Shown: one piece after another, positions 1-64,000 of the stretch
How positions within the stretch are numbered: the first letter of the stretch is position 1
How the letters are laid out: each line of letters opens with the position of its first letter
Source of the DNA: Pseudomonas furukawaii
GTDB taxonomy: Bacteria > Pseudomonadota > Gammaproteobacteria > Pseudomonadales > Pseudomonadaceae
Direction of reading: 5' to 3'
DNA length: 64,000 nt
NCBI RefSeq assembly: GCF_002355475.1
Contig: NZ_AP014862.1
Span: 5,022,001-5,086,000, forward strand
The notes under the pieces: model-generated
Told to the model about the DNA's origin: nothing
What the model saw: the letters and a program-made list of their open reading frames with translations, nothing else
Database searches by the model: none
Position numbers and translations under genes: made by a program

Positions 1-1
1 C

Positions 2-862
2 GAGATGATGGGCGGCAGCATCCAGCTGGAGAGCGAGCCCGGCCATGGCACCCGGATCAGCGTCGCCCTGAGCCTCCTGGAGCTGGCGCCGCTTCCTCCA
101 CGCCCCCGGCAGGAAATACCCGTCGAGGCGCTCGAAACCCAATCGCCCCTTAGGGTGCTGGTGGTGGATGACAATCCGGCCAACCGCGAACTGCTCAAGC
201 AGCAACTGGAGCATCTCGGGCACCGGGTGATCGAAGCCGAGCATGGCAAGGACGGGCTGAAGCGCTGGAAGCCGGGACGCTTCGACCTGGTGATCAGCGA
301 CTGCAACATGCCGGTGATGGATGGCTACGCATTGGCCCGCGCCATTCGTGAACGGGAAGCGCGCTGCGGCGGGACGCGGATACCAATCATCGGCTACACC
401 GCCAATGCCCAGCAGGAGGAACATGAGCGCTGTCGGCGCGCAGGGATGGACGCCTGCCTGTTCAAGCCCATCAGCCTGCGGCAGTTGTCGCAGCAGTTGG
501 CCATGCTGGAGGAGCAGCCGCTATCCGCAATGCCGGTCGCGAAGACGGGCGGGCTGCTGGATGAGCGGAACCCGGAACTCCGCCAGCACTTCCTCGAGAC
601 ACTGCTGAACGCCAACCGCAAGGACCTCGAACAACTGCGCGGCCATCTGGCCGCTGGCGAATGGCAGGAGGTTGCCGCAACGGCGCACAAGATCAAGGGA
701 GCGGCCCGCATCGTCCACGCCGAGGCCCTTTGCCAGAGCTGCGAGGCGCTGGAGGCAGCCTGGAATGATGAAAGACCCTTCGCGGAGCTGGCAGGCCTGG
801 CGGAACGGCTGGCCGAAGAAGTGGAGCGTCTGGAGGGACAATTGCTGGAAGCGTGCGAGTAG
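2..862 (+). CDS. Hybrid sensor histidine kinase, C-terminal part (partial at window start)
   Basis: The reading frame is open from the window edge, so the start lies upstream. The visible part begins at the end of a HATPase domain (a glycine-rich G2-like stretch, GHGTRISVAL). A receiver domain follows at about residues 50-165, with LVVDDN and a phospho-acceptor Asp in ISDCNMPVMDG. An Hpt domain follows at about residues 195-285, with the phospho-His in AHKIKGAA. This is the BvgS/EvgS-type phosphorelay layout: kinase, receiver, Hpt. The signal and the partner regulator cannot be told from this fragment. It converges on rplS across a shared terminator. Confidence 0.85.
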   Translation, partial: EMMGGSIQLESEPGHGTRISVALSLLELAPLPPRPRQEIPVEALETQSPLRVLVVDDNPANRELLKQQLEHLGHRVIEAEHGKDGLKRWKPGRFDLVISDCNMPVMDGYALARAIREREARCGGTRIPIIGYTANAQQEEHERCRRAGMDACLFKPISLRQLSQQLAMLEEQPLSAMPVAKTGGLLDERNPELRQHFLETLLNANRKDLEQLRGHLAAGEWQEVAATAHKIKGAARIVHAEALCQSCEALEAAWNDERPFAELAGLAERLAEEVERLEGQLLEACE

Positions 863-877
863 GCATCGCGCAGGCAT

Positions 878-915
878 GAAAAAGCCCGCCGCGGTTTCCC
901 GGGGCGGGCTTTTTC
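878..915. terminator. Bidirectional rho-independent terminator
   Basis: A GC-rich inverted repeat (AAAAAGCCCGCC ... GGCGGGCTTTTT) has an A-run on one side and a T-run on the other. It sits between the convergent sensor kinase and rplS genes, so it can stop transcription from both sides. Confidence 0.85.
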
Positions 916-927
916 GAGAAGCAGACC

Positions 928-1278
928 TTAGGCCAGCTTCTCCTTGATGCGAGCGGCCTTGCCGGACAGGTCGCGGAGGTAGTACAGCTTGGCCTTGCGT
1001 ACGTCGCCGCGGCGCTTGACGCTCAGGCTGTCAACCAGCGGGGAGTAGGTCTGGAAGGTACGCTCCACACCAACGCCGTTGGAGATCTTACGCACGGTGA
1101 AGGCGCTGTTCAGGCCGCGGTTACGCTTGGCGATGACCACACCTTCGAAGGCCTGCAGGCGGGAACGGTCGCCTTCTTTCACCTTCACTTGAACGATCAC
1201 GGTGTCGCCCGGGGCGAACGCCGGAATCTCTTTGTTCATTTGTTCAGCTTCGATCTGCTGAATGATCTTGTTGGTCAT
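928..1278 (-). CDS. rplS: 50S ribosomal protein L19
   Basis: The 116-residue protein matches L19 in length and sequence along its whole length (start [13 protein letters not shown], conserved core [13 protein letters not shown] and [14 protein letters not shown]). L19 sits at the 30S-50S interface. The ATG at 1278 is preceded by a clear TTAGGAG ribosome binding site. It is the last gene of the conserved rpsP-rimM-trmD-rplS operon, read on the minus strand, and ends just before a terminator shared with the convergent kinase gene. Confidence 0.98.
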
Positions 1279-1322
1279 CGCTGTGCTCCTAAGGCAGGCC
1301 TTCTGGGCGTGCCATCGATACG

Positions 1323-2075
1323 TTAACTATCGTTCCGCTGGCGGATGTATTCCTCCAGCAGCTTTTTCTCTTCTCCAGAAAGCGAGCGGCAATCCAGAAG
1401 ATCGACCCGACGTTCCCAGGTACGCCCAAGCGCCTGCTGCAAACGCCATCGCCGGATGTGTTCGTGGTTGCCGCTTAGCAGCACCTCCGGAACACGCTTG
1501 CCTGCATACAACTCCGGACGGGTGTAGTGCGGGCAATCGAGCAGGCCATCCGTAAAGGAGTCCTCCTCGGCGGAGTCCGCGTGGCCCAAGGCTCCGGGCA
1601 GCAACCGCGTCACCGCATCGATCAGCACCATGGCCGGCAGCTCACCGCCGGACAGGACGTAATCACCAATCGACCATTCCTCATCGACGTGCTCTTCAAT
1701 GAAGCGCTCGTCGATGCCTTCGTAGCGCCCGGCGATGAGGATCAACGCTTCCTCCTTCGCCAGCTCGCGCACGGCCGCCTGCTTCAGCTGGCGTCCCTGC
1801 GGCGAGAGGTAGATCACCTTCGCCTTCTCCCCTGCCGCTGCCTTGGCTGCCGCCAGGGCCCGCTCCAGGGGCTGGATCTTCATCACCATGCCGGGACCAC
1901 CGCCGAAGGGCCGGTCATCCACCGTCTGGTGGCGGTCCTCGGTGAAGGCCCGCGGATTCCAGCAGTTGAGCTTCAGCAGCCCCTGCTTCACCGCACGACT
2001 GGTAATGCCGTACTGACTGATGGCAGCGAACATCTCGGGAAAGATGCTGATGACTTCAACCTGCATGTTCTTCAT
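1323..2075 (-). CDS. trmD: tRNA (guanine-37-N1)-methyltransferase TrmD
   Basis: TrmD (250 aa) methylates G37 of tRNAs with S-adenosylmethionine and so prevents +1 frameshifting. Recognisable parts are the N-terminal VISIFPEMF, the [14 protein letters not shown] loop, the SAM-binding trefoil-knot region with YLSPQGR and [12 protein letters not shown], and the [10 protein letters not shown] motif. The start at 2075 lies 9 nt after the rimM stop and has a GAGGGCC sequence upstream. An internal ATG three codons later is possible but less well placed. It is the third gene of the rpsP operon. Confidence 0.97.
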
Positions 2076-2084
2076 GTCAGGCCC

Positions 2085-2621
2085 TCAGAAATCAACGTCC
2101 CACTCCACCCTCATCTCGCCGGACTCCAGGTCGATCGACTGCACGCACTGCTCCGTGTAGGGCAGCAGGCGTTCGCGATCATCCAGGCTTCCAGCACAGG
2201 GTTTGACCACCATCACATCGTTGGCGCCGGTCTCGAGCAGGTGATCGATGCGGCCGAGCAACTGCCCGTCCTGATTGATCACGTTGAGACCTTCCAACTG
2301 GTGCCAGTAGAACTCGTCTTGGTCGAGCTCAGGCAACTCACTGGCGGCAACGCAGATCTCGAAACCTGCATAGGTGCGGGCGATATCGCGATCGACCAGC
2401 CCCTTGAGCTGCACCACCAGAAACTTGCCCTGGACGCGTCCACCGGCAACTTCGACCTGCTTTACCTCGTTGTCACGCCTGAGCGTCCAACGGGGGTAAT
2501 CGAGCACGTTGTCCAGAGGATCGGTGAAGGAATAGACCTTCACTTCGCCACGTACGCCGTGCACCGAGAAAATCTTGCCGAGAACGATGAGTTCGTCGGC
2601 GGCGGCCGGCGTCGTGCTCAT
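2085..2621 (-). CDS. rimM: Ribosome maturation factor RimM
   Basis: RimM (178 aa) assists maturation of the 30S head and binds S19. The N-terminal RimM domain (LGKIFSVHGVRGEVKVYSFT) and the C-terminal PRC-barrel (residues about 100-175, with DEFYWHQLEGL and GANDVMVV) are both present and of usual length. The gene lies between rpsP (9-nt gap) and trmD (9-nt gap), the classical proteobacterial arrangement, so it is cotranscribed with them. Confidence 0.97.
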   Translation of the reverse strand: MSTTPAAADELIVLGKIFSVHGVRGEVKVYSFTDPLDNVLDYPRWTLRRDNEVKQVEVAGGRVQGKFLVVQLKGLVDRDIARTYAGFEICVAASELPELDQDEFYWHQLEGLNVINQDGQLLGRIDHLLETGANDVMVVKPCAGSLDDRERLLPYTEQCVQSIDLESGEMRVEWDVDF

Positions 2622-2630
2622 AAAAGATGC

Positions 2631-2882
2631 TTAGGCAACAGCCTTGGCAGCTTCCTTCAGCAGCTGAGCAACACGCTCAGACGGCTGGGCGCCCTGGCTC
2701 AGCCAGTAGCTGACGCGCTCCTGGTTCACGGACAGCTTGACTTCAGCGCCCTGAGCAACCGGGTTGAAGAAACCGACGCGCTCTACGAAGCGACCGTCGC
2801 GCGCATTGCGGCTGTTGGTCACGGTCAGGTGGTAGAAGGGGCGCTTCTTGGAGCCGCCACGGGCAAGACGGATGGTTACCAT
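2631..2882 (-). CDS. rpsP: 30S ribosomal protein S16
   Basis: S16 (83 aa) binds 16S rRNA early in 30S assembly. The N-terminus [19 protein letters not shown] is diagnostic of the family, and the length is normal. It is the first gene of the rpsP-rimM-trmD-rplS operon. A candidate sigma-70 promoter lies about 75 nt upstream, and ffh ends a further 90 bp away on the same strand. Confidence 0.98.
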
Positions 2883-2954
2883 TGAACTTCGTTCCTATAG
2901 TCGGTGCTTTTCAAGCTGTGCACACACATGGGCCATGGGCCCGAAAGGCCGCAT

Positions 2955-2982
2955 ATTCTAAGGATTATCCGGCCGATTGCAA
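2955..2982 (-). promoter_or_regulatory. Candidate sigma-70 promoter of the rpsP operon
   Basis: Read on the minus strand there is TTGCAA (-35-like, 4/6), a 16-bp spacer and TAGAAT (-10, 5/6), about 70 nt before rpsP. The boxes and position are seen directly. Promoter activity is inferred. Confidence 0.55.
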
Positions 2983-3010
2983 ATCTCTTTTGAGGGCCAC
3001 CTGTCGGTGG

Positions 3011-3068
3011 GAGCTACAAGCCGCAAGCGGGACGGTTTCCTGGAGCCCGCCGCTCGCAGCTTGCAGCC
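3011..3068. repeat. Imperfect inverted repeat downstream of ffh
   Basis: Two related arms (GCTACAAGCCGCAAGC and, inverted, GCTCGCAGCTTGCAGC) can fold into a hairpin directly after the ffh stop codon. It may act as terminator or mRNA stabiliser for ffh, and it resembles short dispersed Pseudomonas intergenic repeats. Confidence 0.5.
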
Positions 3069-3070
3069 GT

Positions 3071-4447
3071 TTACATCTTCGGCATGCCGCCGCCGGGGAA
3101 CATGCTGCCCATGCCCCGCATCATCTTGGCCATACCGCCCTTGGCGGTGACCTTCTTCATCATCTTCTGCATCTGCTTGTGCTGCTTGATGAGACGGCCG
3201 ACGTCCTGCACCTGGGTGCCGGAGCCCAGCGCGATACGGCGCTTTCGGGAACCGCTGATCATTTCCGGGTCGCGGCGTTCGGCGGGCGTCATGGAGTTGA
3301 TGATCGCCTCCATCTGCTTGAACTGCTTTTCCGCCGCGTTCTGTGCGTTGCCCATCTGCGCCAGGTTGACGCCTCCCAGCATGGGCAGCTTGTCCATCAG
3401 GCCGCCCAAGCCGCCCATGTTCTTCATCTGCTGCAGTTGGTCGCGGAAGTCTTCGAGATCGAAGCCCTTGCCCTTCTTGATCTTCTTGGCGAGCTTCTCG
3501 GCCTTCTCGCGGTCCATGGTCTGCTCGGCCTGCTCGATCAGGCTGAGGACGTCGCCCATCCCGAGGATGCGCGAGGCGACACGGTCCGGGTGGAAGGGGT
3601 CGAGGGCTTCGGTCTTCTCGCCCATGCCGAGGAACTTGATCGGCTTGCCGGTGATGGCGCGCACGGACAGGGCGGCGCCACCCCGGGCGTCGCCATCGAC
3701 CTTGGTCAGCACCACGCCGGTGAGCGGCAGGGCGTCATTGAAGGCCTTGGCGGTGTTGGCGGCGTCCTGGCCGGTCATGGCGTCGACCACGAACAGGGTC
3801 TCCACCGGCTTGATGGCGGCATGGACCTGCTTGATCTCGTCCATCATGGCGGCGTCGACGTGCAGACGACCCGCGGTGTCGACAATGACGACATCGATGA
3901 ACTTCAGCTTCGCCTCGCGGATCGCCGCCTGGGCGATGTCCACCGGCTTCTGGCTGGTATCGGAGGGGAAGAAGGTGACGCCGATGTCGTTGGCCAGGGT
4001 TTCCAGCTGCTTGATCGCCGCCGGGCGGTAGACGTCCGCGGACACCACCAGCACGGTCTTCTTCTTGCGCTCCTTGAGGAAGCGCGACAGCTTGCCCACC
4101 GTGGTGGTCTTGCCCGCACCCTGGAGACCGGCCATGAGGATCACCGCCGGCGGCGCTGCGTTCAGCGCCAGGTCCTCGTTGGCGGCGCCCATCAGCTCCA
4201 CCAGTTCGGCCTGGACGATCTTCACGAAGGCCTGGCCCGGGGTCAGGCTCTTGGAAACCTCTGTACCGACCGCACGTTCCTTGATCTTGGCGACGAAGTC
4301 CTTCACCACCGGCAAGGCGACGTCGGCTTCGAGCAGGGCCATGCGCACTTCGCGCAGGGTGTCCTTGATGTTGTCCTCGGTCAGCTTGGCCTTGCCGGTG
4401 ACATGGCGCAGCGTCTGTGAGAGGCGGTCGGTTAGGTTTTCAAACAT
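3071..4447 (-). CDS. ffh: Signal recognition particle protein Ffh
   Basis: Ffh (458 aa) is the SRP54 GTPase that, with 4.5S RNA and FtsY, targets membrane proteins to the translocon. The N-terminal helical bundle is followed by the GTPase domain: P-loop GLQGAGKTTTVGK near residue 105, DTAGRLHVD near 190, TKVDGDARGG near 247. The methionine-rich M domain ends in GSMFPGGGMPKM. The start at 4447 is the family start. It is separated from rpsP by a repeat and a promoter, and is divergent from the CcsA-like gene. Confidence 0.98.
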   Translation of the reverse strand: MFENLTDRLSQTLRHVTGKAKLTEDNIKDTLREVRMALLEADVALPVVKDFVAKIKERAVGTEVSKSLTPGQAFVKIVQAELVELMGAANEDLALNAAPPAVILMAGLQGAGKTTTVGKLSRFLKERKKKTVLVVSADVYRPAAIKQLETLANDIGVTFFPSDTSQKPVDIAQAAIREAKLKFIDVVIVDTAGRLHVDAAMMDEIKQVHAAIKPVETLFVVDAMTGQDAANTAKAFNDALPLTGVVLTKVDGDARGGAALSVRAITGKPIKFLGMGEKTEALDPFHPDRVASRILGMGDVLSLIEQAEQTMDREKAEKLAKKIKKGKGFDLEDFRDQLQQMKNMGGLGGLMDKLPMLGGVNLAQMGNAQNAAEKQFKQMEAIINSMTPAERRDPEMISGSRKRRIALGSGTQVQDVGRLIKQHKQMQKMMKKVTAKGGMAKMMRGMGSMFPGGGMPKM

Positions 4448-4602
4448 GCGCGTTCCTTTCGGGCTCTTGGAGCCCCGGCTGAGCTTGCTGCAGGCGGCGG
4501 AGTATAACCAAGTGTCAGCCCCGCCGACACCGCCAACGGTCTTTCACCGGCAGGCCTTGTATGCCACACTCACTGCCTTTCGGGCTTGCCTTACAAGGAC
4601 TT

Positions 4603-5403
4603 ATGCACCCTCTGCTGCCCAGCCTCCTGGCTGCATTCCTCTATACGGGCACCACGGCTTACCAGGGTCTTCGCCTCAGTCGGCGCGCCACGCCGGACAA
4701 GCGCCTGCTGGTGCTCGGCGGTGGCCTGGCCCTGCTCGCCCATGGCGCCGCGCTGATCCTCCAGCTGCTGACCCCTGGCGGGCTCTACCTGGACTTCTTC
4801 AATTCCGCCAGCCTGATCGCCGCCGCTGTGATCCTGCTCACCCTGGTCGCCGTGGCGCGGATTCCCATCGAGAACCTGCTGCTCCTGCTGCTGCCCCTGG
4901 GCACCCTGACGACCCTGGCAGCCGCCCTAGTCCCGGGAGGCACGTCGCAGGCGATCAACGAAGAGCCGGGCATCCTCGCCCATATCCTGCTGTCGATCCT
5001 GGCCTATGGCCTCCTGACCATGGCGATGTTCCAGTCCCTGCTGCTTCTCCTGCAGGACTACCAGCTCAAGCACAAGCACCCTTCGGGACTGATCCGCAGC
5101 TTCCCGGCCCTTCAGACCATGGAAAGCCTGCTGTTCGGCTTCCTCTGGGCCGGCTGGAGCCTGCTCTCGCTGTCGCTGATTTCCGGCTGGGTGTTCGTCG
5201 ACAACCTGTTCGCCCAGCACCTGGCCCACAAGACCATCCTCTCCTGCATCGCCTGGGTGGTCTTCAGCGTGCTCCTCTGGGGTCGCCATCAACTGGGCTG
5301 GCGTGGGCACAAGGCCATCCGCTGGACCCTGGCAGGCTTCTGCCTGCTGATGCTGGCGTACTTCGGCAGCAAGCTGGTCCGCGAATTCATCCTGCATATC
5401 TGA
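4603..5403 (+). CDS. CcsA-like inner membrane protein (YpjD family)
   Basis: A polytopic membrane protein (266 aa, about eight hydrophobic segments) of the cytochrome c assembly/YpjD family. It ends with the family-typical LAHKTILSCIAWVVF and GWRGHKAIRW region. I placed the start at 4603 (MHPLLPSLLAAFLYTG) because an AAGGAC ribosome binding site lies just before it. A longer in-frame start at 4561 has none. The family is commonly found between ffh and a CorB/CorC-type gene, also in enterobacteria, as here. A haem-handling role is suggested by the fold family only; the exact function is not known to me. Confidence 0.85.
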   Translation: MHPLLPSLLAAFLYTGTTAYQGLRLSRRATPDKRLLVLGGGLALLAHGAALILQLLTPGGLYLDFFNSASLIAAAVILLTLVAVARIPIENLLLLLLPLGTLTTLAAALVPGGTSQAINEEPGILAHILLSILAYGLLTMAMFQSLLLLLQDYQLKHKHPSGLIRSFPALQTMESLLFGFLWAGWSLLSLSLISGWVFVDNLFAQHLAHKTILSCIAWVVFSVLLWGRHQLGWRGHKAIRWTLAGFCLLMLAYFGSKLVREFILHI

Positions 5404-5412
5404 CACGCCACC

Positions 5413-6237
5413 ATGCACGGACTGCTCGCCGGCCTCCTCCTCGGGATCACCCTCTCCCTGGTGGCCGGTGCGGCGGTCGCCTGGATCACGAGCCGGCGCC
5501 GCCACGGCGTCGAGATCCAGCCGCAATCGCGCATGCCCGTCGCTGTGACCCAAGCCCTGCAGCAGGTCACCCTCGGCGCCATCATGATTCCCCGCAGTGA
5601 AATCCAGGGCATCGACCTCAACGCCTCGCCGGAACAGATCCTCGCTCAGTTGCAGGACGCCACCCACACCCGCCTGCCGCTGTATCGCGGCGACATCAAC
5701 CAGATAGAAGGCATCCTCCACCTCCGCCGCCTCCCCCGCCTGCTCGCAGGGGGCACGCCCAGCGTGGAAGCCTTGCTGGCGGCGAGCCGGAGCACCTACT
5801 TCGTCCCGGAAAGCACGCCCCTGCTGACCCAACTGGTGAACTTCCAGAAGCAACAGCGGCGCCTCGGCATCGTGGTGGACGAGTACGGTGACGTGGTGGG
5901 ACTCGTCAGCCTGGAGGACATCTTCCAGGAACTGGTGGGCGAGTTCGGCAGCCTGGAGGACCTGGCCCCCAACCCCGGCATCCAGCCCCGGGAGGGTGGC
6001 CGCTACGAACTGGATGGCTCACTGCACCTGCGGGAGCTGAACCGGGTACTGGGCTGGCACCTGCCCTGCGACGGCCCCAAGACCCTCAACGGCCTGATCA
6101 CCGAAGCCCTGGAGCAGATCCCCGACTGCGGCGTCTGCCTCAAGGTCGGTCCCTATCGCCTGGAGATCCTCCAATCCGGCGAGAACCGGGTACAGCGGGT
6201 ACTGGCCTGGCGAGTGGGCCTCAAGCCCGGAGCCTGA
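5413..6237 (+). CDS. CorC/HlyC-type CBS-domain protein lacking the DUF21 membrane domain
   Basis: The 274-residue protein has one N-terminal hydrophobic segment (residues 2-25), a CBS pair (from IMIPRSEIQGI to VDEYGDVVGLVSLEDIFQE) and a C-terminal CorC/HlyC transporter-associated domain (about 195-272). Usual members of the CNNM/CorB family have an extra DUF21 domain of 3-4 membrane helices before the CBS pair and are about 420 residues long. Here the sequence goes from the single helix almost directly to the CBS pair. It starts 10 nt after the YpjD-like gene and is probably cotranscribed. A full CorC-like Mg/Co transport role is doubtful without DUF21. Confidence 0.8.
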   Translation: MHGLLAGLLLGITLSLVAGAAVAWITSRRRHGVEIQPQSRMPVAVTQALQQVTLGAIMIPRSEIQGIDLNASPEQILAQLQDATHTRLPLYRGDINQIEGILHLRRLPRLLAGGTPSVEALLAASRSTYFVPESTPLLTQLVNFQKQQRRLGIVVDEYGDVVGLVSLEDIFQELVGEFGSLEDLAPNPGIQPREGGRYELDGSLHLRELNRVLGWHLPCDGPKTLNGLITEALEQIPDCGVCLKVGPYRLEILQSGENRVQRVLAWRVGLKPGA

Positions 6238-6244
6238 CGCTCCT

Positions 6245-7012
6245 TCAGGCCCCCTCGTGGGCGACCGGCTGCTCCACGCGCACCGCCAGGCGGGTGGCGA
6301 ACCAGTGCGCCAACTCCTCACCCCAGACCCGATAGCCCAGTGTCGAGGGATGGTAGCCGTCCAGTGCCAGATACTCCCGACGCATCTCCAGCCGGGTGGC
6401 GCAGCAGTCCCAGCCCTCTCGGGCGGCCAACGACTGCAACTGGCGATCGAGCAGTCTCGCTCGCCAGCCCAGCAGTAGCCGCAGCAGCCAGGGTAGCGCG
6501 GTGAAATGCTCCAGCGGCGGCACTCCGGCGAGCGCCACGCGTGCGCCGCGAACGGCGAAATGCCCGGCCAGGCCATTCAGGGCCGATAGCCAGCCCCGAC
6601 TGGAGCTGAAATGCGTGGTGTCGTTGACCCCGAAGACCAGCAGCACCAGATCGAAGGATTCGTCCGCCACCCTCGGCAGCAACCGCGCCCGGGCGCCCGC
6701 CGCCGTGATGCCGTTTTCACCACAGGCCCGCCAACTCACGGGCCGCTGCAGGCGACTCGCCAAGGCTCCGGCCAGTTGCCCGGCCAGGGCGAAATCCAGG
6801 CAGGACACGCCAACGCCCGCAACCGTGGATTCACCGATCAGGAGCAAGCGCAGGGGCTCACCCGGCGTGTCCGCCCCGGCCAGCCCCCGATCAGGCCCAG
6901 CGGCGGGCGCCAGGCGTAGGGCATTACGACGAGCCTGCACGGCCATGGGCAATGCCAGGGGCGACAGCGACAGCGTCGCCGCCCACCAGCACCAACCGGC
7001 CAGGTGGATCAC
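6245..7012 (-). CDS. SGNH/GDSL-family hydrolase
   Basis: The protein (255 aa) shows the SGNH hydrolase blocks: GESTVAGVG (nucleophile Ser), GENGITA (Gly/Asn region), VFGVNDTTH (Asn) and DGYHPS (Asp and His of the triad) near the C-terminus. A hydrophobic N-terminus suggests membrane or periplasmic location. The assigned start is GTG at 7012, overlapping the purT stop by 4 nt (GTGA), which suggests translational coupling. There is no strong Shine-Dalgarno, so an internal ATG near residue 23 is an alternative. The substrate (ester, lipid or acetylated glycan) is unknown. Confidence 0.8.
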
Positions 7013-8190
7013 AGCAGGATGTCGACTGCCTGGGCAGAACGGGTCGCCTTGGCGCGCGCCAGGTCGGTGGACTCGTCCCTCGCCAGGGCAACGCCCATGC
7101 GGCGCTGTCCGTCCACTTCCGGCTTGCCGAAGAGGCGCAGCGCGGTGTCGGGCTCACTGAGGGCCACCGCCAGGTTGCCGAAGCTGACCTGATTCGAAGT
7201 GCCCTCCACCAGGATCACCGCCGACGCGGACGGCCCCTGCTGGCGGATGACCGGGATCGGCAGGCCGAGGATGGCCCGGGCATGCAGGGCGAACTCGGAC
7301 AGGTCCTGGGAAATCAGGGTCACCAGGCCGGTGTCGTGGGGGCGCGGAGACACCTCGCTGAACCACACCTGGTCGCCCTTGATGAACAGCTCCACGCCGA
7401 ACAGGCCACGCCCGCCCAGAGCCTCGGTGACCGCCTGGGCGATGCGCTCGGACTCGGCCAGGGCCTTCGGACTCATGGCCTGGGGCTGCCAGGACTCGTG
7501 GTAGTCGCCCTTCACCTGGCGGTGGCCGATCGGCGCACAGAAGCTGGTGCCGCCGATATGCCGCACGGTGAGCAGGGTGATCTCGTAGTCGAAGTCGATG
7601 AAGCCCTCCACGATGACCCGTCCCTTGCCGGCGCGCCCGCCCTCCTGGGCGTAGTCCCAGGCCGCCTTGAGGTCGGCATCGGACTTGAGCACCGACTGCC
7701 CCTTGCCCGAGGAACTCATGATCGGCTTGACCACGCAGGGGTAGCCGACACTTGCGGCGGCGGCGGCGTAATCCTCGAAGGTATCGGCGAAATGGTAGGG
7801 CGAGGTGGGCAGGCCCAGCTCCTCCGCCGCCAGGCGCCGGATGCCTTCGCGGTTCATGGTCAGCTGCGCGGCACGGGCGGTGGGCACGACCGTGAAACCT
7901 TCGGCCTCCAGTTCCACCAGGGTGGCGGTGGCGATGGCCTCGATCTCCGGCACGATGTAATGGGGTTGTTCCCGCTCGATCACGGCACGCAGGGCCGCGC
8001 CATCGAGCATGCTGATCACGTGGCTGCGATGGGCCACCTGCATGGCGGGGGCGTCGGCGTAACGGTCCACGGCGATCACTTCGCAGCCCAGGCGCTGCAG
8101 TTCGATCACCACTTCCTTGCCGAGCTCGCCGGAGCCGCACAGCAGTACGCGGGTCGCGCTGGGCGACAAGGGGGTTCCAATACGGGGCAT
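7009..8190 (-). CDS. purT: Formate-dependent phosphoribosylglycinamide formyltransferase PurT
   Basis: PurT converts GAR to formyl-GAR using formate and ATP in purine synthesis, an alternative to folate-dependent PurN. The protein is an ATP-grasp enzyme: N-terminal [20 protein letters not shown], central [16 protein letters not shown] (ATP loop), C-terminal [20 protein letters not shown] with metal-binding acidic residues. I chose ATG 8190 (393 aa, usual length) because GAGGAA precedes it. A start seven codons upstream is possible. It follows DUF1289 by 17 nt and overlaps the SGNH gene. Confidence 0.97.
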
Positions 8191-8207
8191 GGGGTTTCCT
8201 CGGGGAG

Positions 8208-8414
8208 TCAAGAAGCCTTGGGGGACGTCATGTACAGGCCGCCGGCCTGGGCCCGCTCATGGCAACGGACCAGGACTTCGCGGCGCTCGGCGTTGTCCAT
8301 GCGGCCCCAGCGGGTGATTTCGTCAGCGCTGCGCTGGCAGCCGCTGCAGATGTCGTGGTCGTCCAGCACGCAGACCTGGACGCAGGGCGAGCGGACGGGG
8401 CGTTCAGCGTCCAT
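8208..8414 (-). CDS. DUF1289 domain protein
   Basis: A 68-residue protein with the DUF1289 cysteine pattern: [21 protein letters not shown], followed by EITRWGRM. The four cysteines suggest a small metal-binding (zinc or iron-sulfur) domain; this is family inference. It overlaps the stop of the gamma-carbonic anhydrase gene by 1 nt and lies 17 nt before purT, so it is inside the same operon. The molecular role is not known. Confidence 0.85.
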
Positions 8415-8938
8415 CAGTCGTCCTGCTCCACCAGGTCCCGGGCATAGCGCTGGGCGTTGTGTACGTAGTGGGCGGCACTGGCTTCGAGCATCTTCTTCTG
8501 CTGCTCGGTGAGCTCGCGCACCACCTTGCCGGGGGAGCCCATGACGAGGGAGCCATCGGGGATCTCCTTGCCCTCGGGAATCAGCGTGTTGGCACCGATG
8601 ATGCAGTACTTGCCGATCTTCGCGCCGTTGAGCACCACCGCGTTGATGCCGATCAGGCTGAAGTCGTCGACGCTGCAGCCGTGGAGCATGGCGTTATGGC
8701 CGATGGTGACGGAGCGGCCGATGGTCAACGGGAACCCCATGTCGGTGTGCATGACGGTGCCGTCCTGGACATTGCTGTTCTCGCCGATATGGATCAGCTC
8801 GTTGTCGCCGCGCAGTACGGCGCCGAACCAGACACTGGCTCCTGCATCCAGGCGGACCTTGCCCACCAGGGTGGCGCCGGGGGCGGTCCAGCTGTCGGGA
8901 TGGGCATCGACCCGGGCGGTTCCAAGGCGGTATTTCAT
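8414..8938 (-). CDS. Gamma-class carbonic anhydrase-like hexapeptide protein
   Basis: A 174-residue left-handed beta-helix protein of the PaaY/YrdA/CaiE group. Hexapeptide repeats run through residues 15-140 (for example [29 protein letters not shown]). The metal-ligand histidines of the family are present in MHTDMG and GHNAMLHG. Members bind zinc or iron and may be carbonic anhydrases or thioesterase-like. The start at 8938 has GAGGAGC upstream. The gene is between a NUDIX hydrolase (25-nt gap) and DUF1289 (1-nt overlap). Confidence 0.9.
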
Positions 8939-8963
8939 CAGGCGCTCCTCGAACGGGGCTTGT

Positions 8964-9566
8964 CTATTTGAGTGATATGAAGCTTGCGGGCGCGCGGGAC
9001 ATCTCGATGCCCGCGTCGTAGACCAGGTTGACCAGCTCGACCACCATGATCGCGGTCAGGCCCCAGATCTTGTATTCCCCGAACTGGTAGCTGGGTACGT
9101 ACCAGCTGCGGCCCAGATAATCGATACGGTGAGTGACCTGGCGCGGGTCATCCCGGAAGAAGGCCAGCGGCACGCTGAACACCGAGTCGATCTCACCATG
9201 GTTGGCCCTGTACTCGACGAAGTCCGGCACCAGCCCCACATAGGGCGTGACCTTGATGCCATGACGGGAAACCAGGGTGCTGAGCGGACCGATCACCTCC
9301 ACCAGCCCCGGGGGCAGGCCGACCTCCTCCTCCGCCTCGCGCAGGGCCGTCTGCACCAGATCGGCATCTTCCGGATCACGGCGACCGCCGGGAAAGGCCA
9401 CCTCGCCGCCGTGGGTGGACAACCCGCTGGCGCGCAGGGTCAGGACCAGTTCAGGCTCGTCACTGCGGGTGACAGGCACCAGAACCGCGGCTTCAGGGAA
9501 GCCATGGTCGGTTTCCAGGGTCATCGGGGAATAGCGCTGCACACGTCGGAGCAGGTCGTCCAGCAT
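8964..9566 (-). CDS. NUDIX hydrolase, CoA pyrophosphatase-like
   Basis: The 200-residue protein carries the NUDIX box [20 protein letters not shown] plus EVGLPP (about residues 65-88). Just before it is the [13 protein letters not shown] signature typical of CoA diphosphatases (NudL/YeaB, UPF0035). It probably cleaves CoA or its derivatives to 4'-phosphopantetheine and ADP. The start at 9566 (MLDDLLRRV) is preceded by GAGAAG; a longer frame upstream looks like non-coding sequence. It is the first gene of the operon leading to purT and is divergent from another NUDIX gene. Confidence 0.9.
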
Positions 9567-9727
9567 GGATCTTCTCGTTCTTTTCGACTGCCGGGCATCA
9601 TGGCATGAACCCGAGGGACGCCCAAGCCCCGCGCCGACAGGTCGCACACCCCCTTCCCCGCCCCCACGCCGCTTGCCGTAGGGTGGCAGGCCGCGCCAAG
9701 ATGAATGCCAGAGCCCGAGGAACCCCG

Positions 9728-10282
9728 ATGAAATTCTGCAGCCAGTGCGGCAGCCCCGTGTCCCAGCGCATCCCCGAAGGCGACAACCGCTTGCGCTACG
9801 TCTGCGACCACTGCCATGCCATCCACTACCAGAACCCGCGCATCGTCGCCGGCTGCCTGCCCATCTGGAACCAGCAGGTGCTGCTCTGTCGCCGCGCCAT
9901 CGAACCCCGCCGGGGCTACTGGACGCTGCCCGCCGGCTTCATGGAGAACGGCGAGACCATGGAGCAGGCGGCCATGCGGGAAACCCTCGAGGAAGCCTGT
10001 GCCCGGGTGCGCAACCTCAGCCTCTATACCCTGTTCGACCTGCCTCACATCAGTCAGGTCTACACCTTCTTCCGGGCCGAGCTGGAAGACCTGGATTTCG
10101 CCGCGGGCGACGAAAGCCTCGAAGTCCGCCTGTTCCACGAACCCGAGATTCCCTGGTCGGAGCTGGCTTTTCCGACGGTGGGCCGTACCTTAGAATGCTT
10201 CTTCGCCGATCGCGCCGGCCAGGTCTACCCGGTGCGCAATGAGCCTCTGGCACCGTTGCTGGCCCACTACAAGAAGACCTGA
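9728..10282 (+). CDS. NUDIX hydrolase with N-terminal zinc ribbon
   Basis: The protein (184 aa) starts with a zinc-ribbon (CSQCGSPVS ... CDHCHAIHYQNP), followed by a NUDIX domain with the box GFMENGETMEQAAMRETLEE (about residues 75-95). The layout recalls NudC-type NADH pyrophosphatases, but it is shorter and lacks NudC's N-terminal domain, so the substrate is open. The start at 9728 is chosen because GAGGAA precedes it. The gene is followed by an L,D-transpeptidase gene after 41 nt and may be cotranscribed with it. Confidence 0.9.
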   Translation: MKFCSQCGSPVSQRIPEGDNRLRYVCDHCHAIHYQNPRIVAGCLPIWNQQVLLCRRAIEPRRGYWTLPAGFMENGETMEQAAMRETLEEACARVRNLSLYTLFDLPHISQVYTFFRAELEDLDFAAGDESLEVRLFHEPEIPWSELAFPTVGRTLECFFADRAGQVYPVRNEPLAPLLAHYKKT

Positions 10283-10323
10283 ATGTCTACCGCTTATCCG
10301 AACACCCTGGGGATGCCGTGCCG

Positions 10324-10827
10324 ATGCGCTGGTTGTTAGTCGTTCTTTCCATGGGCCTTGCGGCCCTCGCCCAGGCCAGCACCACGCCGGCCCTCGGCAG
10401 CCAATCCATCGACAAGGTCCTGGTGGTGAAATCGGAGCGCAAGCTGCTGCTGATGAATCGCGGCGACGTGCTCAAGTCCTACCGCATATCCCTGGGTAAA
10501 CAGCCCGTCGGCCCCAAGCTGCGTGAAGGCGACCAGCGCACCCCCGAGGGCTTCTACTGGATCGACTGGCGCAAGACCAGCGACAAGTTCAACCTGGCCA
10601 TGCACATTTCCTACCCCAATGCCCGCGACGCCGCCAAGGCACGGGAGAAGGGCGTACCTCCGGGTGGCATGATCATGATCCACGGCACCCCGCTGGATGA
10701 GGAGTACCCGGAGTGGTATTTCCACACCCTGGACTGGACCGAGGGCTGCATCGCCATGAAGAACGCGGACATGCGCGAAATCTGGAGCCTGGTCAAGGAC
10801 GGCACCCTGATCGAGATCAGGCCCTGA
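10324..10827 (+). CDS. L,D-transpeptidase family protein (YkuD domain)
   Basis: A small exported protein (about 167 aa) with an N-terminal signal sequence (MRWLLVVLSMGLAALAQA). Its YkuD domain includes the catalytic HGTP and WTEGCIAMKNADM motifs, with the His and Cys of L,D-transpeptidases. It probably acts on peptidoglycan stem peptides in the periplasm. A GTG six nucleotides upstream (10318) is an alternative start. GGGG at about 10309-10312 could serve either one. Confidence 0.88.
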   Translation: MRWLLVVLSMGLAALAQASTTPALGSQSIDKVLVVKSERKLLLMNRGDVLKSYRISLGKQPVGPKLREGDQRTPEGFYWIDWRKTSDKFNLAMHISYPNARDAAKAREKGVPPGGMIMIHGTPLDEEYPEWYFHTLDWTEGCIAMKNADMREIWSLVKDGTLIEIRP

Positions 10828-10891
10828 GTCGGACAGCCAACCGCGCTTCGGGGGTCCGATCCGGTGGAGGGATGGCGATTTTCAGGCAGAC

Positions 10892-11251
10892 TCAGGCCGA
10901 GGCGGCCAAAGGACGAAAGCTGAAGTAGAAACGCAGGGCATCGATGAGGTCGGCGTACTCGGCTGGCGGCGCCACCAAGGAGAAGCCGGAATCGTAATGT
11001 CCCGGGTTCACATCTTCGTGGCACCACTGGCAGGTGGCGCAGAAATCGACGAAGTGCACATGACCGTCCTTGCCCGGGATCTTCAGGCGCATGTCGAAGC
11101 GCGCGCCCACCAGCATGGGCAGTTGGCTGATCAGCATCAGGCCGTCCATGGACACATTGCCCAGGTAACCCATGGGCTTGTCGGTGATGCGATTGAACAC
11201 CTTCAGGTAGTACGGCAACTGGTGGCGTTCGATTCTGCGCTTGGTAGGCAT
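10892..11251 (-). CDS. PilZ domain protein
   Basis: The 119-residue protein is a stand-alone PilZ domain. It has the N-terminal arginine motif (RRIERHQ) and the NVSMDGLML motif corresponding to (D/N)xSxxG, which together bind c-di-GMP in this family. The second half contains CATCQWC, a Cys-rich patch not typical of minimal PilZ domains. It stands alone and may be an effector for the cyclase (SadC) and phosphodiesterase (BifA) in this window; that link is inferred from function, not from linkage. Confidence 0.85.
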   Translation of the reverse strand: MPTKRRIERHQLPYYLKVFNRITDKPMGYLGNVSMDGLMLISQLPMLVGARFDMRLKIPGKDGHVHFVDFCATCQWCHEDVNPGHYDSGFSLVAPPAEYADLIDALRFYFSFRPLAASA

Positions 11252-11311
11252 GATGTCAAATCGCTATTGAAGGTACCCTAGTATGGACCTGATACAGCAT
11301 CGGACCAACCG

Positions 11312-11734
11312 TCAATTGCACTCCCTGGCCAGGCTCGCAGCCACCCGCTTGCGGGCGGACTCGATCTCCTCGTCAGTGTAGTACTGCCGCTCGCCCTGCT
11401 CATCCAGCCGGTAAAGAGGACCGGGATGATCCAGTTGCTCCTGGGAGTCGCGCAACCGGCTGCACCGCATCTGCCGCTCCTCGCGGACCTCGGCGGCACG
11501 TTCGGCGGCCACAGCCTGCTCCTGGCGACGGGCATCGTAGAACTTCGCCGCGCGCGCCTCACGCTCACGGGTCGCCGCGTCCCGCTCCACCACCTGGGGC
11601 CTGACGGTGATCCGCTGCGCCCCCGCCTCCGGCTTCTCGCCGAAATGCACCCGCCCCTGGGCATCGGTCCAACGGTAGATCTCCCCATTGGCCAGCGGGG
11701 AAATCAGCAGCAAGCAACACAACAGACGACGCAT
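11312..11734 (-). CDS. DUF4124 domain periplasmic protein
   Basis: The protein (140 aa) has a signal peptide (MRRLLCCLLLISPLANG) followed by a DUF4124 domain (EIYRWTDAQGRVHFGEKP), a short beta-rich domain common in proteobacterial envelope proteins. A charged, probably helical region rich in Arg and Glu follows (residues 55-115). AGGAG precedes the start. It points the same way as the lipoprotein gene 85 bp upstream. The function is unknown. Confidence 0.85.
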   Translation of the reverse strand: MRRLLCCLLLISPLANGEIYRWTDAQGRVHFGEKPEAGAQRITVRPQVVERDAATREREARAAKFYDARRQEQAVAAERAAEVREERQMRCSRLRDSQEQLDHPGPLYRLDEQGERQYYTDEEIESARKRVAASLARECN

Positions 11735-11818
11735 TCCCTGGCTCCTGAGCGTAAGGCGTCAGCATAGTCCCGGCGGCGTGCGGCTCAAGCAGGCAACGAC
11801 CGACGGGCGGGTGGGCGG

Positions 11819-12187
11819 TCAGAGCGGCGCCGCGGACGCCCTGGTCGCGCCGCCCAGGTGACCGAGCTGCTGCAGTGTCTCCAGGCGCGCCTTGGCCCGG
11901 TAGGCGTACTCGCTGCTGGGGTAGCGAGCCATGATGAACTGATAGGTCTGAGCCGCGTCGACGAACAGGCTCTGCCGCTCCAGGCATTGCCCCCGCAACA
12001 GGGAAATCTCCGGCTGCAGGTACTGGCGGGAGCGGCTCTTGCGCTCGGCCTTGGACAGCTCGAGCATCACGTCCTCGCAGTTCCCCTTCTCATAGGCGCG
12101 ATAGGCATTGTTCAGGTGATGGTCGAGGGACCAGCGGGTGCAGCCGGCGGTGGCCGCCAGCAGCGTCAGGATGATCAGGGTGCGCAT
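11819..12187 (-). CDS. Small TPR-like lipoprotein
   Basis: The start at 12187 (MRTLIILTLLAATAGC) gives a lipoprotein signal with lipobox TAGC and a GGAGGAA ribosome binding site; an upstream ATG is less well placed. The mature part (about 105 aa) is helical with TPR-like content (AYRAYEKGNCEDVMLELSKA, then QTYQFIMARYPSSEYAYRAK), reminiscent of a short outer-membrane-assembly-type TPR lipoprotein. It lies divergent from pykA. The function is unknown. Confidence 0.8.
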   Translation of the reverse strand: MRTLIILTLLAATAGCTRWSLDHHLNNAYRAYEKGNCEDVMLELSKAERKSRSRQYLQPEISLLRGQCLERQSLFVDAAQTYQFIMARYPSSEYAYRAKARLETLQQLGHLGGATRASAAPL

Positions 12188-12333
12188 GGGTAATTCCTCC
12201 GTCACCGGGATATCGGCCGGTCACGACACTTCTTCAGGTCGCCAAGCATAACCTCCGAGGGGTCCTGCGAGCTGCACGGCACCCGGACCAGATCCTCGAC
12301 CGCAACGACGACTTAACCGTCCGGCGGAGCAGG

Positions 12334-12345
12334 TGAAACAATTCA
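12334..12345. promoter_or_regulatory. Cra/FruR-like palindrome upstream of pykA
   Basis: TGAAACAATTCA lies about 80 bp before the pykA start and resembles the enterobacterial Cra consensus (TGAAWCG..TTCA). Three GTAGT/ACTAC motifs follow between it and the gene. The likeness is seen in sequence. Cra control in this organism is a guess, since Pseudomonas Cra is mainly known to regulate fructose genes. Confidence 0.25.
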
Positions 12346-12424
12346 GCGCGTAGTGAAAAGTCTCCATGACTACAGTTATTGCCCGTAGTAGCCTCGGGCT
12401 CAGCTTGGAAAATGGAGTCGTCGC

Positions 12425-13876
12425 ATGTCGTTCCGCCGCACAAAAATCGTCGCTACCCTCGGCCCAGCCAGCAACTCCCCGGAAATGCTGGAACAACTGA
12501 TCCTCGCCGGCCTCAACGTGGCCCGCCTGAACTTCTCCCACGGCAGCCCGGAAGAACACAAGGCCCGAGCCCGCCTGGTACGTGAGCTGGCGGCCAAGCA
12601 CGGCCGCTTCGTCGCCCTGCTGGGCGACCTGCAAGGTCCGAAGATCCGCATCGCCAAGTTCGTCAACAAGCGCATCGAACTGAAGGAAGGCGACAGCTTC
12701 CGCTTCTCCGTCACCCATCCGCGCGACGCCGGCAACCAGGACGTGGTGGGCATCGACTATCCGGACCTGGTGAAGGACTGCAGCGTGGGCGATGAACTGC
12801 TGCTGGACGACGGCCGCGTGGTGATGCGCGTGGAAGCCGCCACCGCCGACGAGCTGCAATGCCGCGTCACCATCGGTGGCCCGCTGTCCGACCACAAGGG
12901 CATCAACCGCCGTGGTGGCGGCCTGACCGCACCGGCCCTGACCGCCAAGGACAAGGCCGACATCAAGCTGGCCGCGGAAATGGAGCTGGACTACCTGGCC
13001 GTCTCCTTCCCCCGCGATGCCGCCGACATGGAACTGGCCCGCCGACTGCGGGACGAGGCCGGTGGCAAGGCCTGGCTGGTGGCCAAGATCGAACGCGCCG
13101 AAGCCGTGGCCGACGACGAAGCCCTGGATGGCCTGATCCGCGCCAGCGATGCGGTGATGGTGGCCCGTGGCGACCTGGGCGTCGAGATCGGCGACGCCGA
13201 GCTGGTGGGCATCCAGAAGAAGATCATTCTCCACGCCCGCCGCTACAACAAGGCCGTGATCACCGCGACCCAGATGATGGAGTCGATGATCCACAACCCC
13301 ATGCCGACCCGCGCGGAAGTCTCCGACGTAGCCAACGCCGTGCTGGACTACACCGACGCCGTGATGCTTTCCGCCGAGAGCGCCGCCGGCGAGTACCCGC
13401 TGGAAGCCGTGCAGGCCATGGCTCGCATCTGCCAGGGTGCCGAGAAGCACCCGGACACCCGCCGCTCCCACCACCGCCTCGGCCAGACCTTCGGCCGCTG
13501 CGACGAGAGCATCGCCCTGGCCTCCATGTATGCCGCCAACCACTTCCCCGGCATCAAGGCCATCATCTGCCTGACCGAAAGCGGCTACACCCCGCTGATC
13601 ATGTCGCGCATCCGCTCCTCGGTGCCGATCTTCGCCTACTCGCCCCACCGCGAGACCCAGGCCCGCGTGGCCCTGTTCCGCGGCGTGGAAACCGTGCCCT
13701 TCGACGCTGCGGCGCTGCCGCCGGAGAAGGTCAGCCAGATGGCCGTGGACGAACTGCTCAAGCGTGGCGTGGTCACCAAGGGCGACTGGGTGATCCTGAC
13801 CAAGGGTGACAGCTACACCACCCAGGGCGGCACCAACACCATGAAGATCCTCCATGTGGGCGATCTGCTGGTCTGA
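12425..13876 (+). CDS. pykA: Pyruvate kinase (type II, PykA)
   Basis: Pyruvate kinase (483 aa) transfers phosphate from PEP to ADP, the last glycolytic step, and here also serves the Entner-Doudoroff pathway. Seen are the N-terminal RRTKIVATLGPASNSP, the LLGDLQGPKIRI segment, the active-site VAKIERAEAV and MVARGDLGVE motifs, ATQMMESM, and a complete C-terminal allosteric domain (from about residue 345 to WVILTKGDSY). The start is the family start. The gene is monocistronic, ending in a strong terminator shared with a convergent enoyl-CoA hydratase gene. Confidence 0.97.
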   Translation: MSFRRTKIVATLGPASNSPEMLEQLILAGLNVARLNFSHGSPEEHKARARLVRELAAKHGRFVALLGDLQGPKIRIAKFVNKRIELKEGDSFRFSVTHPRDAGNQDVVGIDYPDLVKDCSVGDELLLDDGRVVMRVEAATADELQCRVTIGGPLSDHKGINRRGGGLTAPALTAKDKADIKLAAEMELDYLAVSFPRDAADMELARRLRDEAGGKAWLVAKIERAEAVADDEALDGLIRASDAVMVARGDLGVEIGDAELVGIQKKIILHARRYNKAVITATQMMESMIHNPMPTRAEVSDVANAVLDYTDAVMLSAESAAGEYPLEAVQAMARICQGAEKHPDTRRSHHRLGQTFGRCDESIALASMYAANHFPGIKAIICLTESGYTPLIMSRIRSSVPIFAYSPHRETQARVALFRGVETVPFDAAALPPEKVSQMAVDELLKRGVVTKGDWVILTKGDSYTTQGGTNTMKILHVGDLLV

Positions 13877-13888
13877 GTCGCACAAGGC

Positions 13889-13924
13889 CATGAAAAAGCC
13901 GCCTCGAAGGGCGGCTTTTTCATG
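13889..13924. terminator. Bidirectional rho-independent terminator
   Basis: A near-perfect inverted repeat (CATGAAAAAGCCGCC ... GGCGGCTTTTTCATG) with A- and T-runs lies between convergent pykA and the enoyl-CoA hydratase gene. Confidence 0.9.
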
Positions 13925-13942
13925 GGCGGGAACGACCGCCAC

Positions 13943-14716
13943 TCAGACGAACTTCGAGAAGTCCGGTTGCCGACGCTGGGTAAAGGCCGACAGCGCTTCC
14001 ATCGCCTCCGGGCTGCGCAGTCGCTGGCAGAACAGCTCCCCTTCCTCGGCGATCGCCCGGCGCAGCTCCTCGCGCCCCGGCGCCTGCATCAGGCGCTTGC
14101 TCACCGCCAGGGCGGACGGGGCCAGATCGAGGAAACGCAACGCCGCCTCGCGCGCCCGGGCGAAGGTCACGGCGCCGTTTTCCAGGGCGGCATTGGCGAT
14201 GCCCCAGTGAGCGGCCTGTTCCCCGGTGAACCCCTCCCCCAGCAGCAGCAACTCCGCCGCCCGGGCATGGCCCAGGAGTCGCGGCAGGATCAGGCTGGAG
14301 CCGAACTCGGGGCAGAGCCCCAGGTTGACGAAGGGCATCTTCAAGCGGGCGTCAGTGCTCACATAGACCAGGTCGCAATGCAGCAGCAGGGTGGTACCGA
14401 TACCCACCGCCGGCCCGCTGACCGCCGCGACAACGGGTTTGGGAAAGTCGAACAGCGCACGCATGAACTGGAACACCGGGCTGTTCTCGCCACTCGGCGG
14501 CTCTTCGAGGAAGTCGACGATGTCGTTGCCGCTGGTGAAGCACGCCTCGCTGCCGGTGATCAGCACCACCCGCACGTCACGGTCTTCGCGGGCCGCATCC
14601 AGCACCTCGGCCATGCGACTGTACATGGCGCGGGTCAGGGCGTTCTTCTTGTCCGGGCGATTCATGCGCAGGGTCAGCAGCCCCTGTTCGCGCTCCACCA
14701 GAATGTGCTCGCTCAT
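13943..14716 (-). CDS. Enoyl-CoA hydratase/isomerase family protein
   Basis: A crotonase-fold protein (257 aa). The oxyanion-hole segments are visible as GSEACFTSGNDIVDF and AVSGPAVGIGTTLLLHCDLVY. The catalytic Glu positions of classical enoyl-CoA hydratase are not both obvious, so it may be an isomerase or other crotonase. It follows the ferredoxin-reductase gene by 27 nt on the minus strand, downstream of sadC, so the three may form one operon. The start at 14716 has GAGGA upstream. Confidence 0.88.
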   Translation of the reverse strand: MSEHILVEREQGLLTLRMNRPDKKNALTRAMYSRMAEVLDAAREDRDVRVVLITGSEACFTSGNDIVDFLEEPPSGENSPVFQFMRALFDFPKPVVAAVSGPAVGIGTTLLLHCDLVYVSTDARLKMPFVNLGLCPEFGSSLILPRLLGHARAAELLLLGEGFTGEQAAHWGIANAALENGAVTFARAREAALRFLDLAPSALAVSKRLMQAPGREELRRAIAEEGELFCQRLRSPEAMEALSAFTQRRQPDFSKFV

Positions 14717-14743
14717 GGAAATCCTCGATGTTCTCGCGCCCGT

Positions 14744-15685
14744 TCAGGCGTCGCGGGTCAGGAAACTGTCCGCCAGCAACTGGGTGCGGGGCAGGCCGGC
14801 CAGGTAGAGCCGACGCGCGAAATCCTCGACGCCGGTGGGGTGGCCGCAGAGTAAGGCGATGGTCTGACGGGAAACAAGACGGAATTGCGCCAAAACCTCC
14901 GGCAGCTCGGCCGGCGTCACCAGTCGCACCTCCAATGAGGGATGCGCGGCCGCCAGCGCGCCCAGCGGTCCGGCCAGGTAATGCCCCGACGAATCATGGG
15001 CCAGGTGAATGAAGCGGATGGGGCCCGAGTGATGCTGCCGCAGGGCTTCCCGCAACAACCCCCAGAGCGGCGCCAGGCCGGTACCCGAAGCCAGGAACAG
15101 CAGGGGCCGGGCATCCCAGGCGGGATCGTAGTGCAGGGCGCCACCATGCAGTTCCCCCAGGCGCAGGCGCTCGCCCGGCAGCAGTCGCCGCGCACGGTCG
15201 CTGAACTGACCCGGCAGGCGGCAATCCAGGTGGAACTCCAGAGCCTCGTCCAGGCCGGGGACGCTGGCCAGGGAATAGGGACGGGCGACACCTTCGTCAT
15301 TCCACAACAGCACATGCTGGCCGGCGCCATAGCGGAAAGGCCGACAAGGCTGGAGCCGCAGCCGCAGCACATCGGTCGCGGGCCAGTCGACCGAGATCAC
15401 GTCGGCCTCTATGCCATCGCGCCGGGGATCGAAGATCTCCACCCGCAAGTCCTGGACCACCAGGCACTGGCAGGACAGTCGCCAGCCCTCGGCTCGCTGG
15501 GCGGGAGAAAGCGCTTCCGGGCGGGCATCCGCCGGCTCTCCCGCCAGGCAGCGCACCAGGCAGGCATGGCAACTTCCGGCGCGGCAACTGAACGGCACCC
15601 TGCAGCCCCCGGCATTCAGGGCATCCAGCAGATTGCTGGCGGGTGCGACGGTCCAGCGTTTTCCAGCGACTTCTAGCTCAGGCAC
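14744..15685 (-). CDS. [2Fe-2S] ferredoxin / FAD-NAD(P) oxidoreductase
   Basis: The protein (313 aa) joins an N-terminal plant-type [2Fe-2S] domain (PFSCRAGSCHACLVRC, distal Cys in LSCQC) to an FNR-like domain: ARPYSLASVPG for FAD, LASGTGLAPLWGLLREAL for NAD(P). It has the form of the reductase of a multicomponent oxygenase, but no oxygenase gene is near. I chose the GTG at 15685, which overlaps the end of sadC by 8 nt and has GGGAGGAG before it. An ATG at 15706 is the alternative. The electron acceptor is unknown. Confidence 0.85.
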   Translation of the reverse strand: MPELEVAGKRWTVAPASNLLDALNAGGCRVPFSCRAGSCHACLVRCLAGEPADARPEALSPAQRAEGWRLSCQCLVVQDLRVEIFDPRRDGIEADVISVDWPATDVLRLRLQPCRPFRYGAGQHVLLWNDEGVARPYSLASVPGLDEALEFHLDCRLPGQFSDRARRLLPGERLRLGELHGGALHYDPAWDARPLLFLASGTGLAPLWGLLREALRQHHSGPIRFIHLAHDSSGHYLAGPLGALAAAHPSLEVRLVTPAELPEVLAQFRLVSRQTIALLCGHPTGVEDFARRLYLAGLPRTQLLADSFLTRDA

Positions 15686-16805
15686 CCTGCTCCTCCCAGG
15701 CGGCATCGCAACGGTTACGTCCGCCGCGCTTCGCCCGATAGAGTGCCTGATCCGCGCGCTGCAACGCATCATCCAGATCGTCCCCGACCGACAGCAGCGT
15801 CATGCCCGCCGACAGGCTCAGCCGCTCCACCTGAACGCCGACGGGCTCGGCGGCGGCATAGGCGGCCCGCAGACGCTCGCAGCAGGCAGTGAGGCGGTCC
15901 GCGTCGCAATTGGGGATCAGCAGGACGAACTCTTCGCCGCCGTAGCGGGCCAGTACGTCGCCATCCCGCAGGCAGGCCCGCGCCACCGCCGCGAAGGTCT
16001 GCAGCACGCGGTCGCCGGAGGCGTGTCCGTGGACATCGTTGATGCGCTTGAAATGATCCAGGTCGATCAGCGCCAGGCCGAGCTGTCGAGTGCCCTCCAG
16101 GCTGTCCAGCTCACGGCCGGCCAGGCGCAGGAAATGCCGGCGGTTGAACAGCCCGGTCAGCTCGTCGGTGGCCACCATATCCTCCAACTGCCGCATCATG
16201 CCCCGCAGCGTGTCCTGATGCGCCTGCAGGGCGAAGCGCCGCTGTCGCATGCGCTGGCGCAGGGCCTGGACATAGCTGGCGAACAGGCTCATCCAGGTCA
16301 TCAGGACGAAGAGCACGCAGACCTGCAGCAGAGCCAGCGCGGGGTCTGGCAGCCGCAGGCGATATGCCTCGTAGAGATTGAGCCCGGCGAAGGCGAAGAA
16401 CCCCAGCGCCGCGCAACGCACGAACACGCGAGGTTTCAACTGGAAGACGCCGAACAGCAGGATCAGCACATAGGCAGCAAGCAGCGTACCCCTGGCCGTG
16501 TCCACCATGGACAGAAGCCAGGTGTGCCAGAGCATCGCAATCAGCACCTGTGCCTGGGTCAGGCTGGGATCGGCGAAGCGCAGGTTGTGACCGCTGAGGA
16601 AGATCCAGAAGAAAACGAGTTGGGACAGCGCCACCAACCCGGTGCCAATCAGTGCCGTGCTGGTGCTGACGCGAAACAGGCCGCCCAGCAGGGCGACCCA
16701 GCACAACACGAGAATCAGCGCATAGGTCGCCACGGCCATGCCAAAGCGCTTCATCAGCAGACTCTGCAAGGCTCTGTGGCTGATCCGCTGGCTGGATGGG
16801 CTCAT
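15678..16805 (-). CDS. sadC: Membrane-bound diguanylate cyclase, SadC-like
   Basis: The protein (375 aa) has about five or six hydrophobic segments in the first 185 residues, a linker helix, and a C-terminal GGDEF domain with the active-site motif RYGGEEFVLL. An RDGD sequence five residues before it fits the RxxD inhibitory I-site, so it should make c-di-GMP under product feedback. Position next to pykA, the reductase and fumarase matches sadC of P. aeruginosa. It seems shorter than the protein I remember from that species, mainly at the N-terminus. The start at 16805 has GGAAGGAG. Confidence 0.85.
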   Translation of the reverse strand: MSPSSQRISHRALQSLLMKRFGMAVATYALILVLCWVALLGGLFRVSTSTALIGTGLVALSQLVFFWIFLSGHNLRFADPSLTQAQVLIAMLWHTWLLSMVDTARGTLLAAYVLILLFGVFQLKPRVFVRCAALGFFAFAGLNLYEAYRLRLPDPALALLQVCVLFVLMTWMSLFASYVQALRQRMRQRRFALQAHQDTLRGMMRQLEDMVATDELTGLFNRRHFLRLAGRELDSLEGTRQLGLALIDLDHFKRINDVHGHASGDRVLQTFAAVARACLRDGDVLARYGGEEFVLLIPNCDADRLTACCERLRAAYAAAEPVGVQVERLSLSAGMTLLSVGDDLDDALQRADQALYRAKRGGRNRCDAAWEEQGA

Positions 16806-16935
16806 GGGCTCCTTCCCGTAATGGCACCATGCCGCCAATTTACCCTTGTGATCACAGATTGCCTAGTGCGTAGGAACTGGCCGACAACCGACCAGGGTCG
16901 ACTACCGGCGACTGTGCCCCGCTGATACCTCGCGC

Positions 16936-16941
16936 TATACT
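16936..16941 (+). promoter_or_regulatory. Candidate -10 box upstream of fumarase
   Basis: TATACT lies 85 bp before the fumarase start in the sadC-fumarase divergent region. No good -35 box is visible at the right distance, so this is a weak call. Confidence 0.3.
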
Positions 16942-17025
16942 GCCGCGCCTTTTGAGCCCGCAAGCGCGCCGGGTCGTGGTCCGGCGCTTCCCAGATGTTC
17001 CCGTGTTAAGAGGAGCGCTCCCCCC

Positions 17026-18549
17026 ATGACCGTGATCAAGCAGGACGACCTGATCCAGAGCGTCGCCGACGCCCTGCAGTTCATTTCCTACTACCACCCC
17101 GTCGACTTCATCCAGGCCATGCACGAGGCCTACCTGCGTGAAGAGTCCCCCGCCGCGCGCGACTCCATGGCGCAGATCCTGATCAACTCGCGCATGTGCG
17201 CCACCGGCCACCGCCCCATCTGCCAGGACACCGGTATCGTCACCGTGTTCGTCCGCGTGGGCATGGACGTGCGCTGGGACGGCGCCACCATGAGCGTCGA
17301 CGACATGATCAACGAAGGCGTGCGCCGCGCCTACAACCTGCCGGAGAACGTCCTGCGCGCCTCCATCCTGGCCGACCCGGCGGGTGCCCGTAAGAACACC
17401 AAGGACAACACCCCGGCGGTGATCCACTACTCCATCGTTCCCGGCAACACCGTGGAAGTGGACGTGGCCGCCAAGGGCGGTGGCTCCGAGAACAAGTCGA
17501 AGATGGCCATGCTCAACCCGTCCGACTCCATCGTCGACTGGGTCCTGAAGACCGTCCCGACCATGGGCGCCGGCTGGTGCCCGCCGGGCATGCTCGGCAT
17601 CGGCATCGGCGGTACCGCCGAGAAGGCCGCCGTGATGGCGAAGGAAGTCCTGATGGACCCGATCGACATCCATGAACTGAAGGCCCGTGGCCCGCAGAAC
17701 CGTATCGAGGAAATGCGCCTGGAGCTGTTCGAGAAGGTCAACCAGCTGGGCATCGGTGCCCAGGGCCTGGGCGGCCTGACCACCGTGCTCGACGTGAAGA
17801 TCATGGACTACCCGACCCACGCCGCCTCCCTGCCGGTGTGCATGATCCCCAACTGCGCCGCCACCCGTCACGCCCACTTCGTGCTCGACGGCTCCGGTCC
17901 GGCCGTACTGGAAGCCCCGCCGCTGGACGCCTACCCGGAAATCGTCTGGGAAGCCGGCCCCTCCGCGCGCCGCGTCGACCTGGACAGCATCACCCCGGAA
18001 GAGGTGCAGAGCTGGAAACCGGGCGAGACACTGCTGCTCAACGGCAAGATGCTCACCGGTCGCGACGCCGCCCACAAGCGCATGGTCGACATGCTCAACA
18101 AGGGCGAAGAACTGCCGGTGGACCTCAAGGGCCGCTTCATCTATTACGTCGGCCCGGTCGATCCGGTCGGTGACGAAGTGGTCGGCCCGGCTGGCCCCAC
18201 CACCGCCACCCGCATGGACAAGTTCACCCGCCAGATCCTGGAAAGCACCGGCCTGCTGGGCATGATCGGCAAGTCCGAGCGCGGCCCCATCGCCATCGAG
18301 GCGATCAAGGACAACAAGGCCGTCTACCTGATGGCCGTCGGCGGCGCCGCCTACCTGGTGGCCCAGGCGATCAAGAAGTCCAGGGTCCTGGCCTTCGCCG
18401 AACTGGGGATGGAAGCCATCTACGAGTTCGACGTGAAGGACATGCCGGTCACCGTCGCCGTCGACACCAATGGCGAATCGGTGCACATCACCGGCCCGGC
18501 GATCTGGCAGAAGAAAATCGCCGAGAACCTGGCGGTGGAAGTGAAGTAA
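17026..18549 (+). CDS. fumA: Fumarate hydratase, class I (iron-sulfur)
   Basis: The 507-residue protein is a dimeric class I fumarase, a [4Fe-4S] enzyme that hydrates fumarate to malate in the TCA cycle. Both regions are present in one chain: alpha (ICQDTGIVTVFVRVG, AKGGGSENKSKMAML) and beta (GKMLTGRDAAHKRM, YYVGPVDP, AVGGAAYLVAQAIKKS). The cluster cysteines fall in CQDTG, PNCAAT and nearby segments. AGAGGAGCG precedes the start. It is transcribed alone, divergently from sadC, and ends at a hairpin terminator. Confidence 0.95.
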   Translation: MTVIKQDDLIQSVADALQFISYYHPVDFIQAMHEAYLREESPAARDSMAQILINSRMCATGHRPICQDTGIVTVFVRVGMDVRWDGATMSVDDMINEGVRRAYNLPENVLRASILADPAGARKNTKDNTPAVIHYSIVPGNTVEVDVAAKGGGSENKSKMAMLNPSDSIVDWVLKTVPTMGAGWCPPGMLGIGIGGTAEKAAVMAKEVLMDPIDIHELKARGPQNRIEEMRLELFEKVNQLGIGAQGLGGLTTVLDVKIMDYPTHAASLPVCMIPNCAATRHAHFVLDGSGPAVLEAPPLDAYPEIVWEAGPSARRVDLDSITPEEVQSWKPGETLLLNGKMLTGRDAAHKRMVDMLNKGEELPVDLKGRFIYYVGPVDPVGDEVVGPAGPTTATRMDKFTRQILESTGLLGMIGKSERGPIAIEAIKDNKAVYLMAVGGAAYLVAQAIKKSRVLAFAELGMEAIYEFDVKDMPVTVAVDTNGESVHITGPAIWQKKIAENLAVEVK

Positions 18550-18567
18550 GCCGCCCACGCGACACGA

Positions 18568-18597
18568 CGAAGCCCGGCCATGCGCCGGGCTTCTTCG
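18568..18597 (+). terminator. Rho-independent terminator after fumarase
   Basis: CGAAGCCCGGC and GCCGGGCTTCTTCG form a stem just after the fumarase stop, followed by TTT. The 85 bp beyond contain a second small hairpin (GGCGCG/CGCGCC, 18665-18682) next to the convergent nitrilase stop. Confidence 0.8.
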
Positions 18598-18682
18598 TTT
18601 TCCGGTTTCTGGATCCCGCAGGGGACCGTTAGCCGAAGGGCCAAGCGCCGATTCCCCTGCCCCTGGCGCGCGAAAACGCGCC

Positions 18683-19561
18683 CTACGCGGGCCGGATGCG
18701 CTCGAACTGCTCCGGCCAGTCCCGACGCGTGAACACCTGCCCCTCGTTGCGTACCCGCCGGACCTCATCCAGGTCCAGGTCGCAGATCAGCCACTGGCTC
18801 GAGCCGGGACACAGCGCCGCGCTTTCGGCGATCACGCCATCGCGGGGCATGCCGTAGTCCGGCGGCACGTAGAGGCCCGCTCGGCCGATGTTCTCGTCCA
18901 GCGCCGGCGACCAGGGTGCCAGGCCCACCGTGGGCGACTGCAGCACCGCGACCTGGTTCTCCAGGGCCCGGGCCTGGGCGCCGATGCGGACCCGGTGGTA
19001 GCCCGCCTCGGTATCGGTGCAGCTGGGTGCGAGAATCAGGTCGGCGCCGCCTTCGGCCAAGGTCCGCGCCAGCAGCGGAAACTCGTTGTCGTAGCAGATG
19101 AGGATGCCCAGCCGGCCCAGGCTGGTGTCGAACACCCGCAGCCCCTGCCCCGCCGAGATGTGCCAGTGCTCCCGTTCGAAGCGGGTCATCATCAGCTTGT
19201 CCTGGAAGCCCAGTTCGCCACCCGGCCCGAACAGCCAGGCGCGGTTGCGATAGCGCCCATCGGCATCGCGCACGGGCAGGCTGCCGGGCTGCAGGTAGAC
19301 GCCGAGCTTCGCCGCGATGCCGGTGCAGAGGGCACGCCAGTCCTGCAGCAGCGGCTGGATGCCCTCGATGGAGGCCAGCAGGTCGCCGCGCAACGCCGGC
19401 GCCAGTTGCCCACTCAGCACCAGGCCGGCGTACTCCGGCAGCACCAGCAACTGCGCCCCCCGCTCCGCAGCTTCGGCGCAGAGCGCCTCCAGGTGCCGGG
19501 CATAGGCCTCCCAGCTTTCGTGGAGTTCGATGGCGTACTGGCAGGCGGCGATCCTGATCAC
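18683..19561 (-). CDS. Carbon-nitrogen hydrolase (nitrilase superfamily)
   Basis: The 292-residue protein shows the three catalytic positions of the superfamily: Glu in LVLPEYAG, Lys in FQDKLMMTRFE, and the nucleophile Cys in GILICYDNEFP. Members hydrolyse amides, nitriles or carbamoyl compounds, and the substrate cannot be told from sequence alone. Its ATG overlaps the stop of the acetyltransferase gene by 4 nt (ATGA). The two are an operon and are often found as a pair, so they may act on the same metabolite. Confidence 0.9.
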   Translation of the reverse strand: MIRIAACQYAIELHESWEAYARHLEALCAEAAERGAQLLVLPEYAGLVLSGQLAPALRGDLLASIEGIQPLLQDWRALCTGIAAKLGVYLQPGSLPVRDADGRYRNRAWLFGPGGELGFQDKLMMTRFEREHWHISAGQGLRVFDTSLGRLGILICYDNEFPLLARTLAEGGADLILAPSCTDTEAGYHRVRIGAQARALENQVAVLQSPTVGLAPWSPALDENIGRAGLYVPPDYGMPRDGVIAESAALCPGSSQWLICDLDLDEVRRVRNEGQVFTRRDWPEQFERIRPA

Positions 19562-20148
19562 GGCGAGAGCTCCTTGAGCCAGAAGGACATGGGCTTGGCC
19601 GACTCGGCGTCTTCGTCCAGGTCGCGCCAGTGGTATTCGGTGCGCAGCTGCGGATAGTGCCGGTAGCCACGGTGGGCCCAGAATTCGTTCAGCGGCCGGT
19701 AGCCCGGCGGACGGCGCGGATGATCGGCGGGACGCTCCACCGCGCAGAAGGCGCAGTGGTCGAATCGACCCAGGCGCCGCGCATGGGCCTCGCGCTCGGC
19801 GAAGAAGCGCACCCCGAGGCCGCCGCCCCGGTACTCAGGCAGCAACACCGATTCGCCGAAATAGAAGATGCGCGCCGGATCCCAGCCCCCGTCGAGGAAG
19901 GGGCGCTGGAACGCCTCGGTCTCGTCGGCCATGGGCAGTCCGGTGGAAACACCCACCACGCGCTCGCCGTCCAGCGCCAGCACGAACAGGCTGTCCGGCG
20001 ACTCCGCGTAGGTGGCGAGGTAACGCGCCTCGTACTCCGGGGTGCCGTCATAGAGGTAGGGGAACTCGCGGAAGACGGTCAGGCGAAGGTGCGCGAGGTC
20101 AGGAATATGGGGCGCGATGGCGGCGCCCTGGAGTAGACGGATCTGCAT
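19558..20148 (-). CDS. GNAT family N-acetyltransferase
   Basis: A 196-residue GNAT-fold protein with the acetyl-CoA-binding stretch ESVLLPEYRGGGLGVRFFAE (residues about 105-125). The start at 20148 (MQIRLLQGA) begins the conserved domain; an open frame upstream is poorly supported. It overlaps the nitrilase-family gene by 4 nt and is divergent from the SnoaL-like gene. The substrate is unknown. Confidence 0.85.
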   Translation of the reverse strand: MQIRLLQGAAIAPHIPDLAHLRLTVFREFPYLYDGTPEYEARYLATYAESPDSLFVLALDGERVVGVSTGLPMADETEAFQRPFLDGGWDPARIFYFGESVLLPEYRGGGLGVRFFAEREAHARRLGRFDHCAFCAVERPADHPRRPPGYRPLNEFWAHRGYRHYPQLRTEYHWRDLDEDAESAKPMSFWLKELSP

Positions 20149-20261
20149 GGGAGCGGTCGTTCTGGCGATGTTGATGACGCCCCTGGCTAAGCCGGGCCCG
20201 AGCGGAGACCCTATCATGCCCGCCACGTGCCGACTGACTCCATTGCGACAGGAACCCAGCC

Positions 20262-20660
20262 ATGACCGCTACCGAACTGGTGCAAGCCTATTACGACGCC
20301 TTCAACGCCGGCGACATGCCCGCCTTCCTCGCCCTGCTGAGCGAGGACGTGGTGCATGACATCAACCAGGGGGAGCGCCAGCAGGGCAAGGCCGTCTTCG
20401 CCGCCTTCATGGACAAGATGAACCGCTGCTACAAGGAGCGGCTGTCCGACATCGTGATCATGGCCAGCGCCGACGGCAGCCGCGTCGCCGCCGAATTCGT
20501 GGTCCACGGCCAGTACCTGGCCGACGACGAGGGCCTGCCGCCGGCCAAGGGCCAGACCTACGTGCTGCCGGCCGGCGCCTTCTTCCATCTCCATGCCGGC
20601 AAGATCGCCCGGGTGACCAACTACTACAACCTCAACGACTGGATCGAACAGGTCTGCTGA
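20262..20660 (+). CDS. SnoaL-like / ketosteroid isomerase-related protein
   Basis: A 132-residue NTF2-fold protein (YYDAFNAGDMPAFLALLSEDVVHDINQG, ending in ITN-like VTNYYNLNDWIEQV). The cone-shaped fold can house an isomerase or aldol-condensation site, but the catalytic residues of true ketosteroid isomerases are not certain here. It stands alone, divergent from the acetyltransferase gene and convergent with the ribbon-helix-helix gene. The function is unknown. Confidence 0.8.
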   Translation: MTATELVQAYYDAFNAGDMPAFLALLSEDVVHDINQGERQQGKAVFAAFMDKMNRCYKERLSDIVIMASADGSRVAAEFVVHGQYLADDEGLPPAKGQTYVLPAGAFFHLHAGKIARVTNYYNLNDWIEQVC

Positions 20661-20700
20661 TCGGCGCCTGAGCCCTGTCCGGCGCTCGCTCGCGGGGACG

Positions 20701-21018
20701 TCAGGAAACGCCGCGCCCCTCCTGCGCCCGCGCCTTCGGCAGTTCCACCACCGTGGCGCGGCGCTGGGCCAGGTAACGGGTGCAGCTGACCCGCAGGAAG
20801 GAGGCGAAGTTGACCACCTCGCCGCGGTACTCCATCACCTCGTCGTAGAGCTTGGTGATGAGCTGGTTGGTGGTCATGCCGTCCACCTCGGCGATCTCCC
20901 GGAGGATGTCCCAGAACTGGTTCTCCAGGCGCAGCGTCGTCACCACCCCGCGAATGCGCAGGGAGCGCGAGCGGGACTCATAGAGGATGGGGTCGGCCTT
21001 GACGTAGAGCTCGCACAT
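20701..21018 (-). CDS. Ribbon-helix-helix domain protein
   Basis: The protein (105 aa) has a short RHH DNA-binding-like region: RIRGVVTTLRLENQFWDILREIAE followed by DGMTTNQLITKLYDEV (residues 22-68). This fits the RHH_4 group found in many proteobacteria. It could be a small transcription factor, but no operator is evident. Upstream (21019-21149) there are two hairpins, 21076-21093 and 21116-21136, between it and the DJ-1 gene. Confidence 0.8.
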   Translation of the reverse strand: MCELYVKADPILYESRSRSLRIRGVVTTLRLENQFWDILREIAEVDGMTTNQLITKLYDEVMEYRGEVVNFASFLRVSCTRYLAQRRATVVELPKARAQEGRGVS

Positions 21019-21149
21019 GGCGTGCCTCCTTGTATGTGTTCCCGCGCATCACCAGCCGGGGCGATACCCCGCCCTCCGTGGACGCATCCACGGAACGGGG
21101 CGAATTCATTCGCGAGAGGCCGGCGCAACCGGCCTCCAGCGCCGAAGTC

Positions 21150-21731
21150 TCAAGGCTCGATCCTGGTCCCCAGCAGCTTGAGGAACGCCGCCAGCCAGGC
21201 GGGATGGGCGGGCCAGGCCGGGGCCGTTACCAGGTTCCCCTCGACATGGGCCTGGTCGACCGGAATATCCACGTACTCGCCGCCGGCGAGCTTCACCTCC
21301 GGACCGCAGGCCGGGTAGGCGCTGCAGGCCCGTCCCTTGAGCACACCGGCGGCGGCCAGCAGCTGGGCGCCGTGGCAGACGGCGGCGATGGGCTTGCCCG
21401 CCTGGTCGAAGGCCCTCACCAGCTCCAGCACCCGGGCATTCAATCGCAGGTACTCGGGGGCGCGGCCGCCGGGAATCAGCAGGGCGTCGTAGTCCTCGGC
21501 CTTCACCTGGGCGAAGTCGAAGTTCAGGGCGAAGTTGTGGCCCGGCTTCTCGCTGTAGGTCTGGTCGCCCTCGAAATCGTGGATGGCGGTGCGCACGGTC
21601 TGCCCGGCGACCTTGTCCGGGCAAACCGCATGTACGGCATGCCCCACCATCGAGAGCGCCTGGAACGGCACCATGGTTTCGTAATCCTCGGCGTAGTCGC
21701 CCACCAGCATCAGGATCTTCTTCGCGGCCAT
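21150..21731 (-). CDS. DJ-1/PfpI family protein
   Basis: The protein (193 aa) has the DJ-1/PfpI fold signatures: [20 protein letters not shown] at the N-terminus, [14 protein letters not shown] and the nucleophile elbow [19 protein letters not shown] with Cys near residue 119. Such proteins act as glyoxalases, deglycases, chaperones or amidotransferase-like enzymes. It is probably a single-gene unit. The start has GGAGGA just upstream. Confidence 0.9.
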
Positions 21732-21904
21732 CGTCTGTCCTCCTCCTGGATTGGAAGCCCAAGGCTTCAGGGTCGGTCCATTATCCCCGGCCCTGCCGAG
21801 GCCGGGTAATAGCGGCTTACTACAGTATCGACGGCCCGTGCAGCCACGCCCTCGGGTCGTTCACCGGCAAGACCGGCCGGGCGATCATCCGTCGAGCCTG
21901 CGGG

Positions 21905-23059
21905 CTAGCGACGACGGTCCAGCAGGTTCACCACCAGGCGGTCCAGCCAGCCCCAGAGGCGCTGGCGAATCCGCTTGGTCAGGGGGCGGGTGAGCCAGTC
22001 GTCCATGGTGATCTCACGGCTTTCGGAGAAATCCTGGCGCATGCACTCGGCCACTGCCAGGGTGAAGTCCGGATCCAGGGCCTCCAGGTTCGCCTCCAGG
22101 TTGAAGCGCAGGTTCCAGTGATCGAAGTTGCAGGAGCCGATGCTGACCCAATCGTCCGCCAGCACCATCTTCAGGTGCAGGAAGCGCTCCTGGTACTCGA
22201 AGATGCGCACACCGGAGCGCAGCAGCCGTGGGTAGTAGCGCTGGCCGGCGTAACGTACCGGCGGATGGTCGGTGTGCCGGCTGGTAAGCAGCAGCCTGAC
22301 CTCCACCCCCCGCCGGGCGGCCTTGATCAGGGCCCGGCGGACCTTCCAGCTGGGCAGGAAATAGGGCGTGGCCAGCCAGACCCGCTGGCGGGCGGTGCGA
22401 ATGCTGCGCGCCAGCGACTGGACGATATCCCGATGCTGGCTGGCGTCGGCGTAGGCGATGCGCCCCAGCCCCTCCCCCACCGCCGGATAGGGCGGCAGGT
22501 GAGCCAGCCCCGGCCCTTCCCCCGGCTTCCAGGGTCGCCGACCGAGGTTGGCCAGCCACTGGAAATCGAAGATCGATTGCCAGTGGGCTACCAGCGGGCC
22601 TTCGATGGCCACCATCACCTCGTGCCAGCGGCTGGCATCCAGCCTGGGGTCCCAGAACTCGTCGGTGGAGCCGGTGCCGCCGACGAAGGCCTGGCGATCG
22701 TCCACCACCAGGATCTTGCGATGGTCGCGGTAGAGGTTGCTGAAACCCTTGCGCCAGCGAAGGGGGTTGTAGAACTGCAGCTGCACGCCTGACTCGACGA
22801 GTCGCGCCCGGGCCGTCGAGCCCAGCTTCAGGCTGCCGAAGTCGTCGAACAGGCAGCGCACCCGCACGCCGCGCACGGCGGCGACGCAGAGCGCGTCCAC
22901 CAGGGCCTTGGTGCAGAGGCCGTCCTCCACCAGGTAGAGCTCCAGCGCGACCTGCCGCTCGGCCCGCGCGATGGCCGTGAGCATGAGCGGAAAGAACTGC
23001 GGTCCGTCGATCAGCAGTTCGAAGCGATTGCCGGACCTCCAGGGGAAGATCTGCCCCAT
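21905..23059 (-). CDS. Phospholipase D family protein, cardiolipin synthase ClsB-like
   Basis: The 384-residue protein carries two HKD motifs: HRKILVVDDRQAFVGG near residue 110 and HLKMVLADDWVSIGSCNFD near residue 298. These form the phosphatidyl-transfer site of cardiolipin synthases. No N-terminal membrane helix is obvious, which fits the ClsB rather than the ClsA type. It overlaps the yceI stop by 1 nt (TGATG), so both are translated from one message. It is probably membrane associated. Confidence 0.88.
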   Translation of the reverse strand: MGQIFPWRSGNRFELLIDGPQFFPLMLTAIARAERQVALELYLVEDGLCTKALVDALCVAAVRGVRVRCLFDDFGSLKLGSTARARLVESGVQLQFYNPLRWRKGFSNLYRDHRKILVVDDRQAFVGGTGSTDEFWDPRLDASRWHEVMVAIEGPLVAHWQSIFDFQWLANLGRRPWKPGEGPGLAHLPPYPAVGEGLGRIAYADASQHRDIVQSLARSIRTARQRVWLATPYFLPSWKVRRALIKAARRGVEVRLLLTSRHTDHPPVRYAGQRYYPRLLRSGVRIFEYQERFLHLKMVLADDWVSIGSCNFDHWNLRFNLEANLEALDPDFTLAVAECMRQDFSESREITMDDWLTRPLTKRIRQRLWGWLDRLVVNLLDRRR

Positions 23060-23640
23060 CAGCGCTCCGTGAAGATCAGCACGGCCCCCACCGGGACCGA
23101 GAGGCTGATGCTGGGCAGGCCGGCGAGCTTGCGCAGGCCATCCAGGGCCGGGGCCAGGCCGAAGTCGTCCACCTGCAGCACCAGGGGCGCCAGCGTCACC
23201 ACCTGAAAGCGGTGGTCGTCCAGGCGCGTGGCCAGCAGCTCGGCACGGTAGGGCTTCTCCTGATCGCGGATCTTCACCGTCAGGGGCAGCACCAGCTCCT
23301 GCTGGGCGCCCGGCGCCAGGGTAGCGATGGGCCCCAGGTCCAGCCTGGCGGTGACGTCCGCCTCGGGGAACCTGGCGATGTCGAAGAACTGCTCGCGCAG
23401 GCGCTGGTCACGCAGGGGGATGCCGGTGCTCACCGACTCCAGCTCCACCCGCAGGCGGACCTGGCCGTCATCGCCGATCTTCCCGTGAAGGGTGAGGAAA
23501 CGGTGCACCTCCGAGACGCTGCCGGCCTTGGTGGAGATGAAGGAAATGCGGGAGGACTCGTTGTCCAGGTACCAGCTGGCATGAACCGGCAGCGCCAGGG
23601 CGCCGAGCAGGGCCAGGAGGGAACGGATGGATCTGTGCAT
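23059..23640 (-). CDS. YceI family periplasmic protein
   Basis: The protein (193 aa) has a signal peptide (MHRSIRSLLALLGALALPVHAS) and a YceI lipocalin-like domain (ESSRISFISTKAGSVSEVHRF ... IATLAPGAQQELVLPLTVKI), a fold that holds polyprenoid chains. A role in isoprenoid quinone or lipid carriage is possible from the family. AAGGAAG precedes the start. It is the first gene of a two-gene operon with the ClsB-like gene, consistent with an envelope function. Confidence 0.9.
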   Translation of the reverse strand: MHRSIRSLLALLGALALPVHASWYLDNESSRISFISTKAGSVSEVHRFLTLHGKIGDDGQVRLRVELESVSTGIPLRDQRLREQFFDIARFPEADVTARLDLGPIATLAPGAQQELVLPLTVKIRDQEKPYRAELLATRLDDHRFQVVTLAPLVLQVDDFGLAPALDGLRKLAGLPSISLSVPVGAVLIFTER

Positions 23641-23840
23641 GCGGGCTTCCTTTTGGCATGTCGCTGACGGCGAAGAGACACAGACCGGACGCCATGGGTC
23701 ACAGGAAGGGCCGGCCGGGTTCCGCCATCGTCCGGCGTGGGCCGGTCAATGGGAGCAAAGCTACCAGAGGAAACCGCTGTTTGGGGTCCACAGCCCACCG
23801 GCAGGGGCGAAATCCTTCTTCCCTGCCGGTTCGCTGCGAC

Positions 23841-24890
23841 TCACAGGCGCGGATAGTCGATGTAGCCCACCGGTCCCTGGGCGTAGAACAGCTCGGGACG
23901 CGGCTCGTTCAGCGGTGCGTCGAGACGCAGGCGCTCCGGCAGGTCCGGGTTGGCGATAAAGGGGATGCCGAAGGCCACGGCGTCGGCCTTGCCTTCCGCC
24001 AGCCAGGCGTTGGCCTGTTCCCTGGTGAAGCGCTCGTTGGCGATGAAGACGCCACCGAAGGCTTCCTTGAGCTGCGGGGTCAGGCTGTCATCGGCCACCC
24101 TCTCACGGGCGCAGATGAAGGCCACGCCACGCTTGCCCAGTTCCCGGGCGACGTAGCCGAAGGTCTCGGCCCGGTTGGAATCGCCCATGTCATGGGAGTC
24201 GGCGCGGGGCGCCAGGTGAACGCCGACCCGGCCGGCGCCCCAGACGGAAATCACCGCATCGGTGACTTCCAGCAGCAGGCGCGCGCGGTTCTCCAGGGAG
24301 CCGCCATAGCGGTCGGTGCGCTGGTTGGTGCTGTCCTGGAGGAACTGGTCCAGCAGGTAGCCATTGGCGGCGTGGATTTCCACCCCGTCGAAACCGGCGG
24401 CCTGGGCGTTTTCGGCGCCGATGCGGTAGGCCTCGACGATATCGGCGAGCTCCTCGGTCTCCAGGGCGCGGGGCACCGGGTAGTCACGCATCGGCCGCAG
24501 CAGGCTCACATGGCCCCTGGCGGCGATGGCACTGGGCGCCACCGGGGCTTCGCCGTCCAGGTAGCTGGGGTCGGAGATGCGGCCTACATGCCAGAGCTGC
24601 AGGACGATCTTGCCGCCATTGGCATGCACGGCCTTGGTGATATTGCTCCAGCCCTTGACCTGCTCGTCGGACCAGATGCCGGGGGTGTCCGGGTAACCGA
24701 CGCCCATGGGCGTGACGGCGGTGGCTTCGCTGATGATGAGCCCGGCGGACGCGCGCTGGGTGTAGTACTCGGCCATCAGCGCGTTGGGCACGCGGCCCTC
24801 GTCGGCACGGCAGCGGGTCAGGGGCGCCATGATGATGCGGTTGGCGAGTTCCAGGTCACCGATCTTGATGGGGTCGAAGAGCGTGGGCAT
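23841..24890 (-). CDS. xenB: Old Yellow Enzyme family NADH:flavin oxidoreductase (XenB-like)
   Basis: An FMN-dependent OYE (349 aa) that reduces activated alkenes, nitro compounds and quinones with NAD(P)H. Typical features are the start TLFDPIKIGDLELANRI, PLTRCRA, the catalytic-loop region EIHAANGYLLDQFLQDS with TNQRTDRYGGS, and NRAETFGY. The ATG at 24890 is the family start; the longer open frame upstream runs into the MFS gene. It lies 16 nt after the MFS gene in the ArsR-MFS-OYE operon, an order also known in P. aeruginosa, suggesting a quinone or electrophile detoxification unit. Confidence 0.9.
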   Translation of the reverse strand: MPTLFDPIKIGDLELANRIIMAPLTRCRADEGRVPNALMAEYYTQRASAGLIISEATAVTPMGVGYPDTPGIWSDEQVKGWSNITKAVHANGGKIVLQLWHVGRISDPSYLDGEAPVAPSAIAARGHVSLLRPMRDYPVPRALETEELADIVEAYRIGAENAQAAGFDGVEIHAANGYLLDQFLQDSTNQRTDRYGGSLENRARLLLEVTDAVISVWGAGRVGVHLAPRADSHDMGDSNRAETFGYVARELGKRGVAFICARERVADDSLTPQLKEAFGGVFIANERFTREQANAWLAEGKADAVAFGIPFIANPDLPERLRLDAPLNEPRPELFYAQGPVGYIDYPRL

Positions 24891-24906
24891 AGCGTGTACC
24901 TCGTGG

Positions 24907-26070
24907 TCAGTCGAGAGCCGCGTGCAGCTCGGGATTACGGTTGCTGAAGGTGAGCAGGGTGGCCACCAGGGCGAGGATCGCCAGCACGGCGGCCGCCAGG
25001 GGGACTGCGGTGAGGCCGAGCCCCTGGCCGATGACCAGGCCTCCGACCCAGGCGCCGAGGGCATTGCCCACGTTGAAGGCGCCGATGTTCAGGGTGGAGA
25101 CCAGGTTGGGCGCGGCGCTGCCGAAGTTCACCACGTTGACCTGCAGGGCCGGGACCGCGGCGAAGGCGGCGGTGGCCCAGAGGAACAGGGTGATCTCGGT
25201 GGGAACCAGCGCCGAGCTGGTCCAGGTCAGGGCGCTGGAGGCGACGGCCAGGGCGACGAACACGCCCATCAGGGTCTGCGCCAGCTTCCAGTCCGCCAGT
25301 CGGCCCCCGAGGATGTTGCCCAGGGTCAGGCCCAGGCCGATCAGCAGCAGGCTCCAGGTCACGCCACGGGGCGAGACTCCGGTCACCTCGCCCAGCAGCG
25401 GGGCCACATAGGTGAAGATGCAGAACACCGCGGCGGAGAACAGCACCGTGGTGGACAGCGCCAGCCAGAGCCCGGTCCCCCGCAGGGCGGCGAACTCGGC
25501 GCGCATGTCGGCGGCTTCCTCGTCCTGCTGACGCGGCAGCACGCGCCAGAGGCCGATGAGCGCGAGGACGCCGATCAGGGTCACCGCCCAGAAAGTGGAA
25601 CGCCAGCCGGCGGCCTGGCCGAGCGCGGTGCCCAGGGGGACGCCGAGCACGTTCGCCAGCGTCAGGCCGGTGAACATCAGGGCCACGGCGGACGCCTTGC
25701 GATTGGCCGGTACCAGGCTCGCGGCCACCACCGAGCCGATGCCGAAGAAGGCGCCATGGCAGAGGGCGGTGACCACCCGCGCCAGCATCAGCAGGCCGTA
25801 GTTGGCGGCAATGGCGCAGAGCAGGTTGCCCAGGATGAACACCCCCATCAGCACCAGCAGCGCGCCCTTGCGGGGCAGCTTCGCGGTCGCCATGGCCATG
25901 AAGGGGGCGCCGACGGCGACGCCCAGGGCGTAGCCGGTCACCAGCCAGCCGGCACCGGGAATGGAAACGCCCAGATCAGCCGCCACCTCGGGCAACAGGC
26001 CCATGATGACGAACTCCGTGGTGCCGATGGCAAACGCGGACAAGGCGAGGACGAGAAGCGCAGTAGGCAT
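24907..26070 (-). CDS. MFS efflux transporter (DHA1 family)
   Basis: The 387-residue protein has about 12 hydrophobic segments and the N-terminal motif IGTTEFVIMGLLPEVAADLGV of the DHA1 AraJ/YdhP-type drug-efflux group. It sits between an ArsR-type regulator (44 nt upstream) and the OYE gene (16 nt downstream). Export of the small molecule sensed by the regulator, or of the OYE substrate, is the likely role. The substrate is not predictable. Confidence 0.9.
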   Translation of the reverse strand: MPTALLVLALSAFAIGTTEFVIMGLLPEVAADLGVSIPGAGWLVTGYALGVAVGAPFMAMATAKLPRKGALLVLMGVFILGNLLCAIAANYGLLMLARVVTALCHGAFFGIGSVVAASLVPANRKASAVALMFTGLTLANVLGVPLGTALGQAAGWRSTFWAVTLIGVLALIGLWRVLPRQQDEEAADMRAEFAALRGTGLWLALSTTVLFSAAVFCIFTYVAPLLGEVTGVSPRGVTWSLLLIGLGLTLGNILGGRLADWKLAQTLMGVFVALAVASSALTWTSSALVPTEITLFLWATAAFAAVPALQVNVVNFGSAAPNLVSTLNIGAFNVGNALGAWVGGLVIGQGLGLTAVPLAAAVLAILALVATLLTFSNRNPELHAALD

Positions 26071-26114
26071 TGGCCTGCTCCTTGGGAAGTACGGGGTTAT
26101 GGCAGGTGCTGCAG

Positions 26115-26423
26115 TTACAGCGAATCGCTCATCTGGCGAAGGAATTCAGCGATGACGGCTTCATTGCGTTTGAAGAAGTTCCACTGGCCCACCTTGCGGC
26201 TGGTGACCAGCCCGGCACGTTGCAGGGTCGCCAGGTGCGCCGACACGGTGGACTGGGACAGCCCGCAGCGCTGGTCGAACTTGCCGGCACAGACGCCGAT
26301 CTCGAAGGGATGGTCCTGCTCGACGAAGTGCTTCTCCGGCTCCTTCAGCCACTGCAGCATCTCGCGCCTGACCGGATGGGCCAGCGCCTTGATGATCTCG
26401 TCCAGGTCGATGTCGTCGCTCAT
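26115..26423 (-). CDS. ArsR family transcriptional regulator
   Basis: A 102-residue winged-helix protein (ALAHPVRREMLQWL, recognition helix CGLSQSTVSAHLATLQRAGLV). The pairs of cysteines that bind arsenite in ArsR are not conserved in the usual place; there are only C57-like (GVCAGKF) and C66-like (QRCGLSQ) cysteines. Sensing may be thiol or quinone based. It precedes the MFS and OYE genes and probably represses them and itself through the 26457-26478 palindrome. Confidence 0.9.
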   Translation of the reverse strand: MSDDIDLDEIIKALAHPVRREMLQWLKEPEKHFVEQDHPFEIGVCAGKFDQRCGLSQSTVSAHLATLQRAGLVTSRKVGQWNFFKRNEAVIAEFLRQMSDSL

Positions 26424-26456
26424 GGTCGTCTTCGCATATCGGGATGGAGCGAACCT

Positions 26457-26478
26457 TATATCGATGCCTGACGATATA
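26457..26478. promoter_or_regulatory. Palindromic operator candidate for the ArsR regulator
   Basis: A perfect 7-bp inverted repeat, TATATCG-N8-CGATATA, lies 34 bp before the arsR start in the divergent region with the ACP phosphodiesterase gene. The size and spacing suit a dimeric winged-helix repressor. Confidence 0.6.
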
Positions 26479-26546
26479 CAGATCGTTTGTGCCGATAGTC
26501 GTCATCACCCGACATGATGGAAGCGGCGCTGGGTTACTCTCAGTCC

Positions 26547-27128
26547 ATGAACTACCTCGCCCACCTCCACCTCGGCGGCTCGCAGCCGGCACAGTTGCTC
26601 GGCAGCCTCTATGGCGACTTCGTCAAGGGGCCGCTGGACGGGCGCTGGCCGGCGGATATCGAGTCGGCCATCCGCCTGCACCGGCGGATCGACGCCTTCA
26701 CCGACGGCCACCCCCTGATCCTCCAGGCCAAGCAGCGCTTTCCCGTCGAACGGCGGCGGGTCGCCGGCATCCTGCTGGATGTCTTCTTCGACCATTGCCT
26801 GGCCCGGGACTGGGAACACTACGCTCCGCTGCCCCTGGAAGCCTTCACGCGCCGGGTCTACCAGGTGCTGGACGCCGAGCCGAGGTTGCCCGACCGGCTG
26901 GCCCTGATCGCCCCGCGCATGGCGGCCCAGGACTGGCTGGGCAGCTACCGCGAGTTCGAGACCCTGGAACGGGTGATACAAGGCATGGCCAGCCGCCTGT
27001 CCCGCCCCGGTGTCCTCGCCGGCGCCATGGCCGAACTGGACGCCCTCTACCCTGACCTGCACCGGGACTTCCAGGCCTTCTACCCCGAACTCCAGCACTT
27101 CGCCGAACGGCAGCAGGGCCTCGTTTGA
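26547..27128 (+). CDS. acpH: Acyl carrier protein phosphodiesterase (AcpH-like)
   Basis: The protein (193 aa) starts MNYLAHLHL and matches the ACP phosphodiesterase family (LLGSLYGDFVKG, IRLHRRIDAFTDGHP, LDVFFDHCLARDW), an HD-like metal-dependent fold. It removes 4'-phosphopantetheine from ACP, remodelling the holo/apo-ACP pool. The ATG at 26547 starts the conserved sequence; an upstream start at 26514 is less likely. It is followed by the universal stress gene. Confidence 0.88.
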   Translation: MNYLAHLHLGGSQPAQLLGSLYGDFVKGPLDGRWPADIESAIRLHRRIDAFTDGHPLILQAKQRFPVERRRVAGILLDVFFDHCLARDWEHYAPLPLEAFTRRVYQVLDAEPRLPDRLALIAPRMAAQDWLGSYREFETLERVIQGMASRLSRPGVLAGAMAELDALYPDLHRDFQAFYPELQHFAERQQGLV

Positions 27129-27197
27129 CCTGCATCAAAGGCAGGATTGCCGGGCTACAGTGAAATAGCGTCTGACATCCTGTTCCGGAGACTCCCG

Positions 27198-28058
27198 ATG
27201 AAAGCGCTGATGCTGGCAACAGACTTGTCCAATCGTTCCGATCGCGCAATGCGTCGCGCCGCCCGGTTGGCCCGGCAGTTCAGCTGCCCCTGGTTCATCC
27301 TCCACGTCGTGGACGAAGACCAGCCGCAGTTGCGGGTGGAACTGGAGCAGGAGCAGGTACGCCGCTACTTCAACGGCCAACTGGATTTCCTCACCGAGCT
27401 GGCCGGCCGGGCGCCGGAAATCTGGGTGGAAGTGGGCGACCCGGCCAAGCACATCGCCGACTGCACCCGCTGGGCGGATGTCGACCTGCTGGTGGCGGGC
27501 AGCCATCGCAAGAACCCGCTGCGGGACATCTTCGTCGGCACCACCCTGGAACGCCTGCTGCGCTCCAGCCACGTCCCGGTCCTGGTGGTCAATCGCGAGG
27601 CCGAGCGCGACTACCAGGCGCCCCTGCTGGCACTGGATTGCTCGCACGCTTCCGCCGAGGCGGTGCGCGCCGCCCACCAGCTGGGGCTGCTGCCGAAAGG
27701 CGGCGCCCGTGCCCTGCACGCCTTCGACCCCCTGGGCGGCCCCATGCTGATGGCCGCCGGTGCCGGCGTCATCCCCGGTGACTACAGCGCAGACGAGCGC
27801 CGCCGCGCCACCGAGGCCCTGGATGAGTTCCTGCTGCAGGAGGAGCTCGGCCCGGTGATCAGCCAGCGCCTGATCGAAGAGGGCCTGCCGATGACCGCCC
27901 TGCGTCGGGTGCTGGAACGTGAACCCGTGGACCTGCTGGTGATGGGGACTCGCGGCCTGACCGGCCTGAAGCGTGTGCTGATCGGCAGCGTGGCGGATGC
28001 CGCGCTGCGCGAGCTGGACTGCGACATCCTCGCGGTGCCGCCGCCCCTCCCCCACTGA
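27198..28058 (+). CDS. Universal stress protein with two Usp domains
   Basis: The 286-residue protein contains two UspA-like domains in tandem (residues about 1-140 and 150-285). ATP-loop-like segments are GSHRKNPLRDIFVGTTLERLLRSS and GTRGLTGLKRVLIGSVAD, both near G-2x-G-9x-G(S/T). CGGAG lies before the ATG at 27198. Such proteins respond to starvation or anaerobiosis. It is convergent with olsA, only 17 bp apart. Confidence 0.9.
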   Translation: MKALMLATDLSNRSDRAMRRAARLARQFSCPWFILHVVDEDQPQLRVELEQEQVRRYFNGQLDFLTELAGRAPEIWVEVGDPAKHIADCTRWADVDLLVAGSHRKNPLRDIFVGTTLERLLRSSHVPVLVVNREAERDYQAPLLALDCSHASAEAVRAAHQLGLLPKGGARALHAFDPLGGPMLMAAGAGVIPGDYSADERRRATEALDEFLLQEELGPVISQRLIEEGLPMTALRRVLEREPVDLLVMGTRGLTGLKRVLIGSVADAALRELDCDILAVPPPLPH

Positions 28059-28075
28059 GATTCTCGGCGCCGGCC

Positions 28076-28852
28076 TCAGGCGGCCAGCGCACCCTCGTCC
28101 TCGGACTCGCCGAAGAGCGCCCGTTCCACGGCGCCCTTCGCCTTGCGCGCCAGCAGGGTGCGGCCGAGCTCGCCGGCGGCGATGGGCTCCAGCAGCTGGA
28201 TTTCCACCTCCGCCACCTCGCTGCGCAGCACCCGCAGCAGGTGCGAAAGCAGGTCGTCGTCGCCGATGAAGGGCGCGATCTCGTCGCGCCGGCCATCCCG
28301 CAGGTAGCGGATGGCGACCGGTTGCACCGGCACCCCGGTGTCCACCGCGCTGGTCAGCAGGCGGCTGTGGAAGGTCTTCACCAGGCTGCCGTCGGTGGTG
28401 GTGCCTTCGGGGAAGATCAGCAGGTGCCGCCCCTCGCCCAGGTGCCGCGTCAACTGTTGCCCGACCAGCCCGCTGTCCCCCGATCCCCGGCGAATGAACA
28501 GGGTCCCGGCCTTGTGCGCCAGCCATCCCGCCACCGGCCAGGCACGCACCTCGGCCTTGGACAGGAAGGACAGGGGCGCCACGGCGCCGAGCAGGGGAAT
28601 ATCGGTCCAGGACACGTGGTTGCTGACCCAGAGCATCGGCCGATCCGGCACCTGGCCGCTGACCCGCACGCGAAATGGCAGGGCGCCGGCCAGGCGGGCG
28701 AGGAACCAGCGGGTCAGGCGTTGCCGGGTGGCCATCAGCCGATCTCGCCCCAGGCGCTCCAGCACGCTGACCCAGGCCGCCAGGGCCAGGCCCAGTCCGA
28801 GCACCGCCAGCAGGCGGGCGACACGCAGGTGGAACCGCAGGGACTTGCCCAT
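28076..28852 (-). CDS. olsA: Lyso-ornithine lipid O-acyltransferase OlsA (PlsC family)
   Basis: OlsA adds the second acyl chain to lyso-ornithine lipid. The protein (258 aa) has an N-terminal hydrophobic region and a PlsC domain with the acyltransferase HX4D motif (SNHVSWTDIPLL) and the IFPEGTTTDG motif. The start at 28852 lies 7 nt after olsB, so they are one operon. Ornithine lipids replace phospholipids under phosphate limitation in P. aeruginosa, where the same olsBA pair is found. A general lysophosphatidate acyltransferase role is an alternative. Confidence 0.85.
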   Translation of the reverse strand: MGKSLRFHLRVARLLAVLGLGLALAAWVSVLERLGRDRLMATRQRLTRWFLARLAGALPFRVRVSGQVPDRPMLWVSNHVSWTDIPLLGAVAPLSFLSKAEVRAWPVAGWLAHKAGTLFIRRGSGDSGLVGQQLTRHLGEGRHLLIFPEGTTTDGSLVKTFHSRLLTSAVDTGVPVQPVAIRYLRDGRRDEIAPFIGDDDLLSHLLRVLRSEVAEVEIQLLEPIAAGELGRTLLARKAKGAVERALFGESEDEGALAA

Positions 28853-28859
28853 GCCGGCC

Positions 28860-29630
28860 TCAGACCGCGGCCTTGAAGTGACGGGCATAGCGCGGGCAGA
28901 GCTCGTCGCGCTTGAGCAGGATGAACACGTCGGCCACCTGGAAGTCCGGGTCCCAGCAAGGCTCGCCGCAGACCTTGGCGCCCAGGCGCATGTAGGCCTT
29001 GAGCAACGGCGGCATTTCGGTGATCACATTGCCCGGCAGCTCCAGGTCCGGCAGCGGGTTCTTCGGCTCGGCGCGCAGGTGTTCGGTGCACAGGTGACGC
29101 TCCCGCAGGCGCTGCATGATGGCCTGGGCCTGGATGCCGCCGTCCTGCATGGGGATGCTGGCGCAGCCCATCAGGTAGCGGTAGCCGCCCTGGTTGAGCA
29201 CCTCGGCCAGTTCGCCCCAGAGCACGGCGATGGTGGCGCCGTTGCGGTAGGCGGGGTCGACGCAGGTGCGGCCGATCTCCAGCACCGGCCCCTGCAGCTC
29301 GCCCAGGCCGTGGAGGCTGAATTCCTCCTCGCTGTAGAAACGCCCGAGATCGCGGGCCGCCTGGTGGTCCAGCAGGCGGGTGGTGGCCACCAGGTCGCCG
29401 CTGTCCAGGTCGCGCACGCCGATGTGCTGGCAGTGCGGGTCGTAGTCGTCCATGTCCAGGCCGAACTCGGCACCCTTCAACTTGGCGTCGAACTCCGCGC
29501 TGAACACGCGGAAGCGCAGGGCCTGGGCTTCACGCAGGGCCGCGACACCTTCCAGGCGTTCGGCCTGCAGGCGGCGAGGGCTTTTCCCGTGGGGTGCGAC
29601 GGCGTCGCGGGTCAGGGCGATCTGAGTCAT
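28860..29630 (-). CDS. olsB: L-ornithine N-alpha-acyltransferase OlsB
   Basis: OlsB (256 aa) makes 3-hydroxyacyl ornithine from ornithine and acyl-ACP, the first step of ornithine-lipid synthesis. The sequence has the GNAT-like fold of the family ([51 protein letters not shown]). The gene precedes olsA by 7 nt and is divergent from the acyl-CoA-dehydrogenase-like gene. Phosphate control is suggested by 11-bp-spaced repeats upstream (29711-29749). Confidence 0.88.
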
Positions 29631-29710
29631 GAATAAGCCTCCCTAGGCCGGCTCGATCCCGGTTGCAGCCGGACGATCTTGTTGTGCAAGCTCAGGCTAG
29701 GTAGACCCGG

Positions 29711-29749
29711 TGTCACGCCCGTGACGATCCGGTGATCCTTCCATGACAG
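29711..29749 (-). promoter_or_regulatory. PhoB-box-like direct repeats upstream of olsB
   Basis: Read toward olsB, the region contains CTGTCAT and then GATCAC, GTCAC and GTGAC motifs at 11-bp steps. PhoB binds tandem 11-bp repeats of CTGTCAT-N4, so this fits a degenerate Pho box. Only the first half-site matches well; the others share TCA(C/T) only. Confidence 0.45.
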
Positions 29750-29768
29750 CCCCCGAGGAGCCCCACCG

Positions 29769-30656
29769 ATGCCCTGGCCACGCCTGCTCGAAGCCGCCCC
29801 CCGCCTGCCCGCCAGCCCCGCCGTGGATGACTGGTACGGTGCCCTGCTGGACCGCCTGGGCGAGGTCACGCCCTTCGAACTGGCGGTCCTCGGTGGCCGC
29901 CTCGCGCCCACGCCGGGCCTGGCCTTCCTCGCCGGCTACCAGGGTGCGTTGCGCCTGCTCTGGCCGTCGGCGCCGCTGAGCCTGGGCGCCCTCTGCGTCA
30001 CGGAAAACCGCAGCGTGCGCCCCGCCGACCAACGGACCCGCCTGGATGGCCTGGCGCTCACCGGCCGCAAGGATTTCGTCACCGCCGGCACCGCCGCCGA
30101 CTGGCTGCTGGTGGCGGCCCGGGACGAAGCCGAAGGAGAGCCGCCGCGCATGGTCCTGGCCGTGGTGCGCAACGGGGATCCGGGCGTCCGCCTGGAGGCC
30201 CTGCCGGCGCTGGCGCTGATGCCCGATGTGCCCCATGCCCGCCTGCACCTGGAGGCGGCCCATTGCGAACGCCTCGCCGGCGACGGCTGGGATGCCTATG
30301 TGAAGCCGTTCCGCAGCCTCGAGGACCTGCACGTGCTCGCCGCCATCACCGGCTGGCTCTACGGCGTGGGCCGCGACAGCGGCTGGCCCCGCCCCCTGCA
30401 ACTGCGCCTGCTGGCCCTGCTCGGCAGCGCCGCCGAGGTCACCCGCCAGTGCGCCACCTCCGCGGTGATGCATCTGTTGCTCGCGGGCCTGTTCGAGTCG
30501 TTCAAGGCCCTGAAGCCCGAACTCGATTCCGCCTTCGCCGCCGGCCCGGCGGAATGGGCGGACCTGTGGCGAAGGGACCAGGGCCTGCTGGAGATCGCCA
30601 ACGGCGCGCGGGTCAAGCGCCTGGAGAACGCGCTGACCGCCCTGGGCCTCGCTTGA
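29769..30656 (+). CDS. Acyl-CoA dehydrogenase-like protein (short form)
   Basis: The 295-residue protein resembles part of acyl-CoA dehydrogenases. The beta-domain segment LDGLALTGRKDFVTAGTAADWLLVAARDE is typical, followed by a helical C-terminal part. The usual N-terminal helical domain is reduced and no clear catalytic Glu can be placed, so enzyme activity is uncertain. CGAGGAG precedes the start. It is divergent from olsB, sharing a 138-bp control region, which may link it to the same condition. Confidence 0.7.
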   Translation: MPWPRLLEAAPRLPASPAVDDWYGALLDRLGEVTPFELAVLGGRLAPTPGLAFLAGYQGALRLLWPSAPLSLGALCVTENRSVRPADQRTRLDGLALTGRKDFVTAGTAADWLLVAARDEAEGEPPRMVLAVVRNGDPGVRLEALPALALMPDVPHARLHLEAAHCERLAGDGWDAYVKPFRSLEDLHVLAAITGWLYGVGRDSGWPRPLQLRLLALLGSAAEVTRQCATSAVMHLLLAGLFESFKALKPELDSAFAAGPAEWADLWRRDQGLLEIANGARVKRLENALTALGLA

Positions 30657-30799
30657 TCGGCAGCCACGGACAGACGTCCTCTCCCCCTGGGAGAGGGAAG
30701 CCGGAGCCGGCACGATGAGCGACCTGGGTTGATCCACGTCAGGACGTCACTGTGCGAAATGACTTACATGTGAACGCCGCACTTCCTACAGAGATTGCC

Positions 30800-31585
30800 A
30801 TGCGTCGCGACCCCATCGTGCTGTTCGACAACGGCACCCATCAATGCCTGATGTTCGACGACCTGGTCAGCGGCGATGGCGTGCAATCCAACCAGTTCCT
30901 CATCACCGACCACGACCAGTACCTGCTGCTGGACCCGGGCGGCGACCTGACCTACACGCCCCTGTCCCTGGAGCTGTCCAAGCGCATGCCGGTGCAGGAC
31001 CTCACCTACATCTTCGCCTCGCACCAGGACCCGGACATCATCGCCTCCCTGGACAAGTGGCTGCTGCACACCCGCGCGCGGGTCATCTGCTCCAAGCTCT
31101 GGGCCCGCTTCCTGCCCCACCTCACCGCCAACTACCTGGCCATCAGCCATGGCATCTCCACCTACGACCGCATCATCGCCCTGCCCGACCGGGGCGACTC
31201 CATCAGCCTCGGGCACTGCGAACTCAAGGCCGTCCCGGCGCACTTCCTCCACTCGGTCGGCAACTTCCAGCTCTACGACCCGGTGAGCCGCATCCTCTTC
31301 TCCGGCGACATGGGCGCCTCCCTGGTGGACGACGCCAACCCCGTGCGGGACTTCGTCAACCACGTGCCGAACATGGAAGGTTTCCACCGCCGCTACATGG
31401 CCAGCAACAAGGTCTGCCGGCTCTGGGCCAGCATGGTGCGGGGCATGGACGTGGACATGATCGTGCCCCAGCACGGCCGCCCCTTCGTCGGCCAGGAAAT
31501 GATCAGCGCCTTCCTCTACTGGATCGAGAACCTGGAATGCGGCATCGACCTGATGGGGCCGGACGACTACCGGCTGCCGCGCTGA
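30800..31585 (+). CDS. ODP-type metallo-beta-lactamase-fold protein
   Basis: The protein (261 aa) has the MBL fold of the ODP/flavodiiron group without a flavodoxin domain. Metal-site segments are SHQDPDIIASLDKW (normally HxHxDH or HxExDH), AHFLHSVGNF, SGDMGASL and PQHGRPF. The ODP domain of some bacteria binds oxygen at a di-iron site and serves as a sensor. The start ATG at 30800 is preferred to a GTG at 30752. It stands alone and ends before a hairpin at 31599-31619. Confidence 0.8.
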   Translation: MRRDPIVLFDNGTHQCLMFDDLVSGDGVQSNQFLITDHDQYLLLDPGGDLTYTPLSLELSKRMPVQDLTYIFASHQDPDIIASLDKWLLHTRARVICSKLWARFLPHLTANYLAISHGISTYDRIIALPDRGDSISLGHCELKAVPAHFLHSVGNFQLYDPVSRILFSGDMGASLVDDANPVRDFVNHVPNMEGFHRRYMASNKVCRLWASMVRGMDVDMIVPQHGRPFVGQEMISAFLYWIENLECGIDLMGPDDYRLPR

Positions 31586-31789
31586 ACTGACCTGACACGC
31601 CACGACCACAGGTCGTGGCCGCGCCATGGGGAAACGCCTCATGGCCCGGCCTGCAAGGCCTCGGGCACCCCGCTCGGCCCCCGGGTTCCACCCTGCGGAA
31701 CCACCTTCGATTGTCCTCCGCCCGCCCACGCGGTTAGCTGATGGCCAGCCGCGAACGCGGTCGCTGAATCAACGAGGAGAACAAGAACA

Positions 31790-33001
31790 ATGTCCCGTTT
31801 CGCACAGATTCAAGCCTGGCTGGAGGACATCGCCGCCGATCTCAGGGCGCTGCGCCAGGACATCCACGCCCACCCGGAGCTGGGTTTCGAGGAGCAGCGC
31901 ACCGCCGCCCTGGTGGCCCGCCTGCTGGGGGAGTGGGGCTACGAGGTGCACACCGGCATCGGCCGCACCGGGGTGGTCGGGGTGCTGCGCAATGGCGACG
32001 CCGGGCGTGGCCTGGGGCTGCGCGCCGACATGGATGCGCTGCCCATAGTCGAAGCCACGGGCCTGTCCTACAGCAGTTGCCACGCCGGTCGCATGCACGC
32101 CTGCGGCCATGACGGCCACACCGTGATGCTGTTGGGGGCCGCACGCTACCTGGCGGCGACACGCCGCTTCGAAGGCACCCTCAACCTCATCTTCCAGCCC
32201 GCCGAAGAAGGCCAGGGCGGCGCCGAGGCCATGCTCGCCGACGGCCTGCTGGAACGCTTCCCCTGCCAGGCCCTGTTCGGCATGCACAACATGCCGGGCA
32301 TGGAGACCGGGCACCTGTGCTTCCGTGAAGGTCCGCTGATGGCCTCCCAGGACCTGCTGGACGTGACCCTGGAGGGCGTCGGCAGCCACGGCTCCACCCC
32401 TCACCTCGCGGTCGACCCGCTGGTGGCCGCCGCCAGCGCCGTGATGGCCCTGCAGACCGTGGTGGGACGCAACGTCGACCCGCAGCAGGCGGCGGTGGTC
32501 ACCGTCGGCGCCCTGCAGGCCGGCGAAGCGGCCAACGTGATTCCCCAGAGCGCGCTGCTGCGCCTGAGCCTGCGCGCCCTCGACCCCAGGGTGCGCGAGC
32601 AGGTGCTCGAACGGGTCCAGGCCATCATCCGCCTGCAGGCGGAAAGCTACGGATGCCGCGCCAGCATCCAGCACCGCCCGGCCTATCCGGTGCTGGAGAA
32701 CAGCGGCGCGGAGACCGCGTTCGCCCGTCAGGTCGCCGAAGCCCTGGCCGGCCCCGGGCAGGTGCAGGACGCCCCGATGGTGATGGGCAGCGAGGACTTC
32801 GCCTGGATGCTCCAGCGCTGCCCCGGCAGCTACCTCTTCATCGGCAATGGCGCCGAGCCCGACCGGCCGATGGTCCATAACCCCGGATACGACTTCAACG
32901 ACGAGATCCTGGTACGCGGCGCCGCGTACTGGGCCGCGCTGGCGGAAACCTGGCTGCAGGACACCGCCACGCCTTCCCAGGCCCCTGCCACTGCCCACTG
33001 A
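31790..33001 (+). CDS. M20 family amidohydrolase (hippurate hydrolase-like)
   Basis: A zinc peptidase-fold hydrolase (403 aa) of the M20D amidohydrolase group. Metal residues sit in HACGHDGHT (Cys/His), PAEEG (Glu), MHNMPG (His) and VHNPGYDFND (His). Substrates are N-acyl amino acids such as hippurate or indole-acetyl amino acids. GAGGAG precedes the start. It is the first gene of a same-strand cluster with an MHS transporter, an amidase, an IclR regulator and an OprD porin, so it may release an amino acid or amine from the imported compound. Confidence 0.9.
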   Translation: MSRFAQIQAWLEDIAADLRALRQDIHAHPELGFEEQRTAALVARLLGEWGYEVHTGIGRTGVVGVLRNGDAGRGLGLRADMDALPIVEATGLSYSSCHAGRMHACGHDGHTVMLLGAARYLAATRRFEGTLNLIFQPAEEGQGGAEAMLADGLLERFPCQALFGMHNMPGMETGHLCFREGPLMASQDLLDVTLEGVGSHGSTPHLAVDPLVAAASAVMALQTVVGRNVDPQQAAVVTVGALQAGEAANVIPQSALLRLSLRALDPRVREQVLERVQAIIRLQAESYGCRASIQHRPAYPVLENSGAETAFARQVAEALAGPGQVQDAPMVMGSEDFAWMLQRCPGSYLFIGNGAEPDRPMVHNPGYDFNDEILVRGAAYWAALAETWLQDTATPSQAPATAH

Positions 33002-33061
33002 CGAACCGGGCGCAGCACCGAGCGCCTGAGCCCCCACCGTCCAGATTCCCGGAGAGACCCC

Positions 33062-34390
33062 ATGCACGCTTCCCCGAGCGGGACCTCGCGTACCCGCCAG
33101 GTCACCGCCGCCGTCATCGGCAACGCCCTCGAGTGGTACGACTTCATCGTCTACGGCTTCCTGTCGAGCATCATCGCCCGGCTGTTCTTCCCCTCCGACA
33201 GCGAATACGCCTCGCTGCTGATGGCCCTGGCCACCTTCGGCGTCGGCTTCTTCATGCGCCCGGTGGGCGGGGTCCTGCTGGGGCTCTATGCCGACCGCAA
33301 GGGCCGCAAGGCCGCCATGCAACTGATCATCCTGCTGATGACCGTCGCGATCGCCATGATCGCCTTCGCCCCGGACTACACCGCCATCGGCCTGGGCGCG
33401 CCCCTGCTGATCGTGGTGGCGCGGATGCTCCAGGGCTTCGCCACCGGCGGGGAATACGCCAGCGCCACCGCCTTCCTGGTGGAGGCCGCGCCCGCCGACC
33501 GTCGCGGCCTGTACGGCGCCTGGCAGCTGTTCGGCCAGTGCCTGGCGGTGTTCGCCGGCTCGGGCATGGGCGCCCTGGTCACCCACACCCTGGCGCCCGA
33601 GGCACTGGACAGCTGGGGCTGGCGCCTGCCCTTCATCCTCGGCCTGCTGATCGGCCCGGTGGGCCTGTGGATGCGCCGCCACATGGAGGAGACCGAAGCC
33701 TTCCTCGAATCCCGCGAGGCCCAGCGGGGCGAGCCCATCGGCTTCGGCCGCATGCTGCGGGAGAACCGTCGCGCGGTGGCGGTCACCCTCGGCGCGACCA
33801 TCACCGGCACCGTGGCCTTCTACGTGGTGCTGGTGAACATGCCCACCTTCGCCCACAAGCAACTGGGCCTGCCGCTGGACCAGGTCTTCATGGTGCAGAT
33901 GGCGGCGGTGGCCCTGATGACCCTGGTGATCCCCTTCGCCGGCGCCCTCTCCGACCGCCTGGGGCGACGCCCCGTGCTGCTGGTGGGCAACCTGGTCTTC
34001 CTGGTCATCGTCTATCCCCTGTTCACCTGGGTGGCTGCGGCCCCGAGCCTGGAGCGCCTGCTGGCCATGCAGCTGCTGCTCTGCGCCACCATCGGCGTGA
34101 TCTACGGCCCCGCACCGACCGCCGCCTCGGAGCAGTTCCCCACCGCCGTGCGTTCCACCGGCCTCGCCCTGTCGAACAACCTCGGGGTCATGCTGTTCGG
34201 CGGCTTCGCCCCCTTCATCGTCACCTGGCTGACCAAGACCACCGGCAACCCGGTCGCCCCGGCCTATTACGTGCTGTTCGCCGCCGTCATCGGCCTGGTG
34301 TCGGTCTGGTTCTTCCGCGAGGGCGCCCCCGCCGCCCTGGAACGCCAGGCCAGACGCCAGGTCACCTCCCAGACTGCCCGGAGCCTTTGA
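33062..34390 (+). CDS. MFS transporter, metabolite:H+ symporter (MHS) family
   Basis: The 442-residue protein has 12 predicted membrane segments and the MHS/ProP-like start GNALEWYDFIVYGFLSS, with RPVGGVLLGLYADRKGRK and DRLGRRPVL loops. MHS members import organic acids, betaine or aromatic acids with protons. The gene lies 60 nt after the amidohydrolase, and the amidase begins directly after its stop (TGAATG). It is the likely inner-membrane importer of the cluster, paired with the porin at 36.9 kb. Confidence 0.92.
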   Translation: MHASPSGTSRTRQVTAAVIGNALEWYDFIVYGFLSSIIARLFFPSDSEYASLLMALATFGVGFFMRPVGGVLLGLYADRKGRKAAMQLIILLMTVAIAMIAFAPDYTAIGLGAPLLIVVARMLQGFATGGEYASATAFLVEAAPADRRGLYGAWQLFGQCLAVFAGSGMGALVTHTLAPEALDSWGWRLPFILGLLIGPVGLWMRRHMEETEAFLESREAQRGEPIGFGRMLRENRRAVAVTLGATITGTVAFYVVLVNMPTFAHKQLGLPLDQVFMVQMAAVALMTLVIPFAGALSDRLGRRPVLLVGNLVFLVIVYPLFTWVAAAPSLERLLAMQLLLCATIGVIYGPAPTAASEQFPTAVRSTGLALSNNLGVMLFGGFAPFIVTWLTKTTGNPVAPAYYVLFAAVIGLVSVWFFREGAPAALERQARRQVTSQTARSL

Positions 34391-35872
34391 ATGACCCGAT
34401 TCGAATCCACCCCCGCACTCGTCTCGCTGGAGCGGGAGATCGTCGCCCTCGACGCCCTGCCGCTGTCCGAGGCGATCCGTACCCGCCAGTTGTCCTGCCG
34501 CGAAGTGATGCAGGCCTACCTGGAACAGATCGACCGGCTCAACCCCAAGGTCAACGCCCTGGTGTCCCTGCGGCCACCGGAGGTGCTGCTGGACGAGGCC
34601 GAGGAGCGCGATCGCCAGTTGGCCCGGGGCGAATGGCTCGGCTGGATGCACGGCATGCCCCAGGCGGTGAAGGACATGGCCGCCTGCGCCGGCCTGCCCA
34701 CCAGCATGGGCTCGCCGCTGTTCGCCGGGCAGGTGGCCCGCCACGACGCCATCGCCGTGTCCCGGGTACGGGACGCCGGCGCCCTGTTCGTCGGCAAGAC
34801 CAACGTGCCGGAGTTCGGCCTGGGCTCCCACACCTACAACAGCGTCTTCGGCACCACCGGCAACGCCTACGACCCCGGCCTCTGCGCCGGGGGCAGCAGC
34901 GGAGGCGCCGCCACAGCCCTGGCGCTGCGCATGCTGCCGGTGGCCGATGGCAGCGACATGATGGGCTCCCTGCGCAACCCGGCCGCGTTCAACAACCTCT
35001 ACGGCCTGCGTCCCTCCCTGGGCCGCGTGCCCTTCGGCCCCACGCCCGAGCTGTTCGCCCAGCAACTGGCCACCGAGGGCCCCATGGGCCGCAGCGTCGC
35101 CGATGTCGCCGCCCTGTTGCAGACCCAGGCCGGCCGCCATCGCGCCGCGCCCCTGGCCCTCGGCGGCACCAGCGACCTGGCCGGTCCGCTGGTGCGTGAC
35201 GTCAGGGGCAAGCGCATCGGCTGGCTCGGCGACCTGGGCGGCCACCTGCCCATGGAGCCGGGGCTGCTGGCCCTCTGCGAAAACGCCCTGGCGGACTTCC
35301 GCACCCTGGGTTGCGAGGTGGAGCACTGCCTGCCGGACTACGACCCGGAACGCCTCTGGCGCTGCTGGCTGGTGCATCGCGCCTGGCTGGTGGCCGGCAG
35401 CCTCGCGCCCGCCTACGCCGATCCGTCCCAGCGTGCCCTGCTCAAGCCCGAGGCCCGCTGGGAGGTGGAGTGCGGCCAGCGCCTCAGCGCCGGGGAGGTG
35501 TTCCAGGCCACACTGGACCGCAGCGACTGGTACCGCGCCCTGGACCGGCTGTTCCTGCGTTACGACTACCTGCTACTGCCCAGTGCACAGGTGTTTCCAT
35601 TCGAGGCATCGCTGCACTGGCCGAAGACGATCGCCGGGCGGGACATGGACAGCTACCACCGCTGGATGGAGGTGACGATCGGCGCCACCCTGGCCGGCCT
35701 CCCGGCCATGAGCGTACCGGTGGGCTTCAATCCCGCCGGCCTGCCCATGGGGCTGCAGATCATCGGCCCCGCCCAGGCGGACCTCGCGGTGCTGCAACTG
35801 GCCTACGCCCATGAGCAGCTCACCCAGTGGGTCCGAAACTGCCCGCCACCGCTGGTCGGAGCCGCGCCATGA
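34391..35872 (+). CDS. Amidase (amidase signature family)
   Basis: The 493-residue protein is an amidase-signature enzyme. The catalytic Lys lies in AVKDMAACAG near residue 93 and the Ser-cisSer-Ser region in CAGGSSGGAATALAL near residue 168, with ADGSDMMGSLRNPAAF after it. It hydrolyses a carboxamide, with unknown substrate. Its ATG abuts the MFS stop codon. Together with the M20 enzyme the cluster holds two amide hydrolases, suggesting stepwise breakdown of a compound with more than one amide bond. Confidence 0.92.
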   Translation: MTRFESTPALVSLEREIVALDALPLSEAIRTRQLSCREVMQAYLEQIDRLNPKVNALVSLRPPEVLLDEAEERDRQLARGEWLGWMHGMPQAVKDMAACAGLPTSMGSPLFAGQVARHDAIAVSRVRDAGALFVGKTNVPEFGLGSHTYNSVFGTTGNAYDPGLCAGGSSGGAATALALRMLPVADGSDMMGSLRNPAAFNNLYGLRPSLGRVPFGPTPELFAQQLATEGPMGRSVADVAALLQTQAGRHRAAPLALGGTSDLAGPLVRDVRGKRIGWLGDLGGHLPMEPGLLALCENALADFRTLGCEVEHCLPDYDPERLWRCWLVHRAWLVAGSLAPAYADPSQRALLKPEARWEVECGQRLSAGEVFQATLDRSDWYRALDRLFLRYDYLLLPSAQVFPFEASLHWPKTIAGRDMDSYHRWMEVTIGATLAGLPAMSVPVGFNPAGLPMGLQIIGPAQADLAVLQLAYAHEQLTQWVRNCPPPLVGAAP

Positions 35873-35954
35873 GCGGCTAGCCCAATCGGTGCATCGGGTC
35901 CGTATCTTGCTAAATCCCGCCGCTGATCCCGGCGGGTGTGGTGTGGAGACGGAT

Positions 35955-36725
35955 ATGCAAGCGAGAGACGAAAGCGGCACGGTGCGCTCGGTGGAACGCG
36001 CGCTGAGCATTGTCGAACTGCTGGGAGAACACGATTCCCTGGGGCTGGAGGAGCTGCATTACCTCACCGGGCTGCCGAAGGCCACGGTGTCGAGGCTGCT
36101 GCACACCCTCCAGGACCGGGGCTGGCTGTACCGGGGCCTCTGCGACCGGCGTTACCGGCTCTCGGCACGGCGCCTGTTCGGCGACCCGGAGCTGCGCTTC
36201 TCCCGGCACCTGGTGGAGCAGGCCTCGCCCCTGCTCAAGGAGCTGTCCGAGCACACCGGGCTGGTGACGGACCTGTCGTCCTTCGACGGCCAGGATCTGC
36301 TGGTGGTGGAGAGTTCGGTTCCCGAGGTCCTGCGCAAACGCTACCCCAACAACCGCCTGGTGATGGGGCTCAAGGCCAGCCTGTTCTACTCGGCCATGGG
36401 CAAGGCCTGCCTGGCGGAGCTGGACGAGGAACACGCCCGGCGCCTCGCCGTGCGCCACCGCCTCTGTAGCGACGACCTGCTGCGCGTCCAGCAGCAGGCG
36501 TTCAACCAGGGCTTTGGCGAGCGCACGGAAGGCTCCTGGGAGTACGCGGTGCGCCTGCCCTTCCTGATCCGGGCCGTGGCCCTGCCGGTGCGCAGCCAGG
36601 GCAGGGTGGTGGGCAGCATGGCGCTGCAGTGGCCCCGCGACGAGCACAGCGTGAGCAGCGTGCGTCGCCGGTACCTGGACAACCTGGCGGAGACCATCAG
36701 CCGGTTGCAGCACCGCCTGGATTGA
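35955..36725 (+). CDS. IclR family transcriptional regulator
   Basis: The protein (256 aa) has an N-terminal winged helix (SVERALSIVELLGEH, LPKATVSRLLHTLQDRGWLYR) and a C-terminal IclR effector domain (about 80-250). GGAG lies 8 nt before ATG 35955; an open frame upstream overlaps the amidase gene and is unlikely coding. It is the only regulator in the 31.8-38.2 kb cluster, so it probably controls the cluster in response to its substrate. Confidence 0.9.
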   Translation: MQARDESGTVRSVERALSIVELLGEHDSLGLEELHYLTGLPKATVSRLLHTLQDRGWLYRGLCDRRYRLSARRLFGDPELRFSRHLVEQASPLLKELSEHTGLVTDLSSFDGQDLLVVESSVPEVLRKRYPNNRLVMGLKASLFYSAMGKACLAELDEEHARRLAVRHRLCSDDLLRVQQQAFNQGFGERTEGSWEYAVRLPFLIRAVALPVRSQGRVVGSMALQWPRDEHSVSSVRRRYLDNLAETISRLQHRLD

Positions 36726-36905
36726 GCCCCGCCGAATCGACCTCAGCCACGCCCCGGCGTGGCCTTCGGCGTGGGCGCAATCAGCGCCGCGCCCCGTTCC
36801 ACCTGATGAAACCCAATTGAATTGCCCTTGATTCCCCCATTTCGACAATGGGTGTCGACCCGCTCAGCGGCTCTACCGTCGAATTACAAGAACAAGGGTA
36901 ACGAC

Positions 36906-38213
36906 ATGCGCAATCCACTGAATGGCTACCTCGCCGGCCTGGCCGGGTGCCTCCTGGCCGGAACCGCCGGCGCCGCCGGCTTCGTCGACGACAGCGTGAC
37001 CACGCTGCGCTACAGCCAGTTCTACTGGAAGGAAAACAACGGCGACGGCGTCGGCCCGACCCGCAACGAATGGGTGCAGGGGGCCCAGTTCAGCTTCAGC
37101 TCCGGCTGGTACCGGGACTGGCTCGGCCTCGACTACAGCTACGGCCTGGCCGACGACCTGAACGTCGGCGGCAACGCCACCAGCATCAGCAACCTCGAAC
37201 CCGACGACTCGGTGCAGTCGCCCCACGGTCTGGCCAAGCCCCTGGAGGCCTACCTGCGTGGCCGCCTGGCGGGCGACGCCGGAGAACTGGTCCTCGGCGG
37301 CGGCAAGAAGATCCGTCGCTTCGCCCAGTACCACGACGACACCTCGCGCATCCTGCCCGCGTCCACCCGGGGCTTCGACCTGGACTACCGCGTCAAGGGC
37401 CTGCTGCTGCGCTACAGCCGCATCGACCAGTTCACCCCGCGCAACGAGAACGGCTGGGGCGACGACCTGACCAACTTCCGCGGCGAGCGGATCGACGCCC
37501 TGCACCTGGGCGCCCTCGACTGGCGCCTGCCCACCGGCACCCGCCTGCTGGCGGAGTACGCCGAGGCCGAGGACTACCTGCGCGCCGCCTCCCTCAAGCT
37601 GGAGCACAGCCTCGAGCTGTCCGAGGGTCGCGCCCTGGACTTCCATGCCACCCACGGGATGCAGCAGGACGCCGGCAGCCGCTTCGAACAGGAGGGCGTG
37701 CGCGGCCTCTACCAGGCCGAGACCCGCCACGACGCCCGCTACCTCGACCTGTCGGCGAAGTACCGCACGCCGAACTACTACGCCGGCCTGACCTGGAACC
37801 GGGTGCGCGGCGACGACTTCGACCGGCTGTTCTTCAGCAAGGACCACGGCACCTGGAACAGCAGCGCCAAGCTCTTCTACTACTTCGGGCTGGAGGACGA
37901 GGAGATGTTCAAACTGGTGGGCGGCGGCAACTTCTCCGCCCTGGGCCTTCCGCAATTGCGGCTGGACCTGCACTACGCCTTCTCCGACCACGCCGCCGGC
38001 TACGAGGGGTTCTCCCGGCGGGAATTCCAGAGCCTGCTGCAGTACGGCTTCGACGGCCTGTTCAAGGGCCTGAGCCTGGTGTGGCTGCACAACGAGTTCC
38101 ACACCAAGGGCACGCCGGACGGCGTCCAGCGCACCTTCGCCTCACGCGGGCCGGCGGGGATACTCACCCACAACGCCGAGCGGGTTTACCTGAACTATGT
38201 GTATCGCTTCTGA
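36906..38213 (+). CDS. OprD-family outer membrane porin
   Basis: The precursor (435 aa) has a signal peptide (residues 1-24, ending AGA) followed by an OprD/Occ-type sequence (FVDDSVTTLRYSQFYWKENNGDG, WVQGAQFSFSSGWY, ending VYLNYVYRF with the C-terminal aromatic residue of beta-barrels). OprD-type porins take up single classes of carboxylic or amino acid compounds. Here it closes the amidohydrolase-MHS-amidase-IclR cluster and is the likely outer-membrane entry of the same substrate. Confidence 0.9.
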   Translation: MRNPLNGYLAGLAGCLLAGTAGAAGFVDDSVTTLRYSQFYWKENNGDGVGPTRNEWVQGAQFSFSSGWYRDWLGLDYSYGLADDLNVGGNATSISNLEPDDSVQSPHGLAKPLEAYLRGRLAGDAGELVLGGGKKIRRFAQYHDDTSRILPASTRGFDLDYRVKGLLLRYSRIDQFTPRNENGWGDDLTNFRGERIDALHLGALDWRLPTGTRLLAEYAEAEDYLRAASLKLEHSLELSEGRALDFHATHGMQQDAGSRFEQEGVRGLYQAETRHDARYLDLSAKYRTPNYYAGLTWNRVRGDDFDRLFFSKDHGTWNSSAKLFYYFGLEDEEMFKLVGGGNFSALGLPQLRLDLHYAFSDHAAGYEGFSRREFQSLLQYGFDGLFKGLSLVWLHNEFHTKGTPDGVQRTFASRGPAGILTHNAERVYLNYVYRF

Positions 38214-38217
38214 GGAA

Positions 38218-38253
38218 GCGGGGGCGTTGCACGGACGGCAACGCCCCCACGCG
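38218..38253. terminator. Hairpin terminator between convergent genes
   Basis: GGGGGCGTTGC ... GCAACGCCCCC forms a strong stem between the porin stop and the coiled-coil gene stop. There is no clear T-run, so it may work only in part. Confidence 0.6.
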
Positions 38254-38255
38254 GC

Positions 38256-39104
38256 TCAACGGGCGTTGAGCTGCTGCTGGAGGTTCTGCACCTGGCTTTG
38301 CAGGGTGCTGATGTTGCGGGTCATCTGGGCGCGGAAGGCGTCGAACTCGGCGGTACTGGCACCCTGGGTGGGGGCCGGTCGGTTGTCCAGTTCGCTGCGG
38401 AGCACCAGCAGGTCCTGCTCCAGGCTCCTGATCGCCTGGTTCGGGTTGCCCTGCTTCTTCAGGGCCTCGACATCGCTGCCCAGGCCTTTCAGGCGGCCGT
38501 CCAGCTGGGCCAGGCTGTCCTGGGTCGCCTTCAGCCTGCCTTGTTCGGCGGCCAGGCCATCCAGCTTGCCGGACAACTGGCTGCCCAACTGAGCGGTGGC
38601 ACCCTGGGCGGCCTTGAGGTCGGCGGCCAGCTGCTCCACGCGCTTGCCCTGGCTGCCCAGCTGGGCGCCGGCGTTCTGTTGCTGCCGGGCCAGCTCGGCG
38701 ACCTTGTTCTGCAATTGCTTGAGCTGCAGTTTCAACGATTCGCTGCCGGTGGTGATGCTGGACTCGGTGGCCACCACCTTGCCGGAGATGTCCTGGATAC
38801 GGCCAGCCGCTTCCTCGCTGATCCGCGCGAAGCTTTCCTGGGTGGCCACCAGCTGCTGTTCCATCAGGCTGATCTGCTGGAAGCTCCACCAGCCAAGGCC
38901 GCAGAGGGCAACCAGCAGCGCGACGACCAGGGCCCAGAGCGGCCCGGTGCCGGCGCCCCGGGCGCGGTGCACAGCGGCGACCTGACCGTTCTGGCGGTAC
39001 ACCGGCTCGGCGGCGGCCGGGTGATGGCCGAACTCGTCGCGATCACGGGCATCGGTTTTCAGGCTGGGGACATCATCCACGTCATCGAGGGCGTCATTGC
39101 GCAT
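38256..39104 (-). CDS. Single-pass membrane protein with long coiled coil
   Basis: The 282-residue protein has a charged N-terminal part (1-50), one membrane helix (LWALVVALLVALCGLGWWSF, about 56-75) and a long helical region of heptads rich in Gln, Leu and Ala (80-280). It is likely anchored in the inner membrane with the coiled coil in the periplasm. It looks like a conserved Pseudomonas protein called an ATPase or chromosome segregation-like protein by homology, but no ATPase motif is present. The function is unknown. Confidence 0.75.
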   Translation of the reverse strand: MRNDALDDVDDVPSLKTDARDRDEFGHHPAAAEPVYRQNGQVAAVHRARGAGTGPLWALVVALLVALCGLGWWSFQQISLMEQQLVATQESFARISEEAAGRIQDISGKVVATESSITTGSESLKLQLKQLQNKVAELARQQQNAGAQLGSQGKRVEQLAADLKAAQGATAQLGSQLSGKLDGLAAEQGRLKATQDSLAQLDGRLKGLGSDVEALKKQGNPNQAIRSLEQDLLVLRSELDNRPAPTQGASTAEFDAFRAQMTRNISTLQSQVQNLQQQLNAR

Positions 39105-39408
39105 GGGGGAACCTTTGGAGAGGAAAGCGGAATCGCGAGTGGCCGGCAGTATACCGATTCGGCCCGCGCTCTTCAGCGTCGCGCCCGCTTGGTGCGGGTT
39201 GCACCTGCGCGGGGCATCACCTCTGGGTGGACCACGGCCAGCCCGCGCGGTTCCTGGCGTTGCGGGCTGGTACGGGCCTTGCTAGCCAGATGCCAGCCCC
39301 GTCCGGGGCCATGCCAGGAAAGCGCCAGACGGAGTCGAGGGCTCCGGCAGGCTACCCGCCTTTCGGGATGGAGGGAGGGGGCCTACTTCGACCATGGGGG
39401 AAGAAGGT
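39105..39408. other. 304-bp divergent intergenic region with several hairpins
   Basis: No gene was found. On the minus strand a TATACT box (39148-39153) could serve the coiled-coil gene. Two perfect small hairpins are visible: GGTGC-N5-GCACC (39191-39205) and CAGCCCGC ... GCGGGCTG (39239-39269). Whether these belong to an untranslated leader or a small RNA is not clear. Confidence 0.4.
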
Positions 39409-39669
39409 ATGGAATTGAACAAGGCTGTGCTGGATTGCATGCAGACCCTGCGGCGCCAGCTGCGTGAAGAACAGGCTGTGGATATCCGCCTCAGCCAGCC
39501 CGACGCCATCCTGTCCATGCTCAGCGCCAGTGCCGAGTCCCAGCACGACGCGACCCGCGAGCTGGGCCGGCACCTCAGCACCCTCACCGGGGTCAGCCTC
39601 AAGGCCACCCTCAGCGAGGAAGAGCTGATCCGCAAGTACACCCAGTACGCGGGCCCCCTGCGCGGCTAG
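39409..39669 (+). CDS. Small conserved-looking protein of unknown function
   Basis: An 86-residue protein (MELNKAVLDCMQTLRRQLREE ... YTQYAGPLRG) of mainly helical, charged character. AAGAAGG lies just before ATG 39409; a start 15 nt upstream has no ribosome binding site. There is no signal peptide or membrane segment. I do not recognise the family. It lies alone between divergent and convergent neighbours. Confidence 0.65.
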   Translation: MELNKAVLDCMQTLRRQLREEQAVDIRLSQPDAILSMLSASAESQHDATRELGRHLSTLTGVSLKATLSEEELIRKYTQYAGPLRG

Positions 39670-39688
39670 CCGACGCCCGCCGCGTCGT

Positions 39689-40678
39689 TCAGGGCTGCTG
39701 GGCGCCCCACCAGCCGCAGAACTCGTCCAGCGCCTGCCAGATGCTGATCCTGGGCTCGTAGCCCAGCAGCTCCCGCGCGCGGCTGATGTCCAGGGAGAAG
39801 TCCTTGGCCATCACCGCCACCGCGAGGCGGTAGAGCGACGGCTCCGGCCGCCCCGGCCAGACCCGGCAGACCGACTCGTTGAGCAACGCGGCGCCATAGG
39901 CCAGGCCGTAAGGCAGGTGCCGCGTGACCTGGGGCTCGCCCAGCTTGCGCAGCACATAGTTGATCACGTCCCAGAGGGGGACCGGCTGGCCGTTGCTGAT
40001 GTTGTAGACCTGTCCCAGCGCCGGACCGCTGGCGGACAGGCCGCTGAGCAGCGCGTCGCTGAGATTCTGCACGCAGGTGAAATCCACCTTGTTCAGGCCG
40101 TTGCCGATGATCCTCAGGCGGCCCTTGCGCTGCATGGCGATCAGACGGGGGAAGATGCTGGTATCGCCGGCACCGGTGACGAAGCGCGGACGGAAGGCCA
40201 TCACCTCCAGGCCGAACTCCTCGGCGGCGAAGACCTTCTGCTCGGCCAGGTACTTGGTCGCGCCGTAATGGTCGGAAAAGCGCTTGGGCACCTGCTCCTC
40301 ACGCACCGCGACGTGGGACCGGCCGTCGAAATAGATGGAAGGCGAGGACAGGTGCAGCAGGCGCCGGACCCGCTGCTTCAGGCAGGCCTCCACCAGGTTC
40401 TCGGTGACCTGCACATTGGCCTGGTGGAAATGCTCGTAGCGGCCCCAGACGCCCACGGCCCCGGCGCAGTGCACCACCGCGTCGACATCGCGGCACAGGC
40501 GCTGCACCAGCTCGACATCGGACAGGTCGCCCTGGACGAACTCGGCGCCACGCTTCACCAGGTGCTCCACGCCTTCGGGACGACGGCCGTTCACCCGCAC
40601 GTCCAGGCCCCGCTCCAGGGCGAATCGGGCGAAACGCCCGCCAATGAACCCGCTCGCCCCCGTCACCAGAATCTTCAT
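39689..40678 (-). CDS. NAD-dependent epimerase/dehydratase (extended SDR)
   Basis: The protein (329 aa) is an extended short-chain dehydrogenase: KILVTGASGFIGGRFARF (Rossmann, residues 2-19), DAVVHCAGAVGVWG, LLHLSSPSIYF and the catalytic YGATK (Tyr/Lys). Its nearest look is the 3-beta-hydroxysteroid dehydrogenase/NAD-dependent epimerase group. The substrate (nucleotide sugar, steroid-like or flavonoid-like) cannot be assigned. It is probably transcribed alone. Confidence 0.88.
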   Translation of the reverse strand: MKILVTGASGFIGGRFARFALERGLDVRVNGRRPEGVEHLVKRGAEFVQGDLSDVELVQRLCRDVDAVVHCAGAVGVWGRYEHFHQANVQVTENLVEACLKQRVRRLLHLSSPSIYFDGRSHVAVREEQVPKRFSDHYGATKYLAEQKVFAAEEFGLEVMAFRPRFVTGAGDTSIFPRLIAMQRKGRLRIIGNGLNKVDFTCVQNLSDALLSGLSASGPALGQVYNISNGQPVPLWDVINYVLRKLGEPQVTRHLPYGLAYGAALLNESVCRVWPGRPEPSLYRLAVAVMAKDFSLDISRARELLGYEPRISIWQALDEFCGWWGAQQP

Positions 40679-40798
40679 CCACCGGTCCTCGCCACTCGTA
40701 TTGCCCGCGACTCTAGCAGCCCGCAGCGGCGCTGCGGGTGACCTCGAGAGCCAACCCAGCGACTCTGAACGCCAGCCCCCCGGATCGTTCCCATCCCC

Positions 40799-41692
40799 TT
40801 ACGCCATAGGTACCAGCCAGCGCTCCGCCGCCCGGGACAGGTGATCGGTGAGCCGAGCCAGCAACTCGCCGCCGTGGCGCCAGTGGTGCCAGTAAAGGGG
40901 AACATCGATGGGCCGATCGGCAATCAGCTCGCGCAACTCCCCCCGGGCCAGTTGCTCCTGTACCTGGAGTTCGGGCACCAGGCCCCAGCCCAGCCCGCCT
41001 TCGGTCAGGCGCACGAAGCCTTCCGACGACGGGCAGAGATGGTGCGCGAAGCCACCCTCGACGCCCAGGGCGGCCAGGTAGCGATGCTGCAACAGGTCAT
41101 CCGGGCCGAAGACGATGGCCGGCACCCGGGCCAGGGCATGGGGCGCCACGCCGTCCGGGAAGTGCCGCTCGATGAAGGCGGGGCTCGCCAGTGCGCGATA
41201 GCGCATGGCGCCCAGGGGCAGGCTGCGCGCCCCGGCGACGGGGCGCTCGGCGGCGCAGACACAGGCCGCCACCTCGCCGGCACGCATGCGCTTGAGGCCC
41301 ACTTCCTGGTCCTCCACCACCAGCTCCATCAGTACCCGCTGCTCGGCGCAGAACCCCGCCACCGACGCCGCCCACCAGGTGGCCAGGCTGTCGGCGTTGA
41401 GCGCGATGCGCAGCCGCTCGGGAATGCCGTCCTCCTCCAGCGCCGGCACCTGGCGTTGCAGGTCCCGCTCCAGCAGGCGCACCTGCTGCACATGGTTGAG
41501 CAGGCGGGTCCCCACCTCGGTGGGCGTCGGCGGCGTGGCCCGTACCAGTACCGGCTGCCCCACCCGCGCCTCGAGCAACTTGATGCGCTGGGACACCGCC
41601 GACTGCGACAGCCCCAGCAACTGCGCGGCACGCTCGAAGCCGCCCTGCTCCACCACGGCCGCCAGTGCGGCCAGCAACTTATAGTCGAACAA
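40799..41692 (-). CDS. argP: LysR-type regulator ArgP (IciA)
   Basis: The 297-residue LysR-type regulator has the ArgP N-terminal sequence (MFDYKLLAALAAVVEQGGFERAAQLLGLSQSAVSQRIK) and an effector domain. ArgP activates the arginine/lysine exporter gene argO in response to arginine and lysine. Here it is divergent from an ACT-domain gene followed by an argO-like gene, so the 103-bp intergenic region 41693-41795 should hold its operator. Confidence 0.9.
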   Translation of the reverse strand: MFDYKLLAALAAVVEQGGFERAAQLLGLSQSAVSQRIKLLEARVGQPVLVRATPPTPTEVGTRLLNHVQQVRLLERDLQRQVPALEEDGIPERLRIALNADSLATWWAASVAGFCAEQRVLMELVVEDQEVGLKRMRAGEVAACVCAAERPVAGARSLPLGAMRYRALASPAFIERHFPDGVAPHALARVPAIVFGPDDLLQHRYLAALGVEGGFAHHLCPSSEGFVRLTEGGLGWGLVPELQVQEQLARGELRELIADRPIDVPLYWHHWRHGGELLARLTDHLSRAAERWLVPMA

Positions 41693-41795
41693 ATCAGTTT
41701 TCCTAATGAGAGATCAGCAGGATTCGTTTTCCTTATACATCCAGGGCCTCCAGACTGGCCACATCCCGTCAGCACCACCCTCTAAGGAATCCCCC

Positions 41796-42203
41796 ATGGC
41801 CGGCGAAACCGCGCTCACCCTCCTGCTCCGCAACCTGTCGCCCCGGCGCAACCCGGGCGAGTACGTGTTCTGCACCCTGGACGACGCCTCGCGCCTGGAG
41901 GGCTGCGCCCCGGTAGGCAGCTTCCGCGAACGCGAGGGGTTGACGGTGATCCTCGAGCGCGGCGATGCCGACCGCCTGGGGCTGGCCTACGACTACAGCG
42001 CCGCCTGGATCACCCTGGAGGTGCACTCCTCCCTCGCCGCCGTAGGCCTGACCGCGACCTTCGCCACCGCGCTGGCCCACGCCGGCATCAGCTGCAATGT
42101 GGTGGCCGGCTATTTCCACGACCACCTGTTCGTCGCCCTCGCGGACGCCGAACGGGCCCTGTCCACCTTGCGGGCCCTGGCCTCCAACGCCCAGGCGGAG
42201 TGA
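41796..42203 (+). CDS. ACT-domain protein
   Basis: The 135-residue protein (LTLLLRNLSPRRNPGEYVFCTLDD at the start, and an ACT-like tail VGLTATFATALAHAGISCNVVAGYFHDHLFVAL) belongs to the ACT_7/ACT-like group. Such domains bind amino acids. TAAGGA before the start at 41796 supports it. It lies between argP and argO, 5 nt before argO, so it may sense the same basic amino acids or tune the exporter. Confidence 0.8.
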   Translation: MAGETALTLLLRNLSPRRNPGEYVFCTLDDASRLEGCAPVGSFREREGLTVILERGDADRLGLAYDYSAAWITLEVHSSLAAVGLTATFATALAHAGISCNVVAGYFHDHLFVALADAERALSTLRALASNAQAE

Positions 42204-42208
42204 TCGAC

Positions 42209-42811
42209 ATGTGGCAGAGCTACCTCAACGGCGTGCTGGTCGCCGCCGGCCTGATCATCGCCATCGGCGCGCAGAACGCCTTCGTCCTCGCCCAGAGCCT
42301 GCGCCGCGAGCACCACCTGCCGGTGGCCGCCCTCTGCGTCCTCTGCGATGCCGTGCTGGTCAGCCTGGGCGTCTTCGGCCTGGCCACCCTGCTGGCACAG
42401 AACCCGGTGCTGCTGGCGGTGGCCCGCTGGGGCGGCGTGATCTTCCTCGGCTGGTACGGCGTGCAGGCCCTGCGCCGGGCGATCCGGCCGGGCACCCTGG
42501 ACCAGTCCGCCGACGCCGGCCCGCGCTCCCGCCGCACCGTGCTCGCCGCGGCCCTGGCGGTGACCCTGCTGAACCCCCACGTCTACCTGGACACCGTCCT
42601 GCTGATCGGCTCCCTCGGCGCCCAGCAGGCGGTCCCCGGCGCCTACGCCCTCGGCGCTGCCAGCGCGTCGCTGGTGTGGTTCTTCGCGCTGGCCCTCGGC
42701 GCCGCCTGGCTGGCTCCCTGGCTCGCGCGCCCGACCACCTGGCGCCTGCTGGACCTGATGGTGGCCCTGATGATGTTCGCCATGGCGGCACAATTGCTGA
42801 AGGGAATCTGA
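42209..42811 (+). CDS. argO: LysE/ArgO family amino acid exporter
   Basis: The exporter (200 aa) has six predicted membrane segments and the LysE signature (GLIIAIGAQNAFVLAQSLR ... CDAVLVSLGVFGLATLL). It exports arginine and possibly lysine. The start at 42209 has GGAG 8 nt upstream; an alternative GTG at 42200 overlaps the ACT gene stop. It belongs to the argP-regulated unit. Confidence 0.9.
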   Translation: MWQSYLNGVLVAAGLIIAIGAQNAFVLAQSLRREHHLPVAALCVLCDAVLVSLGVFGLATLLAQNPVLLAVARWGGVIFLGWYGVQALRRAIRPGTLDQSADAGPRSRRTVLAAALAVTLLNPHVYLDTVLLIGSLGAQQAVPGAYALGAASASLVWFFALALGAAWLAPWLARPTTWRLLDLMVALMMFAMAAQLLKGI

Positions 42812-42880
42812 CGGCCTCGAGCCCGAACGGGACAGGCGTGCCAGAGCCCGCGGAGCCGGCATTTCCACACAGTTGCTGCG

Positions 42881-42909
42881 TGGTTAACCCCCAGTCCCGG
42901 TGCTATGAT
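42881..42909 (+). promoter_or_regulatory. Weak promoter candidate upstream of sodB
   Basis: TGGTTA, a 17-bp spacer and TATGAT lie about 105 bp before sodB. The -10 box is good and the -35 box poor. Confidence 0.35.
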
Positions 42910-43016
42910 CCGGACTTCGCGGCCAAAAAGAGTACAAACTCGCAGCCGCATTCTCGGCCGACCGTGAACGGCCCCGCGCCTGGCGCAAAAATCCCGACCT
43001 GATGAAGGAGATAGAC

Positions 43017-43598
43017 ATGGCTTTCGAATTGCCGCCGCTGCCTTACGAGAAGAACGCCCTCGAGCCGCACCTGTCCGCCGAGACCCTGGAATACCACCAC
43101 GGCAAGCACCACAACGCCTACGTGGTGAACCTGAACAACCTGGTTCCGGGCACCGAGTTCGAAGGCAAGAGCCTGGAAGAGATCATCAAGACCTCCTCGG
43201 GCGGCATCTTCAACAACGCGGCCCAGATCTGGAACCACACCTTCTACTGGAACTGCCTGAGCCCCAACGGCGGTGGCCAGCCCACCGGCGCCCTGGCTGA
43301 CGCCATCAACGCCGCCTTCGGTTCCTTCGACAAGTTCAAGGAAGAGTTCAGCAAAGTCTCCATCGGCACCTTCGGTTCCGGCTGGGGCTGGCTGGTGAAG
43401 AAGGCCGACGGTTCCCTGGCCCTGGCCAGCACCATCGGCGCTGGCTGCCCGCTGACCAGCGGCGACACCCCGCTGCTGACCTGCGACGTCTGGGAGCACG
43501 CCTACTACATCGACTACCGCAACCTGCGTCCGAAGTACGTCGAGGCCTTCTGGAACCTGGTCAACTGGGACTTCGTAGCCAAGAACTACGCAGCCTGA
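43017..43598 (+). CDS. sodB: Iron superoxide dismutase SodB
   Basis: SodB (193 aa) converts superoxide to hydrogen peroxide and oxygen in the cytosol. Metal and active-site segments are [17 protein letters not shown], and [18 protein letters not shown] (Asp and His ligands). Residues around the site (AALxD-type features, [10 protein letters not shown]) fit the Fe rather than the Mn enzyme. AAGGAG precedes ATG 43017; the frame extends 15 nt upstream but without support. It is followed by its own terminator. Confidence 0.95.
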
Positions 43599-43619
43599 GG
43601 CTAGCGCCCGCGCATCAAG

Positions 43620-43653
43620 GAAACCCGGCCATTCGCCGGGTTTCTTCATTTTT
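43620..43653 (+). terminator. Rho-independent terminator of sodB
   Basis: GAAACCCGGC-CATTC-GCCGGGTTTC followed by a T-rich tail directly after sodB. Confidence 0.88.
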
Positions 43654-43825
43654 GCGCATCGCTCGTCGCCTTGTTGCGGTACAAGGGAAAAATTGTCGGA
43701 TATGCCCTCAAGGTCGGACCGGTTCAATCCGACACAGTGAGGGGGCGAAACCTGCGGAACAGTTGCCGAACGCGACCCGACGCATGACATGGACGCATGA
43801 ATAGTGGCATTCGCATGCTGGCCCT

Positions 43826-43854
43826 TTGACGGCCAGGGTCAGTTTGCCAATACT
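43826..43854 (+). promoter_or_regulatory. Candidate sigma-70 promoter of bifA
   Basis: TTGACG (-35, 5/6), a 17-bp spacer and AATACT (-10, 4/6) would start transcription about 40 nt before the bifA start. A CTGGCC/GGCCAG inverted repeat (43818-43836) overlaps the -35 box. The region 43654-43898 holds no gene. Confidence 0.5.
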
Positions 43855-43898
43855 CACATCCGTCTGACGCTTGGCGGCCTCGAACAAGGAATCTCCAT

Positions 43899-45965
43899 TT
43901 GAAGCTGGATCTCAAACACAGCCTGTCGCTGAAGCTGCTACGCGTGGTACTGCTGTCCGCACTGGTGGTGGGTGTGGTGCTCAGTTGCGCGCAGATCGTG
44001 TTCGACGTCTACAAGACCCGGCAGGCGGTATCCAGCGACGCCAACCGCATCCTCGGCATGTTCCGCGACCCGTCCACCCAGGCGGTCTACAGCCTGGACC
44101 GGGAGATGGGCATGCAGGTCATCGAGGGCCTGTTCCAGCACGAGTCGGTTCGCCAGGCGTCCATCGGCCACCCCAACGAGCCGATGCTGGCGGAAAGGGA
44201 CCGACCGCTGATGGAACTCCCGACCCGCTGGCTCACCGACCCCATCCTCGGCAAGGAACAGACCTTCAGCATCCAGCTGGTCGGCCGCAGCCCCTACAGC
44301 GAATACTACGGCGACCTCAGCATCACCCTCGACACCGCCCCCTACGGCGAAGACTTCGTCACCAGTTCGGTCATCATCTTCATCTCCGGCGTGCTTCGCG
44401 CCCTGGCCATGGGCCTGGTGCTCTACCTCGTCTACCACTGGCTGCTGACCAAGCCCCTCTCGAAGATCATCGAGCACCTGTCCAACATCAATCCGGACCG
44501 CCCCAGCGAACACAAGCTGCCCATGCTCAAGGGCAACGAGAAGAACGAACTGGGCCTGTGGATAACCACCGCCAACGACCTGCTGGCCTCCATCGAGCGC
44601 AACACGCACCTGCGCCGCGAAGCCGAGAACAGCCTGCTGCGCATGGCCCAGTACGACTTCCTCACCGGCCTGCCGAATCGCCAGCAGCTGCAGCAGCAAC
44701 TGGACCAGATCCTCGAGGACGCCGGCCGCCTGCAACGTCGCGTGGCGGTGCTCTGCGTGGGCCTCGACGACTTCAAGGGCGTCAACGAACAATTCAGCTA
44801 CCAGACCGGCGACCAGTTGCTGATCGCCCTGGCCGATCGCCTGCGCAGCCACAGCGGCCGGCTCGGCGCCCTGGCCCGCCTGGGGGGCGACCAGTTCGCC
44901 CTGGTCCAGGCCGATATCGAGCAGCCCTACGAGGCCGCCGAGCTGGCCCAGAGCGTGCTGGACGACCTGGAGATACCTTTCGGCCTGGAACAGCAGGAAG
45001 TCCGCCTGCGGGCCACCATCGGCATCACCCTCTTCCCCGAGGACGGCGACAGCACCGAGAAGCTGCTGCAGAAGGCCGAGCAGACCATGACGCTCGCCAA
45101 GAGCCGGTCGCGCAACCGCTACCAGTTCTACATCGCCAGCGTGGACAGCGAGATGCGCCGTCGCCGGGAGCTGGAAAAGGACCTGCGGGAAGCCCTCGCC
45201 CGGGGCGAGATGCACCTGGTCTACCAGCCCCAGGTGGACTACCGCGACCACCGCGTCGTCGGCGTCGAGGCCCTGCTGCGCTGGCAGCACCCGCAACAGG
45301 GTTTCGTGCCGCCGGACCTGTTCATCCCCCTGGCGGAGCAGAACGGCACCATCATCCCCATCGGCGAATGGGTGCTGGACCAGGCCTGCCGGCAACTGCG
45401 CGAATGGCATGACCAGGGCTTCACCGAACTGCGCATGGCCATCAACCTCTCCACTGTCCAGCTGCACCACGCCGAGCTCCCCCGGGTGGTGAACAACCTG
45501 CTGCAGGTCTATCGCCTGCCCCCGCGCAGCCTGGAGATGGAGGTCACCGAAACCGGCCTGATGGAAGACATTTCCACCGCCGCCCAGCACCTGCTGAGCC
45601 TGCGCCGCTCCGGTGCGCTGATCGCGATCGACGACTTCGGGACCGGCTATTCGTCCCTGAGCTACCTGAAAAGCCTGCCCCTGGACAAGATCAAGATCGA
45701 CAAGAGCTTCGTCCAGGACGTGCTGGAAGACGAGGACGACGCCACCATCGTCCGCGCCATCATCCAGCTCGCCCGCAGCCTGGGAATGCAGGTGATCGCC
45801 GAAGGCGTGGAAACCGCCGAGCAGGAGGCCTACATCATCGCCCAGGGCTGCAACGAAGGTCAGGGCTACCTCTACAGCAAGCCCCTGCCCGCCCGCGAAC
45901 TGACCGGCTACCTCAAGCAGGCCCGCCGGCTGAGCAACGCCGCAGCCAACCCCGCCACCCTCTGA
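43899..45965 (+). CDS. bifA: Cyclic-di-GMP phosphodiesterase BifA (GGDEF-EAL)
   Basis: BifA (688 aa) has an N-terminal membrane helix (about 12-32), a periplasmic region, a second helix (about 157-178), a HAMP-like linker, a GGDEF domain whose site reads GGDQF (residue about 329, likely not a cyclase) and an EAL domain with EALLRW near residue 455 and DDFGTGYSSLSYLK near 577. It degrades c-di-GMP and in P. aeruginosa opposes SadC in swarming and biofilm control. The start is TTG at 43899, with AAGGA 8 nt upstream; no ATG fits the conserved N-terminus. Confidence 0.93.
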   Translation: MKLDLKHSLSLKLLRVVLLSALVVGVVLSCAQIVFDVYKTRQAVSSDANRILGMFRDPSTQAVYSLDREMGMQVIEGLFQHESVRQASIGHPNEPMLAERDRPLMELPTRWLTDPILGKEQTFSIQLVGRSPYSEYYGDLSITLDTAPYGEDFVTSSVIIFISGVLRALAMGLVLYLVYHWLLTKPLSKIIEHLSNINPDRPSEHKLPMLKGNEKNELGLWITTANDLLASIERNTHLRREAENSLLRMAQYDFLTGLPNRQQLQQQLDQILEDAGRLQRRVAVLCVGLDDFKGVNEQFSYQTGDQLLIALADRLRSHSGRLGALARLGGDQFALVQADIEQPYEAAELAQSVLDDLEIPFGLEQQEVRLRATIGITLFPEDGDSTEKLLQKAEQTMTLAKSRSRNRYQFYIASVDSEMRRRRELEKDLREALARGEMHLVYQPQVDYRDHRVVGVEALLRWQHPQQGFVPPDLFIPLAEQNGTIIPIGEWVLDQACRQLREWHDQGFTELRMAINLSTVQLHHAELPRVVNNLLQVYRLPPRSLEMEVTETGLMEDISTAAQHLLSLRRSGALIAIDDFGTGYSSLSYLKSLPLDKIKIDKSFVQDVLEDEDDATIVRAIIQLARSLGMQVIAEGVETAEQEAYIIAQGCNEGQGYLYSKPLPARELTGYLKQARRLSNAAANPATL

Positions 45966-45979
45966 ATCGGCGAAGGTCC

Positions 45980-46131
45980 GTAGAAGCCGGCTTGCCGGCG
46001 AACGTGCGGGCGATCTTCGCGAGCAAGCTCGCTCCTACAGGGCCGGCAGGTTCGTAGGAGCCGGCTTGCCGGCGAATATTGCGTACCGGTTCGCGAGCGA
46101 GCTCGCTCCTACAAGGGGGGCTGGCACATCC
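45980..46131. repeat. REP-pair unit (BIME), copy 1
   Basis: A 152-bp unit with two convergent REP pairs (GTAGAAGCCGGCTTGCCGGC ... TTCGCGAGCAAGCTCGCTCC; then GTAGGAGCCGGCTTGCCGGC ... TTCGCGAGCGAGCTCGCTCC). It lies directly downstream of bifA and can fold into strong hairpins that may protect the bifA mRNA 3' end. Confidence 0.9.
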
Positions 46132-46283
46132 GTAGAAGCCGGCTTGCCGGCGAACGTGCGGGCGATCTTCGCGAGCAAGCTCGCTCCTACAGGGGGCGAA
46201 GGTCCGTAGGAGCCGGCTTGCCGGCGAATATTGCGTACCGGTTCGCGAGCGAGCTCGCTCCTACAAGAGGGGCTGGCACATCC
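46132..46283. repeat. REP-pair unit (BIME), copy 2
   Basis: Direct tandem duplicate of the preceding 152-bp unit. It differs at only a few positions (the spacer near 46192-46205 and one base near 46266), so the duplication is recent or kept alike. Confidence 0.9.
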
Positions 46284-46292
46284 GTAGACATC

Positions 46293-46305
46293 ATGGATTG
46301 ACCTG
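46293..46305. repeat. Left subterminal inverted repeat of the IS
   Basis: ATGGATTGACCTG, a perfect 13-bp inverted match to 47766-47778. Confidence 0.88.
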
Positions 46306-46382
46306 CCCCACCTCGAAAGCGCGGGTTATGTTTTCGGGGTGGAAACACCTCCAACACAGAGCCGCATCGAGGGGGACAGGTC

Positions 46383-47513
46383 ATGAACGAGTTTAACCAG
46401 GTCTATGTAGGTTTGGACGTTCACCAGGCGACGATTGCTGTCGCGGTGGCACGGCCGGGGCGCGGTGAGCCGGACTATCACGGCACCATCGAGAACCGCG
46501 ACAGCGCGCTGCGCAAACTGCTCAAGCAGCTGAGCCGGCAGGGCGAGGCGTTGAGCTTCTGCTACGAGGCCGGCCCCTGCGGCTACGGCCTTTACCGTGA
46601 GCTGACAGCGCTGGGCCATGGTTGCGTGGTGGTGGCGCCCTCGCTGATTCCGCGCAAGGCGGGCGAGCGGTTGAAAACCGACCGTCGGGACGCCCTGATG
46701 TTGGCGCGCCTGCATCGGGCGGGCGAGCTGACGGCGGTGTGGGTGCCGGATCAGGAGCAGGAAGCGATCCGCGACTTGACGCGCGCCCGGGAGGACATGA
46801 AGTCCCTGGAACTGAAGTGCCGGCAACGCCTGGGCGCGTTCTTGCTGCGTCATGGGCACGTCTATGCCGGTAAAAGTCGCTGGACCCAGGCCCATTTCCA
46901 CTGGTTGGCGAGCGTGAAACTTGACTCGCCGGTGCAGCAGATCGTCCTGCAGGAGTACCTCGACACCGTTAAATCGATGCAACGGCGGGTGGCCGATCTG
47001 GAAGCGCAAATGCACGAAGCGCTGGCCGGCTGGTCGCTGGGTACGGTGGCGCAAGCCCTGATGGCGTTGCGCGGGGTGAGCCTGATCACGGCGATGACGG
47101 TGTTGGCGGAGTTGGGCGACCTCAGTCGCTTCGACTCGCCGCGCGAGCTGATGGCCTACCTGGGACTGGTTCCCAGCGAGCACTCCAGCGGTGGCTCACG
47201 CCGCCAGGGCCGCATTACCCGCACGGGCAATGGCCATGTCCGGCGGGTGCTGGTGGAAGCGGGGTGGAACTACCGTTTCCCGGCACGCAAGACACGCGTC
47301 ATCGAGGCGCGCGCGGCGAAAACCTCGGCGGTGGTTCAGGCCATCGCCTGGCACGCGCAGAAGCGCTTGTGCGGTCGTTATCGAGCGCTGCTGGCGGCGG
47401 GCAAGCTCAAGCAGCAGGTCACCACCGCCATCGCCCGGGAGCTGGCGGGATTCATCTGGGCCATCGCCTGCGCGGTGGCGGGCAAGGCACACGGCAGTAA
47501 GGCCGTGGCATGA
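46383..47513 (+). CDS. IS110-family transposase (IS1111 type)
   Basis: The 376-residue recombinase has an N-terminal RuvC-like DEDD domain (VYVGLDVHQATIAVAVA, CYEAGPCGYGL, KTDRRDALMLARL) and a C-terminal Tnp20-type domain with the putative nucleophile Ser in GLVPSEHSSGG (about residues 264-268). It appears intact, and GGGGGACAGG lies before the ATG. In this family the recombinase uses a non-coding RNA from the element's own end to choose donor and target DNA. It probably inserts into REP sequences, as IS110 elements of P. putida do. Confidence 0.93.
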   Translation: MNEFNQVYVGLDVHQATIAVAVARPGRGEPDYHGTIENRDSALRKLLKQLSRQGEALSFCYEAGPCGYGLYRELTALGHGCVVVAPSLIPRKAGERLKTDRRDALMLARLHRAGELTAVWVPDQEQEAIRDLTRAREDMKSLELKCRQRLGAFLLRHGHVYAGKSRWTQAHFHWLASVKLDSPVQQIVLQEYLDTVKSMQRRVADLEAQMHEALAGWSLGTVAQALMALRGVSLITAMTVLAELGDLSRFDSPRELMAYLGLVPSEHSSGGSRRQGRITRTGNGHVRRVLVEAGWNYRFPARKTRVIEARAAKTSAVVQAIAWHAQKRLCGRYRALLAAGKLKQQVTTAIARELAGFIWAIACAVAGKAHGSKAVA

Positions 47514-47521
47514 ACCCGCAG

Positions 47522-47726
47522 CAGTGGCTTCGGTTCAGGGGGTGGAGGGCCGGTGAGGAGAACCCCTGGCGCTCCTATGTGGCGTCCTCTGCGAGGAGGA
47601 CAGACCCACGACCGTAGAGAAGGGCAGCTCCGCGACGAAGTGAAGTCAGGTCGGTAACCAACCCACGTATATCAGAGTGATCCACCGTCGCCTAATCGCC
47701 CTCCACCCCCTGAACCGAAGCCACTG
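47522..47726 (+). ncRNA. Putative bridge/seeker RNA region of the IS
   Basis: A perfect 29-bp inverted repeat (47522-47550 and 47698-47726) encloses a 147-nt interior. Inside, GCTCCTA (47571-47577) is complementary to TAGGAGC across the right side of the target. A hairpin (GTCCTC/GAGGAC, 47584-47601, extended by GTGG/CCAC) follows, then CCGTAGA (47612-47618), identical to the left target side. ATATCAG (47669-47675) copies the IS right end. This target-loop layout fits the guide RNAs of IS110/IS1111 elements. Exact RNA ends are unknown. Confidence 0.65.
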
Positions 47727-47765
47727 GCGGAGAAGAACAAAACGAAAGAATAGACCCAGAGTTGA

Positions 47766-47778
47766 CAGGTCAATCCAT
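47766..47778. repeat. Right subterminal inverted repeat of the IS
   Basis: CAGGTCAATCCAT, the inverted partner of 46293-46305, five bases from the right junction. Confidence 0.88.
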
Positions 47779-47783
47779 ATCAG

Positions 47784-47837
47784 GAGCCGGCTTGCCGGCG
47801 AATGGCGTGACGGCTTCGCGAGCAAGCTCGCTCCTAC
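47784..47837. repeat. Right part of the REP pair split by the IS
   Basis: GAGCCGGCTTGCCGGC followed by the opposite REP arm (TTCGCGAGCAAGCTCGCTCCTAC). The left four to seven bases of this REP remain at 46281-46287. Its last bases contain the stop codon of the GIDE-domain gene. Confidence 0.85.
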
Positions 47838-48739
47838 AAGAGCCCGGTTACACGCAGCAGGTACACCGTCGCCACCGCACCCGCCACGCAGAGCAGGGCA
47901 CCCGCCAGCGCCTGCCAGCGGAAGTGCCGGGCGAGCTCGTCCTCGCCATGGCTGGAGAGCAGGAAAGGCTGGGACTCCCTCGGTCGGCGCATCTGGTTGA
48001 CCGCGGGCGCCACGCTGGCGCGTCGATGACGGTCCTCGGCTTCCAGCTGGGCGGCCAGTCGCACACGCTGCCATTCCGTCTCGCCCAGCTGGCCGTCGCC
48101 GTCACTGTCGAAGCGCTGCAGCAGCCCGGCGAAATCGCCCTTCCACTCGCGGATCACCGCACCCTGGGCCGTGGCCAGGTCCAGGCCCTGGTGCCCACCG
48201 CCACCGGTGTGGAAGTCGCCGATGGCATAGAGCGGTTCGCCCGCATGCAGGCGTTCCTCGGTGTACCGGTACTCGCCACTGCCCAGCCAGCCGGACAGCC
48301 CTCCGGCGACCAGCCCGCCACGGGGATGGCGCTGGCTGCCCTTCCAGCGCTCGCGGGTGGCGGGGCGCACCTCGGCAGCCCTTGGATCGATCAGGCATTC
48401 GCCGGTGGCATCGGCCAGGCGCAGCCAGGCATCGCTGACGCCACTGTCCACCACCCGCCAGCTCTTGTTCTTGCCACGCTCGCTGTACTGCTCGATTCGG
48501 TAGCGCCACCAGAGGCAGGGCTTGCCGGTGAGCGGCGCCAGGAGCGGGCCCTCACCCAGGGAATGCAGCACGCCGTAGAGCTCGACGTAACCCTGGGCGG
48601 CGGAACGGATCTTCGAGGTGGGCGTATCCAGCAACAGCCGCGCCTGGGCCAGTCGGCGCAGGCACCACCAACCCCCGCCGGCGAAGGCGCCAAGGCTGAA
48701 GGCCAGGCTGATGGAGAGTCCGGGAATATCCAGCGCCAT
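47834..48739 (-). CDS. GIDE-domain membrane protein with EF-hand-like loop
   Basis: The 301-residue protein has a hydrophobic N-terminus (about 8-25) and a GIDE domain as in E3-ligase-like membrane proteins (VELYGVLHSLGEGPLLAPLTGKPCLWWRYRIE, GEPLYAIGDFHTGG). A loop DSDGDGQLGETE near residue 211 matches the EF-hand DxDxDG pattern. The C-terminus has another helix (about 275-297). It ends inside the REP downstream. It is 2 nt after lemA and cotranscribed with it; GIDE and LemA genes often pair. The bacterial function is unknown; ubiquitin ligase activity is not implied. Confidence 0.85.
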   Translation of the reverse strand: MALDIPGLSISLAFSLGAFAGGGWWCLRRLAQARLLLDTPTSKIRSAAQGYVELYGVLHSLGEGPLLAPLTGKPCLWWRYRIEQYSERGKNKSWRVVDSGVSDAWLRLADATGECLIDPRAAEVRPATRERWKGSQRHPRGGLVAGGLSGWLGSGEYRYTEERLHAGEPLYAIGDFHTGGGGHQGLDLATAQGAVIREWKGDFAGLLQRFDSDGDGQLGETEWQRVRLAAQLEAEDRHRRASVAPAVNQMRRPRESQPFLLSSHGEDELARHFRWQALAGALLCVAGAVATVYLLRVTGLL

Positions 48740-48741
48740 GC

Positions 48742-49314
48742 TCAGTTGAAGAGGCTCTTGAGATCCACGTCGGCCTTCTCGGCCTCGCTGAACACCAGCA
48801 GCTCGGCGGCCTTGAAGCCGAACAGGCCGGCGATGATGACGTCGGGGAACTGCTCGACGCGGACATTGTTCAGGTTCACCGCCTCGTTGTAGAGCTCACG
48901 GCGATCGGCGATGCCGTTCTCCAGGCCACTGATGCGGGTCTGGAGAAACTGGAAGCTTTCGTTGGCCTTCAATTGCGGGTAGTTCTCGGCGAGGGCGAAG
49001 AGTTGCCCCAAGCCGGCCCGCAATCCGCTCTCGGCCTGGCCCAGGGCCCCGACATCGCCTTTTTCGCGAGCGCTGGCCACCGCGTTGCGGGCGGCGATCA
49101 CCCGTTCCAGCGTGGTGCGCTCGTGCTGCATGTACTGCTTGCAGGTTTCCACCAGTTTGGGCAGTTCGTCGTGACGCTGCTTGAGCAGCACCTCGATGTT
49201 CGACCAGGCCTTGCCCACGCCGTGCTTCAGGCGCACCAGCGCGTTGTAGAGGATCACCGCGTAGGCGGCGACGAGCAGCAGGACCACGGTCAGGGCTACG
49301 GCGGCGAGACTCAT
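48742..49314 (-). CDS. lemA: LemA family protein
   Basis: The protein (190 aa) has one N-terminal membrane helix (SLAAVALTVVLLLVAAYAVILYN) and a LemA four-helix domain (WSNIEVLLKQRHDELPKLVETCKQYM, ESFQFLQTRISGLENGIADRRELYNEAVN). AAGGAG precedes ATG 49314. It is the first gene of a two-gene operon with the GIDE-domain protein and is divergent from icmP. The function of LemA is not known; pairing with GIDE suggests a membrane complex. Confidence 0.92.
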   Translation of the reverse strand: MSLAAVALTVVLLLVAAYAVILYNALVRLKHGVGKAWSNIEVLLKQRHDELPKLVETCKQYMQHERTTLERVIAARNAVASAREKGDVGALGQAESGLRAGLGQLFALAENYPQLKANESFQFLQTRISGLENGIADRRELYNEAVNLNNVRVEQFPDVIIAGLFGFKAAELLVFSEAEKADVDLKSLFN

Positions 49315-49429
49315 GCGGAGCTTCTCCTTGAGGCGGGGGGCATGGGCTGCAGGGATTCTAATGGGATTTCCGGCCAGGCAAGGAGATATCCCCCACAGCG
49401 ATAGCAAAACGCCTGAATTCGGCCTTTGC

Positions 49430-49448
49430 AAAAATGAAAATCTTTCGC
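49430..49448. promoter_or_regulatory. Fur-box-like site upstream of icmP
   Basis: AAAAATGAAAATCTTTCGC agrees with 13 of 19 positions of the Fur consensus GATAATGATAATCATTATC and lies about 65 bp before icmP. The region is also AT-rich, unlike its surroundings. It fits iron control of the imelysin gene. Confidence 0.55.
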
Positions 49449-49513
49449 ATTATGTGGCGGTTTTTCACTTCGCATCACCGTTCGACATCACCCAGACGCA
49501 AAGGACCTCGCCC

Positions 49514-50854
49514 ATGATTCGTAAGCCCCTGGCCGCTGCCAGCCTGCTCGCCGTCGCCATCGCCCTCGCCGGCTGTGGTGAAGACAAGAAAGAAGCCGCC
49601 GCACCGCAAGCCGCCGCTCCCGCAGCAGCCGCCAGCACCGCGGCGCCGGCTGCCGCCGCCAAGGTCGACGAGGCCGAGGCCAAGAAGGTCGTTGCCCACT
49701 ACGCCGACCTCGCCCTGGCCGTCTTCAGCGACGCCCACAGCACCGGCGTGGCCCTGCAGAAAGCCATCGACGCCTTCCTCGCCGCTCCCAACGCGGACAC
49801 CCTGAAAGCCGCCCGCGACGCCTGGCTGGCCGCCCGCGTGCCCTACATGCAGACCGAGGTCTTCCGCTTCGGCAACGCCGTGGTGGACGACTGGGAAGGC
49901 CAGCTGAACGCCTGGCCCCTGGATGAAGGCCTGATCGACTACGTCGCCGGCGACTACCAGCACGCCCTGGGCAACCCCGGCGCCACCGCCAACATCATCG
50001 CCAACACCGAGATCCAGGTGGGCGAGGACAAGCTCGACGTCACCGAGATCACCGGCGAGAAGCTGGCCAGCCTGAACGAACTGGGCGGTTCCGAAGCCAA
50101 CGTCGCCACCGGCTACCACGCCATCGAATTCCTCCTCTGGGGCCAGGACCTGAACGGCACCGGCCCGGGCGCCGGCAACCGCCCGGCCACCGACTACGTC
50201 GTGGGTGAAGGCGCCACCGGCGGCCACAACGAGCGCCGTCGCCAGTACCTGAAGGCCGTGACCGACCTGCTGGTCGCCGACCTGGAGTACATGGTCGGCC
50301 AGTGGAAGCCGGGCGTGGCCGACAACTACCGCGCCAAGCTGGAAGCCGAACCGGCCGAGTCCGGCCTGCGCAAGATGCTCTTCGGCATGGGCAGCCTGTC
50401 CCTGGGTGAACTGGCCGGCGAGCGCATGAAGGTCGCCCTGGAGGCCAACTCCACCGAAGACGAGCACGACTGCTTCAGCGACAACACCCACAACTCGCAC
50501 TTCTACAACGGCAAGGGCATCCGCAACGTTTACCTGGGCGAGTACAAGAAGGTCGACGGCACCACCCTGACCGGCCCGAGCCTGTCCTCCCTGGTGGCCA
50601 AGATCGACGCCCAGACCGACACCACCCTGAAGGCCGACCTGGAAGCCACCGAAGGCAAGCTGCAAGCCCTGGTGGACAGCGCCAACAAGGACGTTCACTT
50701 CGACCAGCTGATCGCCGCCGACAACACCGCCGGCCAGCAACTGGTGCGCGACGCCATCGCCGCCCTGGTCAAGCAGACCGGCGCCATCGAGGAAGCCGCC
50801 GGCAAGCTGGGCATCACCGACCTGAAGCCGGACAACGCCGATCACCAGTTCTGA
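49514..50854 (+). CDS. icmP: Imelysin-family lipoprotein IcmP
   Basis: The precursor (446 aa) has a lipoprotein signal (AIALAGC) and an Ala/Pro-rich linker (25-45), then an imelysin domain with the GxHxxE motif in GYHAIEFLLWG near residue 201. Imelysins (insulin-cleaving metalloproteinase, IrpA) are now thought to act in periplasmic iron uptake rather than as proteases. AAGGA precedes ATG 49514. A Fur-like site lies upstream and a terminator downstream, so it is its own unit in front of the di-haem/imelysin operon. Confidence 0.92.
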   Translation: MIRKPLAAASLLAVAIALAGCGEDKKEAAAPQAAAPAAAASTAAPAAAAKVDEAEAKKVVAHYADLALAVFSDAHSTGVALQKAIDAFLAAPNADTLKAARDAWLAARVPYMQTEVFRFGNAVVDDWEGQLNAWPLDEGLIDYVAGDYQHALGNPGATANIIANTEIQVGEDKLDVTEITGEKLASLNELGGSEANVATGYHAIEFLLWGQDLNGTGPGAGNRPATDYVVGEGATGGHNERRRQYLKAVTDLLVADLEYMVGQWKPGVADNYRAKLEAEPAESGLRKMLFGMGSLSLGELAGERMKVALEANSTEDEHDCFSDNTHNSHFYNGKGIRNVYLGEYKKVDGTTLTGPSLSSLVAKIDAQTDTTLKADLEATEGKLQALVDSANKDVHFDQLIAADNTAGQQLVRDAIAALVKQTGAIEEAAGKLGITDLKPDNADHQF

Positions 50855-50873
50855 TCGACCCCGCGTTGACCCG

Positions 50874-50909
50874 AAGCGGATGCGGCCCAGTGCCGCATCC
50901 GCTTTTTTC
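50874..50909 (+). terminator. Rho-independent terminator of icmP
   Basis: AAGCGGATGCGGC-CCAGT-GCCGCATCCGCTTTTTT, a long perfect stem with a T-run. Confidence 0.92.
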
Positions 50910-51053
50910 ATGGGTCGCCGTTCCTTCGCCAGCACTGGTCGGGCGGGCCCCGGGCGGCGCTTCCATCCTGCAAGCCAAACGCAAATCCCTCTTATTCATA
51001 GCCACCAGTCCTGATAAGCTTGCCCGCCTCCTTTCGCCGACCGGACCCCGCCA

Positions 51054-52481
51054 ATGCCTGCTGCACCGGCCCTTCGCCGCCTGTCGCCACTGCTCCTGGC
51101 CCTCTGTCTCAGCGCCTGTGACGATGCCCCGCGATTCACCCAGGCCGAGCCGGGCGAACACCTTTCCGGCGGCGGCGCCACGGCCCGCCAGTTCGACCAC
51201 AACGCCTTCTCCATGCCCTCGGCGAACCTCAAGCCCTCGCGTCGGCTGGACTTCAGCGTCGGCAACAGCTTCTTCCGCAACCCCTGGGTGATCGCCCCCT
51301 CCACCACCACCGCCCGTGATGGCCTGGGCCCGCTCTTCAATACCAACGCCTGCCAGAACTGCCACGTGAAGGACGGGCGCGGCCACCCGCCGGCCCCCGA
51401 TGCCAGCAATGCCGTGTCCATGCTGGTGCGCCTGTCGATCCCGGCGGACGCTTCGGCCGAGCATGCCCGCCAGCTGGAGCGCCTGGGCGTGGTACCGGAG
51501 CCGGTCTACGGTGGGCAACTGCAGGACTCCGCCATCCCCGGCGTCGCTCCGGAAGGCAAGGTACGGGTGAGCTATGAAGCGGTACCGGTCCGCTTCGCCG
51601 ACGGCACCCTGGTGGAGCTGCGCAAACCGACCCTGGAGATCAGCCAGCCGGGCTACGGCCCCCTGCACCCGGACACGCTGTTTTCCGCCCGCATCGCCCC
51701 GCCCATGATCGGCCTCGGGTTGCTGGAAGCCATTCCCGAAGCCGCCATCCTGGCCAATGCCGACCCGGACGACGCCAATGGCGACGGCATCCGTGGCCGC
51801 CCCAACCGCGTCTGGGACGACGTCGCCGGGCAGACCGTGATCGGTCGCTTCGGCTGGAAAGCCGGCCAGCCGAACCTCAACCAGCAGAACGCCCACGCCT
51901 TCTCCGCCGACATGGGCCTGACCACCACGCCCCTGCCCAGGGACGAATGCACCGACGCACAGACCGCGTGCAAGGCGGCCGTCAACGGCGGCGAGCCCGA
52001 GGTCAGCGACAACATCCTCGGCCTGGTGCTCTTCTACACCCGCAACCTCGCCGTGCCGGCGCGTCGCCAGGTGGACGATCCCCAGGTGCTGGAAGGCAAG
52101 GGCCTGTTCCACCAGGCCGGCTGCCAGGCCTGCCACACCCCCAGCTTCACCACCGCGGCGGACGCCGCCGAACCCGAACTGGCCAACCAGCTGATCCGTC
52201 CCTACAGCGACCTGCTGCTCCACGACATGGGCGACGGCCTGGCCGACGGGCGTCCCGAGTACCAGGCCGGCGGGCGCGACTGGCGCACCCCGCCGCTCTG
52301 GGGCATCGGCCTGACCGAAACGGTCAACGGCCACACCCAGTTCCTCCATGACGGCCGCGCGCGCAACCTGCTGGAAGCCATCCTCTGGCACGGCGGCGAA
52401 GCCGAGTCGGCCAGGCAGAAGGTCCTCGCCTTCGACGCCGGGCAGCGGGACGCGCTGCTGGCCTTCCTGAATTCCCTCTAA
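51054..52481 (+). CDS. Di-haem oxidoreductase (putative thiol oxidoreductase, DUF1111)
   Basis: The 475-residue protein starts with a lipoprotein signal (LALCLSAC) and carries two haem-binding CxxCH motifs, CQNCH near residue 101 and CQACH near residue 360. This layout is of the DUF1111 di-haem oxidoreductase family, distantly related to cytochrome c peroxidases. It is the first gene of a three-gene operon with an imelysin and a DUF1513 protein, so it may oxidise or reduce iron in the periplasm for uptake. Confidence 0.92.
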   Translation: MPAAPALRRLSPLLLALCLSACDDAPRFTQAEPGEHLSGGGATARQFDHNAFSMPSANLKPSRRLDFSVGNSFFRNPWVIAPSTTTARDGLGPLFNTNACQNCHVKDGRGHPPAPDASNAVSMLVRLSIPADASAEHARQLERLGVVPEPVYGGQLQDSAIPGVAPEGKVRVSYEAVPVRFADGTLVELRKPTLEISQPGYGPLHPDTLFSARIAPPMIGLGLLEAIPEAAILANADPDDANGDGIRGRPNRVWDDVAGQTVIGRFGWKAGQPNLNQQNAHAFSADMGLTTTPLPRDECTDAQTACKAAVNGGEPEVSDNILGLVLFYTRNLAVPARRQVDDPQVLEGKGLFHQAGCQACHTPSFTTAADAAEPELANQLIRPYSDLLLHDMGDGLADGRPEYQAGGRDWRTPPLWGIGLTETVNGHTQFLHDGRARNLLEAILWHGGEAESARQKVLAFDAGQRDALLAFLNSL

Positions 52482-52491
52482 GGAGCCCTCC

Positions 52492-53556
52492 ATGTTCCGA
52501 CCGAAACTGCTGTTCACCAGCCTCGCCGCCCTGGCCCTGGGCGCCTGCGCCCCGCAGGACCCGCAGGCCCAGACCGCCGCCGCCCTGGCCAAGGAGGTGA
52601 TCCTTCCCACCTACACCCGCTGGGTGGAAGCCGACCGTGAACTGGCGGCGAGCGCCCTGGCGTTCTGCTCCGGCCAGGCCGACCTGGACAAGGCCCGTGC
52701 CGACTTCATGAAGGCGCAGAAAGCCTGGGCCGAACTGCAACCGCTGATGGTCGGTCCGCTGGCCGAAGGCAATCGCGCCTGGCAGGTCCAGTTCTGGCCG
52801 GACAAGAAGAACCTCGTCGGGCGCCAGGTGGAACAGCTGGTGAAGGCCCAGCCGCAGATCGATGCCGCCGCCCTGGCCAAGGCCAGCGTGGTAGTGCAGG
52901 GCCTGTCCGCCTACGAATACATCCTCTACGACAGCAACCTGGACCTGGCCGACAGCGCCCAGAAGGCCCGCTACTGCCCGCTGCTGCAAGCCATCGGCGA
53001 GCGCCAGAAGACCCTGGCCGAAGACATCCTCGCCCGCTGGAACAGCAAGGACGGCATGCTCGACCAGTTGAGCAAGTTCCCCAACCCGCGCTACGCCGAC
53101 TCCCACGAAGCCATCTCCGAGCTGCTGCGGGTCCAGGTCACCGCCCTGGACACCCTGAAGAAGAAGCTCGGCACCCCGCTGGGCCGCCAGACCAAGGGCC
53201 TGCCCCAGCCCATGCAGGCCGAAGCCTGGCGCAGCGAAACCTCCCTCAGCAATGTCGCCGCCGCCCTGGCGAGCGCCGAAACCCTCTGGACCGGCACCGA
53301 CAAGCACGGCATCCGCAACCTGCTGGGCGACGACCAGAAGGCCCTGGCGGAGAAGATCGACGCCAGCTACGCGGAGGCCCGTGGCAAGCTCGACGCCCTC
53401 GAGCAGCCCCTCGGCGTCCTGCTGGCCAGCGAAGAGGGCCTGAAGCAGGTCAATGACTTCTACGACAGCCTGGACCGCGTCCAGCGCCTGCACTCGGGCG
53501 AGCTGGCCAAGGCCCTCGGCGTCCAGCTCGGGTTCAACGCCAACGACGGAGACTGA
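52492..53556 (+). CDS. Second imelysin-family lipoprotein
   Basis: The 354-residue precursor has a lipobox (LALGAC) and an imelysin peptidase-M75-like domain. In the place of the GxHxxE motif it reads GLSAYEYIL, with Ser for His, as in a second group of the family. It lies 10 nt after the di-haem gene and 1 nt before DUF1513, so it is cotranscribed with both. It probably forms a periplasmic iron-handling set with the di-haem protein and IcmP. Confidence 0.9.
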   Translation: MFRPKLLFTSLAALALGACAPQDPQAQTAAALAKEVILPTYTRWVEADRELAASALAFCSGQADLDKARADFMKAQKAWAELQPLMVGPLAEGNRAWQVQFWPDKKNLVGRQVEQLVKAQPQIDAAALAKASVVVQGLSAYEYILYDSNLDLADSAQKARYCPLLQAIGERQKTLAEDILARWNSKDGMLDQLSKFPNPRYADSHEAISELLRVQVTALDTLKKKLGTPLGRQTKGLPQPMQAEAWRSETSLSNVAAALASAETLWTGTDKHGIRNLLGDDQKALAEKIDASYAEARGKLDALEQPLGVLLASEEGLKQVNDFYDSLDRVQRLHSGELAKALGVQLGFNANDGD

Positions 53557-53557
53557 C

Positions 53558-54652
53558 ATGCTGCGCCGCCAGGTCCTCACCCTCGCCAGCCTGCTGCTCG
53601 GAGCCGTCGGCCTGGGCGGCTGGACCCTGAGCCGCAAGGGCGCCTCGCCCCTGCTGCTCTCCGCCCGGGACGACGCCGACGGCAATCACTACGCCGTGGG
53701 CTACCGCCTGGACGGCACCCAGGCCTTCGCCACCCGGGTCGCCCAGCGTTGCCATGACATCGTCGAGCACCCCGGCGAGCCGGTGGCGCTCTTCGTCGCC
53801 CGCCGCCCGGGCACCGAGAGCTACCTGGTGGATCTCCGCGATGGCCGCCTGCTGCAGACCCTGGCCTCGCAGCCGGACCGCCACTTCTATGGACACGGCG
53901 TCTGGCACCGCAGCGGCGACTGGGTCTACACCACCGAGAACGACACCCGCGACCCGGGCAAGGGCATGCTCGGCCGCTACCGCTACCAGGACGGCCGGCT
54001 GGTGCACGACGGCGAACTCTCCACCCACGGCCTGGGACCGCACCAGGTTTCCTGGCTGCCCGATGGCGAGACCCTGGTGGTGGCCAACGGCGGCATCCGC
54101 ACCGAGGCCGAAAGCCGCGTGGAGATGAACCTCGACGCCATGGAGCCGAGCCTGGTGCTGATGCGCCGCGACGGCACCCTGCTGTCGAAGGAAACCCTGC
54201 CCCAGCCGATGAACAGCATCCGCCACCTGGCCATCGCCAAGGACGGCACCCTGGTCGCCGGCCAGCAGTACATGGGCGATGCCAGCGACCGCGCCGACCT
54301 CCTGGCCATCAAGCGCCCGGGCCAGCCCTTCCAGCCCTTCCCGCTGGACGACGAGCAGCGCCTGGCCATGCTCCAGTACACCGCCAGCGTCGCCATCCAC
54401 GACGAACTGCGCCTGGTGGCCCTGACCGCCCCCCGGGGCAACCGCTTCTTCATCTGGGACCTGGACAGCGGCGCCGTGCGCCTGGACGCCCCCCTGCCGG
54501 ACTGCGCCGGCGTCGGTGCGGTGAAGGACGGTTTCGTGGTCACCTCCGGCCAGGGCCGCTGCCGCTTCTACGATTGCCGCAGCGCCCCCTTCAGCGTGAC
54601 CCCGCTGCAGCTGCCGGCCAGCTTCTGGGACAACCACCTGCACCTGGCCTGA
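53558..54652 (+). CDS. DUF1513 domain protein (beta-propeller-like)
   Basis: The 364-residue protein begins with a positively charged hydrophobic segment (MLRRQVLTLASLLLGAVGLGG), a signal or anchor, followed by WD-like repeats of the DUF1513 family (YRLDGTQAFATRVAQRCHDIVEHP, STHGLGPHQVSWLPDGETLVVANGG). ATG 53558 is 1 nt after the imelysin stop. It is the last gene of the di-haem-imelysin-DUF1513 operon. The role is unknown, but constant pairing with imelysins suggests iron uptake. A small hairpin (54682-54700) may terminate the operon. Confidence 0.9.
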   Translation: MLRRQVLTLASLLLGAVGLGGWTLSRKGASPLLLSARDDADGNHYAVGYRLDGTQAFATRVAQRCHDIVEHPGEPVALFVARRPGTESYLVDLRDGRLLQTLASQPDRHFYGHGVWHRSGDWVYTTENDTRDPGKGMLGRYRYQDGRLVHDGELSTHGLGPHQVSWLPDGETLVVANGGIRTEAESRVEMNLDAMEPSLVLMRRDGTLLSKETLPQPMNSIRHLAIAKDGTLVAGQQYMGDASDRADLLAIKRPGQPFQPFPLDDEQRLAMLQYTASVAIHDELRLVALTAPRGNRFFIWDLDSGAVRLDAPLPDCAGVGAVKDGFVVTSGQGRCRFYDCRSAPFSVTPLQLPASFWDNHLHLA

Positions 54653-54886
54653 GTCCCGGTCCCCGCTGCGAACCCGGATGCGGGGCGCGCCATGCGCCCC
54701 TTGGCATCACCGGCAGCGCCGAGCCCCGGTGCGCGTGGCGCGCCCTACCGGCCGCAGGCCCCGGATCAAGCCGACTGGAAGGGCAATCCACCGATTGATC
54801 GCGCTGTCGCCGAATCGTCACAAAACTGCAACATCCAACTGGTAGATGACCACCACCCCCTCCTTCAATCCGCGAGGCGCAACACC

Positions 54887-56518
54887 ATGTCTCTGCGACG
54901 CTCCCTGCGTGGCCAGATCCTCACCCTCCTGGGCGGCAGCCTGATCCTGATCCTGCTGATCGCCCTGGCCTGTTTCCACTTCCTTTCCGGCGGCATCCAG
55001 TCCTACCGCACCCTGGTGAACGGCACCCTCGAGGCCTCGGGCCTGGTGGACGAAGCCAACCTCGAGTTCAAGGTGCAGGTCCAGGAGTGGAAGAACGTGC
55101 TGCTTCGCGGCAAGGACCCGGAAAGCCTGGCGAAATACTGGGCACAGTTCGAGGCACAGGAAGCCAGGGTCCAGGCCGTACTCGGACGCCTGAAGGAAAA
55201 GGCCGGCGAACTCGACGACGCTGCCCTGCAGGCCAAGGTGGACAGCCTGCGCAACGAGCACCGCGACCTCGGCAGCGCCTACCGACGGGGGCGCGAAGCC
55301 TTCCTCGCCGCCGGCGCCGACCCGGCCGCCGGGGACAGCGCGGTCAAGGGCATCGACCGCGCCGCCAGCGAGCAGATGAGCGCCCTGGTGGCGGAGCTGC
55401 ACCAGCGCGGCCAGCAGCAATCCGAAGCCATCAGCGCCAGCGCCGGCCGCACCGTCAGCCTGGGCCTGGCGGTCATGCTGCTGTCCAGCCTGGCCATCGG
55501 CCTGCTCAGCCTCTGGCTGGTGAGCCGCAACCTGATCGGCCCCATCAGCGTCCTGATCGAACACATCGCCCAGCTGGCCCAGGGCAACTTCGGCCAGCGC
55601 GTCGACGCCAGCCGGGAAGACGAACTGGGCCGCCTGGCGCGAGCCGCCAACACCCTGCGGGACTTCCTCGCCGACACCTTCAACCGCCTCAGGCAGAGCA
55701 CCACGCAACTGGACAGCGCCAGCGGCGAGCTCAACGCCATCGCCAGCCTGATGGCCGAAGGCACCCGCGAGCAGTTCTCCCGCACCGACCAGGTGGCCAC
55801 CGCCATGCACGAAATGTCCGCCACCGCCCAGGAAGTGGCCCGCCATGCCGCCGAGGCGGCGACCGCGGCGGACCAGGCCGACCACTCCGCCCAGCAGGGC
55901 GGTGCGGTGATGCAGGCGACCATCCAGAGCATCACCGGTATGCGCAGCGAGATCGCCAACACCGCCGAGGTGATCCGCCGGCTGGAAAGCGACAGCGGCC
56001 GGATCGGCAAGGTGCTGGAAGTCATCCGCGGCATCGCCGAACAGACCAACCTGCTGGCGCTCAACGCCGCCATCGAGGCCGCTCGGGCCGGCGAACAGGG
56101 TCGGGGCTTCGCGGTGGTGGCTGACGAGGTGCGCACCCTGGCCCAGCGCACCGCCGAGTCCACCGCCGAGATCCACCAGATCATCGACACGGTACAGACC
56201 GGCGCGCTGAACGCCGTGCGCGCCATCGAGAGCGGCCAGAACCGCAGCGAGCAAAGCGTCGCCCAGGTGACCGAGGCCGGCGCCATGCTCAGCCGCATCA
56301 CCGATGCGGTGGAGGCCATCCGCGACATGAACCGGCAGATCGCCACCGCGGCGGAGGAGCAGACCTCGGTGGCCGAGGACATTTCCCGCAACCTCACCGA
56401 GATCACCGCCATCGCCACGGCCAACGAGCAGAACGTCCAGCGCACCCAGGGTGCCAGCCAGCAGATGCACGGCCTGTCCGGCGATCTCAACCAGCTGACG
56501 GCACGCCTGCACGCCTGA
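54887..56518 (+). CDS. Methyl-accepting chemotaxis protein
   Basis: The chemoreceptor (543 aa) has two membrane helices (about 12-34 and 188-212) around a helical periplasmic sensor of roughly 150 residues (Ala- and Glu-rich, not a PAS or dCache fold), then a HAMP domain (about 213-265) and a cytoplasmic signalling domain with the hairpin tip EQTNLLALNAAIEAARAGE. There is no C-terminal CheR-docking pentapeptide. GAGG precedes ATG 54887. The ligand is unknown. It lies alone between the imelysin operon and the RND genes. Confidence 0.92.
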   Translation: MSLRRSLRGQILTLLGGSLILILLIALACFHFLSGGIQSYRTLVNGTLEASGLVDEANLEFKVQVQEWKNVLLRGKDPESLAKYWAQFEAQEARVQAVLGRLKEKAGELDDAALQAKVDSLRNEHRDLGSAYRRGREAFLAAGADPAAGDSAVKGIDRAASEQMSALVAELHQRGQQQSEAISASAGRTVSLGLAVMLLSSLAIGLLSLWLVSRNLIGPISVLIEHIAQLAQGNFGQRVDASREDELGRLARAANTLRDFLADTFNRLRQSTTQLDSASGELNAIASLMAEGTREQFSRTDQVATAMHEMSATAQEVARHAAEAATAADQADHSAQQGGAVMQATIQSITGMRSEIANTAEVIRRLESDSGRIGKVLEVIRGIAEQTNLLALNAAIEAARAGEQGRGFAVVADEVRTLAQRTAESTAEIHQIIDTVQTGALNAVRAIESGQNRSEQSVAQVTEAGAMLSRITDAVEAIRDMNRQIATAAEEQTSVAEDISRNLTEITAIATANEQNVQRTQGASQQMHGLSGDLNQLTARLHA

Positions 56519-56668
56519 CATCCCCCGGCACAGGGACGTGCCGCCCCCCGCGAACCAGGCGACGGAATGCAGCGGGTCCAACTGCATCAATTTGTGGCGA
56601 TCTACAGCGATCCGCACCGCTCTTCCAGACCTACTACGCCGAACGCAATGTTCTGCAAACGGAAGCCT

Positions 56669-56698
56669 TTGACTTGCCTCCGAGTCTGGTACTAAGGT
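56669..56698 (+). promoter_or_regulatory. Candidate promoter of the RND operon with long spacer
   Basis: TTGACT, an 18-bp spacer and TAAGGT lie about 52 bp upstream of the adaptor start. The spacer holds an imperfect inverted repeat (GACT-N8-AGTC). This form is seen at MerR-family-controlled promoters, but the repeat is short. Confidence 0.4.
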
Positions 56699-56750
56699 GC
56701 TTCCCTCGCCTATTCCCAGGCCTCTTCTACCCCTGCCAAGGAACCGGAAT

Positions 56751-57902
56751 ATGTTGCTCCGCCGCATGCTCATCATGCTGGGCGTGGTTGCCCTCGTGGT
56801 GATCGCGCTCGCCGCCTACAAGGGCTACTCGATCTATCAGCAGGTCCAGCAGTTCTCTGCCCCCCAGCCCCCCATCAGCGTCTCCGCCGACAAGGCCGTG
56901 GAACTGCCCTGGCAAAGCCGCCTGCCGGCCATCGGCTCGCTCAAGGCCTTCCAGGGCGTCGACCTGACCGTGGAAGCCAGCGGCACCGTCACCGACGTGC
57001 TCTTCCTCTCCGGCGAGAAAATCAGGCAAGGCCAGCCGCTGATCCAGATGGACAGCGATGTGGAACGCGCCAGCCTGGCCACCGCCGAAGCCGAGCTGGC
57101 CCTGGCCCGCGTCGAGTTCGAGCGCGGTCGCAGCCTGGTGAGCCGGCAGAACATCTCCAAGAGCGAGTTCGACCGTCTCTCCTCGGAACTCCAGGCCGCC
57201 ACCGGCAAGGTGGCCCAGTTGAAGGCCCTGCTGGCCAAGAAGCGCATCGTCGCGCCCTTCGCCGGCACCATCGGCATCCGCCAGGTGGACGTGGGCGACT
57301 TCCTCTCCTCCGGCACCATCATCGCCACCCTGCAGGACCTGGACACCCTCTTCGTCGACTTCTTCCTGCCGGAACAGTCGGCGCCCCTGCTGAAGGTGGG
57401 CCAGAAGGTGCGCATCAGCGTCGCCGCCTTCCCCGGCGAGTCCTTCGAAGGCGATATCGCCGCGCTGAACCCCAAGGTGGAGGAATCCACCCGCAACCTG
57501 CAGGTCCGCGCGGTGCTGTCGAACCCGGAAGGCAAGCTGCTGCCCGGCATGTTCGCCAACCTGGAGGTCCTGCTGCCGGGTGACCAGGAGCGCGTCGTGG
57601 TGCCGGAGACCGCCATCACCTACACGCTCTACGGCAACTCGGTCTACGTGATCGACGTCAGGAAGAACGCCGAGGGCCAGCCCGAACAGGGCCAGGACGG
57701 CCAGCCGCAACTGGTGGTGGAGCGCCGCTTCGTCGAGACCGGTGAACGCCGCGACGGCCAGGTGGTGATCCTCAAGGGCCTCAAGGCCGGCGAGCAGGTG
57801 GTGACTTCCGGCCAGCTCAAGCTGGACAACGGCTCCCACGTCGCCATCGTGCCCGACCAGAGCCTGGCCACCCAACCGGACAAACACGCCCGCGCCCAGT
57901 GA
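56751..57902 (+). CDS. mexV: RND efflux periplasmic adaptor (MexV-like)
   Basis: The adaptor (383 aa) has an N-terminal membrane anchor (LIMLGVVALVVIALAAYKGY) and the lipoyl/hairpin/beta-barrel parts of the HlyD/AcrA family (GTVTDVLFLSGEKIRQGQPL, IVAPFAGTIGIRQVDVGDFL). AAGGA before ATG 56751 supports the start. It precedes the pump gene by 26 nt. Position between the imelysin operon and colRS matches mexVW of P. aeruginosa, a pump without its own outer-membrane protein that uses OprM-type channels. Confidence 0.9.
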   Translation: MLLRRMLIMLGVVALVVIALAAYKGYSIYQQVQQFSAPQPPISVSADKAVELPWQSRLPAIGSLKAFQGVDLTVEASGTVTDVLFLSGEKIRQGQPLIQMDSDVERASLATAEAELALARVEFERGRSLVSRQNISKSEFDRLSSELQAATGKVAQLKALLAKKRIVAPFAGTIGIRQVDVGDFLSSGTIIATLQDLDTLFVDFFLPEQSAPLLKVGQKVRISVAAFPGESFEGDIAALNPKVEESTRNLQVRAVLSNPEGKLLPGMFANLEVLLPGDQERVVVPETAITYTLYGNSVYVIDVRKNAEGQPEQGQDGQPQLVVERRFVETGERRDGQVVILKGLKAGEQVVTSGQLKLDNGSHVAIVPDQSLATQPDKHARAQ

Positions 57903-57928
57903 CCCTGGGCTGCGCGAAGGAACGGAAC

Positions 57929-60900
57929 ATGGCTTTCACAGATCCCTTTATCCGTCGCCCGGTACTGGCGACCGTGGTCAGCCTGCTGATCGTCCTGCTC
58001 GGCATGCAGGCCTTCAGCAAGCTGGTCATCCGCCAGTACCCGCAGATGGAGAACGCCCTGATCACGGTGACCACCGCCTACCCGGGCGCCAACGCCGAGA
58101 CCATCCAGGGCTACATCACCCAGCCGCTGCAGCAGAGCCTGGCCAGCGCCGAAGGCATCGACTACATGACCTCGTCGAGCCAGCAGAATGCATCGGTCAT
58201 CCAGATCTACGCCCGCATCGGCGCCAACTCCGACCGGCTGTTCACCGAACTGCTGGCCAAGGCCAACGAGGTGAAGAACCAGCTGCCCCAGGACGCCGAG
58301 GACCCGGTGCTGTCCAAGGAAGCGGCCGACTCCACGGCGCTGATGTACATCAGCTTCTACAGCGATGAGCTGTCCAACCCGCAGATCACCGACTACCTGT
58401 CGCGGGTGATCCAGCCCAAGCTGGCCACCCTGCCGGGCATGGCCGAGGCGGAAATCCTCGGCAACCAGGTCTTCGCCATGCGCCTCTGGCTGGACCCGGT
58501 GAAGATGGCCGCCTACGGCGTCACCGCCGACGACCTCAGCGACGCGGTGCGCCAGTACAACTTCCTCTCCGCTGCCGGCGAGGTGAAGGGCCAGTACGTG
58601 GTCACCAGCATCAACGCCACCACCGACCTCAAGTCGCCGGACGCCTTCGGCGCCATCCCGGTGAAGACCGTTGGCGACAGCCGCGTCCTGGTGCGTGACA
58701 TTGCCCGGGTGGAAATGGGCGCGGAGAACTACGACTCCATCAGCTCCTTCGACGGCATTCCCTCGGTCTACATCGGCATCAAGGGCACCCCCAGCGCCAA
58801 CCCGCTGGACGTGATCAAGCACGTGCGCGCCATCATGCCGGAGCTGGAAGAACAGCTGCCGCCGAACCTGAAGGTGTCCATCGCCTACGACGCCACCCGC
58901 TTCATCCAGGCCTCCATCGACGAGGTGGTGAAGACCCTGGGCGAGGCGGTGCTGATCGTGATCGTGGTGGTCTTCCTGTTCCTCGGCGCCTTCCGCTCGG
59001 TGCTGATCCCGGTGATCACCATCCCGCTGTCGATGATCGGCGTGCTCTTCTTCATGCAACTGATGGGCTATTCCATCAACCTGCTGACGCTGCTGGCCAT
59101 GGTGCTCGCCATCGGCCTGGTGGTGGACGACGCCATCGTCGTGGTGGAGAACATCCACCGCCACATCGAGGAGGGCAAGACGCCCTTCGATGCCTCCATC
59201 GAAGGGGCGCGTGAGATCGCCGTGCCTGTGGTCTCCATGACCATCACCCTGGCTGCGGTGTATGCCCCCATCGGCTTCCTCGAAGGCCTGACCGGCGCCC
59301 TCTTCCGCGAGTTCGCCCTGACCCTGGCCGGCGCGGTGATCATCTCCGGCATCGTCGCCCTGACCCTGTCGCCGATGATGTGCTCCAAGCTGCTGCGCCA
59401 CGAGGAAAACCCCTCGGGCCTGGCCCACCGCCTGGACCAGATCTTCGAGCGGCTGAAACAACGCTACCAGCGCGCCCTGCACGGCACCCTGGACACCCGG
59501 CCGGTGGTGGTGGTGTTCGCGGTGCTCGTGCTGGTGCTGATCCCGGTGCTGCTCAAGTTCACCAAGAGCGAGCTGGCCCCCGACGAGGACCAGGGCATCG
59601 TCTTCATCATGGCCAAGGCGCCGCAGCCCACCAACCTCGACTACCTGAACACCTATACCGACAGGTTCGTGGAGATCTTCAGGACCTTCCCCGAGTACTA
59701 CTCGTCCTTCCAGATCAACGGCTTCGACGGTGTGCAGTCCGGCATCGGCGGCTTCCTGCTGAAACCCTGGGACGAGCGCGAGCGCACGCAGATGGAGCTG
59801 CTGCACGAGGTCCAGGCCAGGCTCAACGAGATTCCCGGCCTGCAGATCTTCGGCTTCAACCTGCCATCGCTGCCGGGTACCGGCGAGGGCCTGCCCTTCC
59901 AGTTCGTGGTCAACACCCCCAACGACTACGAATCCCTGCTGCAGGTGGCCGAGCGCATCAGGCAGCGGGCCCAGGAGTCGGGCAAGTTCGCCTTCCTCAA
60001 CGTCGACCTGGCCTTCGACAAGCCGGAAGTGGTGGTGGATATCGACCGCGCCAAGGCCGCCCAGATGGGCGTCTCCATGCAGGACCTGGGCGCCACCCTG
60101 GCCACCCTGCTGGGCGAGGGCGAGATCAACCGCTTCACCATCGACGGTCGCAGCTACAAGGTGATCGCCCAGGTGGAGCGTGCCTACCGCGACAATCCGG
60201 GCTGGCTGAGCAACTACTACGTGAAGAGCGAGAGCGGCGCCATGGTGCCCCTCTCCACCCTCATCAGCGTGCATGACAGCGCCCGCCCCACACGCCTCAA
60301 GCAGTTCCAGCAACTGAACTCGGCGATCATCGAGGGCTTCCCCGTCGCCAGCATGGGCGAGGCCATCGACACCGTGACCCAGATCGCCCGGGAAGAGGCG
60401 CCGCGCGGCTACAGCTTCGACTACGCCGGCGCCTCCCGGCAGTACGTCCAGGAAGGCAGCGCGCTCTACGTCACCTTCGCCCTGGCGCTGGCCATCATCT
60501 TCCTGGTGCTGGCGGCCCAGTTCGAAAGCTTCCGCGATCCGCTGGTGATCCTGGTGACGGTGCCGCTGTCTATCTGCGGCGCGCTGATCCCGCTGTTCCT
60601 CGGCATCTCCAGCATGAACATCTACACCCAGGTGGGCCTGGTGACGTTGATCGGCCTGATCAGCAAGCACGGCATCCTGATCGTGGAGTTCGCCAACCAG
60701 CTGCGCCGCGAGAAGGGCCTGTCGCCCCGGGAAGCCGTGGAAGAGGCGGCGTCGATCCGCCTGCGTCCGGTGCTGATGACCACCGCCGCCATGGTGTTCG
60801 GCATGGTGCCGCTGATCCTCGCCACGGGGGCCGGTGCGGTCAGTCGCTTCGACATCGGCCTGGTGATCGCCACCGGCATGTCCATCGGCACCCTGTTCAC

Positions 60901-60982
60901 CCTCTTCGTCCTGCCCTGCGTCTACACCCTGCTGGCGAAGAAGGACCCGGTACCCGGCGCCGAACCGGCGGCCAGCCACTGA
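57929..60982 (+). CDS. mexW: RND multidrug efflux permease (MexW-like)
   Basis: The permease (1017 aa) is a full-length HAE1/HAE2-type RND transporter: start MAFTDPFIRRPVLATVVSL, two large periplasmic loops and about 12 membrane segments. The proton-relay Asp pair is in GLVVDDAIVVVENI (about residues 400-401), and a GLISKHGILIVEFAN segment lies in the second half. It works with the adaptor 26 nt upstream and an outer-membrane factor encoded elsewhere. Substrates are likely quinolones, tetracycline, chloramphenicol or dyes, as for MexVW; this is by analogy. Confidence 0.93.
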   Translation: MAFTDPFIRRPVLATVVSLLIVLLGMQAFSKLVIRQYPQMENALITVTTAYPGANAETIQGYITQPLQQSLASAEGIDYMTSSSQQNASVIQIYARIGANSDRLFTELLAKANEVKNQLPQDAEDPVLSKEAADSTALMYISFYSDELSNPQITDYLSRVIQPKLATLPGMAEAEILGNQVFAMRLWLDPVKMAAYGVTADDLSDAVRQYNFLSAAGEVKGQYVVTSINATTDLKSPDAFGAIPVKTVGDSRVLVRDIARVEMGAENYDSISSFDGIPSVYIGIKGTPSANPLDVIKHVRAIMPELEEQLPPNLKVSIAYDATRFIQASIDEVVKTLGEAVLIVIVVVFLFLGAFRSVLIPVITIPLSMIGVLFFMQLMGYSINLLTLLAMVLAIGLVVDDAIVVVENIHRHIEEGKTPFDASIEGAREIAVPVVSMTITLAAVYAPIGFLEGLTGALFREFALTLAGAVIISGIVALTLSPMMCSKLLRHEENPSGLAHRLDQIFERLKQRYQRALHGTLDTRPVVVVFAVLVLVLIPVLLKFTKSELAPDEDQGIVFIMAKAPQPTNLDYLNTYTDRFVEIFRTFPEYYSSFQINGFDGVQSGIGGFLLKPWDERERTQMELLHEVQARLNEIPGLQIFGFNLPSLPGTGEGLPFQFVVNTPNDYESLLQVAERIRQRAQESGKFAFLNVDLAFDKPEVVVDIDRAKAAQMGVSMQDLGATLATLLGEGEINRFTIDGRSYKVIAQVERAYRDNPGWLSNYYVKSESGAMVPLSTLISVHDSARPTRLKQFQQLNSAIIEGFPVASMGEAIDTVTQIAREEAPRGYSFDYAGASRQYVQEGSALYVTFALALAIIFLVLAAQFESFRDPLVILVTVPLSICGALIPLFLGISSMNIYTQVGLVTLIGLISKHGILIVEFANQLRREKGLSPREAVEEAASIRLRPVLMTTAAMVFGMVPLILATGAGAVSRFDIGLVIATGMSIGTLFTLFVLPCVYTLLAKKDPVPGAEPAASH

Positions 60983-60995
60983 GCCCCAGGCGATC

Positions 60996-61033
60996 CAGAC
61001 AAGAAACCCCGCATCTGCGGGGTTTCTTGTCTG
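60996..61033. terminator. Bidirectional rho-independent terminator
   Basis: CAGACAAGAAACCCCGCA and its perfect inverted partner lie between convergent mexW and the small exported protein gene. Confidence 0.92.
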
Positions 61034-61046
61034 GGCTACCGGGAAC

Positions 61047-61271
61047 TCAACCTTGCGGGTGCAGGCCCTGGGACAGGCCGAACATCAGCAGCAACAGGCT
61101 CTGGTCCGGCTGGGCGGGCGCCTGCGACCGGGCGTTCGGCGGCAATGGACAGTAGCCGAGGCCATTGACGCTGACCACGGAGGGCGAGGGCTCATGCCAG
61201 GCAGCCACCGCCATGGAGGCCACTCCCAGGGCCCCCACGAGGAACAAAGCTCGCGTGACTTCTAACTTCAT
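61047..61271 (-). CDS. Small exported protein of unknown function
   Basis: A 74-residue protein with a signal peptide (MKLEVTRALFLVGALGVASMAVAA). The short mature part WHEPSPSVVSVNGLGYCPLPPNAR has a single Cys, and the C-terminus is hydrophobic. AAGGGG lies 9 nt before ATG 61271; the frame extends upstream but without support. I recognise no domain. It lies downstream of colS on the same strand after 212 bp, so it might be part of the ColRS region. Confidence 0.6.
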   Translation of the reverse strand: MKLEVTRALFLVGALGVASMAVAAWHEPSPSVVSVNGLGYCPLPPNARSQAPAQPDQSLLLLMFGLSQGLHPQG

Positions 61272-61483
61272 GATCACAACCCCTTGATAGCGCTGCCAAA
61301 CGCTGCTTCGTAACCCTAGAACAGCAACCGTCACCCCGCCGGTCATCGCGACGAATGGCGCCGCGACTGCCGCCACCGATCCCGAACCGGGCGTCGAGGC
61401 TAGCAGGGGTTTGTTGCAATTTGATTGTGCCCCTCAGGGCGGACCGGCTTGCCAAACCTAGCCGACAAGAGGTGAAAAAATCG

Positions 61484-62773
61484 TCAGGACGCGACGCCTG
61501 TGCGTTCCTCGAGGTTCACCTCGAAGCGGCACCCGGTGGGCTGGACCGCACTCAGGCTGACGCTCCAACCCTGGCTGTCGCAGATCCGCTGCACCAGTGA
61601 AAGCCCGAGCCCCAGGCCATCGCCGCGCTTGGCCGGCCCCCGCACGAAGGCGCGGAACATCGCCTCGCGATCCTCTTCGGGTATGCCCACGCCACTGTCT
61701 TCCACCAGAAAGCTCCGCTCCCTCACCACCAGGCGGATGCGGCCGCTGTCGGTGTAATGAAGGGCGTTGCGCAACAGGTTGCCCATGACCGAGCGCAGGA
61801 ACGGCGCGTTGTAGCGATCGTCCTGATCCGGCCCGGGCTGGTAGTCGAAGGCCAGGCCCTTGTTCTCGATCGCCGAACGCCACTGACCGGCCAGTTCGTC
61901 GGCCACCTGGCCGAGTCGTTCCCTGGGTGCCAGGCTGGCTTCCTCGCGCTGGGCGCGGGCCAGCATCAGGAAGGTCTGCACCAGGTCGCGCATCTCCTCG
62001 GTGGCTCGGGCGATGCGCTGCACCTGGGCCTTGCCGCGGGCATCCAGGCCCGGGTTCTCCGCCAGCAGCTCGCAGGAGGTGGCGAGCACCATCAGGGGCG
62101 TGCGCAATTCATGGCTCACGTCGCTGGTGAACAGCCGCTCGCGGTTGAGCACCTCGCGAAGCCGCCCCAGGGTGTCGTCGAACGCCTGGGCCAACTGGCC
62201 CACCTCATCGCCGGCATAGTCGGGCGCCAGGGGCGGCGCCCTGCCCAGCAGCTGATCGCGATGGCGGACCTGGCCCGCCAGCCGCACCACGGGCTCGATC
62301 ACCTTGCGCGACAGGATCCACCCCAGCAACAGCGCCAGCACGACGCTGAGGCCGAACCCCACCAGCACCACCTGGTAAAGCACCTGCTCCCGGGCCTCGA
62401 ACTCGCTCTGGTCCTGCAGCAGCACGTAGCGGTTGCCGTCCCGCTCACGCACCAGCGCGTGATAGGAGGCCTCGCTCTCGAACACCTCGTGGAACCCCGG
62501 GGCGAGGTTGGCCAGGCTCTCGGGAATGGCATGGGGCGCGGGACCGGCGCTGCTGTAGAACCGGGTATCGCTGTCCAGCGCCGGTGGCCGGCCCTGGGCG
62601 ATGTTCTGGGTCAGGACCCGCTCCAGTTCGTTGTTCAGGTCCCGGGAGATCAACTGCTCCTCGATGAGGTGAACCACCTCGATGATGCCCACCGAGAACG
62701 TGCCGCCCACCAGCGTGGTCATCAGCACGAAGGCGATGAGGATCCGCCGCGCCAGGCTCTGCCTAAACTCCAT
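61484..62773 (-). CDS. colS: Sensor histidine kinase ColS
   Basis: The kinase (429 aa) has two membrane helices around a periplasmic loop of about 100 residues, HAMP (about 155-205), SHELRTPL (phospho-His near 225) and an ATPase domain with DSGVGIPEEDR and GDGLGLGLSLV. The loop keeps H35, E38, H95, E96, E126 and E129, the metal-related positions described for P. putida ColS, with E126-E129 forming the ExxE motif for Fe(III)/Zn sensing. It overlaps colR by 11 nt. It controls membrane-integrity genes under metal excess. Confidence 0.9.
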   Translation of the reverse strand: MEFRQSLARRILIAFVLMTTLVGGTFSVGIIEVVHLIEEQLISRDLNNELERVLTQNIAQGRPPALDSDTRFYSSAGPAPHAIPESLANLAPGFHEVFESEASYHALVRERDGNRYVLLQDQSEFEAREQVLYQVVLVGFGLSVVLALLLGWILSRKVIEPVVRLAGQVRHRDQLLGRAPPLAPDYAGDEVGQLAQAFDDTLGRLREVLNRERLFTSDVSHELRTPLMVLATSCELLAENPGLDARGKAQVQRIARATEEMRDLVQTFLMLARAQREEASLAPRERLGQVADELAGQWRSAIENKGLAFDYQPGPDQDDRYNAPFLRSVMGNLLRNALHYTDSGRIRLVVRERSFLVEDSGVGIPEEDREAMFRAFVRGPAKRGDGLGLGLSLVQRICDSQGWSVSLSAVQPTGCRFEVNLEERTGVAS

Positions 62774-63446
62774 CGACCGACTCCGCCAGGCGATAGCCCA
62801 GCCCGTGCAGGGTGTGCAGCAGGGGTTTATCGAACGGCTTGTCGATCACCTGGCGCAACTGGTGGATATGGCTGCGCAGGCTGTCGCTGTCCGGACAGTC
62901 GTCCCCCCAGAGCGCTTCCTCCAGGACCTCGCGACGCACCAGGTGAGGGCTTTTCTGCATCAGCACCGCCAGCAGCTTGAGGCCGATGGGGTTGAGCTTG
63001 AGGGCCTTGCCGGCACGGCTGACTTCCAGGGTGTCCAGGTCATAGCGCAGGTCGCCCACCTGCAGGGCACGCTTGCCGCCGCCCTGGGATCGGCGCAGCA
63101 CCGCCTCGATGCGAGCGGCCAGCTCGGAAAGGGCGAAGGGTTTGAGCAGGTAGTCGTCGGCGCCGGACTTGAAGCCCTGCAGGCGGTCGTCCAGGGCGTC
63201 GCGGGCGGTGAGCATGATCACCGGGGTGTCGCAGCGGGCCTCGTCGCGCAGGCGACGGCAGAGGTCATAGCCATCCAGGCCCGGCAGCATGATGTCGAGC
63301 ACGATCAGGTCGTAATGCTCGCGGGTGGCCAGATGCAGGCCGGACAGGCCGTCTCGCGCACAGTCGACACCGTAGCCCTTGAGCTCGAGGAAATCGGCCA
63401 TGTTGGCGAGGATATCGGGGTTGTCTTCGACGAGCAGGATCCGCAT
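62763..63446 (-). CDS. colR: Response regulator ColR
   Basis: ColR (227 aa) is an OmpR-type regulator: receiver domain with ILLVEDN, the phospho-acceptor Asp in LIVLDIMLPG (near residue 51) and LLKPFALSEL, then a winged-helix DNA-binding domain (about 125-222, HIHQLRQVIDKPF). The ATG at 63446 has AAGGAG upstream; a longer open frame has no support. It is the first gene of colRS and is separated from groEL by a terminator. Confidence 0.93.
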   Translation of the reverse strand: MRILLVEDNPDILANMADFLELKGYGVDCARDGLSGLHLATREHYDLIVLDIMLPGLDGYDLCRRLRDEARCDTPVIMLTARDALDDRLQGFKSGADDYLLKPFALSELAARIEAVLRRSQGGGKRALQVGDLRYDLDTLEVSRAGKALKLNPIGLKLLAVLMQKSPHLVRREVLEEALWGDDCPDSDSLRSHIHQLRQVIDKPFDKPLLHTLHGLGYRLAESVDGV

Positions 63447-63582
63447 TGCCACCACTCCTTCTATCGATCCTTTAATGGCCAATTGCCGGCCCGGCAAGTT
63501 TGACCCGGAATCGGCAGCGAGTTCCAATCGAGGAAAGAAATCGATCATACGGCAGCTTCCAGCCCGGGACCTGCCCATGAAA

Positions 63583-63613
63583 GAAAAAGCCCCGCACGAG
63601 GCGGGGCTTTTTC
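63583..63613 (-). terminator. Terminator of the groESL operon
   Basis: GAAAAAGCCCCGC-CTCGT-GCGGGGCTTTTTC on the minus strand follows the groEL stop by about 20 nt. Confidence 0.93.
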
Positions 63614-63633
63614 GGACCGGATGGCCGGGTGGC

Positions 63634-64000
<367 letters not shown>

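Follow-up and report, generated by a model that had tools for sequence, protein, structure and literature searches.

Positions 47522 to 47726 of the window (the whole 64,000-nt stretch of DNA analysed here) very probably form the gene of a guide RNA, a seekRNA or bridge RNA, that directs the insertion of the IS1111-type element in which it lies. Sequence comparison among related elements supports the structure of this RNA unit, its right-target guide and, more weakly, its left-target guide, and a segment that copies the right end of the element probably serves as a right-donor guide.

The insertion sequence that carries this unit is complete (Table 1) and consists, in order, of AGACATC as a 7-bp left extension, a 13-bp subterminal inverted repeat (sTIR), the transposase gene tnp, the non-coding RNA region, a second 13-bp sTIR and ATC as a 3-bp right extension. 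The sTIRs form a perfect inverted repeat whose distance to the ends of the element is 7 bp on the left and 3 bp on the right, and 13/13 bp together with both extensions are found in 8/8 copies of the element in this genome, the right ends of which are 99-100% identical. Repeats of 11-13 bp with 7/3 extensions are characteristic of IS1111 elements, for which the asymmetric rule has been published (PMC11187229 section 4; this paper, PMC11208160 and PMC8450116 are cited throughout from excerpts). The transposase matches PF01548 (DEDD_Tnp_IS110), PF02371 (Transposase_20) and NF033542 ("IS110 family RNA-guided transposase"), and its relatives of solved structure, judged by sequence, include the ISCro4 and IS621 transposases. 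Its likely catalytic residues, assigned from conserved columns, are D12, E62, D100 and D103; in an alignment of 29 transposases that includes the one from the window, 29/29 have D12, E62 and D103 and 28/29 have D100. A GLVPSEHSSG motif at residue 261 corresponds to a G--P----SG pattern present in 25/29, in line with the DEDD (RuvC) domain and the C-terminal domain with a GL-P----S(t)G motif that mark IS1111 transposases. The length of 376 aa exceeds the 330-350 aa given for the group, a range that is an observed spread, since IS1111 elements are classed by sTIR and relatedness (PMC11187229). As usual for IS1111, a long non-coding region follows tnp; the preliminary description was right to call this end non-coding, but its length is 252 nt from the stop codon to the right sTIR, or 268 nt to the end of the element, and not 270 nt. 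IS110 elements of the IS621 type, in contrast, lack a long sTIR (their STIR is short) and encode the bridge RNA in the left end (PMC11208160), whereas here the sTIR has 13 bp and the RNA unit lies in the right end. Taken with the conserved fold described below, the sTIR ends and transposase families thus agree with the earlier assignment to an IS1111-type element that has its RNA unit after the transposase.

Table 1. Features of the insertion sequence, its target and its putative guide RNA (positions in the window)
Feature	Positions	Strand	Basis
Complete IS1111-type insertion sequence, 1,496 bp	46286..47781	+	sTIR pair; identical ends in 8/8 genomic copies
Left target half CCGT, outer edge of interrupted REP	46282..46285	+	8-copy comparison
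CATCAT, -10 half of junction pair, 17-bp spacing in circle	46289..46294	+	
Left subterminal inverted repeat ATGGATTGACCTG	46293..46305	+	inverted-repeat search and 8-copy comparison
DEDD transposase, 376 aa	46383..47513	+	Pfam PF01548, PF02371; NCBIfam NF033542
Putative bridge RNA / long seekRNA unit, 205 nt	47522..47726	+	fold, alignment, covariation; extent set by outer stem
5' arm of 29-bp outer stem	47522..47550	+	inverted repeat; helices 1-2 of consensus
Putative target-binding stem-loop, helices 3-6	47551..47637	+	covariation structure
Right-target guide (by comparison) GCTCCTA, complement of top strand T|AGGAGC	47571..47577	+	guide-target tracking
Hairpin between right- and left-target guides, GTGG/CCAC at base, inner stem 47584-47601	47579..47609	+	
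Left-target guide (by comparison, weaker) CCGTAGA, left flank CCGT plus AGA	47612..47618	+	guide-target tracking
Weak candidate for left-donor guide GAAGTCAG, complementary to C|AGACATC at 6 of 8 positions	47642..47649	+	
Hairpin in donor multiloop, helix 7	47650..47666	+	covariation structure
Probable right-donor guide ATATCAGA, right end and core of circular junction	47669..47676	+	end tracking
3' arm of 29-bp outer stem	47698..47726	+	inverted repeat; helices 1-2 of consensus
TTGACA, -35 half of promoter-like junction pair	47762..47767	+	
Right subterminal inverted repeat CAGGTCAATCCAT	47766..47778	+	inverted-repeat search and 8-copy comparison
Right target half and remainder of interrupted REP, AGGAGCCGGCTTGCCGGCGAAT	47782..47803	+	

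All eight copies are inserted at one point of a REP-like edge, NYGT|AGGAG(C/T), and in a single orientation. Their left flanks end in (C/T)GT, their right flanks begin with AGGAG(C/T) and the rejoined site reads (C/T)GTAGGAG(C/T), so that these copies show the specific target, the one orientation and the absence of target duplication typical of IS1111; for the element in the window the target sequence is CCGTAGGAGC. The palindromes behind the edge vary among the copies (CCGGCTTGCCGG, CGGGCTCGCCCG, CGAGCTCGCTCG and TGAGCTTGCTCG) while the edge itself is constant, which we interpret as guides that read a short edge common to REPs with at least four different palindromes and not the palindrome itself. 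Genome-wide, 401 REP-like sites (up to 2 mismatches) compare with 0 for a reversed-pattern control; this enrichment is a property of the REP pattern only, as the 9-mer CGTAGGAGC has 194 genomic sites and thus fewer than its reversed control (334). The element's own insertions carry CGT in 7/8 cases, compared with 156 CGT and 145 TGT among background REP-like sites (one-sided binomial 0.044). Directly to the left of the element, positions 45977-46280 hold two 152-nt direct repeats that are 96% identical and contain REP-like sequences.

The perfect 29-bp inverted repeat, the segments GCTCCTA, CCGTAGA and ATATCAG (47669-47675) and the hairpin GTCCTC-TGCGAG-GAGGAC that had been picked out in the preliminary description are all present at their places. 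The RNA fold of 47514-47765 has z = -6.9 relative to 200 dinucleotide shuffles, 0/200 of which fold as low. Across 20 aligned units, a 39-pair structure is paired in 93.6% of cells, compared with 74.0% for shuffles and 34.8-50.7% for slid versions of the structure, and 28/39 pairs show two-sided changes with a covariation score of 0.487 (0.161 in shuffles). The size of the outer stem had seemed surprising, yet its 19 consensus pairs inside the 29-bp stem behave like a real RNA helix in these 20 units, with 18/19 changing on both sides and 93.2% of cells paired. The presence of the stem in all 20 units is partly a matter of construction because the outer inverted repeat itself served to set the limits of each unit (18 by search, L042 and L066 by eye), but the covariation is not. 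In Pseudomonas lopnurensis, the transposase of which is 89% identical over the matched part, both differences in the 3' arm give G-U pairs, and this points to RNA and not to DNA. Inside the outer stem, the stem-loop of helices 3-6 would by inference be the counterpart of the short seekRNA of 70-100 nt (size from PMC11187229) and contains a small helix (47579-47582 / 47606-47609) with one target guide on each side, while the right-donor guide position lies in the multiloop, 3' of helix 7. Searches of the whole window gave no Rfam match at the gathering score, and no orphan RNA copies were found in this genome, where a 22-nt pattern (up to 3 mismatches) matches only the 8 IS copies.

For comparison, relatives were drawn from genome contigs (29 loci), from whole genomes of the family (matches in 2/398, E 1e-100), class (10/369, E 1e-100) and phylum (3/398, E 1e-110), each time with the own genome counted, and from plasmids (11 of 195 records used). 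Element ends were located by means of the sTIRs together with the 7/3 rule, blind to the RNA, and the 46 loci tried comprise a first set of 20 with the window element included, 10 hold-outs and 16 others; the hold-outs were found with a profile of the first RNA alignment and their ends were mapped separately. Loci L036, L043, L050, L051, L059, L071, L072, L074, L079 and L085 were without mappable ends, L035 was without a right flank and therefore aligned only, L037 (P. lopnurensis) was left out as it shares the target of the window element, and L067, L075, L076 (masked) and L077 were left out as copies of the element represented by L078. Partial loci (L038-L040, L049, L052-L058, L060 and L061) stayed outside end mapping, and for L091 the second-ranked pair of ends was taken by analogy with its relatives. 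The resulting 30 elements still include L081-L083, one element in triplicate, and L087 and L088, which are near-identical; a 27-set omits the near-duplicates L082, L083 and L088, and a 33-set adds L067, L075 and L077. Guide windows were first placed by eye and then confirmed by alignment columns, with 20/20 agreement when the RNA units were aligned by MAFFT with no target information supplied. The right-guide test compared each RNA with its own and others' right flanks at +3 to +8, omitting the near-invariant first two bases, and the left-guide test used left flank positions -2 to -5 at the CCGTAGA columns.

Aligning related elements with their insertion sites, the check proposed in the preliminary description, revealed clear tracking of targets by the right guide: among the 30 elements it matches its own flank at 4.10 of 6 positions and those of others at 1.59 (0/20000 permutations, a type of test that corrects only partly for relatedness, here and below, with 20,000 permutations each). 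The same holds for the 10 hold-outs alone (3.90 vs 1.68, 0/20000), for swaps within one right-end class (0/20000) and after removal of near-duplicates (0/20000 on 27; 23/20000 on the 7 remaining hold-outs). Over +1 to +8, at least 6 of 8 positions match in 24/30 elements, and the exceptions are L069 with 2, L046 with 3 and L084, L044, L045 and L093 with 5 each. In L069, the left guide fits (4 of 5) and the right guide does not (2 of 8), possibly due to an off-target insertion or a composite or recently changed guide. The left guide follows its flank less strongly (own 1.90 of 4 vs 1.17 on 30, 0/20000; 13/20000 with within-class swaps; 5/20000 on 27) and is not significant in the hold-outs alone (1414/20000 on 10; 6031/20000 on 7). 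Genome G754 has four copies, of which the lone one with a guide in ...GTT has a left flank in ...GTT, and the other three have guides in ...GCT and flanks that end in CT. With the 33-set, the right guide, the left guide and the donor copy each give 0/20000; taken alone, the right guide of L077 matches 7 of 8 positions, that of L075 5 (8 with G-U pairs) and that of L067 1 of its first right flank, which is a second RNA copy. P. lopnurensis has the same right guide and a right flank of AGGAGC at all 4 right ends read; its left guide CTGTAGA goes with TGT in 3/4 left flanks seen, a count that is uninformative because the background there is 75 TGT vs 31 CGT.

Lone 7-nt matches in 252 nt are weak evidence, as had been cautioned, but comparison among related elements makes chance matches very unlikely. 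Two target guides flanking a hairpin, as first proposed, are therefore supported by tracking in 30 elements, and the elements examined include no relative that has altered guide segments yet occupies the same REP position. One detail needs correction: CCGTAG of the left guide matches CCGT|AGGAGC, but the last A of CCGTAGA matches the left end of the element, AGACATC, and not the target. The guide order, which the preliminary description wanted compared with known IS1111 RNAs, is the published one, with segments for both strands and the top-strand complement 5' of the bottom-strand match (PMC11187229 section 9), and the matches overlap at the insertion point, likewise as reported. Guides that change with the target among relatives, as both do in the 30 elements, are a further trait of IS1111 seekRNAs.

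The copy of the right end in the RNA, first described as ATATCAG, extends to 8 nt as ATATCAGA, the sequence formed where the right and left ends join in the circle, ATATC|AGA; a role as right-donor guide is probable, with limited comparative support. The five right-end bases are copied exactly in 21/30 elements and with one mismatch in 9/30. The observed match of right end and RNA is not reached by permutation (0/20000 on 30 and on 27), but the test gives no signal in the hold-outs alone (12854/20000 on 10; 11397/20000 on 7). Written as right end/RNA, the classes are ATATC/ATATC (13), ATATC/ATCTC (1), ATACC/ATACC (1), ATGAG/ATGAG (6), ATGAG/ATCAG (5), ATCAG/ATCAG (1) and ATAAG/ATGAG (3, all copies of a single element). 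On a transposase tree with 29 rows, from which L041 and L048 were omitted, right-end classes follow clades, and independent donor changes are therefore few; the ATCAG match of L046 has little weight, since this RNA sequence also occurs in five ATGAG elements. Outside the 30, ISEc45 (L100, by eye) has the right end ATAAG|AG and ATAAGAG in its RNA. A naturally matched donor variant, right end ATACC with ATACCAG in the RNA, occurs in L041 and in L103, which lies on the Halomonas plasmid pHaKG2_1 (RNA unit at 1912-2111, 114.7 bits; right end ATACC|AG; read by eye); no transposase is annotated in the 4.2-kb stretch of L103, and its guide CAACTA fits the right flank AGTTGT. The second donor guide was already considered doubtful, and indeed the left-donor candidate follows the left ends only weakly (535 to 817 of 20000 permutations reach the observed match). 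Donor-binding nucleotides in the multiloop have been reported for many IS1111 RNAs (PMC11208160 section 12), and a figure legend of the same paper gives predicted target and donor guides for six elements, ISPa11 among them; donor guides of IS1111 RNAs have thus been predicted in print, and the subgroup studied here adds limited comparative support. In L067 (genome G754), two right ends stand in tandem from 0-based offset 2978 of the locus, and the second RNA copy starts with AGAATCC inside the unit, lacks the 5' arm of the outer stem and is joined to the first right end, ATC|AG. Tandem and orphan copies of ssr9, as reported for ISPpu9, look similar, and the arrangement may have arisen by recombination at an AG inside the RNA gene.

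How much of the RNA takes part in guiding can be read in two ways. The long RNA might be a true but asymmetric bridge RNA in this IS1111 subgroup, in which one donor guide reads the right end and core, the left end is mostly left to the protein and sTIR, and the outer stem would hold target and donor domains on one molecule; we rate this possibility somewhat short of an even chance. It is also conceivable, though rather doubtful, that the RNA is mainly a seekRNA of which only the target stem-loop (~47551-47637) matters, with ends recognized by the transposase via the sTIRs and with the ATATCAGA copy and outer stem serving processing or stability. The 82-nt short seekRNA of ISEc11, which sufficed for transposition (PMC11187229 sections 10, 14), speaks for such a target-only RNA, as do the weak left-donor guide and a donor-guide variation that falls mostly between clades and is imperfect within them. 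However, the right-end copy keeps one structural position in exact and one-off elements alike, has the form ATACC in L041 and ATGAG in 6 others, each time with the same right end, and agrees with the right end in ISEc45 as well, and a part needed for processing alone need not copy the end of the element.

Explanations without a guide fare much worse. ISPpu9 also inserts into REPs with AG on both sides and encodes an sRNA of ~180 nt 3' of tnp (PMC8450116), and the unit could by this precedent resemble Ssr9/Asr9 and regulate the transposase gene as a trans-acting sRNA, with no targeting role; this is very unlikely, as the guide segments follow each element's own insertion site and regulation does not predict that, although regulation and guiding are not mutually exclusive. 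More improbable still is that the 29-bp inverted repeat acts at the DNA level (as a cruciform or nested MITE) or as a bidirectional terminator, with guide matches that arose by chance. A perfect repeat of this length does look unusual and individual 7-nt matches are weak, but the arms stay paired with different sequences across the aligned units and keep G-U pairs, a covariation that disfavors a DNA-only palindrome or nested element, and no T-run follows the right arm. Chance guide matches were rejected by the permutation tests and by the agreement with alignment columns.

For a guide RNA gene, a source of transcription is suggested by a promoter-like pair that forms when the ends meet in the excised circle. 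Such junction pairs score 9-11 of 12 in 18/20 elements, a score matched by at most 3/500 base shuffles, whereas those of L089 and L090 score 8, which is reached by 69 and 41 of 500 shuffles; a junction promoter has been published for related IS1111 elements (PMC11187229). We infer transcription, processing, binding and catalysis as follows. The circle would transcribe tnp and the RNA region, and the transposase would bind the RNA, which is predicted to fold into a long outer stem that closes off two domains, a donor multiloop and a target loop. Within the latter, GCUCCUA would pair with T|AGGAGC on the top strand, and CCGUAG(A) would bind the left flank on its bottom strand, steering the DEDD transposase to the AG dinucleotide on the outer REP edge in one orientation. 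The donor junction ATATC|AG is probably recognized through AUAUCAGA, a match to the right end and core of the element itself, and exchange at the shared AG would then insert the element in one orientation.

As described in the literature, the IS1111 seekRNAs of ISEc11, ISKpn4, ISPst6 and ISPa11 (Siddiquee et al. 2024, PMC11187229) resemble this system in the non-coding region 3' of tnp, the 7/3-bp sTIR extensions, the guide order, the overlapping matches at the insertion point and the junction promoter, and ISPa11 is one example that also targets REPs. Compared by description, those elements differ in the transposase length discussed above and in that a right end|core copy lies in the RNA here; the excerpts cited from that paper mention no donor guide. 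The IS621 bridge RNA (Durrant et al. 2024, PMC11208160) similarly combines target and donor guides in one RNA and targets REPs, but an IS110-type bridge RNA has both donor guides and here only the right one is clear. The guide order of IS110-type elements is the reverse of IS1111, as shown for ISEc21 (PMC11187229 abstract, section 14), and by analogy that of IS621 would be the reverse of this element's. ISPpu9 of Pseudomonas putida KT2440 (PMC8450116) is alike in the features named above, but its Ssr9/Asr9 are reported as a regulator, and left- and right-end boxes are repeated before ssr9. ISEc45, ISSso6 and ISSfr2 (annotation names) have transposases ~48-57% identical to this one and other targets; ISSfr2 is represented among the 30 by L090. 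In ISEc45, CACGTAGA matches the left flank plus AGA (by eye), as in the window element, but against the profile built from the units studied here its RNA scores only 10.1 bits, and its right-target guide fits only in part. Our literature search returned the 2024 seekRNA and bridge RNA papers and, among the papers listed, none that could be tied to this element or its close relatives.

Guides that read the edge of REPs would give a plain reason why an IS can choose these repeats as targets. The programmable RNA-guided recombinases found in this family attract interest as a means to insert large DNA, and the subgroup offers a natural series of 30 guide-target pairs plus a few right-end variants. 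The 2024 seekRNA paper (PMC11187229) describes the role of the long RNA and the mode of end binding as not established, and the subgroup makes this open point of IS1111 biology testable. An asymmetric bridge RNA, if true, would conflict with the short target-only seekRNA as the whole IS1111 guide.
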